Virus record (IMG/VR): IMGVR_UViG_3300021076_000245
Location: 1 to 45,021 of that record
Origin: a virus
Length of the DNA stretch: 45,021 nucleotides
Strand: one strand, 5' to 3'
The notes under the pieces were generated by a model. The model searched no databases. It saw only the letters and a list, made by a program, of their open reading frames with translations, and had not been told where the DNA came from. Shown here piece by piece: positions 1 through 45,021 of the stretch. How positions within the stretch are numbered: position 1 is the stretch's first letter; each line of letters starts with the position of its first letter. Made by a program: the position numbers and the translations under genes.

Positions 1-55
1 GCAGCTGCGATCGATGCTTCGATGCTTCGCAGTTCCGCTGCTTCGCTGCCTGCAA
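1..55. repeat. Left copy of 55-bp terminal direct repeat
   Basis: These 55 bases are identical to 44967-45021. The length of exactly 55 is typical of a circular de Bruijn assembly cut with a 55-base overlap, so I read it as one copy present twice in the contig rather than as a packaged terminal repeat. It is rich in GATGCTTC and GCTTCG motifs and carries no gene. Confidence 0.9.
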
Positions 56-88
56 TTGCGCATGTGAGTTAGTTGCAATGCGGATGCA
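52..88. repeat. Second copy of imperfect direct repeat spanning the circle junction
   Basis: This stretch begins GCAATTGCG, contains GAGTTAGTTGCA and ends GGATGC. It closely matches 44944-44983, which has GCAATTGCG, GAGTTAGTTGCA and GATCGATGC in the same order. When the circle is closed the copies lie about 74 bp apart. No function is known; the setting (gene-free, between late and early arms) fits an origin, a packaging site or a regulatory region. Confidence 0.6.
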
Positions 89-92
89 ACAA

Positions 93-139
93 AAAACCGT
101 GTAGCATTGAAACAAAGCGCTTCGTTGCTACACGGTTTT
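93..139 (-). terminator. Rho-independent terminator after the 202-930 gene
   Basis: A perfect 14-bp stem pairs 93-106 (AAAACCGTGTAGCA) with 126-139. On the minus strand the stem is followed by a run of T, as expected for an intrinsic terminator of the leftward gene. On the plus strand the 3' arm also ends in TTTT, so it may act in both directions. Confidence 0.85.
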
Positions 140-147
140 AAAAGTAC

Positions 148-178
148 TTCAGTCACTCAGTTAATTCAGTCACTCAGT
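148..178. repeat. Tandem 14-bp direct repeat
   Basis: TTCAGTCACTCAGT occurs at 148-161 and again at 165-178, giving a 17-bp period. It lies between the terminator at 93-139 and the 3' end of the 202-930 gene, within its transcribed trailer. No function is evident. Confidence 0.8.
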
Positions 179-201
179 CGGTCAGCAAATCTTCTGCAGG
201 C

Positions 202-930
202 TTACAGCAAACCAATTAGAGCAGATGTTTCTTGAGCCTTAGCTAGTACCGTTTCCAGTTTGCGCAGCAAGAATGACGGAACACGATCAGAGGCGTCAGG
301 AAGAAGCACAACGGCTTTGTGAAGCTCTCTTGCAGTCGCTGGGCTCATTGCCGGTACAGGTGCAGCAAGCTTTGTAAGACCGTCGATGTACATCGCTATG
401 TTGATTTCCGCTTGGCCAAGCTGATCGGAGGTTAGAGCATCAATGTCTGTAGTTCCGAACACTTGATTGGCCAGCTTGATCAACAGTAATGGTGCAAGCT
501 CCATTTCGCAGTATGCGCGAATTGCCGCTGCATTAATTTTGTCACCAGATGCAGTAGACCTACTCCAAGCGACAATAGAAGATGCTTCTAATGATTTAGG
601 AGAAAGCATCATGGTAGTAAACGTGTTGTTATGTGCTTCGTAGTGTTGTTCGACTTCCTCCCGAATGTAGGCTTCCTGCAAGGAATGCAAGTAATTGATC
701 ACAGTCTCTTGCAAGATCGCAGGTTCAATACTGCAAGTGATATTCGGGATTACTGCAAACACGGATGGAATTTTGGGATTAGCAATCTTAGTAACCTTGT
801 CGATTGTCTCTTTCCACCAAAGCTTAATTCCACGTGTATTGTTTGCATGTGCGCCAATACTATCGGTTTTCTCGTTATACAAGCGCACGAAAATCGAATT
901 GCTGTTAGGCGCGAGATTGAAATCGGACAT
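202..930 (-). CDS. Unknown protein, probably abundant, single-gene unit
   Basis: I do not recognise this 242-residue protein. The start ATG at 930 is preceded by an excellent AAGGAG site. It has no signal peptide or membrane segment. The C-terminal two thirds look helical, with a stretch near residues 110-155 (SLEASSIVAWSRSTASGDKI, then an AIRAYCEMEL segment) and a final leucine-rich helix. It is transcribed alone, leftward from the control region, and ends at the strong terminator at 93-139. It uses more G/C-ending codons than most neighbours, a feature shared with 7149-7841. I infer high early expression. A weak similarity in layout to the C-terminal half of the 7149-7841 product suggests a common fold, but this is only an eye-level alignment. 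Confidence 0.85.
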   Translation of the reverse strand: MSDFNLAPNSNSIFVRLYNEKTDSIGAHANNTRGIKLWWKETIDKVTKIANPKIPSVFAVIPNITCSIEPAILQETVINYLHSLQEAYIREEVEQHYEAHNNTFTTMMLSPKSLEASSIVAWSRSTASGDKINAAAIRAYCEMELAPLLLIKLANQVFGTTDIDALTSDQLGQAEINIAMYIDGLTKLAAPVPAMSPATARELHKAVVLLPDASDRVPSFLLRKLETVLAKAQETSALIGLL

Positions 931-1420
931 GATTATAGACTCCTTAGATAGGTTGATTAACAGTTCAAAGAGCTAGCGCGGTAGACAGCGCTGATGGTTC
1001 GGCTAGCATTGCAATTTCTATGCCTTTGAGAAAAGCTAGGTAAACTGCCATTCTTAGCTCACCAATGTCGATAGGCTTTACATTTGCTGCCGATTGCTGC
1101 CGCTTTTTTAAGCAAATCGCTTCTGACTATCGCTATCGCTTTGATTTCATTGAGAGTTTATGTAAGGTTTGTGTAAGATTCTTCAACACTCAAATACAAT
1201 GCAATCGCAGTGCGATACTAATGCTAATGCAACTAATTCGCAGTCGCAGTGCTAATGCTGATTTCATGATGCTAGCTAATACTAAAGTATAACCTTAGGT
1301 TAAAACCGTTTGCAATTTTGTTGATTTGTACAAATAGCAGACAGAGACAAGATACGAGATAACAATTGCTAACAACATAGATTTCGCCCCCTTTGTTTTA
1401 CAAATCTCTAAAGTCCCCCT

Positions 1421-1460
1421 GTATACGTCTGTATACTACTGTATACGTATGTATACTATG
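1421..1460 (+). repeat. Phased GTATAC iteron array, left
   Basis: Four consecutive 10-bp units begin with the palindrome GTATAC at 1421, 1431, 1441 and 1451. The 10-bp period places every copy on the same face of the helix, as in operators or origin iterons bound by a multimeric protein. Elsewhere in the window GTATAC occurs only as scattered single copies. Confidence 0.8.
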
Positions 1461-1764
1461 TATCCATGTAGCACTTTCCGATCGCCCCTATTTTCGCCCC
1501 CCTCTTGGCTCGTTTTCTTACCTATCTATGCTAGCATTCTATATGACTAACTATCCTGCTATCACTGTGTAGGGTACTTTTACTTTTTTATTACATTTTT
1601 AACAAAAGCACCCCCTAAAAAACACCGTGGATATATAGTTGAGATAACATAAGGAAAAATAGCAAGTACCATAGCTACAATGTAACCAACAGTGCTAGCA
1701 TAGGTTATCCAACGAAAGAGGCCAAAAAGAAGGCAAAATAAGGAGCAAACCAAAAATGCTACAC

Positions 1765-1799
1765 GTATACAAAGTATACAAACGTACACAAACGTATAC
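1765..1799 (-). repeat. Phased GTATAC iteron array, right (inverted)
   Basis: GTATAC occurs at 1765, 1774 and 1794, and the one-base variant GTACAC at 1784, so the spacing is 9, 10 and 10 bp. Read on the minus strand the units are of the form GTATACGTTT, which matches the plus-strand units of the left array. The two arrays are therefore inverted and bracket about 300 bp. Confidence 0.75.
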
Positions 1800-1893
1800 A
1801 AATGGGGTCTTTAAGCATGTACTAACTCACAGTAATGCAATCAGTCTAACTAACAAATACTTCATAGTACACAGTATAAAATGCATTTTTCAC

Positions 1894-1922
1894 TTGACAA
1901 ATCCCTAAGAATGTGTCGTAAT
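1894..1922 (+). promoter_or_regulatory. Sigma70-like promoter for the rightward arm
   Basis: TTGACA at 1894-1899 is followed after 17 bp by CGTAAT at 1917-1922, a weak -10. Directly upstream is GCATTTTTC, which is also found at the same place upstream of the promoter at 7072-7100. The shared upstream element supports a real promoter. It would start transcription about 70 bp before the gene at 1997. Confidence 0.6.
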
Positions 1923-1996
1923 GACATATTGCCAGGTAACAAAGGCAACAGAGTTAAGTTAGTAAGATAAACTGCATAGCTAATGGGGGTAGCACT

Positions 1997-2233
1997 ATGA
2001 GCAATCTTAAGCCACAAACACCAGAATGGCCATCTTACAAAGCTATTCAAGCTGATTATACAGCATGGAAAAACCCAAAGTACAGACGGATTAATCTACT
2101 CACTGAATTTGAAGAAGATTACATAAAACTTTCTCACTATGAATACGCTTTTACCACACAGTTCTACATAACTCAGGCATTAGAAACATCTCGTTATTGG
2201 TTTGAATTAGCAATGTCTCACTATAAAGCCTGA
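1997..2233 (+). CDS. Small protein of unknown function, first gene of rightward arm
   Basis: This 78-residue protein is rich in aromatic residues (Tyr and Trp), with no signal peptide, membrane segment or recognisable motif. It is the first gene after the promoter at 1894-1922. In this position phages often place small early proteins that modify the host, but nothing in the sequence proves such a role. The start ATG follows a GGGGGTAGCACT leader, a plausible ribosome site. Confidence 0.75.
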   Translation: MSNLKPQTPEWPSYKAIQADYTAWKNPKYRRINLLTEFEEDYIKLSHYEYAFTTQFYITQALETSRYWFELAMSHYKA

Positions 2234-2259
2234 AAACTAGAGCCGTAAGGAAGCCGAAA

Positions 2260-3411
2260 ATGAAATGCTTATGCCCTAAATCCGCAATCTTCTATGAAGT
2301 GCCAGAATTTGGTAACTTCGGTAATCGTTTTACTCTTCATGTAGAACATCCAATTTTCTCACTTACCACAGATCAGTTACTGTCCCAGATAAAACGTTGG
2401 GCAGATGGTAACACGAATGCAAAAGAGAACCGTCTTCTCTTTCTCGCATTGCTGAATAATCTAGAAGATGAATATGGCAAAATCATCACTTTTAGAACAG
2501 CAGCAATTCCAGCTAATGGATTAATTCAACAATACATGCAACGAATGTTTATGTTTGTTGGATGGTATACTGATATTCATACACCGTCAATGCCAATGCC
2601 GCATTATGTAGTAGATACATATAATTGCAATCTTTCTAACATTAAGTTATGGCTTGAAAGTTGGGAAGAGAAGCGAGAGGAATGGCAAACTAAAGCAATT
2701 GTCGGCGCTAATCTGCGAGCAGAGAAAGCGAAACGTGCTGAAGAAGTAATCAAAGTTATTAAGCATGTTACCAAAACTCGTAGCGATTGGCGTAAGTTAG
2801 CTATATGGGCAATGGATGCAGCACTAGTACCAGAGTCATATCGCAAAGAGTGGATATCAATTATCTGCACTGATATCAACAGCTTTAACATCTACCAACT
2901 ATCTGGCCGTACATTAGCTAAGATCCTGTATCACATGGAAAGCTATTTAGATATCTACAACGATAATCTAATGGCTCATGCAATTCTAACAAGAATTCGC
3001 GAATTAAAAGAGCGCAATGCTCTTGGCTTTAGTTTTGCTGTTGGAATGCAATCTGGCATTTCTCCTGATGCGCTTGTTAATGCAGCTAAGACACCATTCA
3101 CAATCGTTGAACCAACTAAGTTGGAAACGATAAATCGCGCAATTCTTGCTCAAAATGCTCCCACAACAATGCCTATTCGTAGCAACTATGCTACGCTAAC
3201 TGAATTCATCAAAGCGAAAGCTAAGTATCAGCTTCGCATAGCAGCAATCGCTAGAGACGAAGAAGCGAAACAACAACAAATGCAAGCAAGACAGGAAGAG
3301 ATATTGCATGAAAATATGAATAAAGAAGACGCTGCATTACTCGACAATGAGGAAGCGCAGTTACAATTGCAATTGGGAAACGGTCATACTATTAGCACAG
3401 AGGTGGAATAA
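2260..3411 (+). CDS. Conserved-looking phage protein upstream of helicase, function unknown
   Basis: The protein has 383 residues. The N-terminus carries two cysteines (Cys3, Cys5), an EVPEFG segment and an HPIF segment, an arrangement I associate loosely with replication-region proteins of podoviruses. Residues about 130-175 and 325-365 are charged, helical and possibly coiled coil, and the C-terminus is Gln/Glu rich. No catalytic motif is visible. It is followed at once by 3413 and then the helicase gene, so a role in replication or helicase loading is possible, but this is inference from position. Confidence 0.85.
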   Translation: MKCLCPKSAIFYEVPEFGNFGNRFTLHVEHPIFSLTTDQLLSQIKRWADGNTNAKENRLLFLALLNNLEDEYGKIITFRTAAIPANGLIQQYMQRMFMFVGWYTDIHTPSMPMPHYVVDTYNCNLSNIKLWLESWEEKREEWQTKAIVGANLRAEKAKRAEEVIKVIKHVTKTRSDWRKLAIWAMDAALVPESYRKEWISIICTDINSFNIYQLSGRTLAKILYHMESYLDIYNDNLMAHAILTRIRELKERNALGFSFAVGMQSGISPDALVNAAKTPFTIVEPTKLETINRAILAQNAPTTMPIRSNYATLTEFIKAKAKYQLRIAAIARDEEAKQQQMQARQEEILHENMNKEDAALLDNEEAQLQLQLGNGHTISTEVE

Positions 3412-3412
3412 A

Positions 3413-3817
3413 ATGAATGAATTTAAAAACTTGATAAATGCTATGAATACTACTTCAGCCGTAGAATTGCTACCATCAACACCGCTAAGCGTGGATTACA
3501 TTAATCCAGTAGACTTAGATAGCATCGAATTTAAGCGATGCATCTGTCATGAGTGGTTTGTAAAGAACCACAAAATTCTTAATCAGTTAAATGCGTTTTT
3601 CTTACTTCACATGAAAGGCAAAGATATTATCAGCAGTGTATCCAAAAATCCAATCTCTAACGCATATCAACTATTTCACAATAAAGCATTCTATACGATA
3701 ACATATGCGCCAGCATTGCGAGATATCGAGTTTGAAACAGAATATCTTCTCTCGTTTCGTACTTGGGAAGGATATTCGTATCGTGTTGTGCTAATTCAGA
3801 AAGATAAGCGGGCGTAA
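3413..3817 (+). CDS. Unknown 134-residue protein between 383-aa protein and helicase
   Basis: I choose the ATG at 3413, one base after the previous stop (TAA at 3409-3411), because GAGGTGG lies at the right distance upstream. An upstream-extended reading would overlap the previous gene by about 60 bases. The protein is soluble-looking, with a central CHEWFVKNH stretch and several aromatic residues. I recognise no family. The tight spacing on both sides shows it belongs to the same operon as the helicase at 3822. Confidence 0.75.
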   Translation: MNEFKNLINAMNTTSAVELLPSTPLSVDYINPVDLDSIEFKRCICHEWFVKNHKILNQLNAFFLLHMKGKDIISSVSKNPISNAYQLFHNKAFYTITYAPALRDIEFETEYLLSFRTWEGYSYRVVLIQKDKRA

Positions 3818-3821
3818 TGTT

Positions 3822-6014
3822 ATGACAATTTCTAAAGAAAGATTCGACGCATTGCTTGCAAGAGCAAAAGCTACAATCGCGAAACAGCAAGCGGAAGCGC
3901 TTGAAGCAATGCAGGTTATGATAGAGGATAAACAGGTCAATGATGTATCCTTTGAAGGAACTGGAATTTCTGACGCCAAATTGGCAAGTGGAGATGACAC
4001 TACAATTGCAAGCGCTGTCGAAATTATTAAAGACATCGCAAGTAACATTGGATCAAGTTCAAAGCAACATTCACACGAAGAAACTGGAGCGAAAGTTATC
4101 GGAGTTGCAAGAGATGATATCATTCTTAATGAAAAGCAACAATACTTTCACGATCAAGTAATCGCCGGTAAAGATTTGGTGCTTATCGGAGCAGCGGGAA
4201 CCGGCAAAACTACTAGCATTCGTAAAACAACTAGATCTCTCATAGACTTAGAGCGATTGCCTAAGCTAACTACATCAACTAAATGGTTGCGTGTAGGAGT
4301 TCCTGGGGCTGCAATCATTTCATACACTCGCAAAGCAGTTAATAACATTCGTCATGCAGTAATCGATGAATTGAAACCGCATGTAGTAACAGTTCACAAG
4401 CTACTTGAATTTGCTCCTATATTCTACGAGATAGAAGATGCAAATTCTGGCAAAATGAAAACTACGATGCGCTTCGAGCCAAGTAGAAATGAAAACAATC
4501 CACTTCCTAGTGAGCTAATTCTTCTTATTCATGAAGAAGCCTCTATGGAGTCAGTGGATTTGTATGCGACTCTCGAAGCTGCGATGCCACATGCTCACCA
4601 AGAAGTGTTTCTAGGAGATATTCAGCAATTGCCACCAATCTTTGGAGCTGCAATTCTTGGCTTCAAAATGCTTGCGCTTGATGTAATTGAGCTTACAGAG
4701 ATCTATCGCCAAGCAGCTAATTCACCAATCATTAATCTTGCTTGGGCAATTCTACAAGGCGATGCAAATCGCTTTAGTTCAGTTACGAAATCATTTAAAA
4801 AGTTTCATCCAATTCTAAAAAAAGAAGTTACTCGTATCGCGGTTCCATCACTTGCAGAATTTGAAGCGGATAACGAATATGGTAAATTAGTGTTTCAACC
4901 ATGGCAAAAATCTCTCAAAGAAGATACTGCTATGGCAACTATTGTTAAACAGTTTTGCACATGGGATAAAGAAGGATATTACAATTCAGAAGAGGATATA
5001 ATTCTTACACCCTTTAACAAAGCTTTTGGCACAATAGAGCTTAACAAAGGGATAATGCAATATCTTGGAGTTAAGCGTAGTGCTACAGTTTATGAAGTAA
5101 TTGCAGGATTTAATAAACATTATCTTGCAATTGGGGATCGCATTTTATATGACAAAGAGGATGCATTCATAGTTGGCATTCGTAGAAATCCAATTTACTT
5201 TGGTGCTGCTCCAATGCCAGCTACTACCTATCTCGATCGTTGGGGAGGCTATAGAAGCATTGACAACGAAGAGATGCAAAAAGCAGAAACTGAAGAAGCC
5301 GCATTTCAGCTTGAAGCAATGGAAGAGATGCTTAACAGTGCTGCTCAAAGCGTTGATGATAGAGTAAATGCAGCCAGTCATATCGTTACAGTGCGTTTCT
5401 CAACTAGCGATGATACCCTAGACCTTAACGATGCAGCACAGATAAATGCATTGCTTGGTGGTTATGCTATTACAGTGCATAAAGCACAAGGATGCGAATG
5501 GGATAATGTATTCTTTGTGTTGCATCAATCACAAGCAATGATGATTCAGCGAGAATTGCTATACACAGCAGTAACTCGCGCAAAGCGGTTTCTTCACATC
5601 ATATGTGAAACTAATTCATTCTACAAAGGTGTACGAAGCCAAAAGATCAAAGGCAATACATTACAAGAAAAAGCAGACGAATTTAAAGGTAAACTTGAAA
5701 GCAATGCTGGCAATGGCGACGCTTATCAAGACTTAGTGCATAAGAATGGCGGAGACTTTGACGTGTTCAAGTATAGTAGCGTTAATGCTAAAGGTCGCAA
5801 CGAAGTGAGATACGAAGATGAAAACATTCCTACAGAAGTTGCAACAGATGCTGAAACGAGTACATCGCAAATCGCTGAGAAAGAAGTTGCGCAGACACCC
5901 GCAAATGATGGACAAGCTGCTGTTTCACAATATCAAGATACGCCAGCAGAAGACATAATTGCAAAAGCCAAAGCGCGACTTGCAGAAATCAAAGCTAAGA
6001 GAGGACTACGATAA
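3822..6014 (+). CDS. SF1B DNA helicase, Dda/RecD-like
   Basis: This 730-residue ATP-dependent DNA helicase shows all main superfamily 1B motifs. Motif I is GAAGTGKTT near residue 121. Motif II is IHEEAS near 235. Motif III is GDIQQLPP near 266. The arginine finger region is EIYRQA near 290. Motif V is ITVHKAQGCEWD near 550, and motif VI is YTAVTRAKR near 577. The layout resembles phage Dda and the RecD/TraA family, which move 5' to 3' on single-stranded DNA. Residues 1-100 are an extra helical, low-complexity extension and the last 100 are charged and probably disordered. It probably unwinds or remodels phage DNA in replication or recombination. The next gene starts on the base after its stop, indicating translational coupling. 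Confidence 0.93.
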   Translation: MTISKERFDALLARAKATIAKQQAEALEAMQVMIEDKQVNDVSFEGTGISDAKLASGDDTTIASAVEIIKDIASNIGSSSKQHSHEETGAKVIGVARDDIILNEKQQYFHDQVIAGKDLVLIGAAGTGKTTSIRKTTRSLIDLERLPKLTTSTKWLRVGVPGAAIISYTRKAVNNIRHAVIDELKPHVVTVHKLLEFAPIFYEIEDANSGKMKTTMRFEPSRNENNPLPSELILLIHEEASMESVDLYATLEAAMPHAHQEVFLGDIQQLPPIFGAAILGFKMLALDVIELTEIYRQAANSPIINLAWAILQGDANRFSSVTKSFKKFHPILKKEVTRIAVPSLAEFEADNEYGKLVFQPWQKSLKEDTAMATIVKQFCTWDKEGYYNSEEDIILTPFNKAFGTIELNKGIMQYLGVKRSATVYEVIAGFNKHYLAIGDRILYDKEDAFIVGIRRNPIYFGAAPMPATTYLDRWGGYRSIDNEEMQKAETEEAAFQLEAMEEMLNSAAQSVDDRVNAASHIVTVRFSTSDDTLDLNDAAQINALLGGYAITVHKAQGCEWDNVFFVLHQSQAMMIQRELLYTAVTRAKRFLHIICETNSFYKGVRSQKIKGNTLQEKADEFKGKLESNAGNGDAYQDLVHKNGGDFDVFKYSSVNAKGRNEVRYEDENIPTEVATDAETSTSQIAEKEVAQTPANDGQAAVSQYQDTPAEDIIAKAKARLAEIKAKRGLR

Positions 6015-6206
6015 ATGAAAAAACTAGTGATGTGGGAAATTCAACTTGAACATTGGACACTTAGAATTCAAGAAGAAGCTAAAAAATCAGACAGTTTAAC
6101 TTTTTCGCTATTTTGGCATAATAGTGACAATCCAACGTATGTAACGAGTGTCTCAAAAGAAGAGCTCTTAGATATGTTTGAGACATTGAAAGGACAGAAA
6201 AAATGA
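6015..6206 (+). CDS. Small unknown protein
   Basis: This 63-residue protein starts immediately after the helicase stop codon, so it is probably translated by coupling. It is rich in Trp and Glu/Lys and looks like a small soluble alpha/beta protein. I recognise no family. Its stop overlaps the start of the next gene by 4 bases. Confidence 0.7.
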   Translation: MKKLVMWEIQLEHWTLRIQEEAKKSDSLTFSLFWHNSDNPTYVTSVSKEELLDMFETLKGQKK

Positions 6207-6397
6207 GCTACAAAGCTAAATTAATGATTCTATCTCCACGTCATCCGCATCCTACGTCTTATATGCTAGGTTACTACGACAGTAGAGGTTTATACGATAT
6301 TAGAAACCCCATAAATATCACTCTCAGATTCAATGAGTGGAATAGCCTTGAAGAAGTAAAGATTTGTATATCAACTTACAAATTCTATATTAAGTAG
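6203..6397 (+). CDS. Small unknown protein
   Basis: This 64-residue protein starts at an ATGA overlap with the previous gene. It contains an N-terminal SPRHPHPTSYM stretch and a beta-rich middle. It has no membrane segment and no known motif. The 4-base overlap with the previous gene supports it as real. Function cannot be assigned. Confidence 0.65.
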   Translation: MSYKAKLMILSPRHPHPTSYMLGYYDSRGLYDIRNPINITLRFNEWNSLEEVKICISTYKFYIK

Positions 6398-6441
6398 GCT
6401 AGAAACGTCGAAGTTTGGATGGATAATAAACAGGTGATGCT

Positions 6442-6666
6442 ATGAGCGGAGCATTCTACAATGAGTCTACATCTGAAGCGCTGAAAGAATTTGCAGAAGA
6501 CGTAGATGAATACTTCAATAGGTTAGATGCAAAGCAGTTAGAATTGTCTATCGAAGATGTTGCTTTTGTAGCTAGCGTGAAAGATTACTATGAACGCTAC
6601 GATGAACTGACGATGAAGCAATTGTATCGCCTTCGTGAAATCTGCAAAGAAATAGGAGTGTATTGA
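6442..6666 (+). CDS. Small acidic protein of unknown function
   Basis: The product has 74 residues, is strongly acidic and almost entirely helical in appearance, with many Glu, Asp and Tyr. Small acidic phage proteins often bind host enzymes as DNA mimics or inhibitors, but no specific motif supports that here. An AGGTGATGCT leader gives a ribosome site before the ATG. The next gene starts one base after its stop. Confidence 0.7.
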   Translation: MSGAFYNESTSEALKEFAEDVDEYFNRLDAKQLELSIEDVAFVASVKDYYERYDELTMKQLYRLREICKEIGVY

Positions 6667-6667
6667 A

Positions 6668-7057
6668 ATGAGCAATGAACGCATGAATAAATCGAAAATT
6701 CAGAAGATCTTTGATATGGCAATCGAAAGAGGTAGGTATAAAGAAGGCTCTTATATGAATATCGCTGTGGATAGGTTGTGCAACGCTGAACTTATAACAG
6801 AAAAAGAGTACAGGCACGCAATTCGTGAAATAAATAAATGTTTAAGAGCTCTAAGACTACATCCTGGTGATGCTATTATATTAGCCTTTGTATACGCATC
6901 CAAAGACTATGGACCAGTAGTCGATGGAATGTTATCAAAAATCATCATGAAGATGTACAAAGATTGGAGACATAGGCCAAAAAATACCGAAGAGCTGAAA
7001 AAGTTTATTATAGACTCTGCTATCGAACTACAAGAGCAAATAACTACAACAGAATAA
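6668..7057 (+). CDS. Unknown 129-residue protein
   Basis: The ATG at 6668 is preceded by GGAGTG inside the end of the previous gene. The protein is helical, mixed in charge, and Lys/Arg rich near the start and again near residue 100. I see no recognisable domain. It is the last gene before the promoter at 7072-7100 and so probably closes the first rightward operon, although no terminator is visible in the short gap. Confidence 0.75.
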   Translation: MSNERMNKSKIQKIFDMAIERGRYKEGSYMNIAVDRLCNAELITEKEYRHAIREINKCLRALRLHPGDAIILAFVYASKDYGPVVDGMLSKIIMKMYKDWRHRPKNTEELKKFIIDSAIELQEQITTTE

Positions 7058-7071
7058 GTAGCATTTTTCTA

Positions 7072-7100
7072 TTGACAATATCGCCTTCTCACAGTACGAT
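7072..7100 (+). promoter_or_regulatory. Strong sigma70-type promoter
   Basis: TTGACA at 7072-7077 is a perfect -35 box. After a 17-bp spacer, TACGAT at 7095-7100 is a fair -10. GCATTTTTC lies just upstream, as at the promoter at 1894. It would drive the single-gene unit 7149-7841, which ends in two hairpins. Confidence 0.75.
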
Positions 7101-7148
7101 TGGTCTTCACTGTTGAGAATAGTCTCATTCGTGATACGGAGAGTTGAG

Positions 7149-7841
7149 ATGACTGAAGAGACCCCCAATGCTGTTGTTACGCCCATTGACGATGACATCA
7201 CTGCGCTGACTCGCAATGTGGAATACAATATCTCTTTCAAGGTTCCGAAGGGAACTCCGAAGGACGACAAGGGTAACTACATTGATGAAACTGGTGCTCC
7301 TTTCATTCGTAGGCAGGCTTTCAAGCTTGTTATTCCTGCTCCTACGCTGGAAGGTGTCAAGCTGGCTCTGAAGGAGGAAAAGCAGCGTGAATACATTCTC
7401 GATTTGATTGCTGCTGATATCTATCGTGCGGCGCGTTTGCAGGTTGACAGTGACGAGAAACCTGTTAACAGTTCCGAAGAGTTGGATCTCAATCTCATTA
7501 CGCTCGAACACATTGCTAATGAGCCTGCTGCGGAACGTCGTGGCGCTGGTATTTCCAAGGAGACTTGGGAAGAGTTCAGCAAGGACTATCAGGCTATTAT
7601 GCCTGATCTTACCAGTCGCAAGCCTGAAGTTATTCAGAATCAGGTGCTAATCTTCCTCAAGCGTTGCCAGACTGTCAAGACTAACAAGCCTGTTCTTAAG
7701 TTCCTCAAGGAACAGCTTGCTATGTGGGCAGTTCATACGGATCGTTTGGAAGACTTCACGGATATCGTCGAGTTTCTTGATCGTAAGATCGATCTGTTTC
7801 TCTCGACTGAAGATGAAGCTTTGCTCGCGAATCTGATGTAA
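7149..7841 (+). CDS. Unknown, probably very abundant protein in its own transcription unit
   Basis: The protein has 230 residues counted from the ATG at 7149. A longer frame opening at a TTG would begin only a few bases past the promoter, so I prefer the ATG. The N-terminal 80 residues look beta-rich and contain a KGTPKDDKGNYIDETGAP loop. The C-terminal half is helical, with an AERRGAGISKETWEEF segment, and ends in acidic and leucine residues. There is no catalytic motif, signal peptide or membrane segment. Lysine is almost always encoded by AAG, unlike most neighbours, which fits high expression. A strong promoter lies upstream and two tandem hairpins downstream. DNA binding or host takeover is possible, but I cannot assign a function. 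Confidence 0.88.
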   Translation: MTEETPNAVVTPIDDDITALTRNVEYNISFKVPKGTPKDDKGNYIDETGAPFIRRQAFKLVIPAPTLEGVKLALKEEKQREYILDLIAADIYRAARLQVDSDEKPVNSSEELDLNLITLEHIANEPAAERRGAGISKETWEEFSKDYQAIMPDLTSRKPEVIQNQVLIFLKRCQTVKTNKPVLKFLKEQLAMWAVHTDRLEDFTDIVEFLDRKIDLFLSTEDEALLANLM

Positions 7842-7846
7842 GAGAT

Positions 7847-7920
7847 AGCTTCAATGTAACATCCCTCTGCATTGAAGCTTGGGAAGCAGTGTAGTTATCC
7901 CCCGAGCTATGCTGCTTCCC
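7847..7920 (+). terminator. Two tandem hairpins after 7149-7841
   Basis: The first hairpin has a perfect 10-bp stem pairing 7847-7856 (AGCTTCAATG) with 7870-7879. The second pairs 7881-7888 (GGGAAGCA) with 7913-7920. The second is followed by TCTCTT, a weak U-tract. Together they probably terminate transcription or protect the 3' end of an abundant mRNA. Confidence 0.7.
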
Positions 7921-7951
7921 TCTCTTGAGTACAGAGAAAAGGAATAGAAAG

Positions 7952-8551
7952 ATGACTATTATCAAGAGCTACAATATTCCAGAAGAGTTAATCCCAGTTG
8001 TGCCGTTTAAGGATCTATTGCTTAAAATCATCAAAGAAGATGAAGGTGGATTTGTTCTTAGTAAAGATCCTGATGGCGGTGATGGCGGTTGGACATTTGC
8101 AGGTGTCACAGCTAAGACATTTGCGGGATATTGCAAAGTTCATGATATCGATCCTATTGAAGACACAGAGAATTTCATGCAATTGATGGGAACCCCAGAA
8201 GATGCTAAGGACATTATTACAGATATATTTGCTATATATGATGAAGAGTTTATTTCTCCATTGCAGTTAAGCAAAAAATACAATTGCCTACAAGGAATGT
8301 TGCTTAGCTGTGCAATTAATTGCGGGATTGGAATAGCGTTACAGCTGTATCATGTAACTTGGGTGTCATCGCAACCTGTAATATTGCTGGAGAGCTGTGT
8401 TAGAACTTTTGCTTATAATTGGCAGCGGCATTATTCAGCAATAATTGCAGTGCATCCAGAAAAACATATTTACTTGAATGATTGGAAGGCTAGAGTAAAC
8501 CGCTGGAAAGACTACGAACTAAAGATTCTTTCTTCTTCTTCTGCTGCGTGA
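7952..8551 (+). CDS. Endolysin, GH108-type N-acetylmuramidase
   Basis: A 199-residue peptidoglycan hydrolase expected to cut the glycan backbone at lysis. The family signature EGGF is at residues 31-34, with Glu31 as the predicted catalytic acid, followed by a GGDGGWTFAGVT stretch that matches the usual family pattern of glycines and Thr. The C-terminal half has an NWQRHY segment, a WKARVNRW segment and helices like the accessory domain of this family. I start at ATG 7952 with AGAAAAGGAA upstream; a TTG start at 7925 would add nine residues without a better ribosome site. It has no signal peptide and so needs a holin. The holin candidates are in the late arm, far from this gene, an unusual split. 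Confidence 0.85.
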   Translation: MTIIKSYNIPEELIPVVPFKDLLLKIIKEDEGGFVLSKDPDGGDGGWTFAGVTAKTFAGYCKVHDIDPIEDTENFMQLMGTPEDAKDIITDIFAIYDEEFISPLQLSKKYNCLQGMLLSCAINCGIGIALQLYHVTWVSSQPVILLESCVRTFAYNWQRHYSAIIAVHPEKHIYLNDWKARVNRWKDYELKILSSSSAA

Positions 8552-8561
8552 GTTCACTGCT

Positions 8562-8843
8562 GTGTCTACAATAAAGCAACTTTACAACATTCTCTATCTG
8601 GGAAAAGAGATTGAAATGCATTTTTCATCTGCAACACAAGCAGAAACATTTCGTGTAAATTTGCATAGACACAAACGGATACAAGATAATGCATTGAGGA
8701 CTCTGGGGCTCCTTGAAGAAGGAGAGGAAACTCAGAGTCTTCTTTTTTCTTTTGATAAAGAAACAGGAATTGCTAAAATTGCGTTTGGGCAAAAGAAGCA
8801 TAAAAGAGATTACACATTTAAAATAGTTGAGGAGGCGGTTTAA
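8562..8843 (+). CDS. Unknown 93-residue protein
   Basis: The frame opens at GTG 8562 with little ribosome site; an internal ATG at 8616, after GGGAAAAGAG, is the other possible start and would give about 75 residues. Residues before this ATG (an LYNILYLGKEIEM stretch) look protein-like, so I keep the long form. The middle has AETFRVNLHRHKR, a basic helix. No family is recognised. The stop overlaps the next start (TAATG). Confidence 0.65.
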   Translation: MSTIKQLYNILYLGKEIEMHFSSATQAETFRVNLHRHKRIQDNALRTLGLLEEGEETQSLLFSFDKETGIAKIAFGQKKHKRDYTFKIVEEAV

Positions 8844-9088
8844 TGCCTCGTATGTATGAAGAAGTGTGGAAGCGTATTAAGAAAGACAAAAAAGTTACTT
8901 TGCAAGTTGAGCCGTTTTTAGTTCCTCGTGTTAGTAAAGCAGTTAAAAAAGAGAAATATATGGATTTAGGATTTAAAGTGATTAACGGACTTGATTACTA
9001 TTGGCTTAAAATTATATATGAAGAAAACACAAAGCATTTGATTTTTGAATTGCATCAACGCTATGGCATTGTTGAAACTATAGCATAG
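8843..9088 (+). CDS. Small basic unknown protein
   Basis: This 81-residue protein has a strong GAGGAGG ribosome site and its ATG overlaps the previous stop. The first 50 residues are very rich in Lys and Arg, which suggests binding to nucleic acid or an acidic partner. There is no recognisable domain. It is probably co-expressed with the genes on both sides. Confidence 0.72.
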   Translation: MPRMYEEVWKRIKKDKKVTLQVEPFLVPRVSKAVKKEKYMDLGFKVINGLDYYWLKIIYEENTKHLIFELHQRYGIVETIA

Positions 9089-9103
9089 AGTAAGGCGGAA
9101 AGA

Positions 9104-9583
9104 ATGAAGTTGGATATCGCAGCGTTGAAAGCTAAAGCTGCTGCTACAATTGCAGCAATGGAAAAGGAAAAGCAGCAAAATGAACCGCAGAACCAAGAAG
9201 TTAAGGAAGCTGAGTCTACTACGATATGTAATTCTAACGTGGGGCTTCGGAGTGTTGTCGAGGAAGCAAGCAAAAGCGTATTGCAAGAGAGAGAAACTGC
9301 GCCTCTCACTGCTGCGGAACAGATTGTAGGAAAGATTGCAGATCTGCAAGAAGCTTTGCAGAAGCAACTTCCTGGGTATGAAAGCGTTCTTCATTTCATT
9401 CATTTTCAGCTACATAAAAACGAAGACGTTGTGCATCTTCTTACTGAGGAACAAATCGGTATCATAGTAGCTGGACTTGCTAAAAAGAAGAATATCGTTC
9501 TCACAACTTCTGCTGCTAAGGGTGGAAATAAAACGCCAAGTGGCAAGAAGATTAAGGATCTAAGTCTCGAAGACCTAATGTAA
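9104..9583 (+). CDS. Unknown 159-residue protein with helical N-terminus
   Basis: The N-terminal 45 residues are Ala/Lys/Glu/Gln rich and probably form a helix or coiled coil. A second helical region covers residues 70-130. The C-terminus is a Lys/Gly linker followed by a short acidic tail (KDLSLEDLM). Such acidic tails can act as docking peptides. No catalytic motif is seen. The start is preceded by AAGGCGGAAAG. Confidence 0.75.
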   Translation: MKLDIAALKAKAAATIAAMEKEKQQNEPQNQEVKEAESTTICNSNVGLRSVVEEASKSVLQERETAPLTAAEQIVGKIADLQEALQKQLPGYESVLHFIHFQLHKNEDVVHLLTEEQIGIIVAGLAKKKNIVLTTSAAKGGNKTPSGKKIKDLSLEDLM

Positions 9584-9598
9584 AAAGGGGTAAGCATT

Positions 9599-9883
9599 AT
9601 GGCAATCATCGATCGTTCTAACAAGGAAATCAACACTGCTGTTGTAAATCTTGTGCGATGGAATAAGAGGCCGTTGGCGCAACGCATGGAAATTGCGAGA
9701 GTCATTGCTGACACAGTTGCAGAATTGCCTGGAAATCGTAGTGATCCATTCATTTATGATGTGACAATGTTGCACCTTATTAACGGGGTGTATTGCCCTG
9801 AGGATTATGGGGTTAGTTTCGATAAGATTCTTGTGCGAAATATTACTGAAGAAGACCTTCTTGTGTATAAGTATGCAGCATAG
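9599..9883 (+). CDS. Unknown 94-residue protein
   Basis: The start follows AAAAGGGGTAAGC, a good ribosome site. The protein is soluble in character with a helical middle, including an LAQRMEIARVIADTV segment. I recognise no family. It sits in a run of small genes between the endolysin and the recombination genes. Confidence 0.75.
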   Translation: MAIIDRSNKEINTAVVNLVRWNKRPLAQRMEIARVIADTVAELPGNRSDPFIYDVTMLHLINGVYCPEDYGVSFDKILVRNITEEDLLVYKYAA

Positions 9884-9892
9884 ATTGCAAAA

Positions 9893-10204
9893 ATGTTACC
9901 AGCGGAGCGAATCTTCTGTGTTCTTGCAAAGAAATTTCCACATCTTCTCGCTAAAGATGAATGCAAGAATGCGGATCTTTTGCTTCGCTGGTTGTATAGC
10001 GATAATTCTTTATATTATAATAATTGTCCGTTTTTTGCTGGTTGGGATATTTACACTTTAATTAATCGTTATGAAAATCATAAGTTAATTCATTTTCCTG
10101 AAGCTATGAAGTTAGAAGGCTATAAATATGCACTTCAACTTCATGTGTACTATTTGGAGAACAAAGACGATGCATGCAAATCTGAAACAATTGTCTCACT
10201 CTAG
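9893..10204 (+). CDS. Unknown 103-residue protein
   Basis: The ATG at 9893 lies 9 bases after the previous stop, with a poor ribosome site. The product is rich in aromatic residues and Leu, with a CVLAKKFPHLLAKDEC segment near the N-terminus. Its last 35 bases overlap the start of the nuclease gene at 10170 in another frame. No family is recognised. Confidence 0.65.
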   Translation: MLPAERIFCVLAKKFPHLLAKDECKNADLLLRWLYSDNSLYYNNCPFFAGWDIYTLINRYENHKLIHFPEAMKLEGYKYALQLHVYYLENKDDACKSETIVSL

Positions 10205-11090
10205 CCGCACTGTGTTGCATCGTTGCGCAGCGAAGTATAAAATGGAAAAGCTGTCTCCGCACCAAGAGTCATGGGGAAATCCTGACTTAGATTTTGGTAA
10301 AGTAGTTGGCATCGGAGTGCAAGAACTTCTTATCCACGGAGATATTAATCGTGCTTGGATGAAGATGTTCGAAGAATGGCAAACTACTCCATTTGACGAT
10401 GAAGAAGACAGAAACAAGAAGAAAAAGAACTTTTGGCACGCGCTTCATGCTGTTGAAAGATTTATTCCTCATATGCACCAAGAGTTTGTCGGTTACGAAC
10501 TTGCTATTCTCAACGATCGACCTGCTATTGAGTTGGGGTTTAGTATAGATTGCGGAGAAGGATTTACATATCGCGGGTACTTTGACGCAGTTATGATTCA
10601 TAAAATGCAGCGTCGTTTAGCTGTGCTGGAAAACAAAACAACTGGTGCTTGGTCAGCTAACGAAGCTTCGTATAAAAACTCAGGGCAGGGACTTGGATAC
10701 GATCTAGTTCTCGGAGCTATTGCAAAGCAGTTAGGACTAGAGCATTCTGTTAATTTCCCTGTTTTCTATCCTGTGTATGAAGCAAGAAACTTCGAATGGA
10801 AAATATTTGAGTTTATGAAATCGCGAGCCGCTAGAGCCAAATGGATTACAGACATTGTGTTAGATAAAGAATTAGTTAAGCTGTATGATTCATTTAATCG
10901 CTTTCCAATGCACGGCGAAAGCTGCATGGATTTTAACAGGCAGTGTCCATTCTTTGGAATGTGTGATTTGAGTGATGCAGTTTTGCAACTTGATAAAGCA
11001 GAAGAGAGGATTGAGCCGCCAGCTAAGTACGATTTCTATTTCACTCTTAGTGAGATCATCGAAAATCAGATAGAAATGCTAGAAGGATAA
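10170..11090 (+). CDS. PD-(D/E)XK nuclease, Cas4/RecB-like with probable Fe-S cluster
   Basis: I place the start at ATG 10170, with GGAGA upstream; an earlier ATG in frame would overlap the previous gene more. The 306-residue protein has the RecB-like pattern: SSRTVLHRCAAKY near the N-terminus (first Cys), a GYFDAVM segment holding the catalytic Asp, the LENKTTG motif holding the Glu and Lys, and a GQGLGYDLVL helix. Near the C-terminus three further cysteines (CMDFNRQCPFFGMC) complete a four-cysteine set like the 4Fe-4S cluster of Cas4 and AddB nucleases. It probably resects or cleaves DNA ends in phage recombination together with the RecA-fold ATPase encoded next. Confidence 0.85.
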   Translation: MHANLKQLSHSSRTVLHRCAAKYKMEKLSPHQESWGNPDLDFGKVVGIGVQELLIHGDINRAWMKMFEEWQTTPFDDEEDRNKKKKNFWHALHAVERFIPHMHQEFVGYELAILNDRPAIELGFSIDCGEGFTYRGYFDAVMIHKMQRRLAVLENKTTGAWSANEASYKNSGQGLGYDLVLGAIAKQLGLEHSVNFPVFYPVYEARNFEWKIFEFMKSRAARAKWITDIVLDKELVKLYDSFNRFPMHGESCMDFNRQCPFFGMCDLSDAVLQLDKAEERIEPPAKYDFYFTLSEIIENQIEMLEG

Positions 11091-11097
11091 TCTAAAA

Positions 11098-12012
11098 ATG
11101 GTCGCATACACACAGTTTAAACAGCGTGAAGTTCAACATGCAATCGTTTTCGGGGAACACAAGACAGGCAAGTCGACTCTTGTGTCACAGCTTGCAGAAG
11201 ATGGATTTAATCTTATTTGGTTTTCTGTTGACAACGGACATTCTATCATCGGTAAACTCTCAGAGGCTGCACAAGCTAGAGTCGATGTTATCAACATCCC
11301 TGACACAAGGGATTTTCCAGCAGCAATTGATACTATTCTAAAAGCTTTTACTGGAGCTAAAGTATCAATTTGTCATATGCACGGGCAAGTTAACTGCTCT
11401 TTTTGCAAACAGGAAAAGCTAAATTTTACCGATTATGAATTCGGTAAACTTGATTTGAATACTGTTGTTGTTATAGATCATCTGAGCCAGATTGCAGATA
11501 GCGCATGGAACCTTGTTACTCAGAACTACGATATTCTTAAAGAGATTAAAGATCAAAAGAAAGACAGCTACGATTTGTACATGAAACTTGGTATGCTCAT
11601 GAATAAAGTGCTTACGCATATTCAGCAAGCACGTTGGCATACATGTGCAATTGCTCAAGTCATTGAAACGGAATTGGACAGTGGCGATAAACGATTGGTT
11701 CCTCGTGTAGGAAGCGGACCGTTTTCTCGTTGTGTTGGTTCTTACTTTGATCATATGATCCTATGTGAAATTGTAAATCTTAAGCATCGCTTTGGCAGTA
11801 GTACTGGCTATAAGAATACTGTTGTCACAGGTTCTCGTAGCGATATTGCCATCGAAAAGATGCCTTCTCCAAGTCTTGCTCCATTTTTTAGAAACGTAAC
11901 AGTTTCTCAACAGCAAAATAAAGAAGCGTTGAAAACAGAACTAGCTGAGTTGAAAACTAAAACAACTACTCCATCTGCTTCTGAGATTCTTGCTAAACTG
12001 CGGAGTAAATAG
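11098..12012 (+). CDS. RecA-fold ATPase, Sak4-like, with zinc-knuckle insertion
   Basis: This 304-residue ATPase has Walker A GEHKTGKST near residue 18 and Walker B NTVVVIDH near 122. The order of elements matches the phage Sak4/AAA_24 group of short RecA-like recombinases that assist single-strand annealing. A short insertion before Walker B carries CHMHGQVNCSFC, a likely zinc-binding knuckle. The C-terminus is Lys/Thr rich and may be flexible. Its placement right after a Cas4-like nuclease and before a single-strand binding protein gene supports a recombination role. The start follows AAGGATAATCTAAAA. Confidence 0.85.
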   Translation: MVAYTQFKQREVQHAIVFGEHKTGKSTLVSQLAEDGFNLIWFSVDNGHSIIGKLSEAAQARVDVINIPDTRDFPAAIDTILKAFTGAKVSICHMHGQVNCSFCKQEKLNFTDYEFGKLDLNTVVVIDHLSQIADSAWNLVTQNYDILKEIKDQKKDSYDLYMKLGMLMNKVLTHIQQARWHTCAIAQVIETELDSGDKRLVPRVGSGPFSRCVGSYFDHMILCEIVNLKHRFGSSTGYKNTVVTGSRSDIAIEKMPSPSLAPFFRNVTVSQQQNKEALKTELAELKTKTTTPSASEILAKLRSK

Positions 12013-12014
12013 AA

Positions 12015-12500
12015 ATGAAGAATTCTCGTTCATGTGTAAATTGCGCAAATATGGACAAAACATACTATGGTTGTGACATATGTTTTGATTATTCTAATTG
12101 GAGCAGAAAGTATTTTTCATGCGAAGGATGCATTGGAGATAGTGCTGCGTATGAACACTTCTGTAGTGATTGTGTCAAGTATTCAAACTGGAAAGACGAA
12201 AAACAGTATCTTAAGGAAGTAGAGAACATGAGGCAACAACAAGTGGAGCTACAGCAAGGTGTTAGGGCTAGCTGTAAACAAAGAGCTACTGATGTGCAAG
12301 TAGGAGGAAATCACTACAAGCAATTTCCAATTCAGCCGATTGAGTTTATCGAAAAGAATAAGCTTTCATTTTTGCAAGGAGATATCATTAAGCGAATTTG
12401 CCGATACAACAAGGAAGGCGGCAAAGGTAAGCAAGACCTAGAGAAGATTATCCACGAGTGTCAATTGGTTATGCAATTTGAATACCAAGAGGAGAAGTAA
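12015..12500 (+). CDS. DUF3310 (SaV-like) protein with zinc-finger N-terminus
   Basis: The C-terminal 70 residues contain VGGNHYKQFPIQPIEF, LSFLQGDIIKRICRY and the KGGKGKQDL-like segment GKGKQDLEKI, which define the DUF3310 family. From memory the T7 nucleotide kinase gp1.7 is placed in this family; a nucleotide-kinase role here is inference. The N-terminal 60 residues carry many cysteines in CxxC pairs (CVNCANMD, CDIC, CEGC, CSDC), so one or two zinc-binding knuckles are likely. This fusion is longer than the simple DUF3310 unit. The gene starts 2 bases after the ATPase stop. Confidence 0.88.
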   Translation: MKNSRSCVNCANMDKTYYGCDICFDYSNWSRKYFSCEGCIGDSAAYEHFCSDCVKYSNWKDEKQYLKEVENMRQQQVELQQGVRASCKQRATDVQVGGNHYKQFPIQPIEFIEKNKLSFLQGDIIKRICRYNKEGGKGKQDLEKIIHECQLVMQFEYQEEK

Positions 12501-12504
12501 TATT

Positions 12505-12873
12505 ATGAACAATGCTGAGCACGAACCTACTCCGTATCAATTCACCGAAGATAATCTTAATGAAAATCCTCGTGAGTTTTGGGAGCAAATCCACAAGCTT
12601 ACAATCAATAAGCTTTCTTCTGTATTCATGCAGCAGATCAATGTATTTATGCAGAATGTAATGAATACATTCATTGCTATAAGCGCTGAAGTTACTATCT
12701 TTCGTGAATTGGAAGCAAGGATTAGAAATAAATCCTTGACAGACGAGATCCTAAACGATATAATGAATCGTATCGCTTCTCTGAGGAGTGAGATCCAAGC
12801 TAAAGCTGCAAGTGAAGTAGAAGCTAGAGCACAGCTTCAGGCAGCTTTGAAAGAACAACAGCATCCGCAGTGA
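12505..12873 (+). CDS. Helical protein of unknown function
   Basis: I choose ATG 12505, with AGGAGAAG upstream, rather than a TTG inside the previous gene. The 122-residue product is predicted almost entirely helical, with a probable coiled coil from residue 60 to the end. No family is recognised. The coding sequence also carries a perfect consensus promoter at 12736-12764, so part of the gene doubles as a regulatory region for the downstream unit. Confidence 0.75.
   Translation: MNNAEHEPTPYQFTEDNLNENPREFWEQIHKLTINKLSSVFMQQINVFMQNVMNTFIAISAEVTIFRELEARIRNKSLTDEILNDIMNRIASLRSEIQAKAASEVEARAQLQAALKEQQHPQ
12736..12764 (+). promoter_or_regulatory. Perfect sigma70 consensus promoter inside a gene
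   Basis: TTGACA at 12736-12741, a 17-bp spacer, then TATAAT at 12759-12764. Both boxes and the spacing match the bacterial consensus exactly. It lies within the gene 12505-12873. Transcription would start near 12771 and give a leader of about 210 bases before the gene at 12981. Confidence 0.85.
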
Positions 12874-12882
12874 GTTAACAGA

Positions 12883-12965
12883 GAGTTGAGGAGATAGCGG
12901 TAGCTAGTAATGCTCCACGATCGGGTGATAAACTGTAATCCCGGTACATTCAACTACTACAACTC
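12883..12965 (+). promoter_or_regulatory. Possible structured leader of the binding-protein gene
   Basis: Nested complementary segments occur in order: GAGTTG 12883-12888 with CAACTC 12960-12965, GTAG 12900-12903 with CTAC 12954-12957, AATG 12909-12912 with CATT 12947-12950, and CGGG 12922-12925 with CCCG 12940-12943. Together they could fold into one long interrupted stem just before the ribosome site GGAG at 12969-12972. Autogenous control is possible, but the stems are short. Confidence 0.35.
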
Positions 12966-12980
12966 AATGGAGTAAATTAA

Positions 12981-13427
12981 ATGTCTGATGAATTCATCCC
13001 AGTTTCCGTAGACGCATCTCTGGATGATATCGATGATCTTCCTTCTTTCAAGGTGTTTCCGTCTGGCGCATTTGTGTGCGAGGTAAGTGCCACTGAGGCA
13101 AGTAAGATTATCAACGAGCATCCTTCGTCTGAAATTTCTCTGAAACTCATTGAAGTTTCTGAGTTGTCAGAAGCGTTGCGGGAAGGAGAGAATGAGCCAG
13201 TTCCTGGTGATATTCAATCCATTGCATTCATGCGAGACAATGCAGTTGGCGCAGGAAAGTTGAAGGAGTTTCTTCTTCCGTTTTCCAAGGCGTTAAACAA
13301 GAAAGGTCCCATCGGAGAATTGCTCTCTGACATCAAGGGAATGAAAATCCTTCTTATTCAAACGCGAAATCACAACAAGGAAAAGGATCGTGATTTCCCT
13401 GTGATTAAGAGTGTTATCATTCTCTAA
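12981..13427 (+). CDS. Predicted single-strand DNA-binding protein
   Basis: This 148-residue protein has a beta-rich core and resembles the small OB-fold-type binding proteins found next to polymerase genes in many podoviruses. Key segments are DLPSFKVFPSGAFV at the start, a VPGDIQSIAFMRDN middle, KLKEFLLPFSKAL and IKGMKILLIQTRNH. The identification rests on this pattern and on its position, not on a search. It has its own perfect-consensus promoter upstream and a terminator downstream, and it prefers AAG for lysine, so it is likely made in large amounts, as expected for a stoichiometric DNA-binding protein. Confidence 0.65.
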   Translation: MSDEFIPVSVDASLDDIDDLPSFKVFPSGAFVCEVSATEASKIINEHPSSEISLKLIEVSELSEALREGENEPVPGDIQSIAFMRDNAVGAGKLKEFLLPFSKALNKKGPIGELLSDIKGMKILLIQTRNHNKEKDRDFPVIKSVIIL

Positions 13428-13445
13428 TAGGTTGCATTTCTAAGT

Positions 13446-13480
13446 AAGCTGCCCTGGCTAACAACTGGGGCAGCTTTGTT
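13446..13480 (+). terminator. Rho-independent terminator after binding-protein gene
   Basis: A perfect 9-bp stem pairs 13446-13454 (AAGCTGCCC) with 13468-13476, followed by TTGTT. It closes the short unit made of the promoter at 12736 and the gene 12981-13427. Readthrough into the polymerase genes is likely to be partial because the U-tract is weak. Confidence 0.75.
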
Positions 13481-13507
13481 AAAAATGCAAAAAAGACTGG
13501 GGACAGC

Positions 13508-13684
13508 ATGTTGTATCAAATTATTACACCACGAGTTGTTTGTGGTATTGTTATTAAGTATAATATTGTAATTAAGACTGCTCCATTTTTTAATTGGATG
13601 AAAGGAAAGACATTAGAAGAAGTAAGTATGTATTGTCAAACCAATAATTACAAAATGAGACAAGTTGATAAGGAAGAAGAATAA
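13508..13684 (+). CDS. Small protein upstream of DNA polymerase
   Basis: A 58-residue protein begins at ATG 13508 after GGGGACAGC, and its stop (TAA 13682-13684) overlaps the polymerase ATG. The pattern GIVIKYNIVIKTAPFFNWM followed by GK and a YC pair resembles small phage proteins of unknown function with the theme 'I-V-I-x-TAP-x-W-x-GK'. It has a short beta pair and then a basic helix. The TAATG overlap indicates translational coupling with the polymerase, so it may be a polymerase partner. Confidence 0.75.
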   Translation: MLYQIITPRVVCGIVIKYNIVIKTAPFFNWMKGKTLEEVSMYCQTNNYKMRQVDKEEE

Positions 13685-15951
13685 TGGCTTCTTTCATTCT
13701 TCACTACAATCCATGGGAAGAAGATTTTCTTTATCGTATTAAAGATATTGTAGCAGGGCGCGCTAAGGTATTTTTAACTAAGACTAATCCTGCTGCAGTT
13801 ATGGAACTTATTATAATTGCAAAAGAAAAAAATTGCAAATGCGTAGCTACATCAAATGAAAAATTAGCTCGTTGGTTGGTTAAATGGGATGACAAAGACA
13901 CAAGAAAGAAATTCAGTTTAGATGCTTTTGCTGGCAGCATAATTGAGAGAAACGGAATTGAGTTTCTTATTCTACCTTCATTAGATAAACTAGTAAAGGT
14001 GAATTATGGGCAATTCATTATCAAGAGGTTCCTCAACAAACTTATTGTACCTGAGAGTTTTATTAAGATGCCTGCGTTTGATAACCAGTGGGAAGTTTTT
14101 ATGCCACAGAACGCAGATAGAATTTACGCTGAATTCAGAAATGCTACCTTCGTGTCTTCTGATAACGAAACAGGGAGCGAAGAGGATAAGACCATTACAT
14201 GTACAGGTTTTACGGCAGTTACTATTGACACGAAGTCAAACAGTTACACTACAAGTACTGTTGTCATCCCGTACACCAGCGAATTTAACTTAGCTTTTTC
14301 TCGCAAGTTACTTAATTTGCCGCAACCAAAAGTATTTCAAAATGGTAAGTATGACATTGCTTATCATTTACGATACAACTCTCCTGTTCGCAATTACGCC
14401 TTTGATACTATTAATCTATTTCATTGTTGGTATTCCGAATTGCCGAAAGACCTTGGCTTTATACCTTTGTTTCTATTACGTAATTGGGTTTATCATAAGT
14501 TTGAGAAGGATACTCTCGACGAACTGATATACTATCAGTACAATGCTAAGGATGCATTCATAACAGCAATGAGCTTTCTTGCTTTGTTGTATGAATTGCC
14601 AGATTATGCTATTAAGAATTATCTTATAGAATTTCCTACAGTGTTTCCTTGTATTCTTGTTGAGAATACAGGGATTCGCTGTGATGTAAATGCAATGCGA
14701 GAACTTGCAAAGCAGAGTGAAGAAGCTTTCAAAGGAGACTTAAAGTCTATTCAAACTATGGTAAGTAATTCGTTATTTAATCCTGGATCTCCGCCACAAT
14801 GTGCTAAGCTTTTTACAGTGCTTGGATGCGAAGACATTAAAGGTACAGGAAAGATTCCAATTGACAAAGCTTCAGCAAGACATCCTATCAACGAAAGAAT
14901 TCTTAAAAGTATTAAAGCGTTTCGAGAAGGGCGAAAAGCCTACGGAACGTATTTCGATGAAACTAAGCTGTGGCATAATAGAATATTCTACACACTTAAT
15001 CCACATGGTACCACAACAGGAAGGTTTGCTAGTAAAGAGTCCCATTTCTGGTGTGGATTGCAAATTCAAAATATTCCTAGAGATAAAGAAGAAGTTGCAG
15101 CCAAGAGAATGTTCGTTGCAGATAACGGCTTTTATCTTGGTGAATCTGACTTGGAACAAGCAGAGGCTAGAGATACAGCCTATCTTTCTGGAGACCTTCG
15201 ACTTATTGCAACAGTTGACGATACAACAAAAGATTACCACGGAATTAATGCTTCGTCATTTTTTGGAATGCCTTATGAAAAAATTATCAAATCATATCAA
15301 GATGACGAAGGACATTGGATTCATAAGAAGTTAGATAAAGAACTGCGTGATTTAGCTAAGCGAACTAATCACGGCGCAAATTATAATATGGGTCCTAGCG
15401 TTCTTTTAGATACAATGGGGATCAAGAATGTTATTCGTGCGAAGCAACTTTTAAAGCTTCCTGCTAGTTGGTCACTTCACAAAGTATGTGAATACTTGTT
15501 AGATAAATTCTCGAATACTTATTCGACGGTTAAAGGACCGTGGTATAAAAAAGTTATATCAGATGTAGAAAACACTCACATGCTTGTTGGTCCTACTGGC
15601 TGGACTCGTTATTGTTTTGGGCATCCTGCTAAGAATAAATTAGATCTTAATGCATATGTTGCACATCCTCCACAATCCCTTAATGCTATGGTGCTTAATA
15701 AAGCATGGTTAAAAGTATTTGAAATATGGAAGGAAAATCCAAATGATTTCTGGCCTCTTGCTCAAATACATGACAGCATACTTTTTCAGTATCGTATTGG
15801 CAGGCTGGATTTGGCAATTAAAGTCAAACGAGCTATGGAAATTCCTATTACTGTTAACGACACTTTCGGCATTCGTCGCACTCTCTTGGTACCTGCTGCT
15901 CTAAAAGCTGAGAATATTAGATGGTCAGAATTAAAAGACATAGCAGCATAG
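13684..15951 (+). CDS. Family A DNA polymerase with 3'-5' exonuclease domain
   Basis: A 755-residue replicative polymerase. The proofreading domain has the exonuclease motifs DNETG near residue 159 (Exo I), NGKYD near 219 (Exo II) and YNAKD near 284 (Exo III). The polymerase domain has motif A as SDLEQAEAR near 486, motif B as RDLAKRTNHGANYNMG near 555 and motif C as IHDS near 696. Aligned to E. coli Pol I, the residue at the Phe762 position is His and the residue at Glu883 is Ser; the metal-binding aspartates, Glu710, Arg754, Lys758 and Tyr766 are kept. No 5' nuclease domain is present. A 16-residue-scale gap separates it from the next gene at 15965, so they are one operon. Confidence 0.95.
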   Translation: MASFILHYNPWEEDFLYRIKDIVAGRAKVFLTKTNPAAVMELIIIAKEKNCKCVATSNEKLARWLVKWDDKDTRKKFSLDAFAGSIIERNGIEFLILPSLDKLVKVNYGQFIIKRFLNKLIVPESFIKMPAFDNQWEVFMPQNADRIYAEFRNATFVSSDNETGSEEDKTITCTGFTAVTIDTKSNSYTTSTVVIPYTSEFNLAFSRKLLNLPQPKVFQNGKYDIAYHLRYNSPVRNYAFDTINLFHCWYSELPKDLGFIPLFLLRNWVYHKFEKDTLDELIYYQYNAKDAFITAMSFLALLYELPDYAIKNYLIEFPTVFPCILVENTGIRCDVNAMRELAKQSEEAFKGDLKSIQTMVSNSLFNPGSPPQCAKLFTVLGCEDIKGTGKIPIDKASARHPINERILKSIKAFREGRKAYGTYFDETKLWHNRIFYTLNPHGTTTGRFASKESHFWCGLQIQNIPRDKEEVAAKRMFVADNGFYLGESDLEQAEARDTAYLSGDLRLIATVDDTTKDYHGINASSFFGMPYEKIIKSYQDDEGHWIHKKLDKELRDLAKRTNHGANYNMGPSVLLDTMGIKNVIRAKQLLKLPASWSLHKVCEYLLDKFSNTYSTVKGPWYKKVISDVENTHMLVGPTGWTRYCFGHPAKNKLDLNAYVAHPPQSLNAMVLNKAWLKVFEIWKENPNDFWPLAQIHDSILFQYRIGRLDLAIKVKRAMEIPITVNDTFGIRRTLLVPAALKAENIRWSELKDIAA

Positions 15952-15964
15952 GGGGAATGCATGA

Positions 15965-17227
15965 ATGTCAAATTTTATTGAAGACTATTTGCAATTTACT
16001 TGGGAAACTGAGCCACCACGCGTTTTTCATAGATGGTCTGCAATAATGGCAGTTTCTGCTTTGCTCGGTAGAAACTACTATTGTAATCATGGGATGTTTA
16101 GAATATTTCCAAATCTGTTTACTATGTTTATCGGAGATGCTGGAACAAGAAAAAGCACTGCTATTAAGATCATGAAAAAGCATTTAGCAGCTTCGGGATA
16201 TGATACATTTGCTGCTGATAAGACAAGACTTGAGAAGTTTCTTCTTGATCTAGAAGGCGAACAAGTAGAAGAAACAGTAGGTGCTGGCAAGAAAAACTAT
16301 GATGCAGTTCTTGCTACCAACCTATGGGGAGATGAAGCTACAAATGAACCTAGAGAATGCTTTATTTGTGCAGATGAGTGGAATGACTTTGCACCTAGAG
16401 GTGATATTGATTTTTGCACTTTATTAGGCAATTTTTGGGATTGGGATAATGAGAAAAGGCCATATACTCACAGGCTTAAAAATTCAAAAAGCGTTAGTAT
16501 TTATCAACCTACATTAACAATACTCGGTGGCAATACGCCAGATGGTTTGGCTAAAGCGTTTCCACCAGAGATGATAGGAACAGGATTTTTATCACGAACA
16601 CTTTTTATTTATGGAGAAAGAAGTGGACGTAAGTATACGTTTCCGCCAATTCCAAGTGACGAAGCTGTTGAGAAAGTTATTTCGCAGCTTGCGGACATTC
16701 GTGCTACGTGCATGGGCAAAGTATCATTTACAGAAGGTGCTGTCAAAATACTTGATCATATTTATCGAGAATGGGAAGATCTCGATGATGTACGATTCAA
16801 GTCGTATAGTAATAGAAGATTTACACAGTTGCTTAAACTTTGCTTGGTTTGCGCTGCGGCTCAAAAAGCCAAGGAGATTAGCGAAGAAATCATTATTCGT
16901 GGAAATACATATTTATCATCCATCGAAAGCACTATGCCGCGTGCACTTGGGGAATTTGGCAAGGGACGAAATAGTGATGTTGCTAACAAAATCATGGACC
17001 TATTGGCAACAACAGGAAAACCCTTAACAGTTAAAGATATTTGGGCACATGTCCATAATGATTTAGACAAGATTAATTTGTTAGCAGATATAATGAATGG
17101 CCTTAGTATAGCGGAAAAAATTCAACATATTCCGCAAAAAGGCTTTCTTCCTAAGAAAATACGAAAAGCAATTCCAGATTATGTAGATTTTGGATTGCTT
17201 ACAGATGAAGAAAGAAGGAGTAGCTAA
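15965..17227 (+). CDS. DUF3987-like P-loop ATPase, putative replicative helicase
   Basis: This 420-residue protein begins with an FHRWSAIMAVSALLGRNYY segment, as is common in the DUF3987 group found in phage and mobile-element primase-helicases. Walker A is GDAGTRKST near residue 57, and Walker B is CFICADEW near 132. The motif-III-like LTILGGNTPDGL segment follows. The C-terminal 70 residues look like a winged helix. No primase (Toprim or AEP) domain is present in the protein. It sits directly after the polymerase and is the best candidate for the replicative helicase or loader. The start is ATG 15965; an out-of-frame ATG at 15961 is not used. Confidence 0.8.
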   Translation: MSNFIEDYLQFTWETEPPRVFHRWSAIMAVSALLGRNYYCNHGMFRIFPNLFTMFIGDAGTRKSTAIKIMKKHLAASGYDTFAADKTRLEKFLLDLEGEQVEETVGAGKKNYDAVLATNLWGDEATNEPRECFICADEWNDFAPRGDIDFCTLLGNFWDWDNEKRPYTHRLKNSKSVSIYQPTLTILGGNTPDGLAKAFPPEMIGTGFLSRTLFIYGERSGRKYTFPPIPSDEAVEKVISQLADIRATCMGKVSFTEGAVKILDHIYREWEDLDDVRFKSYSNRRFTQLLKLCLVCAAAQKAKEISEEIIIRGNTYLSSIESTMPRALGEFGKGRNSDVANKIMDLLATTGKPLTVKDIWAHVHNDLDKINLLADIMNGLSIAEKIQHIPQKGFLPKKIRKAIPDYVDFGLLTDEERRSS

Positions 17228-17230
17228 GCA

Positions 17231-17650
17231 ATGACACAAAGAAACGATCAAGGAAAAGATAAACAATTCGGATATCGCGATGAGCATTGGCTTATTCTGG
17301 AAAAGATTCCTCCAGAGTCAGTAGTAAGACTTCGTGAACTTATTGCGAAACCTGAGCATCATGATCTCTATATAAGAGCAATTAAAGGAAGCACATTCGA
17401 AGAGTGCATTGGCATTCTAGCAGCGTGTCTTGACATCGCTCTTGATGGACTGTATGAAGCGTCAGATTTATGCGAGATGCTTTGCGATGCAATCAATAAG
17501 AGACATACGGTAGATAATAAACCGTGGATTGCAAATTCGCATCTTATCAGTGCAGAACTTGTTGAGAGGCAAGGTGAGCTGAGCCTAGAAGAAAATCCAA
17601 ATGGCGAAATGGGAACTTTAGTTCCTAGTGACAAAAAGGAGATTAACTGA
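17231..17650 (+). CDS. Unknown 139-residue protein
   Basis: The start follows AAGGAGTAGCTAAGCA, three bases after the previous stop. The protein is helical and acidic, with an ECIGILAACLDIALDGLYEAS helix-rich centre and a flexible C-terminus. No family is recognised. The position in the polymerase operon suggests a replication-related or nucleotide-related role, but nothing in the sequence proves it. Confidence 0.75.
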   Translation: MTQRNDQGKDKQFGYRDEHWLILEKIPPESVVRLRELIAKPEHHDLYIRAIKGSTFEECIGILAACLDIALDGLYEASDLCEMLCDAINKRHTVDNKPWIANSHLISAELVERQGELSLEENPNGEMGTLVPSDKKEIN

Positions 17651-17651
17651 G

Positions 17652-17945
17652 ATGGCTACAAATCTTAACATTGACCCAACTAGACTTAGGATATTAGCAA
17701 ACAAAATAGAGGAGTTGCAAAGAGCAAAAGACTTTAACAGATTTAAGCCTTCTACAGGAGATATAAAAATATCTTGGAACTTTGGAAGCTCTTGCGAAGG
17801 ATACAAAGAAGCTACAACTATGCTAGCTAGAGTAGTAGAAAAACACTTTACACAGTTATGGATCGAAGCTCTAGCTGATACAGAAGATGCGCTAGATGAT
17901 CTGCAAAAATCGCTGTCTGGGATAGTTGAAAAAATTAAGGAGTAA
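17652..17945 (+). CDS. Unknown 97-residue protein
   Basis: I start at ATG 17652, with AAAAGGAGATTAACTGAG upstream; a longer TTG frame would overlap the previous gene. The product is helical at both ends with an FKPSTGDIKISWNFGS beta segment between. No family is recognised. It belongs to the same run of closely spaced genes. Confidence 0.72.
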   Translation: MATNLNIDPTRLRILANKIEELQRAKDFNRFKPSTGDIKISWNFGSSCEGYKEATTMLARVVEKHFTQLWIEALADTEDALDDLQKSLSGIVEKIKE

Positions 17946-17950
17946 CTGAG

Positions 17951-18490
17951 ATGACAAATATATGCATGATTGATCTTGAGACGTTAGCAACTTCCGCAGA
18001 CGCCTATATACTTTCTATAGGAGCTGTTGTATTCGATTCCTCTTCTAATGTCTTTTTGCCTAGCGCTAAATTTTATGAAGTGCTAAGCTTAGAAGAACAA
18101 GCGGGGAGTAGAATCTCAACTGATACTCTTTGTTTCTGGCTTAAACAAAGTGAGCTAGCTAGAAACGCTATATCCTGTTGCGAAAAAGTATCTATAGAAG
18201 AAGCTCTAAATAATCTGTATCATTTTATAAAAAACAACAAAGTAGAAGAAGTTTATAGTAACGGGGCTAGCTTTGATATTCCAATTCTTGAACTAGCTTA
18301 TACCAAATACATAGTAGAAATACCCTGGAGTCACAAAGCTTCTCGTTGCTTTAGAACAATGAAAGCTTTATTCTGGCATGTAAAAGAACCAGAATTTACA
18401 GGAGAAGCTCATAATGCTTTAGCAGATGCTAGACATCAAGCAGAATGGCTTTATCTTATGCTTCAAGAAGCAAAGGAAAAATTACAATGA
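17951..18490 (+). CDS. DnaQ-like DEDDh 3'-5' exonuclease
   Basis: The 179-residue protein has the full active site: IDLETL at residues 7-12 (Asp8, Glu10), SFDIPIL near residue 107 (Asp), and HNALADARHQA near residue 155 (His and Asp). This order fits the phage exonuclease group related to Rv2179c and RNase T, which trims RNA or single-stranded DNA ends. A role in RNA turnover or DNA end trimming cannot be separated from the sequence alone. The start follows AAGGAGTAACTGAG. Confidence 0.9.
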   Translation: MTNICMIDLETLATSADAYILSIGAVVFDSSSNVFLPSAKFYEVLSLEEQAGSRISTDTLCFWLKQSELARNAISCCEKVSIEEALNNLYHFIKNNKVEEVYSNGASFDIPILELAYTKYIVEIPWSHKASRCFRTMKALFWHVKEPEFTGEAHNALADARHQAEWLYLMLQEAKEKLQ

Positions 18491-18753
18491 ACGAAATAGA
18501 GTTTCGCACGGGTAAACCGCACATAGTACAGATTGCAATTCAACGATGGGCGCTATTTGATTCTAAAGGCGTTAGCGTAGTCGGTGTTGCAGATGTACTA
18601 ACTGACAAAGAAAAGCTTCGTCCTATAGATGTGGAAATATCTCACGAAGGACGAAGCTTTAGATTTAGCGAAGGAATGTTGAAATTAGTAGAGATGAAGC
18701 AACCTATGGAGTCAGTTCAGGCTGCAAAGGATTTAGAGGCTTCTGATAATTAG
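18487..18753 (+). CDS. Unknown 88-residue protein, last gene of rightward arm
   Basis: I start at ATG 18487, which overlaps the exonuclease stop as ATGA. The protein is beta-rich with an EFRTGKPHIVQIAIQRW start and a charged C-terminus. No family is recognised. Its final 50 bases overlap the 3' end of the large late gene on the opposite strand, where the two transcription arms meet. Confidence 0.75.
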   Translation: MNEIEFRTGKPHIVQIAIQRWALFDSKGVSVVGVADVLTDKEKLRPIDVEISHEGRSFRFSEGMLKLVEMKQPMESVQAAKDLEASDN

Positions 18754-21700
18754 AAGAAACTGTACTATTATTACCAGCTAATGGCGCTACGGGAGACTGT
18801 GGCGCCATTGTTGTACCTGTGTTTCTAACGTCAGGAAGCGGTTGTCCTCCCATTACTTTCATAGCTTGCTGCGCTCGTGGAGAATTGAGTTGCTGCAATA
18901 CTTTATTTGCCATGCTGACAGTCGACTCTTGTTGCCATTGCATCATCTTCTGAGGAAATGTAATCATATTTCCACCTAGCGAAGCATAGCGGTTCATGAA
19001 AGTTTCTGTTTGATTAGGTGACAATTGCTTTCCACCTAGCATATTAGAGCGGACTTCTTCGCCTAGAAACTCCATAGCTGCTCTATCTTTGGCAGCGAAT
19101 AGATTTCTACGATAATCATCATTAAGAATTATAGCTTCATCTAACGGCCGTGCCCCAATAAGTCTAGCAAAATAAGCGCCACCGAAGAGGTCACTAAGAC
19201 CGCTGGTATGATAATTGCTATCGTTTGTGGCAATTAATCCTCCTTTGCTAGTGGTGCTGTATCCTTGCATCAATTGCGCCAACCCAGCTAACGGTCGCGA
19301 CACTCCATTGTGTTCAATGCCCATCAACAGATTATTGACTGCATCTCCGCCACCTGCAACTTTTTCAAACATATTATAAATGTTTTGTACAAAGCGAATG
19401 CTACCAGAGATGCCAGCCCATTCAAGAGGATTGACTGGAAGCACAGTAAGATTTCGCGGATTCATTTCCGCTCGTGTATACATACTAGCACCCAGTACAT
19501 TTGAAACGCTTCCATACAAAATATACTTGCCGAGAGTTTGCCCAAAGAAATCTGGAAGCGTGCTGTAGATATCTGCATTTCCAGTGTTGCCAGATGCTGA
19601 AGCAATAGCTTGATTGATTACATTAAGTCCAGGCAATCCTTGTGCACCGAACAAAGTTCCTTGTAATCCTCCCATCAATGCCATTGTCTTAGCTTCGCCA
19701 TTTCCTACATAGCGAAACATATTCTGCATTAGATTAAGATAGAAGCTTTGGAACAATCCAACTGCTTGACCAATAGGTCCCTGAAATGCGATCGGTCGTT
19801 GAGCAGTTACTATGTTTGTTTTAATTCTATTTACAAAACTCCAAATATTATCTGAAAGATCTTTGCCCTCGTAGCCGAGAGTATCATGAAATATTTGATA
19901 ACCAACATCGCAAGCTACGAAATTGCTAAATGCTTCCGATAGATCGAAAGGTTTACGTAAGAAATCTTTAAGCGATCCATAATATGCTTCAGCTTTAGCA
20001 TCATTGTTAATTCCCATAGGAAGCGACACATTTTCAAGTCTGCTAATTTCTTCGCTACCAGTTGTGCGGCCTTCAACAATACCTTTGTACAACGCTGTTC
20101 TATCAGCAAATTCATCAGAATTTTGTCTGAAGAAATTCGTTATTGCCTTGTACATTGGTTTAGCAACAGCAAATACGCTTTTGCTTTCATCGGTAGGAAG
20201 CGCTGTCATGAATAGATCTTTAGCAACTCCACCAGTAAGAACGTGAGCGCCTTCAACAGCAGCAAGCATAGGAGTTGTAATAGCATGAAGCAATTGCTGT
20301 AACGGATCAAACTTAATTACAGCACTACCAAGAATTGCATTGTTAGCAGCGATGATTTTAGAGAGATATCTCTGCGGAGGCAGTTGATTTGCAATTTCGT
20401 AGTTCTGCATTCCTTTAATCGCATCTCCGAAGGGATCTCCAAGTCCTGCTGTTTTCATAACATTGTTAGCTTCTTCGACGCTAGACTGGTTAAGCCTAAC
20501 AGAAGTTAAAGCATCTCGCATAGTTTTAAAAGCAGTATCCGCATAGGATTCAACTTTCTCTTGAGCATAGTTCCAGAAAGTGTATTGATCCTTATTGGAA
20601 ACATTTAATGCAAGACGCTTATAACTGTCGAAAGGATTACTTTGCATTTTAGCGAAAGCATCTTGCGTCGGATTTTGCATCTTAGATGTTGCAAGACTGC
20701 TAAAGCGATCTCCGAGAGAGTCGAGCTCAGCGAACAATTGCCCATTCACCAATTCAGTGAAGTTGCGAATTTGGGAAGTTTCCATTTTCGCGTGCCAATC
20801 AGTATAACGTTGTAGCGTAGTTTCTAGATTGACATTTGGAATTACATCATTAAGAATGCCTTTACGAGTCATCTCGCTGTTTACACGAGAGTTGTAAAAG
20901 TTCTTAGTGAAATCGTATTCACCGTAGGCTTTCTTGTAATCGGCTAGTTGTTGTTTTGTATACGTTTCAAAATCAGGGCCAAGAGCTAGAATTTTATTTT
21001 GCAAATCCTCATAGGAAGAAGCAGTGATTATACCAGTTCCATCATCGCTAAGAGGCAATCCCGCTTTTTGTTTTGCATATACAAAATAGGGATACTTTGC
21101 AGTGTCGATAGGCGGAGTATAAAGAACTCCAGTAGAAATGTTTCCGCGAGTTTGCAAACCTAAAGCAGCTCTACGAGAATTTTCATTGAGAATGCGAGCA
21201 TCATTAAGTTCCATATTTGCTTGCTCCCAAGCAGCAACTTTAGGAGACAAGACATAGAAGTTTCGAAGTCCTTGCGCAGGAAGTTGAGAAGGATCAATTC
21301 CTTTCGCTTGAATGAAACCGTTAGGCAGATAGTTATTATTCCAATTGTGAGTTACATTATTTTGTTCATCTTTGATTTCTTCGATAGAATCTTTTAGCAC
21401 AGCAACTTTGGATCCATCTTTTACAATGTCTCCAAATTGTGAACCTGCAACATCATCGGGAAGGAATACAAACTTTTCTCCGGTGCGTTGGCGAACTGCT
21501 ACAAAAGCATTAAGTTCAAGGGCAGCTTTGCTATCATCTTTAAGATCGCGCGACAACGGAGCAAGAGTATCCGTAATTGTTTGATAACGCGAATTAACAA
21601 GTCTACTTACATTGCGACCAACAATTTCGCAAGCCTGCTGAGCAGAGTTGTAAGCTCCTTGTGCAAACTTTAAAAATCCAGCCCCAGCAGGAGTAGAAGC

Positions 21701-24013
21701 TAAGAAGTTTTCAATAGGTTGCGCAATTTTAAAGTCTTCAAGTGCCATGCCATGAGTAGCGGCCCAATTGCGACCTGTATCTTCCATTGCATTGCGAATA
21801 GTATCAATGCGATACTGTACTTCCTGCATTCCCTTCAACACATTTCCACTATTGTCAAGCACATTGCCTAACTCATATTGTGCTTTGTAGTGGCGTAACG
21901 CAGTAGCTTTATCAACAGGATTAATGAGTTGTTCTGCTGAGGCATTCTGCAATTCTCCAGCGGTAAGTTTAAACATTTGTTCTTCTGGCACATTAACAAG
22001 CTGTGCTGCATCCGTGATTGGGCGGGAAGGATTAGCAGCGATATAGCGATTTGCGATATCTTGTTTAGTGGTAGCAAGCTTGCTAAGAAAGTTTTCAGGA
22101 GAATATGCGAAATCTTTAACAGCACTGCCGTCAATCGTAATATTTTTCTTTTCCAATCCGCTAAGCCAAGCATCGAAATCCTTATTAGGATTCTCGCTCC
22201 AACTCTTCCATAGTGATTCCATAACAGGAAGATCAGAAGAATTGATTGCAGTTTTGTTGGCGATAGCATTTCTATCTGCCCATAGATAGCGAGCATTAGC
22301 GTCAATGGGTTTCATAGTTTCATCAAAGGCAGTATCAGCAGACTGCGAGAAAAAAGAATCACCTGCTTTTACACCTTGCTTAGAAACAATTAGATTTCCT
22401 AGATCACCAACAGTGGGAGTGAATTTAGAATTTCCATCGACAACAGCACCAGTAAGTGTATCAATAACTTCTGGAGTGCTGTAGAATTTTTTACTTCCTT
22501 CTGGCAGAGTACCATTCATACGAAATTGACGTTCTTCTGCTTGCGTAAGAATGCGACCTTCGCCAACTCTAGGAACTTGTTCAAAAAGTTGAGAATCAGG
22601 ATTAATGCTAGGTTTACCAAACTTATCGAAATAAATATCAGCACCAGCATTGAATGCATCTTCTTGAGTAGAAATCGTTACATCTTCTCCAAGAAGCGAA
22701 ATGCGATTTCCAGCAGCAATGATTTTACCGCTACCAGTAGCGCCAGGTTTAAGCTGATAGGCTAATGAAGCAGTTCCGTTATCTATTGGCGTCTTAGAAA
22801 ACACTCGCTGCCAGTCTTCAGGATTAGCGTCACCAATAGAGGTTTTGTTTAGAAAAAACTTACCACTATCGTTAACAGGAAATAGCAAACCATCGATAGG
22901 AGTAGCACCTGGAGTTACTTTGACTCCATCGATATCTTCTAAAGACAGCCGTGACAGATTATTCATGCGAGCAAGTTGCCAATACATCTGTTCTTTATCA
23001 GCACCAGAAGCTCGCATTTTAAGTACAGAATCAGTAACAGCATTTGCAAGTTCAGAATCATCGCCGCTGGTCAATTCCCCAAACCAACTGCGAATATTGT
23101 TGGTTGCTGTTTTGATTGTATTGTTAATTCGCAATCTTCCTGCAGTTATATTTTGCATTTCATCAACAGGAAGATTGTCAAGAGATTGCAATCCAGTTAC
23201 AATGCGATCACCAGCAGCAAAACTACCTTTTCCCAAAAGTTGCAAGTCTTCTGCAGGCTTAAGCATTTTTTCAAATTGCACAGAAGCTCTGTTGATTTTA
23301 GCAACAGTAAAAAATCCATCAACTAAACCACCGAATGCACCGCCAAGAGCAGCGCCATAAAATGCATTGTTTGCAACATCGCTAAGCGATTGTGTATCAA
23401 GAAGCGGAGAAGCGTGCATAGTAGAGCCAATTGCAGCTTCCATAGCAAGACTCATAAGAGCTTGATCACCAAAAGAAAGTGCAAATGCTTTAGCTTTCTC
23501 TGCCATTAGCGAACCATAAAATCCATTTCCAATATCAGGAATATCAGAAATGGCTTGTTTCACTACATTAGATTTCGCAACAGCAGGAAGAAATCCAGAC
23601 ATACGCGCCATGAGAGAAGTAGTTTCACCAGCACGATATGCATTATAGGCAGTTGACGCTGCCTTCATTGCAAGTCCATAACCTTTAATGGCTCCAAAGC
23701 CTGGCAATAGTGAACCTGCAATTAGTCCGGCAGCTTCGATACCTTGCTTGTGCTGATTGTAATAATTGATTGTATCCGTATCGCCAGTATAATCAGAAAT
23801 GTCAAGCTTTTCAGCATTGCCGCCAAATAGATTATTGACTTCAACAGCAGTATTAGCAAAGCTGTTAATAATACTCATTCCAGTTAATGGAATTCCTTTA
23901 GTGACAACATCGCTGATATCATCCATGAGCGAAGGCGCTTGCAATTGAGCAGCAGAGGTATCAAGAGCATAACCAAACGAAGAGACTTCGCCAGTGCTAG
24001 GATCTGTAATCAT
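18704..24013 (-). CDS. Giant ejection (internal virion) protein
   Basis: This 1769-residue protein is the last gene of the late arm. Its size and position, after two other putative ejection proteins, match the T7 gp16-like protein that forms the DNA translocation conduit across the cell envelope. I see no SLT transglycosylase motif such as the one in T7 gp16, so wall digestion may be absent or done by another protein. The N-terminal 200 residues hold Gly/Ala-rich hydrophobic helices (GLIAGSLLPGFGAIKGYG; GAALGGAFGGLVDGFF) that could insert in a membrane. The rest is long and mixed with many helices. The start ATG overlaps the previous stop (ATGA), and GGAG lies upstream. Its 3' end overlaps the last early gene. 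Confidence 0.85.
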   Translation of the reverse strand: MITDPSTGEVSSFGYALDTSAAQLQAPSLMDDISDVVTKGIPLTGMSIINSFANTAVEVNNLFGGNAEKLDISDYTGDTDTINYYNQHKQGIEAAGLIAGSLLPGFGAIKGYGLAMKAASTAYNAYRAGETTSLMARMSGFLPAVAKSNVVKQAISDIPDIGNGFYGSLMAEKAKAFALSFGDQALMSLAMEAAIGSTMHASPLLDTQSLSDVANNAFYGAALGGAFGGLVDGFFTVAKINRASVQFEKMLKPAEDLQLLGKGSFAAGDRIVTGLQSLDNLPVDEMQNITAGRLRINNTIKTATNNIRSWFGELTSGDDSELANAVTDSVLKMRASGADKEQMYWQLARMNNLSRLSLEDIDGVKVTPGATPIDGLLFPVNDSGKFFLNKTSIGDANPEDWQRVFSKTPIDNGTASLAYQLKPGATGSGKIIAAGNRISLLGEDVTISTQEDAFNAGADIYFDKFGKPSINPDSQLFEQVPRVGEGRILTQAEERQFRMNGTLPEGSKKFYSTPEVIDTLTGAVVDGNSKFTPTVGDLGNLIVSKQGVKAGDSFFSQSADTAFDETMKPIDANARYLWADRNAIANKTAINSSDLPVMESLWKSWSENPNKDFDAWLSGLEKKNITIDGSAVKDFAYSPENFLSKLATTKQDIANRYIAANPSRPITDAAQLVNVPEEQMFKLTAGELQNASAEQLINPVDKATALRHYKAQYELGNVLDNSGNVLKGMQEVQYRIDTIRNAMEDTGRNWAATHGMALEDFKIAQPIENFLASTPAGAGFLKFAQGAYNSAQQACEIVGRNVSRLVNSRYQTITDTLAPLSRDLKDDSKAALELNAFVAVRQRTGEKFVFLPDDVAGSQFGDIVKDGSKVAVLKDSIEEIKDEQNNVTHNWNNNYLPNGFIQAKGIDPSQLPAQGLRNFYVLSPKVAAWEQANMELNDARILNENSRRAALGLQTRGNISTGVLYTPPIDTAKYPYFVYAKQKAGLPLSDDGTGIITASSYEDLQNKILALGPDFETYTKQQLADYKKAYGEYDFTKNFYNSRVNSEMTRKGILNDVIPNVNLETTLQRYTDWHAKMETSQIRNFTELVNGQLFAELDSLGDRFSSLATSKMQNPTQDAFAKMQSNPFDSYKRLALNVSNKDQYTFWNYAQEKVESYADTAFKTMRDALTSVRLNQSSVEEANNVMKTAGLGDPFGDAIKGMQNYEIANQLPPQRYLSKIIAANNAILGSAVIKFDPLQQLLHAITTPMLAAVEGAHVLTGGVAKDLFMTALPTDESKSVFAVAKPMYKAITNFFRQNSDEFADRTALYKGIVEGRTTGSEEISRLENVSLPMGINNDAKAEAYYGSLKDFLRKPFDLSEAFSNFVACDVGYQIFHDTLGYEGKDLSDNIWSFVNRIKTNIVTAQRPIAFQGPIGQAVGLFQSFYLNLMQNMFRYVGNGEAKTMALMGGLQGTLFGAQGLPGLNVINQAIASASGNTGNADIYSTLPDFFGQTLGKYILYGSVSNVLGASMYTRAEMNPRNLTVLPVNPLEWAGISGSIRFVQNIYNMFEKVAGGGDAVNNLLMGIEHNGVSRPLAGLAQLMQGYSTTSKGGLIATNDSNYHTSGLSDLFGGAYFARLIGARPLDEAIILNDDYRRNLFAAKDRAAMEFLGEEVRSNMLGGKQLSPNQTETFMNRYASLGGNMITFPQKMMQWQQESTVSMANKVLQQLNSPRAQQAMKVMGGQPLPDVRNTGTTMAPQSPVAPLAGNNSTVSSNYQKPLNPLQPELTP
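18780..18809. terminator. Possible convergence hairpin
   Basis: An 8-bp perfect stem pairs 18780-18787 (AATGGCGC) with 18802-18809. It lies 27 bases past the stop of the last rightward gene and inside the coding 3' end of the leftward gene. There is no U-tract, so it would need Rho or pausing. It is the only candidate stop signal I see for the rightward arm. Confidence 0.3.
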
Positions 24014-25659
24014 TTGGAAGCTCCAGTATTGATGTTCATCCGCTGCACTTGAATTAGATACCGCATAAAGGCATTAGATACTTGTGCTGTATTGGTCATA
24101 TCATAATTGTTGGTGCCTAGTCTGCCTGGATTGTGAATATTAACATGATAGCCTTGTTGTTCAGGCAGTCCCATTAGTTTATACTGGCTTGTTTCATTGG
24201 CTTGCAAAGTAGCTTGCATAAACAAATGCGACATTTCTTGTGTAAGCTGTCCAAAAATTGCCTGCGCTTGTCCTGCAGGAACTTTATCCATTACTCTGTA
24301 AGCAGCATTAAATACAGCGTCGGTAGATAATGGCATTGTTTTATCTGCTGCTATTACAGGATGCAATGCTTCGTTAAGAAGCGGAGTTGTATCTTGATTG
24401 ATAACCGAAGCTAGAGAAGGCGGAGTGTAAAAATAATTCTTTGGAGAAATGTTATGCATTTCATTTGATAGCGCAGGAGCTAAAGAGCGATCGATAATAG
24501 CATCTTGTGATTTATCATCAAGAGCACTAAATGATTTGTTGAACGATTGCATAGCAAGTGCATTAAAGTTATTCATATTATCATTAGACCAAGCATTAAG
24601 ATGCTGTCTAGTAACATTAAGATTAACATTACCAGGAGCATTAAGTCCATTAGTAATGCGCATTGCAGAAGCAGGGTCAAGAGTGTTATTAGAAGCTCCA
24701 TAAGCAAGAAGCCACAACTTTTCTTTAATAGGAGCGGGCATTCTATTAAGTTGATCAACGCTCTGCACAGGAGGAATGTTATAGGGAGCAAGAGCAGTAT
24801 TTACATCAGTAAGCTCTTTAGCTTTAGCAGCATCATTTTGCTGCTTCTCTTTGAAAATCTCATTAATTTCTTGCATACGAGCAGAATAGTATGAAGCTTC
24901 GATAGGAGTAATAAGTTGTTTAAGCTTCAAATCAGCCTCTGCAATTCCAAGTTGCTGCTGTTGGAAATAGGCAGAAAGTTGCTGATAATTCATTTCGCTG
25001 ATGGCTTTAGTCGTAGTTAGCCCAAGCTGTGCTAATTGCACATTAGCTTTTTGTCCTTCAACATCAGCAGTAGCCTGTGCAATAGTAGCTTTATTTGCAG
25101 CTTCTTTAGCAGCATCAACAACGGTAATCTGCGAATTGCGAATTCCGGTGTCCGTAGCAGCTTGCGTCAATTCGTGCAAACGAAGCATCTGTTTATCGAA
25201 AGTATCCTGTTGAGATTGCTGTGCCGGTTCCTCAAAAAGCAATCTAGCTTGTGCACCAAGATATCCAACAGGATCATTCCACGGCATAATATTGCGATCT
25301 TGCGTTATCTGCTGATCACGTTGGAGCAAACCTTTGCTATTTTCATTGATAGCATCAGCCATAGCACCAACAACAAAATTACTTTTAGTGGGATCGATGC
25401 CCATACGAGCAAATGTATCAGCATTTTGAGCATTTACATTTGCTTTAACCGCACCTTCCATAGTAGCGATTTCGGCATTTGCTTGTCCCACTTTAGCTGC
25501 GTCAGAAGAAATATTGGAAGTAGCATTCTGAGCAGTAGTGAATTGATTAAGCATATCAGTAATGCTTTGTTGAATGGAGGTTCCAAATTGAGAAGCCACT
25601 CCATTAACAATGCCATTAAGATCCATTGAATTATCAGAAGGCGAAGCTGTATCTGCCAT
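24010..25659 (-). CDS. Ejection protein, T7 gp15-like position
   Basis: The 549-residue protein is Gln, Asn and Ala rich, with long helices. Residues about 195-275 are likely coiled coil (QLSAYFQQQQLGIAEADLKL, then EINEIFKEKQQND). Near residue 125 is a PWNDPVGYLGAQARLLFEEP segment typical of this group in phages. There is no signal peptide or enzymatic motif. It is the second of three large adjacent genes that probably encode the ejected core proteins forming the channel. It is coupled to the following 1769-residue gene by a 4-base overlap. The assignment is by character and position. Confidence 0.75.
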   Translation of the reverse strand: MADTASPSDNSMDLNGIVNGVASQFGTSIQQSITDMLNQFTTAQNATSNISSDAAKVGQANAEIATMEGAVKANVNAQNADTFARMGIDPTKSNFVVGAMADAINENSKGLLQRDQQITQDRNIMPWNDPVGYLGAQARLLFEEPAQQSQQDTFDKQMLRLHELTQAATDTGIRNSQITVVDAAKEAANKATIAQATADVEGQKANVQLAQLGLTTTKAISEMNYQQLSAYFQQQQLGIAEADLKLKQLITPIEASYYSARMQEINEIFKEKQQNDAAKAKELTDVNTALAPYNIPPVQSVDQLNRMPAPIKEKLWLLAYGASNNTLDPASAMRITNGLNAPGNVNLNVTRQHLNAWSNDNMNNFNALAMQSFNKSFSALDDKSQDAIIDRSLAPALSNEMHNISPKNYFYTPPSLASVINQDTTPLLNEALHPVIAADKTMPLSTDAVFNAAYRVMDKVPAGQAQAIFGQLTQEMSHLFMQATLQANETSQYKLMGLPEQQGYHVNIHNPGRLGTNNYDMTNTAQVSNAFMRYLIQVQRMNINTGASK

Positions 25660-25660
25660 T

Positions 25661-27268
25661 TTAATAATCCCTATTACGCCTAAAGGAATTATAATTAGAG
25701 GGCTTTAGCCATTGTAAAGTTATAATTCCAACGATAGTAGTTAGAATTTCAACTCCCCAAAAAGCTATAAATCCTTTAGTTCGCTTCTTTGCATAACCAT
25801 GTCTCTCTACAGAAGCAGCAACGTATTCTGCTCTATTGTAGAAAACTTTAGCAAAGAACCGCGAAATTGGATGGGAAGGCTTTTTGCGCATAAGTTTAGC
25901 AACTGGAGTAGCCCAAGCCCAATAGCTTTGCTTAGCAAGTCTGCTATATCGCTTGTTGAAATGCATACTTCCATAGTACCACCAAGCTCGTGGCATTTTA
26001 CCTGTATCAAGCATAGCAGTACAAATTACAGAAGCTGCTGCAGCAGCCTCAGCAATAGAAGATAAAACATCTGCAATGCCTCCACCAGTAGCTTCTTCGA
26101 CTACACCTTCACCAGTAGCTTCAAGAGCAGAATCCTCAGCAGCAGCTTCAACTCCTTCACCGCCCAGTAAATCTTCTGTAGGTGCTAATGCTCCACCTTC
26201 GCCAGGATTGATTAAGCCAGTTCCACTAAAAGCATCATCAAATTGACTAAGTGCCGCTGTACCAGTATCGCCAGAAGCAAGTGATCCAATTCCAGCGGCA
26301 GCATCAGTTCCAGTAATACCACTAGCGATTCCAGTATCTACACTGGCTTCAGTGCCTGTTCCAGCTATACTAGCGATATCGATCGATGAAGCTGGAGCAG
26401 TTCCCATAGCTGCAGTATCTGTACTAACTGCTGCTGCATCAGTTCCAGCAGAGGTCATTCCAGCATCGCCACCTATGGTTACACCAGGAATATTGCCAGA
26501 AGTTAACGCGTCTAAACTAGCAGTTTGCTGCGCTCCAACTCCTTGCTCTGCCATATCAGCAGATGTTTTATCTAAAGCGCCTGAATTATAAGCGCTTAGT
26601 GCAGCAGCATCGTTCCCGGTATTAGCTGACGCTCCAGCAACTCCTATTCCAGTCTCATTGTATCCAATAGTTGGAATGCTTTGATTAACCATTTCCGAAC
26701 TTGTTAAAGCACCACTCGGCGAAGAAGCTGGTTCACCAAAGATTGCTTTTCCAAGCATGGTTGATTTGAATGTACCAACTGGATCAGAAGCTGCGTTGAT
26801 AACATCTCCGCCGTGATTGTAGACTCCGTACCCAAGACCGCCAATTTCAAGAGTTTGTGATACGCCTGTAGGAAGCAGTCCTTGATTCTTAGATACAGTA
26901 GATTTATCCGCTTGTGCAATTCCGTTAGCAGCAGAAGCCGCAATCTGCTGTTGCGATGTTTCATAATTTGCAACAGTAGCAGCAGACTGAGCAGCCGCTT
27001 GTGCCTGTGCATAAGAGCTAAGCATGCTATTTACGCTGCTATTATACATGCCGCTGGTATTCTGCTGTTGAGCGGTACCAGCAAATTGCATAGCAGCCTG
27101 ATACATTGCATTACTGATAACAGGCTGCAATACAGCATATGGATTAGATGCATTGGTATTTGCTGTATTCAATACATTTTGCAATGCCCCAGTATTTCCG
27201 GTAGTAGTAGATTTAGTTTGACCGCTACCGAAAATGGAAGCTAACAAAGATGAATAATCCATTGCCAT
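25661..27268 (-). CDS. Ejection protein, T7 gp14-like position, with low-complexity middle
   Basis: The 535-residue protein starts with an Ala/Gln/Asn-rich helical part (residues 40-115). A long Ala/Gly/Thr/Ser-rich, acidic, low-complexity section covers residues 155-410. The C-terminal 110 residues are well ordered, with ICTAMLDTGKMPRAWWYYG, conserved-looking aromatic and basic residues, and a hydrophobic GFIAFWGVEILTTIVGIITL segment that could span a membrane. This C-terminal domain recurs, to my memory, in phage virion proteins. ATG occurs at residue 1 and residue 3; GGAG precedes the first. Confidence 0.72.
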   Translation of the reverse strand: MAMDYSSLLASIFGSGQTKSTTTGNTGALQNVLNTANTNASNPYAVLQPVISNAMYQAAMQFAGTAQQQNTSGMYNSSVNSMLSSYAQAQAAAQSAATVANYETSQQQIAASAANGIAQADKSTVSKNQGLLPTGVSQTLEIGGLGYGVYNHGGDVINAASDPVGTFKSTMLGKAIFGEPASSPSGALTSSEMVNQSIPTIGYNETGIGVAGASANTGNDAAALSAYNSGALDKTSADMAEQGVGAQQTASLDALTSGNIPGVTIGGDAGMTSAGTDAAAVSTDTAAMGTAPASSIDIASIAGTGTEASVDTGIASGITGTDAAAGIGSLASGDTGTAALSQFDDAFSGTGLINPGEGGALAPTEDLLGGEGVEAAAEDSALEATGEGVVEEATGGGIADVLSSIAEAAAAASVICTAMLDTGKMPRAWWYYGSMHFNKRYSRLAKQSYWAWATPVAKLMRKKPSHPISRFFAKVFYNRAEYVAASVERHGYAKKRTKGFIAFWGVEILTTIVGIITLQWLKPSNYNSFRRNRDY

Positions 27269-27313
27269 GTTAAATTACTCCAAAGAGTAGTATTGCTTTA
27301 AAATACTTAATAA

Positions 27314-27337
27314 AGTAGCCCTATTTCTAGAGCTACT
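27314..27337 (-). terminator. Weak hairpin before the ejection genes
   Basis: A 6-bp stem pairs 27314-27319 with 27332-27337 (AGTAGC with GCTACT). On the minus strand it is followed by TTATTAAGTATTTT. It could attenuate transcription between the small lipoprotein cluster and the ejection genes, but the stem is short. Confidence 0.3.
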
Positions 27338-27349
27338 GAGTTAAATATT

Positions 27350-27544
27350 TTAGCTAGCAGCAGTAGTGCTAGCCTTAAGTTTATTGTAGACAACATCCAA
27401 AGCAGCTTCAGTAAGCTTCAACTGAGCAGCAGTAGGATCCTGACCACTGTTAACGATCGAAACCCAATTCTGATAGGCAGTGATAATAGCAGGAACCTGC
27501 TGAACAATGCCTTCGATAATTGCAATAACAACACTGGCATTCAT
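27350..27544 (-). CDS. Small helical protein related to adjacent lipoprotein
   Basis: I start at ATG 27544, with GGAGTAACTAAT upstream; a GTG five codons earlier is less likely. The 64-residue product is helical, starting with a mildly hydrophobic SVVIAIIEGIVQQVPAIIT helix. Its centre, NWVSIVNSGQDPTAAQLK, resembles TWVDTGKPNAAQLK in the neighbouring lipoprotein, so the genes may have arisen by duplication. It has no lipobox. Function is unknown. Confidence 0.72.
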   Translation of the reverse strand: MNASVVIAIIEGIVQQVPAIITAYQNWVSIVNSGQDPTAAQLKLTEAALDVVYNKLKASTTAAS

Positions 27545-27545
27545 A

Positions 27546-27965
27546 TTAGTTACTCCCACTAGAAGAAGTTGTTACACCGTTAGTATTCAACAGATCACTG
27601 AACTGCTGAACCGCAGAAGTAGCTGTGCTAAAGGCGCCAGTTACAAGTGCTCCATTTATACACGAGGTTGTATATTTGTTAGTTGTTGGGTCAATTGAGC
27701 AAGCTTCAAGAGCGCTTACTGCAGAAGCTACTGCAGAATGAGCAACCTCATTTGCCTGATTGATAGCTTTCAACTGAGCAGCATTAGGCTTGCCAGTATC
27801 AACCCAAGTCTGAGCAGCCCCAGCAAGTCCCTGATACGTAATCTGCAAAGCTGCAATGCTCTGAGCAGCATCAGGTGTGGAAGTAGGCAACAAGTTGTTA
27901 GCCTGCAAGAAACTGCAAGCAGCTAGCAAAAGCAAAGCAGCACAACTCAAACAAAGCTTTTTCAT
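27546..27965 (-). CDS. Phage-encoded lipoprotein
   Basis: The 139-residue protein opens with MKKLCLSCAALLLLAAC, a basic start, a hydrophobic core and a lipobox (LAAC, Cys17) for lipoprotein signal peptidase. The mature part is Ala/Gln/Thr/Asn-rich and helical, with two further cysteines, CSIDPTTNKYTTSC, that could form a disulphide in the periplasm. It is probably anchored in the inner or outer membrane of a Gram-negative host. Possible roles are superinfection exclusion, outer spanin or DNA entry; the sequence does not decide between these. Its start overlaps the previous gene by 4 bases. Confidence 0.85.
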   Translation of the reverse strand: MKKLCLSCAALLLLAACSFLQANNLLPTSTPDAAQSIAALQITYQGLAGAAQTWVDTGKPNAAQLKAINQANEVAHSAVASAVSALEACSIDPTTNKYTTSCINGALVTGAFSTATSAVQQFSDLLNTNGVTTSSSGSN

Positions 27966-28345
27966 GAGTTACCTCCTGTAGGAAGTCCAGAACTAATAGT
28001 CGTAGAAGCAATCGGCTTGTTCAAAGCATCAATCGCTGTATTAGTGCAGCCATTTATAGCAACAGCGTTACCTGTCTGCACAAGTGGAAGCGTCTTCAAT
28101 ACATCAGTCAATGCTTCAACAGCAAAAGATCTGATATCAGAAATCGCTACAGTTTTGACACCAGAATCTTTTGCATGAAGAAAGTTAAGGGCAAAAAGAT
28201 CTAGCACCTTATAGAATTTCCCAGCAACGCTGTTTGGTTCTGGAGTAGGCGTAAGAGCAGCAATTACTCCAGCTAGAACGACAATATGACTAGGATCTGC
28301 AAGAACCCAATTCAAGATTGCCTTAAAGAAATCAATTGTATTCAC
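27962..28345 (-). CDS. Unknown small protein with hydrophobic N-terminal helix
   Basis: The 127-residue product starts at GTG 28345, with AAGGAG upstream. The HIVVLAGVIAALTPTPEPNS segment near residues 20-40 is hydrophobic and then Pro-rich, followed by a KFYKVLDLFALNFLHAKD helix. I recall similar small phage proteins near lysis or tail genes, but I do not know their function. It is the first gene of a three-gene cluster with the lipoprotein. Confidence 0.72.
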   Translation of the reverse strand: MNTIDFFKAILNWVLADPSHIVVLAGVIAALTPTPEPNSVAGKFYKVLDLFALNFLHAKDSGVKTVAISDIRSFAVEALTDVLKTLPLVQTGNAVAINGCTNTAIDALNKPIASTTISSGLPTGGNS

Positions 28346-28390
28346 ATTTTTAACTCCTTATTTTTACATACTGTGCTTTAAATTAATGCA

Positions 28391-28419
28391 AGTATATAAG
28401 ACAGTTATTTTGCAAACAA
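28391..28419 (-). promoter_or_regulatory. Possible late-arm internal promoter
   Basis: On the minus strand, TTGTTT (28414-28419) is followed by a 17-bp spacer and TATACT (28391-28396), a good -10. It lies in the 82-bp gap before the gene 27962-28345 and could give separate expression to the lipoprotein cluster and ejection genes. The -35 box is weak. Confidence 0.35.
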
Positions 28420-28427
28420 TAGGGGTT

Positions 28428-29021
28428 TTAATGCTGCACATATCCTCCTACGTTGAAGTATAATTGAGTTTGCGATATAGCAAATCCTACATATTGCTCT
28501 ATATTTCCGCTGCTTGAAGGTCTACCCGAAGTAATATAGCCTCCAACAGTCGCTAGATAATAGGATGTTCCAACAGTCAATCCTGATAAAGAAACCAAAC
28601 CAGAGCCGATAATAACTTCTCCAACGGAGTTAGCAACTATCCCACCAGCAGTATCACAAAATCCCATACAAGATTTTGTATTGTCTGTTGCATTTGCATT
28701 TCTTACATAAGTAGTTCCATTTAAAGCAAAGATGTTAATAGCTGCTCCATAGGCAATTCTTTCAGCCGCTGTTACATAAAAACGACCAAGGTTGCTGCGA
28801 AGTATAGTATTTCCATTTCCAGCAAAACTACTCCATTGGGAAGGAGATTGAGAGGAAATACCGCAATTGTTGACAAAACATTGAATTACTTGTTGTAGAC
28901 ATAGATAAATCTGCGAAAGTGCAGACTGCAATTCTGTGGACAAATCTGCGGGAGGCGATTGTGGAATTAGAAAATTAACAGAAGAATAATATGACCCTGT
29001 TTCATTTGTTTGAATACTCAT
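28428..29021 (-). CDS. Virion-associated beta-rich protein, fibre-like
   Basis: The 197-residue protein is beta-rich. The C-terminal part has GLTVGTSYYLATVGGYITSG, a GNIEQYVGFAIS stretch and a final beta strand, as seen in small trimeric fibre or decoration domains in phages. An earlier part (residues 60-110) has a SFAGNGNTILRSN-type segment. The start overlaps the stop of the nozzle gene (TAATG), so it is translated together with the tail genes. A role at the tail tip or in receptor binding is likely but inferred. Confidence 0.65.
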   Translation of the reverse strand: MSIQTNETGSYYSSVNFLIPQSPPADLSTELQSALSQIYLCLQQVIQCFVNNCGISSQSPSQWSSFAGNGNTILRSNLGRFYVTAAERIAYGAAINIFALNGTTYVRNANATDNTKSCMGFCDTAGGIVANSVGEVIIGSGLVSLSGLTVGTSYYLATVGGYITSGRPSSSGNIEQYVGFAISQTQLYFNVGGYVQH

Positions 29022-31540
29022 TATCTTTCTCCTGCCATTGATACATCAATAAGAACAGAAGTAAGATTAAATGCGCCGACAAATAGAAGTGAAAAGTTTT
29101 GACCCGTTGTACGTTTTGCAAACTTACGTATCATTTGTCCTTCAAGTAAAGTTACCATTTTTGCGGCAGCTAACATATCTTTGCCATTTATCGAATTTAA
29201 GATATATGCATCGAATGTATTGCCATTCAACACAGACTCTACATCAGTTCGATTATGGATAACAAATTTATTTCGTTCAAATTGAAACTTACCAAGTATC
29301 AATACCCCATCAGCTACAGTTCCAACAAGATCAAAATCAACAATTTGAATTGTGCCATCTTTTTGCAGAAATGCTATATTCTTCTTAGCTACTTCTGTTA
29401 GATTAACCCCTTTGTTAGCAAGTTGCCCATAAGTTGTATTAGCAAGTTGCCCGTAACTGATATTAAGCAATTCACCGTACTCAACTTGTCCATAGATCGA
29501 AGGAGCATTCCATTCGAAACAAGCCCTATGATTTATCTTTAGTTTACCCCAGCGCTTTAGGGCCAAGTCATAGATAAGCGCATGTGTGAAATTCGGATAG
29601 TTCATTCCATACGAAATTATAACATATCGTTCCATCACAATAGAAAGACGTGTATTCAACGGAGAAGAAAGATATGTAAGTGCAATCGTAAGGGATGACT
29701 CATCAAAGTCTTCAAACGTCAAATTTGCAAGAAAATCAGTTGCAGAACCAAATAACAACTCGCTTGAACTTTTGTTAAGCTGTTGAATTCCTGCAGTAGT
29801 CCATGCATAGTGATAAGATAAATTTCCTTGCCATGTAACTTCGGAAGGAGATTGACAACCTCCAGAACCTGCAACTTCAGAGAATATATAAGGATATCGT
29901 ACATTAGCGGTATAGCTTGCGCTAACTATATTCTTTTCGCAGTAAATAAGGAACCCTCCAGATATTGCGAGGCAGAACATTATCTTACCATTGCAATACT
30001 GAACAGGGCCACCACCAGCACCAGTAGTTAATGAAGGATAAAGATCTTCTGGATTTGTAACATTACTCCAAGCAACAGTAGTATCATCCCAGGCAATCAA
30101 GTACCCATTCGCTGAAGTTATGCCTTTAATATCGCTATTTGTAAGCCCAGACAGTGTGACCGATTGCATAACTTTATTTACTTGGTCGTAATACAAACAA
30201 CCAATATTTTGATAGTAAATATAAGTTTTGCCATTTACAAAAGCAGTTGTCACAAACGCATTTTGTGGGACACTTGCAGCAAAAGAAGTTGAATTGCTAG
30301 CTCGCATAGCAGGACACACGGAAGTAGTACTGGCTGCAACTTCTGTCCATGTTTGCGTTCCAGTTGCAATTCCATTTATGTATGCGTAAGAAATATTTGA
30401 ATTGTAGTTCCAATAGGCGCTTCCTGGCAACCATGCTGCAAGCATGTAAGTTCCAGTAGAAGGAATGGTATAATTGCCACCTGAAATCGCAAAGTCTTGC
30501 CATCCGTTACCGTTATGAGTTACAAGTCCTGTTGTTGCTTCAACAGTATAACTTCCACTCATGTTCTGTTTTACAATAAAAATCTCTATCTGATTTAGAG
30601 TATAAGAAACCTGCAAAACTGGATGCGCCCCAGTATACGTACCAACTGCAACAGTACCAGAAATTGTGCCGGCATAATACTGTGCAGTGTCTGTAGTAAC
30701 TACTGTATTCAATCCTGTAGTTGCAGGAGTAAATACTGCAGCATAGTAAGTACCGGTATTTGGAACAGTATAGTTTGCGGATAGTGGAACTGTTTGCCAA
30801 CCTTGACCTAAATGATTAAAAACAGCAGTTTGCGCTACAACAGTTACAGAAGCTGCACTGTTCCACAGAACTATGTATGCAATACCGCCAGTAAAAGCAA
30901 CTGTACTATATACATTAACAGAGGATACTATTCCACCATTTGGAACTTGAAATTCATTTTCGATGTACGTGTATGCGCTGCTGTTAAATGTAGTATTAGC
31001 AACACTTCCTAAGACTTCAACAGCATTTGCATAATTCCAAAATGCGCCGAGTTGTGAGACTGTTGTTCCATTTGGAAGCGTAACACTTTCATCAACATAT
31101 GTGGAAGCGATTGCAAGCATTTGAGTAAGTTGTGCAGTAGCTACTGGACTAGATGCAATATTACCCATTACAGACATCGCTTCCCATACACCAATGTCTG
31201 CATCATATACGTAATTTTTACCAAAAGCAGGCGCAAATAAGAATTTTGCAACAAGTGGAGTTGTATATTCAAGTGGGAATACTTGATCAAAATCCGTCAC
31301 ATTAGCAAGGCCAGACAGTATCTGCTCATAACCAATTGCCTGATATCCTTGAGTAGTTGGCACAACATTGTGCATATAAAATGCCTGAGGCAAACCGCGA
31401 TTCAACTCAGGTTCTTTCATCTGAGTTATATAATCGAAGTTTGTATCATATTGAGGAAGCAAAATACTTCTTCCCCAAAAGTCTGATTCAAAAGGAAACT
31501 CTGCAGATGCTAAATTAATTCTAGTCCATTGATGCGTCAT
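29021..31540 (-). CDS. Tail nozzle protein (T7 gp12 / P22 gp10-like)
   Basis: The 839-residue protein follows the pattern of the nozzle or tail-stabilising protein of short-tailed phages: an N-terminal strand-rich part with a PQAFYMHNVVPTTQGYQAIG segment, and repeated beta-propeller elements such as GYLIAWDDTTVAWSNVTNPE and FALIYDLALKRWGKL-like strands. Two copies of a 40-residue beta segment occur near residues 233-275 and 333-370, ending TVPNTGTYYAAVF and TIPSTGTYMLAAW. A short YGQL repeat run lies near residues 680-715. The nozzle attaches to the adaptor (34867-35577) and controls DNA release. Confidence 0.75.
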   Translation of the reverse strand: MTHQWTRINLASAEFPFESDFWGRSILLPQYDTNFDYITQMKEPELNRGLPQAFYMHNVVPTTQGYQAIGYEQILSGLANVTDFDQVFPLEYTTPLVAKFLFAPAFGKNYVYDADIGVWEAMSVMGNIASSPVATAQLTQMLAIASTYVDESVTLPNGTTVSQLGAFWNYANAVEVLGSVANTTFNSSAYTYIENEFQVPNGGIVSSVNVYSTVAFTGGIAYIVLWNSAASVTVVAQTAVFNHLGQGWQTVPLSANYTVPNTGTYYAAVFTPATTGLNTVVTTDTAQYYAGTISGTVAVGTYTGAHPVLQVSYTLNQIEIFIVKQNMSGSYTVEATTGLVTHNGNGWQDFAISGGNYTIPSTGTYMLAAWLPGSAYWNYNSNISYAYINGIATGTQTWTEVAASTTSVCPAMRASNSTSFAASVPQNAFVTTAFVNGKTYIYYQNIGCLYYDQVNKVMQSVTLSGLTNSDIKGITSANGYLIAWDDTTVAWSNVTNPEDLYPSLTTGAGGGPVQYCNGKIMFCLAISGGFLIYCEKNIVSASYTANVRYPYIFSEVAGSGGCQSPSEVTWQGNLSYHYAWTTAGIQQLNKSSSELLFGSATDFLANLTFEDFDESSLTIALTYLSSPLNTRLSIVMERYVIISYGMNYPNFTHALIYDLALKRWGKLKINHRACFEWNAPSIYGQVEYGELLNISYGQLANTTYGQLANKGVNLTEVAKKNIAFLQKDGTIQIVDFDLVGTVADGVLILGKFQFERNKFVIHNRTDVESVLNGNTFDAYILNSINGKDMLAAAKMVTLLEGQMIRKFAKRTTGQNFSLLFVGAFNLTSVLIDVSMAGER

Positions 31541-31541
31541 A

Positions 31542-31766
31542 TTAATGCACCTTTTTTAGCTCTTTGATTTCCTTACGAATTTCAAATACATCATCTTTGA
31601 AATCGTCTACCCACATCTTAAAACGGCTTTCCAGCGACCTTTTATACCGCTTGTGTAGGTAAGCAGAAATTACTTTATCCAACCCCCAAGTAGCGACAAT
31701 TGCAACAGTCAATACATATTCTGCAATTGAAGGATCATCGAAATACTTCCAAAAAGTTTCCCACAT
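31542..31766 (-). CDS. Small membrane protein next to holin
   Basis: I start at ATG 31766, with GAGGTG just upstream; an ATG four codons earlier lacks a ribosome site. The 74-residue protein has one likely membrane helix (EYVLTVAIVATWGLDKVIS) and a very basic then charged coiled-coil tail (KDDVFEIRKEIKELKKVH). By the positive-inside rule the tail would lie in the cytoplasm. It could be a second holin, an antiholin or a partner of the neighbouring protein. Confidence 0.68.
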   Translation of the reverse strand: MWETFWKYFDDPSIAEYVLTVAIVATWGLDKVISAYLHKRYKRSLESRFKMWVDDFKDDVFEIRKEIKELKKVH

Positions 31767-31778
31767 ATTACACCTCAT

Positions 31779-32012
31779 CTACTGATGAAGAACTTCATGA
31801 AATTTTTTATTCTCTTTTCTTATTCTAAACTGCTTCTTTGTCCAAATCATAATTTGAATTAATGTCCAAATTATAGACAACAGTGCAGCAATCGAAGGAA
31901 GCCACCCAACAATAGAACTAATAACTATTATCCCTGAAACTCCATCTCCAAGTAAACGAAAGTGAGCCACAGTAGCATTATAGTTGTTGATAATATCATC
32001 AGCCAAACTCAT
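31779..32012 (-). CDS. Putative holin
   Basis: The 77-residue protein has a polar start, a long hydrophobic stretch at about residues 26-56 (IIVISSIVGWLPSIAALLSI and following) that could form one or two membrane helices with a turn at GWLP, and a highly basic C-terminal tail. This arrangement fits small class II holins. The start follows GGGGAAAATA. Its place next to tail-fibre genes resembles the T7 order (fibre, then gp17.5 holin). It should release the endolysin encoded at 7952. Confidence 0.65.
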   Translation of the reverse strand: MSLADDIINNYNATVAHFRLLGDGVSGIIVISSIVGWLPSIAALLSIIWTLIQIMIWTKKQFRIRKENKKFHEVLHQ

Positions 32013-32040
32013 TATTTTCCCCTACCTTTTAGTTTTTGAA

Positions 32041-32106
32041 AAGTAGGCGACGAAGAGCCTGTATAATCATTTCGTCGCCTACTTAAACAATTATACAGGC
32101 TCTTCG
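32041..32106 (-). promoter_or_regulatory. Two interlocked long hairpins, possible attenuator
   Basis: Stem 1 pairs 32041-32054 (AAGTAGGCGACGAA) with 32071-32084. Stem 2 pairs 32051-32067 (CGAAGAGCCTGTATAAT) with 32090-32106. Each is perfect (14 and 17 bp), and they share bases, so both cannot fully form at once. On the minus strand stem 2 forms first and spans the stop codon of the zinc-ribbon gene; stem 1 then ends in a short U-rich stretch (CTTTTC) like a terminator. The set lies just before the holin gene. Confidence 0.75.
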
Positions 32107-32225
32107 TAACCGCAATTTGGACATACCCAGAACATAATGCCACCCTCTTCTTGTTGTACTAAGCGAACGCCATCATACGGGCAACGTTTTGATACAGTTT
32201 CAGTCTGAGTAGTTTCTTCAGCCAT
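32091..32225 (-). CDS. 44-residue zinc-ribbon protein
   Basis: This short gene starts at ATG 32225 with GGAGTGTAAC upstream, 1 base after the previous stop, and ends at 32091. The protein has an acidic Thr-rich start, then CPYDG near residue 15 and CPNCGY near the C-terminus. Three cysteines plus a possible fourth ligand suit a zinc knuckle or rubredoxin-like ribbon. Function is unknown; small zinc ribbons in phages often bind RNA polymerase or RNA. Its stop codon lies inside stem 2 of the interlocked hairpins. Confidence 0.78.
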   Translation of the reverse strand: MAEETTQTETVSKRCPYDGVRLVQQEEGGIMFWVCPNCGYEEPV

Positions 32226-32226
32226 G

Positions 32227-32577
32227 TTACACTCCGTACTTAGTTTTCAAAGCTGCCAAATCAGAAGTGTATTGAGCTTTTCTAGTTGACAACTCTGAAA
32301 TGATGTCAGCTTGGGTAGAAGCTTGCTGTGTACCCCCAATCATTGCAGCACTGAGCCAAGCTAACTGAAGCTCAGATAGATCAGCAGCGTAAGCAGCAGC
32401 CAGGGTATTTGCTGCTGCTTGAAAAGCTTGAGCATTGGTTTGTGCAGGAGGCCAGTTAGCGGTAATATTAGTCCAGGCACCGGCCCCAAGCTGTTCGATC
32501 ATCGCCACCTGTGATGGATCTGATATATCGAACCCGTGAACAGAACCTTGTGGATCTTGCAAGTATTGCATTTGCAT
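32227..32577 (-). CDS. Possible tail-fibre chaperone
   Basis: The 116-residue product begins with an MQYLQDPQGSVHGFD segment, then WTNITANWPPAQ, and ends with a long Ala/Gln-rich helix. It lies 17 bases downstream of the collagen-containing fibre gene with AAGGAG before its ATG. Small proteins at this place often help fold or trimerise the fibre, but the match is only by position and general look. Confidence 0.55.
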   Translation of the reverse strand: MQMQYLQDPQGSVHGFDISDPSQVAMIEQLGAGAWTNITANWPPAQTNAQAFQAAANTLAAAYAADLSELQLAWLSAAMIGGTQQASTQADIISELSTRKAQYTSDLAALKTKYGV

Positions 32578-32594
32578 AGTGTAGTCTCCTTGAC

Positions 32595-33971
32595 TTAGTT
32601 TCGTAGTTCAGCCCACGAAGTCGGAGCGCCTGTAACTGAATAGGACAGTCCGCTTGGCACAACACCACATACCGCAGTATACGTGCCAGACGTAAAGCTA
32701 GATTGAGCTATTGCCACACCGCCAACAGTAATAATTCCATTACCTGATCCGCCGCTGTAATGAGTTGTGCTGACCATGATGGGCTTACTTGTGGTGTTAT
32801 AATATGTTGTTCCGGCAATTCTCTGAGTACCAATTGTGAATGATTGCCAAGTCTGCACATAGCCAAAGCTCTGCATTGTCGCCATGGCTTGCCCACCTGC
32901 GCCCTGCACCAATGTCGGTGCCGTTGCCCAAGTGCCTGCAACAGCCTCTGTGATGTTAATGTATCCAACAATGCGGAAGGAACTGCTGTTAATCACCGCT
33001 GCTGAATATAGTACGTTAGCACTGGTGGCACCGGCGCTAATAGCTAATGTAGAGGCTATTATCGTCTCATCAAGATTGACACCACCAGCCATATTGATGA
33101 TGCCAAGAGCCGGAATTCCACCGTTGTAGAGGACAACTATTGCAAGTTGCGCCTGTGTTGCCGCTACGGTTCCCAGCGTAGCCCCAGCAGGTATTGGTAG
33201 AGACAGTGCACCAACCTTAATAGTAGTAGATGCTCCGTTAGTTAGTGCAGCATTGCGGAAGTCTAATGAACCGCCAGCATAGGTAACTGTCAAGGCATTA
33301 CCAGCTACAGATGCTCCTACACTTTGAATCTTTGATCCACCAGCATTAGCATCCATATAAGTCTTGCTAGCTTTTTGGGATGGCAATAAAGAATCACTAT
33401 TAGCAGAAAAAGTGCCATCAGTGCTTATCGCAATTCCGCTATCAATTACAGTATTCAAAGCTGAATAAATTGCAATATCGCCAAGTGCTGTCATATTACC
33501 AATATTGCCACCAGCACTTACACCTGGAATACCTTGAATACCTTGAGGACCAGTTTGCCCAATTGCACCTTGAGGACCAGCAGGACCTTGAGCACCAGTA
33601 GCACCTTGAATACCGCAAACTCCTATACTCCAATCAGTCTTAGCTCCGCCAGCGGCATTTCCAATTGAAGTTACATTAACAGTTACATTTGCAGCATTTG
33701 CAGCCCAACCAGTTACTTGTCCAAACATATAACTAGAAGGCGAACTTGAACTCACAGCAAGAACGTATTCTCCGTTGTAAAATGTATTATAGGTATCAGT
33801 TAAAGCAAATACTTGTGCTCCCAAAGCAGGAACCAAAGAAGTAGCTGAAACTGCTACACCAAAAACACCTTGAATATATGCTTTTAATGCACGAAATTCT
33901 GCCGCTGCTGTCTCTGCAACATTAACATCAGTAGGATTTGTTGGGTCAGCAGGATTAGGAGTATACGTCAT
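32595..33971 (-). CDS. Tail fibre with collagen-like repeat
   Basis: The 458-residue fibre has an N-terminal helical anchor (NVAETAAAEFRALKAYIQGV) and beta-rich shaft. Near residues 120-150 a G-X-Y run (GATGAQGPAGPQGAIGQTG and following) forms a collagen-like trimeric rod. A beta-rich C-terminal part ends with small Gly/Ser/Thr-rich strands. Such fibres bind the host surface. The downstream gene 32227-32577 may be its chaperone. The start follows AAGGAGTAAATCT. Confidence 0.85.
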   Translation of the reverse strand: MTYTPNPADPTNPTDVNVAETAAAEFRALKAYIQGVFGVAVSATSLVPALGAQVFALTDTYNTFYNGEYVLAVSSSSPSSYMFGQVTGWAANAANVTVNVTSIGNAAGGAKTDWSIGVCGIQGATGAQGPAGPQGAIGQTGPQGIQGIPGVSAGGNIGNMTALGDIAIYSALNTVIDSGIAISTDGTFSANSDSLLPSQKASKTYMDANAGGSKIQSVGASVAGNALTVTYAGGSLDFRNAALTNGASTTIKVGALSLPIPAGATLGTVAATQAQLAIVVLYNGGIPALGIINMAGGVNLDETIIASTLAISAGATSANVLYSAAVINSSSFRIVGYINITEAVAGTWATAPTLVQGAGGQAMATMQSFGYVQTWQSFTIGTQRIAGTTYYNTTSKPIMVSTTHYSGGSGNGIITVGGVAIAQSSFTSGTYTAVCGVVPSGLSYSVTGAPTSWAELRN

Positions 33972-33982
33972 AGATTTACTCC

Positions 33983-34861
33983 TTACGAATCAGTATTGAG
34001 AATGAAGAAAGCAACAGTTACTTGTGCAGTTGCATTTGCGTTGAGAGTAATTGTAAAACTCCCTGCAGCAGGAATGACTGATTTAACACCAGTAGCAGTT
34101 GCATCATTACTCTGAAGTTGTGCAAATACAATACTGTTAGGTGAGACAGAGACATTAGTAATTGTTGCAGAAGAAGTTCCTGCAGCGATTTTAAAACTTC
34201 CAACTGGAGTATTGATAGTCTGATTTCCTGCACCATTACTTATAGTGTAGTTAAAATTGATTTTACTCCAACCTAGATTAGCAGCTCCAAGAGCAACAAG
34301 TCCTTGCGATAACGGTTGTATAGTTCCGTTATTCGTAAGCTTGAACCACTCAACTTCGGCAGCGCCATCCTGTTTGGTAAAGAATCGTAGTTCTGCTCCA
34401 AGAGATGTGGTATTAACACCAGAAGCATAAATGTTAATACCGCCTACTTCAGTCCAACCATAAGCAGTTCCTGCAGTAACAGGAAGCATGTAACTCCAAC
34501 CAGAGAATTTACCGATGAAATCTCCAGTTAAATTAACGCTTGGTTGAATGCCATTTCCTCGCGAAGAACTTACAGTAAATCCTGCAACTTGAGTATTCTG
34601 CAAAGCAGAAGTACCATAAGCTACTGAATTGTACGGCCAATAAGAATCATACTGCAAATAAGCATTAATGCTATCTGTACCAGTTTGATCCCCATTTGTA
34701 TTGATACTAAGATGCTTATTTATCTGATCCCACCAAAAATTTGCAACATCTGTCATTATTGTTGCATTGTCTGTATTAACAAATGGAATACTTCCTTGGG
34801 CGGATAAGTTAGAAGGCAAAGCAAGGATAGCCCAAAGAGTAGATGCGTTATATACAGTCAT
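33983..34861 (-). CDS. Tail fibre or spike component
   Basis: The 292-residue protein is rich in Asn, Thr, Ser and Gly with many beta strands. It contains WWDQINKHLSINTNGDQTG near the start, a pattern of phage fibre heads, and VALGAANLGWSKINFNYT, a motif often seen before the trimeric tip in tail proteins. The C-terminal 90 residues are a beta sandwich. It lies between the tail adaptor and the collagen-type fibre, so it is likely part of the same host-binding apparatus. Function is inferred from composition and place. Confidence 0.7.
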   Translation of the reverse strand: MTVYNASTLWAILALPSNLSAQGSIPFVNTDNATIMTDVANFWWDQINKHLSINTNGDQTGTDSINAYLQYDSYWPYNSVAYGTSALQNTQVAGFTVSSSRGNGIQPSVNLTGDFIGKFSGWSYMLPVTAGTAYGWTEVGGINIYASGVNTTSLGAELRFFTKQDGAAEVEWFKLTNNGTIQPLSQGLVALGAANLGWSKINFNYTISNGAGNQTINTPVGSFKIAAGTSSATITNVSVSPNSIVFAQLQSNDATATGVKSVIPAAGSFTITLNANATAQVTVAFFILNTDS

Positions 34862-34866
34862 TTAAT

Positions 34867-35577
34867 TTATCTCCCTTCTGCAGTAATTGCAGTAGCTCGA
34901 AGAATTCCAATTTCAACCCCTATAGGTCCAGTAGGAGGATTGTGTGTATCTCCTATGACACCATAAGTATTTGCAATATCTAACTGCCCAGTTTTACGAA
35001 ACACCATTTGTGCAGCCAAATAAACTATCAAAAACGGATGTTCATTCGCAACCCAAGAGTTGTAACCAACATAATTGTTTTCTTTGTCGATCTCAGGATA
35101 TTGATAAAATGAAACTAAGCCGTATTGAAACTGCGTGCTACTTTTTATATTAAGAACGGTTCCGGCTAAGTATCCTACATCAACTTTCTCGGTTCTGTAC
35201 TGCTCATCTAAAAGATCGTTTGGATCAATTATTGTAATCGGCCGCATAGCCAATTCTGGGTTCAACGAAACACCAAGTGAGTTACTTTGCAATGGCGGCA
35301 AAATTCCAGGATTTAATTGATAGTTGTTAAGTGTTGGGTCAAACTTACGAAAAAGCGATAATGCTTTATATCTCGGCAAAATCGATAAATCTAATTGTTG
35401 TACATAAGCAGAAAAATCAAATACAACTTGTCCTACTGCAACATCTCGGTACCAATAGTCAATACCGTGAGCTTGAAGAGTCGCAGCAATGATAGATCCT
35501 TTAGTTTCATCGACTAGATCAGGGCGATTTGTCTCGGTATATACTTGAGCTTCCAAATCTGCTAATGACCATACCAT
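34867..35577 (-). CDS. Tail adaptor (T7 gp11 tubular A-like)
   Basis: The 236-residue protein has a typical phage adaptor start, with a LVDETKGSIIAATLQAHGID helix and the following YWYRDVAVGQVVFDFS segment. The middle contains PRYKALSLFRKFDP and a NDLLDEQYRTEKV region, also common in this group. The adaptor joins the portal to the nozzle encoded at 29021. The assignment is supported by its place after the capsid genes and before the fibre genes. Confidence 0.8.
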   Translation of the reverse strand: MVWSLADLEAQVYTETNRPDLVDETKGSIIAATLQAHGIDYWYRDVAVGQVVFDFSAYVQQLDLSILPRYKALSLFRKFDPTLNNYQLNPGILPPLQSNSLGVSLNPELAMRPITIIDPNDLLDEQYRTEKVDVGYLAGTVLNIKSSTQFQYGLVSFYQYPEIDKENNYVGYNSWVANEHPFLIVYLAAQMVFRKTGQLDIANTYGVIGDTHNPPTGPIGVEIGILRATAITAEGR

Positions 35578-35604
35578 GATAAATCGCCCTTTTCTAGTTC
35601 AAGA

Positions 35605-36204
35605 TTACTTCTGATTACTAGTAGCAGCAGCGCCAGCAATATCAGCACTGCTTACAATTCCTTTCAACGGAGATTGCTGTGCCATCATAGTAACGCTAAC
35701 TCCGTCACCTTCGATCTTCTGCTTCTTCATAGCAAGAATATCGGTAGCGCTTAGTTTAGCACCATCGATATTCGAAGCCTCAGCAGTTCCTATAGTTGCC
35801 TGCAACTGCGCCATAAGATCAGAAATCTGCTTTTCGTATTGAGCACGAATAGTTTCTTCCAACTCTTCCTTAACTTCTTCTCGCACCTGAGCTTTAATAG
35901 TAGATTTTGGATCCTTACGCATATGTGCCTGAAATACTTCTTCCTCCGTGGCTTTACGGATGTAACTATTTCCGTTGGCAATTTCTTCGTCTAAATACTT
36001 CTGGTCGTAAATAATATCTGTTTCTAGAAAGCCGTGGACAAAAGGAAGCTTCTTTCCATCAGTCCTATGCAAAGAAGCATAAGGAATAGTGCAAACATAG
36101 TACTTGGTTTCCTGTGCCCTAGTAGCAGGAAGCGGCGCAGTAATTGACTGAATAGGAGAAACAGTCAATGGGTTCTGTGAATTAATAAGGTCTGGGTTGG
36201 TCAT
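35605..36204 (-). CDS. Head-associated protein of unknown function
   Basis: The 199-residue protein has a SLHRTDGKKLPFVHGFLETD segment, an EYLDEEIA-like helix and an NSYIRKA segment; I recall this module in small proteins next to capsid genes. A long charged helix (residues 95-145, EVKEELEETI and so on) may form a coiled coil. The start follows CGGAGAAAGC. It lies downstream of the capsid terminator and so probably is expressed at lower level than the capsid. Confidence 0.65.
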   Translation of the reverse strand: MTNPDLINSQNPLTVSPIQSITAPLPATRAQETKYYVCTIPYASLHRTDGKKLPFVHGFLETDIIYDQKYLDEEIANGNSYIRKATEEEVFQAHMRKDPKSTIKAQVREEVKEELEETIRAQYEKQISDLMAQLQATIGTAEASNIDGAKLSATDILAMKKQKIEGDGVSVTMMAQQSPLKGIVSSADIAGAAATSNQK

Positions 36205-36238
36205 TTTGCTTTCTCCGATGTTTGTGCCATCTTAAAAA

Positions 36239-36288
36239 TGCGAGGGTAGTTGCAGTGCTTGCTTGCGTAAATTACAACTACCCTCGCA
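36239..36288 (-). terminator. Terminator after major capsid gene
   Basis: A perfect 14-bp stem pairs 36239-36252 (TGCGAGGGTAGTTG) with 36275-36288. On the minus strand the 3' arm is followed by TTTTTAAG. This is a typical intrinsic terminator. It allows high capsid mRNA with partial readthrough into tail genes. Confidence 0.88.
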
Positions 36289-36330
36289 AGTTATCTATCA
36301 TAAAAGGAGATGACTACTTCTATGATAGAC

Positions 36331-37554
36331 TTAACCCTGAGCAGCAGCCGTGAGATTGGTCATGATACCAAAAGCGGGAGGATTCTTAATAAGAGCAGTT
36401 AGCTCACTAGTAAGAGTTCCACCAACGGCATCAATCCCATTATCAGCAGCTTCGGTGCCATCCATGTTGAATTCCTTATTCTGCGTCTTGCGATCACCAA
36501 GATATGCAAGAGAGAAAGTAGGAAGATCAACAGCAATAGCAAGTTTGCTCCAAGAAGGATTGGTGTTGAACAAAGGATGCTCGATAATACGGAAAGTACC
36601 ACGAGCAATTTTAATAGTGCTGAACTGCAGACCCCACTCAGTAGCACCGTCGACCATCATATACGTACCGTTAAGTCGACCGATGTTATTGATAACTTTC
36701 TTTGCAGTTCCGCCAACAAACAACACACGTTCGTTAGCAGTCTTCGGATCAGTAGCCTGATTAAAGCACGGATCGAAAGCAGCTTCGAACTGCGTATAGT
36801 TGGTAGTGCCACCAGCAACAGTGACGTTAGGCGAAGCGTAAGACGGAGGATAGTAAGCAATGTTGGATACAATGCTGTAAATCCCATCCATAGTACGGAA
36901 AGGCTGACCGTTTCTAGTGCCAGCATACTTCTGCCCAAAGAACAGACTTTTTTCGATATCCGCAGCATGGAAAGCAGCACAATCCTGCTTATTCTCCGCA
37001 ATATTAGTCTCACCAGCGATAACCTGAGTAGCACGCACAGTGTCGGAAATCGCCCAAGTATTACGAAAGATCTGCGTAAGATTGGTAATGCGAACAGGAT
37101 TGATCGCAAGCGCATTCGGCCGCAAAGAAGACTCTTCGTAGGCAGTACCAACCTGATACAGATTAGTGCTAGCAGCAATAGCAGCGGCAGCAACACTACC
37201 AACAGCTCGCTGCACAGAAATCTGTACCTGTGAAAGAATAGCATTAACGATAATATTTTCACCAGTATTATCGCAACGCATCAACATACCAGGAAGAAGA
37301 TTATTGGTGCTGGTGATAGTGAAAACATTATCGCCGACCGCCTGGCCAGCAGTGCTAAGAGTAGCCTGCGGAAACAGCATAGTCTTAGTGAAAAATCCAT
37401 GCTCAGTCTGCAAAGCAGTTTCGCTAGGAAGCATCGACGTCAGTCCAAACAATGGAGCAGTACCATTTGGAAAGAGTCGAGTAATCATACCAGCAAAAGA
37501 CTTTCGAGCAAGATCCATCGTGAACTGAGCAGAACTAAAAATACCAGTAGTCAT
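36331..37554 (-). CDS. Major capsid protein
   Basis: The 407-residue protein has the size, position and sequence style of an HK97-fold capsid protein of the DUF5309 type. Recognisable segments are AIVIAGETNIAENK-like VIAGETNIAENKQDCAAFHA near residue 175, followed by DIEKSLFFGQK, and TERVLFVGG-type NERVLFVGGTAKKVI near 275. The C-terminal region has FSLAYLGDRKT. It is preceded by AAAGGAG and followed by a strong terminator, fitting very high late expression. It lies after the scaffold and decoration-like genes in transcription order. Confidence 0.85.
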   Translation of the reverse strand: MTTGIFSSAQFTMDLARKSFAGMITRLFPNGTAPLFGLTSMLPSETALQTEHGFFTKTMLFPQATLSTAGQAVGDNVFTITSTNNLLPGMLMRCDNTGENIIVNAILSQVQISVQRAVGSVAAAAIAASTNLYQVGTAYEESSLRPNALAINPVRITNLTQIFRNTWAISDTVRATQVIAGETNIAENKQDCAAFHAADIEKSLFFGQKYAGTRNGQPFRTMDGIYSIVSNIAYYPPSYASPNVTVAGGTTNYTQFEAAFDPCFNQATDPKTANERVLFVGGTAKKVINNIGRLNGTYMMVDGATEWGLQFSTIKIARGTFRIIEHPLFNTNPSWSKLAIAVDLPTFSLAYLGDRKTQNKEFNMDGTEAADNGIDAVGGTLTSELTALIKNPPAFGIMTNLTAAAQG

Positions 37555-37594
37555 ATTGAACTCCTTTGAAATAGATTGTAGTTTATTCTTTCAC

Positions 37595-38308
37595 TTACAA
37601 AGTGCCGCTGCCAATACCATCAAAGCGAACAGTCGGCCCAAAAGTAAGAGCGACGTTAGCATTGGTAGCAGTAGCATTAGCACTCAGAGTTACGCCGATC
37701 GCACCACCGACACCCTGAGTGATACCAATAACAGTAGTACCAGCAGAGATACCAGTACCAGTTACGGTAGCCCCAACAAGATCGGAAATAGCTCCAATGG
37801 AGCCATTGCTACCCATAAACGGAAGACTGGTAGCATTAGAAGGAAGCACAAACGTAACTGTTGCAGAAGCATTAGTTGTTCCGCACTGCAAAATCTGCGT
37901 ATTCAATGCAGAGAGAATAGTAACGATGTAGTCTCTCCAAGAGCTCGCAGCAATGCTCAGAGTGCCAGAACCTGCAACTACGCCAGTGCCAGCAGCAAAA
38001 GTAAGTGCGTAAGCAACAGTGTTAAGAACGCGCAAACGGAAAGTGCTACCAGGAACAAAATCTGCTTCTGGAGAGTTGCCACCAAGAGCATTGATAATGT
38101 TCTGCGCAGTGTCCGTAGTGTCGATATAACCAGCAGTGCTACCGCTACGAGCAATAAGCCCAGTAGCAATAGCTGCGCCAGTCCAAGTGCCAGCACCAAC
38201 AGTGGCAATGGCACCAGAAGTGTAACTCTCTCCACCAGCCATTACATCACCAGGGAGAATCTTTCGCTCCATAACACCGGAGAAATAAACAGAAGGTCGA
38301 ACAAGCAT
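37595..38308 (-). CDS. Putative capsid decoration protein
   Basis: I start at ATG 38308, preceded by GGAGAG; a longer TTG frame lacks support. The 237-residue protein is rich in Gly, Ala and Thr, and beta-rich, with GLIARSGSTAGYIDTTDTAQ near residue 50, a pattern common in phage head decoration proteins. It lies between scaffold and major capsid, a usual place for such proteins. No enzyme motif is seen. Confidence 0.6.
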   Translation of the reverse strand: MLVRPSVYFSGVMERKILPGDVMAGGESYTSGAIATVGAGTWTGAAIATGLIARSGSTAGYIDTTDTAQNIINALGGNSPEADFVPGSTFRLRVLNTVAYALTFAAGTGVVAGSGTLSIAASSWRDYIVTILSALNTQILQCGTTNASATVTFVLPSNATSLPFMGSNGSIGAISDLVGATVTGTGISAGTTVIGITQGVGGAIGVTLSANATATNANVALTFGPTVRFDGIGSGTL

Positions 38309-38322
38309 AATAACTCTCCTTA

Positions 38323-39084
38323 TCAAAGACCAAAGAACTTACCCCAATCCTCTCCATTTAACTGCGTCGAAGCATCCTTTTTAGGAAGATCTGCAAAAGT
38401 CTTACCCTGCGATTGCGCATACTCATTTGCAAAACCGCTAAGATAATCTTTAGCTTTAGCAGATATCTCGGAAGGAGAAGCATTAGGGAATTTCTGAGAA
38501 AGCCGTTCCTTGACGATAGTAAGCATCGGAGAAACAGCAGGGTTCTCAAAGATGGGATTTTCCTGAGAGATAGAACTATTAATGCGTTCCTGTCTCAGAA
38601 TATTAGGCATCACTTCTTCAGTGAAAACTTTTTCCTGCTTCTTAAGAGCTTGCTCAACAATCTTAGCTGTAGTAGCTGTGCTGTGAGCAAATGCTGTCTG
38701 AGCAGCAGAATTGATTGCCTGACCAAAGGCGGAAACATCTCCGCTAAGAGCTTTCTGCATAATTTCAGGACTGATTCCTTTTGTAAAATCAACCTGACTT
38801 GCAGCCTTCATAATTGCAGTTCCATCAACTTTCATGTCTGGAACTAAACTAGAAGGAGTCTTTGCATCAGTATCTGCAGTTTTCCACAGATCCTCAAAAC
38901 CAGCAAGTGGGGATTTATCTCCAGTGTTACTATCAGTATTCGGAAAAGCAACAGGACCAGTTCCATCCGACTTAGAAGTTGAATCACCAGGAACAGTAGG
39001 ATTGTTGCTAGAAGGGTCAGCTTTAGCTGGAGTAGAGGTAGAATTGCCACCAGTAAAGTTGTGGAACATATCCATAATACCCAT
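38323..39084 (-). CDS. Putative scaffolding protein
   Basis: The 253-residue protein has a Gly/Ser/Asn/Pro/Thr-rich N-terminal third, probably disordered, and a helical, charged C-terminal two thirds with VEQALKKQEKVFTEEV and a C-terminal basic and aromatic tail (NGEDWGKFFGL). This layout and place between portal and capsid genes are typical for scaffolding proteins, whose C-terminus binds capsid subunits. No protease motif is present. Confidence 0.7.
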   Translation of the reverse strand: MGIMDMFHNFTGGNSTSTPAKADPSSNNPTVPGDSTSKSDGTGPVAFPNTDSNTGDKSPLAGFEDLWKTADTDAKTPSSLVPDMKVDGTAIMKAASQVDFTKGISPEIMQKALSGDVSAFGQAINSAAQTAFAHSTATTAKIVEQALKKQEKVFTEEVMPNILRQERINSSISQENPIFENPAVSPMLTIVKERLSQKFPNASPSEISAKAKDYLSGFANEYAQSQGKTFADLPKKDASTQLNGEDWGKFFGL

Positions 39085-39089
39085 TTTAT

Positions 39090-39392
39090 TTACTCCTCAT
39101 TGTGCTGCGCTTCTGCAGCTCTGGTAAGTTGTGCGATTGCTTCGTCTTTAGCATTATCGCTACACGTGAGTAGATAAGATAGAATCTCTATCTTGCCTCT
39201 ATTAAACTCCTGCTGCAGCTTGAATGCCTCAGGAGCTAGAGGATCGTATTTTGTAACTGCTCGCTCCATTGCGGCAGCAGCAAGCTCGTTTTGTATAAAC
39301 TTATAATTCAAATCCGGCAAATTAGCCGCTATTACTGTCTCCTCTTCAGTGAATTCATAAGATGTAAACATATTGGCAATTAACTTAGCCAT
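39090..39392 (-). CDS. Small helical protein downstream of portal
   Basis: I start at ATG 39392, 8 bases within the end of the portal gene, with AAGGAAC upstream; longer frames add an unlikely leucine-rich start. The 100-residue product is helical and acidic, rich in Glu and Ala. No family is recognised. Its place between portal and scaffold suggests a head assembly role. Confidence 0.7.
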   Translation of the reverse strand: MAKLIANMFTSYEFTEEETVIAANLPDLNYKFIQNELAAAAMERAVTKYDPLAPEAFKLQQEFNRGKIEILSYLLTCSDNAKDEAIAQLTRAAEAQHNEE

Positions 39393-41448
39393 TCTGTTGA
39401 GTTCCTTTGCTTGTAACAGCACTAGCACCAGTATTGCTTTGAGTTGCTTCTAGTGCTGTTGAAGTTTGCGATTGCGCAGGAATTGGAGTAGTTTGCGCAA
39501 TTTGCTGAAGTTGTTGATTTATTTGCTGAAGTTGTTGCATAAGTTGTTGAGGAATTTCTGTCCCTTTTTGCATAGCATTTTGCAGAAGTTCCATAATTTG
39601 CGATTGCTGTTGTTCAAGCGTCACCTGCATCTGCGATTTTTCAAACGGACGCAAATCAGCTCCACGAAGCTTAAACAAGTATGTAACAAGCGCAGAAATG
39701 TTATAACCGCCAGAGAGTTGCGGACTAGATCCAATTACCTGCAAAGAAGTTTGAAACTCATCTGTACTCATTTCTTTATCAGCAGGGGTTAATCCATCTG
39801 ATACTTTAAAATGAATAGCAGCTTTACGAAGATCCTCTGGTTGAATAGCAACCTGTTGATTTTTATCCCGATTATAGATAACGTCGCTAGGTTGATACTG
39901 AAGAATATTAAGTTTAATGCATTCCTTAAGAGGAGTCAAAACCTGACTCTCAGACATCAATGCCATGCACTGATTATGACCATTTCCATGTCCCATGACA
40001 TCTTCATATTCATGAAGTGTCTTATTGCCTTTTACAAACTGTCCTTGAGTTGCTTGATTTTGATTATTGATTAGATTTGCAAAACGGATAACTGCTTCGC
40101 TTCCCTGCACCAACGAAGCCGTTTGTTCATCATGAAATGGGAATTGATAAACAGCTTCGTTAAGAGGTTTGCCATAAGCAGCAGGACGAACAGGTATTTT
40201 AGCTTCTGGGTTAGTTGAATTAATATCTTTCTTGGCAATGCGAAGTGGATCATAAAGAACACGATCGCCAACAAGCCTACGCTTACTTGCGATATACCCA
40301 TTCCACATTGAAGATGCGATATCTTGCATATCCATTACGTTTGAAGCAAAACTCTTAGTTTGAAAATCCAACCCATCTTCAATAGGCTGCCCAAAGAACA
40401 TTGGAATATAGTTGTGAACATTAGTTTGTCGTTCTGCAAACAAAACAACTTGTCCATTTACGATTATAAATTTCCATACTTGCGGCGTATTCTCTTCAGG
40501 AACATTTAGCCCAAAATCTGAAGGAAGGATTCTTGCATACAACTTAGTTACTTCGTATATATTCTTGTAGCGCAATCCTTGTGAAAGCGGATCTTTAGCG
40601 TTCAATGCCCACTGCATCCAATCAAAGCCTTGTGCACTTGCTCTAGTCATTGTTGGATACGGATTAATAAGAGGAGTATAATAGCAGAACGGATTTCCAC
40701 TACCACCGGCAGCTACTGGTGCTGGACCGCTTTCAAAAGCTCTAATAGCAGTTGTAGCAGAGATTTTGCCATACAACTCATTTATATACTTTTTAAGCTT
40801 AACTCTAGAATACAATTCCATATACCCAGCAAATTCGCCTTCTGTGCAAATATCAGCAGGATGCACTCGCGGATCAAAGAATGTATTATAAAGATCCATC
40901 CGCTTAAGGACGTTGCCTTGCCAAATAGTGTTCTTTTGCTTTGCATTATTCGGATAGGTAATATCAGTTTCAACTACTGCAGTATTCTTTTGCTGCCATT
41001 CCGCTTCTAATCCTTGCAGATTATATTTCAACCCATCTCTAAAAAACATCATCAACTGTCGTGACCAACCAGAACGAATTGCATTTTCTGCGATAATAGT
41101 TTCCATCTGCAATGCTGCATCTTCAGTAGCAGGATCAGCGGAAACACCAAAAATGGGATATCCTGTCAAAAATACGTTTGTCATATACGCCATCGCAGCT
41201 TCAACTTGAGGCATAACAATCGGAACAGTGATGTTTTGAATCTTTCGTTTATCCCCAATGCGATTGGCAATCTTAGCTCTAATGTTTTCTTCAGTCCAAT
41301 CAACTTCCCGCATATAGTAACGATCTATCATTTCAAGATTAGACCGCATTGAAAACTGATTGAGCAATAATTCCTGAGCTTTCTGCATATATACAATAAT
41401 AGAATGCTCTGAATCTTTTTTAATAAAAATCTGTTTATTATCAGCCAT
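39385..41448 (-). CDS. Portal protein
   Basis: The 687-residue protein fits the large portal proteins of short-tailed phages by size, its position after the large terminase, and a typical start region: residues 35-95 have MIDRYYMREVDW, then an IPIVMPQVEAAMAYMTNVFL-like segment. Residues about 170-220 have VLKRMDLYNTFFDPRVHPAD, a common portal motif. The C-terminal 110 residues are Gln-rich and helical (LLQNAMQKGTEIPQQLMQQL), matching the barrel and an extended tail. The portal is the DNA entry ring at one capsid vertex. TAGGAGATAGTA precedes the start. Confidence 0.9.
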   Translation of the reverse strand: MADNKQIFIKKDSEHSIIVYMQKAQELLLNQFSMRSNLEMIDRYYMREVDWTEENIRAKIANRIGDKRKIQNITVPIVMPQVEAAMAYMTNVFLTGYPIFGVSADPATEDAALQMETIIAENAIRSGWSRQLMMFFRDGLKYNLQGLEAEWQQKNTAVVETDITYPNNAKQKNTIWQGNVLKRMDLYNTFFDPRVHPADICTEGEFAGYMELYSRVKLKKYINELYGKISATTAIRAFESGPAPVAAGGSGNPFCYYTPLINPYPTMTRASAQGFDWMQWALNAKDPLSQGLRYKNIYEVTKLYARILPSDFGLNVPEENTPQVWKFIIVNGQVVLFAERQTNVHNYIPMFFGQPIEDGLDFQTKSFASNVMDMQDIASSMWNGYIASKRRLVGDRVLYDPLRIAKKDINSTNPEAKIPVRPAAYGKPLNEAVYQFPFHDEQTASLVQGSEAVIRFANLINNQNQATQGQFVKGNKTLHEYEDVMGHGNGHNQCMALMSESQVLTPLKECIKLNILQYQPSDVIYNRDKNQQVAIQPEDLRKAAIHFKVSDGLTPADKEMSTDEFQTSLQVIGSSPQLSGGYNISALVTYLFKLRGADLRPFEKSQMQVTLEQQQSQIMELLQNAMQKGTEIPQQLMQQLQQINQQLQQIAQTTPIPAQSQTSTALEATQSNTGASAVTSKGTQQNG

Positions 41449-41457
41449 TACTATCTC

Positions 41458-43116
41458 CTAAAAACTACAAAGTGTTTCATCAACAGAAACACCCTCAAGT
41501 CCGTCTATTAGTATCTTCTCATCAGAAAGCATCAAGTTACCATGCAATGCTATAGCTTTCTCAGCATGACCAATTAAGTCAAGAATATCGTCTATGTTGT
41601 CTCGCTTCATGGGATTCCAATTTGCGATTTGGTTAGTTACAATAGAACGAATGCTTGGATGCAATACTATTCTACCAGAACTTACATTCTTTAAACCATC
41701 CGAAATTCGTGAATTCTTTGAACCATAAGTGCTAGGAACTTCCAAAAATTGAAATCCTTGAATATGCAACTGAAATGCAATTTGTTCAAACCAATAAAGC
41801 AACGTAGATTGATACCCCCCAGACTCACAGCAAATGCATCTACAATTTTTTTGAAGTGCTAACAAAATCGCTTTTCTGATAACATTTCCTGGGGATAAAT
41901 TATCAGAATAAACTTCTCGCAATCCAAGAACTTCATCATATATTTCATAGTATCCAATTGCTGTATTATCGCTATTTAATTTACCAGCAGCAGGATCAAT
42001 GAAAATAAACTTTCCTTGAGGAGTATCATTCTCTCCCCACTTCCACGGTTTAAGATTAGAAAAATCTACTTTCTTATTAATACCGATTTCAGTGTCATTT
42101 TGAACTTCAGAAAGAAATATTTCAGGATGCCCCATTGCAATATCATTATTGAATTCATCAATCAGAGTTAGCAGGGGCTGTAATTCTTCCCAAAGAGCGG
42201 TGCCGTCAGAGAGAATAGCACCAGAAATAAACTTAATCCAAGATGGGTTTAACTTAAATTTCTTAAGAATGCAATTAGGACCAGGAAACATATTACCAGC
42301 ATAAACATAAAGACATCCTTTCGGACTCTTTGCTTTCATTGCTGTACCGATTAACCAACGTTCTAGTGCAGACGATTGAACTTCTGATTCACTGCACTCT
42401 TTGGATTGTATATCGTCAAATATCATTACATCGGGACGAGCATTCTTAAGGTTCATTCCTCGCATACTACCATTAGCACCAATAGATGCGAGAATGATAT
42501 TACGTCCTCGATATCCAAATTTATAAAGAGATTGCGTTTCCTTTTCGATACCTAATTTCCAATCCCCAAATAATGAACGAATATTAGGCTCATTTAACAT
42601 ATCTACAACATCAGCTACGATGTTTTCAGCTTTTTTCTCAATATCGCTAACAATTAGAATAAAACACTTTTTTGTGAACAAAATGCAATATAAAACAAAC
42701 AACTTAATGAGAGTAGTTTTACCGTGACCACGAGGAATGCCAAGAGCTATCTTACTGAAATCGCGAACCAAAATGACTTTGCTGCACAGTAATGCCCAAG
42801 CTGCTAGCAATACTGGAGGAAACATGAATTCAAATACAGTTGGCATTGCTATACCAGCAAGCATATTAAGATCGCTTTTTGCAATCTCAACTACCTGTTC
42901 GCGATCATAAGTAGCTTCTTCGAAATTAGCTGCTGCTTTGGCTTTCGCTTCATCTTCTTTTTGCTGTTGCTCTTTTGTTATTTCTTTTTCTAAATCACGA
43001 ATTTCTCTGCGTTCAAATTCAGCACTAACATCGGCATTTTCCATACCGAGTTTTTCTTTCCACTGCTTTACAAAATTATTACCGTGCATAGATCCATAAC
43101 CGGAACGCAAACGCAT
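41458..43116 (-). CDS. terL: Terminase large subunit
   Basis: The 552-residue packaging motor has an ATPase domain with Walker A GIPRGHGKTT near residue 127 and Walker B VMIFDD near 230. The nuclease domain has FIFIDPAAGKLNSDNTAIGY near residue 353, a CICCESGGYQ segment (Glu) near 415, and a DDILDLIGHAEKA helix near 520, giving the acidic metal-binding residues. The N-terminus has a charged helix (residues 30-70). This matches the phage TerL fold. The start overlaps the stop of a small upstream gene as TAATG. Confidence 0.93.
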   Translation of the reverse strand: MRLRSGYGSMHGNNFVKQWKEKLGMENADVSAEFERREIRDLEKEITKEQQQKEDEAKAKAAANFEEATYDREQVVEIAKSDLNMLAGIAMPTVFEFMFPPVLLAAWALLCSKVILVRDFSKIALGIPRGHGKTTLIKLFVLYCILFTKKCFILIVSDIEKKAENIVADVVDMLNEPNIRSLFGDWKLGIEKETQSLYKFGYRGRNIILASIGANGSMRGMNLKNARPDVMIFDDIQSKECSESEVQSSALERWLIGTAMKAKSPKGCLYVYAGNMFPGPNCILKKFKLNPSWIKFISGAILSDGTALWEELQPLLTLIDEFNNDIAMGHPEIFLSEVQNDTEIGINKKVDFSNLKPWKWGENDTPQGKFIFIDPAAGKLNSDNTAIGYYEIYDEVLGLREVYSDNLSPGNVIRKAILLALQKNCRCICCESGGYQSTLLYWFEQIAFQLHIQGFQFLEVPSTYGSKNSRISDGLKNVSSGRIVLHPSIRSIVTNQIANWNPMKRDNIDDILDLIGHAEKAIALHGNLMLSDEKILIDGLEGVSVDETLCSF

Positions 43117-43223
43117 TATGAACCTTTCGAATCACTGTGTTGAAAATACAATTTCAAACCAAGTAAAATGGCTTTAGCTGTATCTTTATCTTTCTGTGTA
43201 GCCGTCATCTCATTTTTCCGCAT
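43116..43223 (-). CDS. Small gene between terminase subunits
   Basis: This frame overlaps the terminase small subunit stop by 14 bases and its own stop overlaps the TerL start as TAATG. I start at ATG 43223, with GGAAGTGG upstream; an ATG at 43208 is also possible, and an upstream extension overlaps more of the small subunit. The 35-residue peptide is charged with a short Leu-rich helix. It may exist mainly for translational coupling. Confidence 0.45.
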   Translation of the reverse strand: MRKNEMTATQKDKDTAKAILLGLKLYFQHSDSKGS

Positions 43224-43776
43224 TTCCACTTCCGTGTTGGATTGCTGCGGAGGGAAGATAGGCGGCGACTTTTGTGTATCTTTCTGCATCGCCATCTTCT
43301 TTTGTAGCAAGAGTTTTCAATAGTTGATGAGTAGGCATTGTAACAAGTGTTTGATCATCAACCTGAACCACTTCACCTTTTTTATCGATTGTAAAGTTGT
43401 TAACGATTACATTTGGAATTGCCAAATTTACAATTTTTTGATTTATAACAAGACTTTCTTGTGCAGCAACACCTCTTCGCTTAGCTGCATTCAAAACTGC
43501 AAATGCTTGCAGCACATCTTTAGGCTTGTAAATAAAATTGCTTTCTACTGCTTCTGCAAGCTTTTCAATAAGTCTATCTTCAATCCCATCGATATTACGA
43601 TCGCGTTTATTATTGGCTGTCAATGCTTGCATACGAAGTTGCGCTACTTCAGCAGCAAACACTTCATTTGCAAGAAGTTGAGAAATGTAAGAAGGATCGC
43701 ATCCAACAGCAGTAGCTACTACTTCGTTATTTAGTCCATTTCCAAGTAGCTCTTTTATCTGCGTTATATCTGCCAT
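43210..43776 (-). CDS. terS: Probable terminase small subunit
   Basis: The 188-residue protein begins with a helix-turn-helix-like segment (IKELLGNGLNNEVVATAVGC and DPSYISQLL), as in many TerS proteins that bind the packaging site. A helical middle (residues 60-100) could make the oligomer core. The C-terminal part has conserved-looking VNNFTIDKKGEVVQVDDQTL and a disordered tail. Position directly upstream of TerL supports the assignment. Confidence 0.75.
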   Translation of the reverse strand: MADITQIKELLGNGLNNEVVATAVGCDPSYISQLLANEVFAAEVAQLRMQALTANNKRDRNIDGIEDRLIEKLAEAVESNFIYKPKDVLQAFAVLNAAKRRGVAAQESLVINQKIVNLAIPNVIVNNFTIDKKGEVVQVDDQTLVTMPTHQLLKTLATKEDGDAERYTKVAAYLPSAAIQHGSGNAEK

Positions 43777-43810
43777 CTTCGCAACCCTTCTATTTTTACT
43801 TTATTACTTC

Positions 43811-44392
43811 TTAGTGACCAACATCTGAAATTTCAACTGCGTAGAATTTATCACCAGTAGTTGCACCGATGATATTGATCTGATCAGTGATCACAACAAT
43901 TCCACCATTGCAATAAAATGTCTGGTTGGTAGGAATCGGAAATCCAACTCCAGTCGTGGTAGGAGCAGTTGTTCCAAACGCAATGTAAAGAGTATCAGTT
44001 GCAGAATTGGTTATGATACAATTTTTGCGATTTGGATTCTGCGTAAATAGCGTCTGCGATGTTCCACCAGCAGCGATAGTAATTGCTGATGCCACAGTCG
44101 TAGTTCCCTGCAATGGATCAACTTCAATTGCTTTTGCTTCACTGAAGAACAATGAAAACGCAATCAAAGCCGCAGCAATTGATCCGAAAAAGTTAACTTT
44201 GCTGCTGCTCGTAGTTTTAGCTGCACACACAGCAACTTTCAAGGTTGCATGATCAACAGGAGCAGCTTGTGCATTTAGCACAGTTAGAGTTGCAGGATGC
44301 GGATTCAAGCACTGTTGATCGCTAGTGTGAGTAGGAGAATTAGCACTGTAGTAACGTCCCTGAGCATCACAATACATATTAGTACCACTCAT
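43811..44392 (-). CDS. Protein with internal membrane or signal helix and beta domain
   Basis: The 193-residue protein has three parts. Residues 1-40 share a pattern with the upstream gene 44405-44644 (TNxYxDxxG, SDQ and NPxP). Residues about 66-87 are hydrophobic (VNFFGSIAAALIAFSLFFSE followed by AKA), like a membrane helix with a signal-peptidase site. The C-terminal 100 residues are beta-rich with FTQNPNRKNCIITNSATDTL, similar in style to small phage virion sandwich domains. AAGGAG precedes the start. I cannot assign a function. Confidence 0.72.
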   Translation of the reverse strand: MSGTNMYCDAQGRYYSANSPTHTSDQQCLNPHPATLTVLNAQAAPVDHATLKVAVCAAKTTSSSKVNFFGSIAAALIAFSLFFSEAKAIEVDPLQGTTTVASAITIAAGGTSQTLFTQNPNRKNCIITNSATDTLYIAFGTTAPTTTGVGFPIPTNQTFYCNGGIVVITDQINIIGATTGDKFYAVEISDVGH

Positions 44393-44404
44393 GGCAAAAA
44401 CTCC

Positions 44405-44644
44405 TTAAATGCCTTGATTTCCAGCACCTGCACTGTTAGAAGCACTGCCATCAGCAATGACAGCACTATCAGTCTGACCAGATGCCATTTCTTGATCAAC
44501 GGGAGCAGCATCACTAGTAGCTCCATCAGCTGTCAAAGACGCAATTAACTCAGGTCGCGGATTAACTAGCATCTGATCTGAAGCGTTAGTAGGAGTCGCA
44601 GCACAATACATTTTGCCGCTGGAATCAATGTAAACATTAGTCAT
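44405..44644 (-). CDS. Small acidic protein, paralogue of the next gene's N-terminus
   Basis: I start at ATG 44644, with AAGGAG upstream; the longer frame lacks support. The 79-residue protein has TNVYIDSSGKMYCAATPTNA followed by SDQ and NPRP, which line up with the start of the downstream 193-residue protein. The rest is Ala/Ser/Asp/Gly rich and acidic, probably disordered. It is the first gene of the late arm. Function is unknown. Confidence 0.7.
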   Translation of the reverse strand: MTNVYIDSSGKMYCAATPTNASDQMLVNPRPELIASLTADGATSDAAPVDQEMASGQTDSAVIADGSASNSAGAGNQGI

Positions 44645-44801
44645 TTTTGCAAAACTCCTTAAAATCGCATACAACTAATCTATCTTCTATACTATTACTT
44701 AAGTATCGCAACTACGCAACTAGGGATTTCGCTATTCCTCTCAACTTGCTACGCTTTAACTCTAACTAACTGTGTAGCATTGTTAGATGAGTAATATGTA
44801 A

Positions 44802-44815
44802 TTTTTTCGAAAAAA
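44802..44815. repeat. 14-bp perfect palindrome
   Basis: TTTTTTCGAAAAAA is its own reverse complement. It lies in the presumed late control region about 160 bp upstream of the first late gene. It could be a protein-binding site or a bend, and on RNA it would be a weak hairpin. Confidence 0.65.
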
Positions 44816-44943
44816 GTTTAGGAAAATGTGGTAAACGTTAAAGATAATTACGCCAGCGCGCACAAAAAGGCTTCCTACCCCCCTCCCTAATTGCAATTGA
44901 TGCTTAGTTGCATTGCTGCGCAGGGTTACGAGTTAGACGCATT

Positions 44944-44983
44944 GCAATTGCGAGTGCGAGTTAGTTGCAGCTGCGATCGATGC
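44944..44983. repeat. First copy of imperfect direct repeat spanning the circle junction
   Basis: It begins GCAATTGCG, has GAGTTAGTTGCA and ends GATCGATGC. It matches 52-88 with a few differences. With the circle closed the two copies are about 74 bp apart, separated by a GCTTCG-rich stretch. Confidence 0.6.
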
Positions 44984-45021
44984 TTCGATGCTTCGCAGTT
45001 CCGCTGCTTCGCTGCCTGCAA
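44967..45021. repeat. Right copy of 55-bp terminal direct repeat
   Basis: Identical to 1-55. It is best explained as an overlap left by circular assembly. A true genome of about 44,966 bp would carry this sequence once. Confidence 0.9.

Follow-up and report, generated by a model that had tools for sequence, protein, structure and literature searches.

Locus Organization and Genomic Context

The IMG/VR virus record IMGVR_UViG_3300021076_000245 is complete, with a length of 45,021 bases, and the whole of it (hereafter “the window”) was analyzed. Bases 1–55 recur exactly at 44967–45021, and this 55-base end repeat probably reflects assembly of a circular contig with overlapping ends. The core genes (helicase, polymerase A, DUF3987 primase/helicase, exonuclease, Sak4-like protein, terminase, portal and capsid) are ~24–43% identical at the amino acid level to those of Polaromonas phage Tiera, Aeromonas phage P5, EBPR podovirus 3 and Pseudomonas phage PaMx41, and all five genomes have a common general gene order. 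The helicase shares ~31–37% amino acid identity with those of PaMx41-type podoviruses (Fredfastierviridae), indicating a distant relation.

Two short-repeat arrays sit in the gap between a leftward gene on one side and rightward early genes on the other. The leftward gene (c8; 202–930, minus strand) is a conserved flanking gene that encodes a candidate partner protein of 242 aa. On the plus strand, the first rightward ORF (1997–2233, 78 aa) matches no family. It is followed by c1 (2260–3411, 383 aa), a conserved early gene just before the helicase whose product is a candidate initiator or regulator. The RecD/Dda-like SF1 helicase itself (3822–6014, plus strand) served as the anchor for finding relatives. 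The c8 gene lies on the minus strand in the window and in six relatives (L010, L011, L012, L039, L085, and L086) and on the plus strand in the others. The genes around c8 hold their direction across relatives while c8 flips.

Two Mirrored Arrays of GTATAC Repeats

The left array (1420–1465, plus strand) comprises GTATAC units at 1421, 1431, 1441, and 1451 and a degraded unit, GTATCC, at 1460, giving steps of 10, 10, 10, and 9 bp. The right array (1765–1800, minus strand) is an inverted copy with GTATAC at 1765, 1774, and 1794 and GTACAC at 1784 (steps of 9, 10, and 10 bp). The initial annotation had described four GTATAC units at 10-bp steps from 1421 to 1451 and a second set from 1765 to 1794. 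All of these coordinates are right; the fifth left unit had been overlooked. A 9-bp step falls at the mirrored place in the two arrays (1451 to 1460 on the left, 1765 to 1774 on the right), and thus the arrays are mirror copies of one another, not just alike. The extended unit GTATACGTNT, which had been attributed to both arrays, is found in left units 1 and 3 only, in the right units at 1794 and 1765, and with a variant core at 1784; the remaining units do not carry it.

The arrays are real and lie far beyond chance. As had been claimed, their clustering is special: the window contains no other run of at least four identical 6-mers at a constant step of 6–12 bp, and 30 block shuffles produced none at all. 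GTATAC occurs 15 times in the window, compared with 5.7 ± 2.2 expected, and seven of the 15 fall within the 379 bp of the array locus.

The Arrays Are the Outer Ends of a Palindrome

The symmetry, which went unnoticed in the initial annotation, runs on inward from the arrays, so that they form the outer ends of an imperfect palindrome of ~390 bp (1415–1805, centered at ~1612–1621), a putative origin or early control region. Its nested arms have a nearly common center. The outer inverted repeat (1430–1509/1721–1800) is 80 nt long and 74% complementary. Further in, the 11-nt left arm CTATGCTAGCA (1526–1536) pairs with the right arm TGCTAGCATAG (1693–1703) at 100% complementarity, and the innermost inverted repeat spans 1570–1593/1650–1673. 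Near the center is an AT-rich tract (1575–1608; 29 of 34 positions, or 85%, are A/T), a candidate unwinding element.

Folded as single-stranded DNA, positions 1415–1805 reach −52.3 kcal/mol versus −29.0 ± 4.2 for shuffled sequences (z = −5.58) and pair from end to end; the folding energy is used here as a gauge of symmetry and carries no claim of a cruciform in the cell. Two near-identical 15-mers, TTTACAAATCTCTAA (1397–1411) and TTGACAAATCCCTAA (1894–1908), lie outside the palindrome, one on each side.

The Same Locus in Related Phages

Direct DNA searches and single-protein searches detected no close relative of the window phage. Relatives could be collected only with an alignment of five helicases, which recovered 80 related contigs; among the helicase-anchored loci, c1 is present in 75 and c8 in 49. 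An inverted pair of stepped arrays was identified in 28 of the 49 control regions (c8 to c1) versus none of 208 equal-length downstream segments from the same contigs; two of the 28 (L040 and L056) owe their hits to low-complexity TATCTA repeats and are to be discounted. The loci are related by descent, and within L020/L022 and within L010/L011 the two phages are near-identical, so the counts do not represent independent events. With a previous form of the test, no equal turned up among 40 dinucleotide shuffles of each region. The strict criterion failed in 21 of the 49 homologous regions. Several of these nonetheless keep inverted arms, though shorter ones, at the same place, among them perfect arms of 23 and 24 bases in L052 and L025. 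Many relatives thus carry inverted array pairs at the corresponding locus, where the initial annotation would have taken their absence as counting against it.

The repeated word and its spacing differ from lineage to lineage. Words stepped by 10 bp include TAGCACA (L010 and L011), AACTTC (L050), and CAAGGT (PaMx41, mostly 10 bp), and CTTGTG in L085 is stepped by 9–10 bp. An 8-bp step was found for TGCCA (several relatives), TTGACA (several), TATCCTA (L026 and L034), and GACTAA (L019 and L063), as well as for AGACYG in several relatives, which in L049 has a step of 7 bp. AATCATA in L018 is repeated every 6 bp. The initial annotation had described the arrays as helically phased; given steps of 10, 8, 7, and 6 bp, phasing is not the conserved feature. 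Since the word is replaced between lineages, the layout outlives the sequence. Judged from this comparison of sequences, what is conserved is the mirrored layout together with a TTGACA box at the right end (described below), and not the word or the step. Each of the two mirrored ends consists of 3–5 short repeats.

Among 24 control regions folded, the median z was −4.7 versus −1.45 for nearby control segments; the palindrome fold was absent in PaMx41 (z = −1.2) and L075 (z = −0.5). Seven cultured Jamesmcgillvirus genomes retain paired CAAGGT/ACCTTG arrays, so the feature is not an artifact of metagenome assembly, and in 119X, Neko, and 20Aug470 the left array is interrupted by a shared 23-bp insert.

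Other repeats were observed at or near this position. Upstream of c1 in L027 (1067–1343) there are at least 31 tandem copies of a 9-bp unit (ATAACTG...), and similar long runs with 9- and 12-bp steps occur in L061, L069, and L055. In Tiera (L004), the corresponding gap holds, instead of detectable arrays, a C-rich tandem duplication of ~72 bp (GTTCGTTATATCCCCGCGATCCCCCCACACCCC...) at ~43930–44075.

A Promoter Box at the Right End

A rightward sigma70-like promoter, TTGACA-N17-CGTAAT (1894–1922, plus strand), was identified 94 bp to the right of the window palindrome. The right-hand 15-mer TTGACAAATCCCTAA contains its −35 box. A leftward promoter-like sequence, TTGCAA-N18-TATACT (1286–1315, minus strand), is weak, and the number of such sequences is not above chance.

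In 24 of 31 loci, the right end of the palindrome has an exact TTGACA next to it, a second feature that the initial annotation had missed. Two placements were distinguished, in both of which the right-end positions of relatives are approximate, having been assigned by us from the arrays. Of the 25 loci with 7–8 bp steps, 19 have the box 27–65 bases inside the right end, which places the −10 element and the start within the right array. In the window (+94) and in L010 and L011 (+71 and +72), it is 71–94 bases outside, and in these three a 17-bp spacer leads to CGTAAT, GATAAT, or GACAAT.

Evidence Bearing on a Possible Replication Origin

Two hallmarks of iteron-type origins are present in the window, namely an array of repeated sites of a size suited to an initiator and an adjacent AT-rich tract, the one at 1575–1608. 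No DnaA-like box was found in the window palindrome; such boxes are a feature of many iteron-type origins, not of all. Two inverted perfect DnaA boxes (TTATCCACA ... TGTGGATAA) occur inside the palindrome of the close relatives L026 and L034, and none was detected in the other 29 regions scanned. A central element, GATACCCCcTAAATATACCGTAAGATG, lies in the middle of the palindrome in about a dozen relatives. A model of this element had its top match at the palindrome center of L010 and L011, which had been held out, and gave no match in the window.

In relatives with c8 on the plus strand, the silent-site GC skew (plus strand) is +0.16 for c8 and −0.41 for c1, and c8 exceeds c1 in 40 of 42 cases. 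With c8 on the minus strand, the values are +0.17 and −0.12, and c8 exceeds c1 in six of seven. Because this change of sign from c8 to c1 holds for both orientations of c8, gene direction alone hardly explains the switch. Leading strands are usually G-rich, and the sign in the relatives is opposite to this, so that the switch may instead reflect a terminus or an effect of codon usage. In the window, for which GC skew had been put forward as a check on the origin, the whole-window skew agrees with a switch near 2–3.7 kb, confounded by gene direction, and silent sites show no clear switch (c8 −0.07, c1 −0.09).

Search for the Binding Protein

No helix-turn-helix or ribbon-helix-helix regulator and no initiator was recognized among the window proteins scanned. 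The AlphaFold2 models of c8 and c1 are both confident (pLDDT 90.7 and 88.1, respectively). Fold searches returned nothing convincing for c1 against solved structures or for c8 against solved and viral structures, and family searches with the two proteins gave nothing above chance. Profile comparison of c8 with its PaMx41/Tiera neighbor was unsuccessful; for c1 and its counterpart in PaMx41, Tiera, and P5 it yielded a weak N-terminal match only. Comparing gene presence with array presence across loci, we found nothing below p = 0.05.

We also compared gene trees with motif labels. For c8, c1, the helicase, and the small terminase (TerS), 11 changes were needed in each case (23 loci), and none of them stands out as the binder. 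The c12 tree needed one change fewer, in its own subset only, and c12 is not singled out.

The arrays themselves offer a lead. In pSM19035 parS, a ribbon-helix-helix array, contiguous short units typically follow one another at a 7-bp heptad step and overlap promoters (PMC9499535). By analogy, the 6–10 bp steps and contiguous units reported here recall arrays of that kind.

Interpretation

The arrays are very probably specific protein-binding sites of some kind. The initial annotation had proposed sites for an oligomeric regulator or initiator; conservation of the arrays at the locus leaves this the best class of explanation, its element of helical phasing apart. More specifically, we see an even chance that they are cooperative binding arrays of a phage regulator or initiator at an early promoter and probable replication origin. 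A phage-encoded oligomeric DNA-binding protein would bind each array cooperatively and bring the two arrays together. Their pairing would open the AT-rich middle for replication and would also control the rightward early promoter, which overlaps the right array in most relatives with an 8-bp step. The recognition word would then diverge together with its binding protein. A broader and rather doubtful extension is that the element is a family-wide replication or immunity switch of fixed architecture, in which word and spacing have been repeatedly replaced. The resulting private codes of each lineage, read by a novel DNA-binding family, would limit cross-replication or superinfection.

It is possible, if somewhat unlikely, that replication has no part in the element, and that cooperative repressor or activator sites simply switch the early promoter or promoters, perhaps by looping. 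Sites that overlap or adjoin a promoter are what is expected of operators, and the box, which in 24 of 31 loci adjoins the right array or falls within it, agrees with this account, in which the divergent motifs would represent immunity specificities. The Jamesmcgillvirus phage Shea is maintained as an episome without integrating, colonies that carry it resist superinfection, and no lysogeny gene was found in it (PMC13348215); such persistence and resistance would need some repressor. In the 8-bp class, however, the left array follows the c8 stop, where it has neither a promoter nor a leftward gene to control; this speaks against a pair of simple operators. Moreover, a palindrome of 300–400 bp with inner inverted repeats of its own exceeds the needs of two operators.

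Less probable still is a packaging site, with the arrays binding a ring-shaped TerS and flanking a cleavage site, as in pacL-pacC-pacR of SPP1. Neighboring helix-turn-helix motifs on TerS rings are about one DNA turn apart (PMC4737164), a distance that the array spacing fits; in addition, the TerS gene is ~2–3 kb away and the ends of the PaMx41 record fall between its two arrays. Record ends vary among Jamesmcgillvirus records, however, and may be a matter of convention, and the ends of 30 near-complete contigs are scattered round the genome with a mild excess near the locus. TerS follows the motif no better than other genes do, and overlap with a promoter is not expected of a packaging site.

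A centromere-like partition site serving an episomal state and bound by a small ribbon-helix-helix protein is the least probable of these alternatives and in our view very improbable: 7-bp-step contiguous repeats over promoters are typical of pSM19035 parS (PMC9499535), the steps of 6–10 bp suit ribbon-helix-helix proteins, and Shea persists as an episome (PMC13348215), but the window proteins scanned include no ParA-, ParM-, or TubZ-like gene product and no ribbon-helix-helix protein.

Read as binding arrays at an early promoter and probable origin, the element provides a concrete candidate origin and early switch for a large, mostly uncultured family of podovirus-like phages. That the layout recurs with other words in dozens of distant relatives suggests a common switch with a changing recognition code, probably one that governs DNA replication and early genes. 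The dozens of paired motifs are a natural series from which the binding protein and its code may be deduced, and the cultured members 119X, PaP2, and PaMx41 make the hypothesis testable. Such a switch may also explain the episomal persistence of a member without recognized lysogeny genes.

Comparison with Known Systems

In the literature searched, neither these arrays nor the mirrored architecture were described, for PaMx41 and its kin included. Among the closest parallels are iteron-type origins (the phage lambda ori with its O protein, and iteron plasmids), which likewise place short direct repeats beside an AT-rich tract and early replication genes. Iterons are stepped by ~18–22 bp, as compared with 6–10 bp in the arrays described here. 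In contrast to iteron origins, the present element is a 300–400 bp palindrome that ends in mirror-image arrays on both sides and has no recognized initiator, and both motif and step are replaced between relatives.

Herpesvirus oriS and the SV40 ori have mirror-image initiator sites around an AT-rich center, as here, although the arrays are much further apart in this element, which belongs to a phage and has no sequence relation to either. The parS heptads of pSM19035 and parC of the R1 type, bound by ribbon-helix-helix proteins, likewise consist of contiguous short units at a fixed step over promoters; our element differs in having two arrays in a fixed mirror layout, ~210–340 bp apart, and no partition gene. 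In SPP1, again a phage, pacL-pacC-pacR has a functional center flanked by repeat boxes, but that site is at the small terminase gene, whereas these arrays adjoin early genes with a promoter box. A further counterpart is found in PaMx41, 119X, and PaP2 (Jamesmcgillvirus, Fredfastierviridae), in which inverted CAAGGT/ACCTTG arrays ~300 bp apart occupy the corresponding place, in a control region that differs from that of the window in its motif and its G-rich interior.
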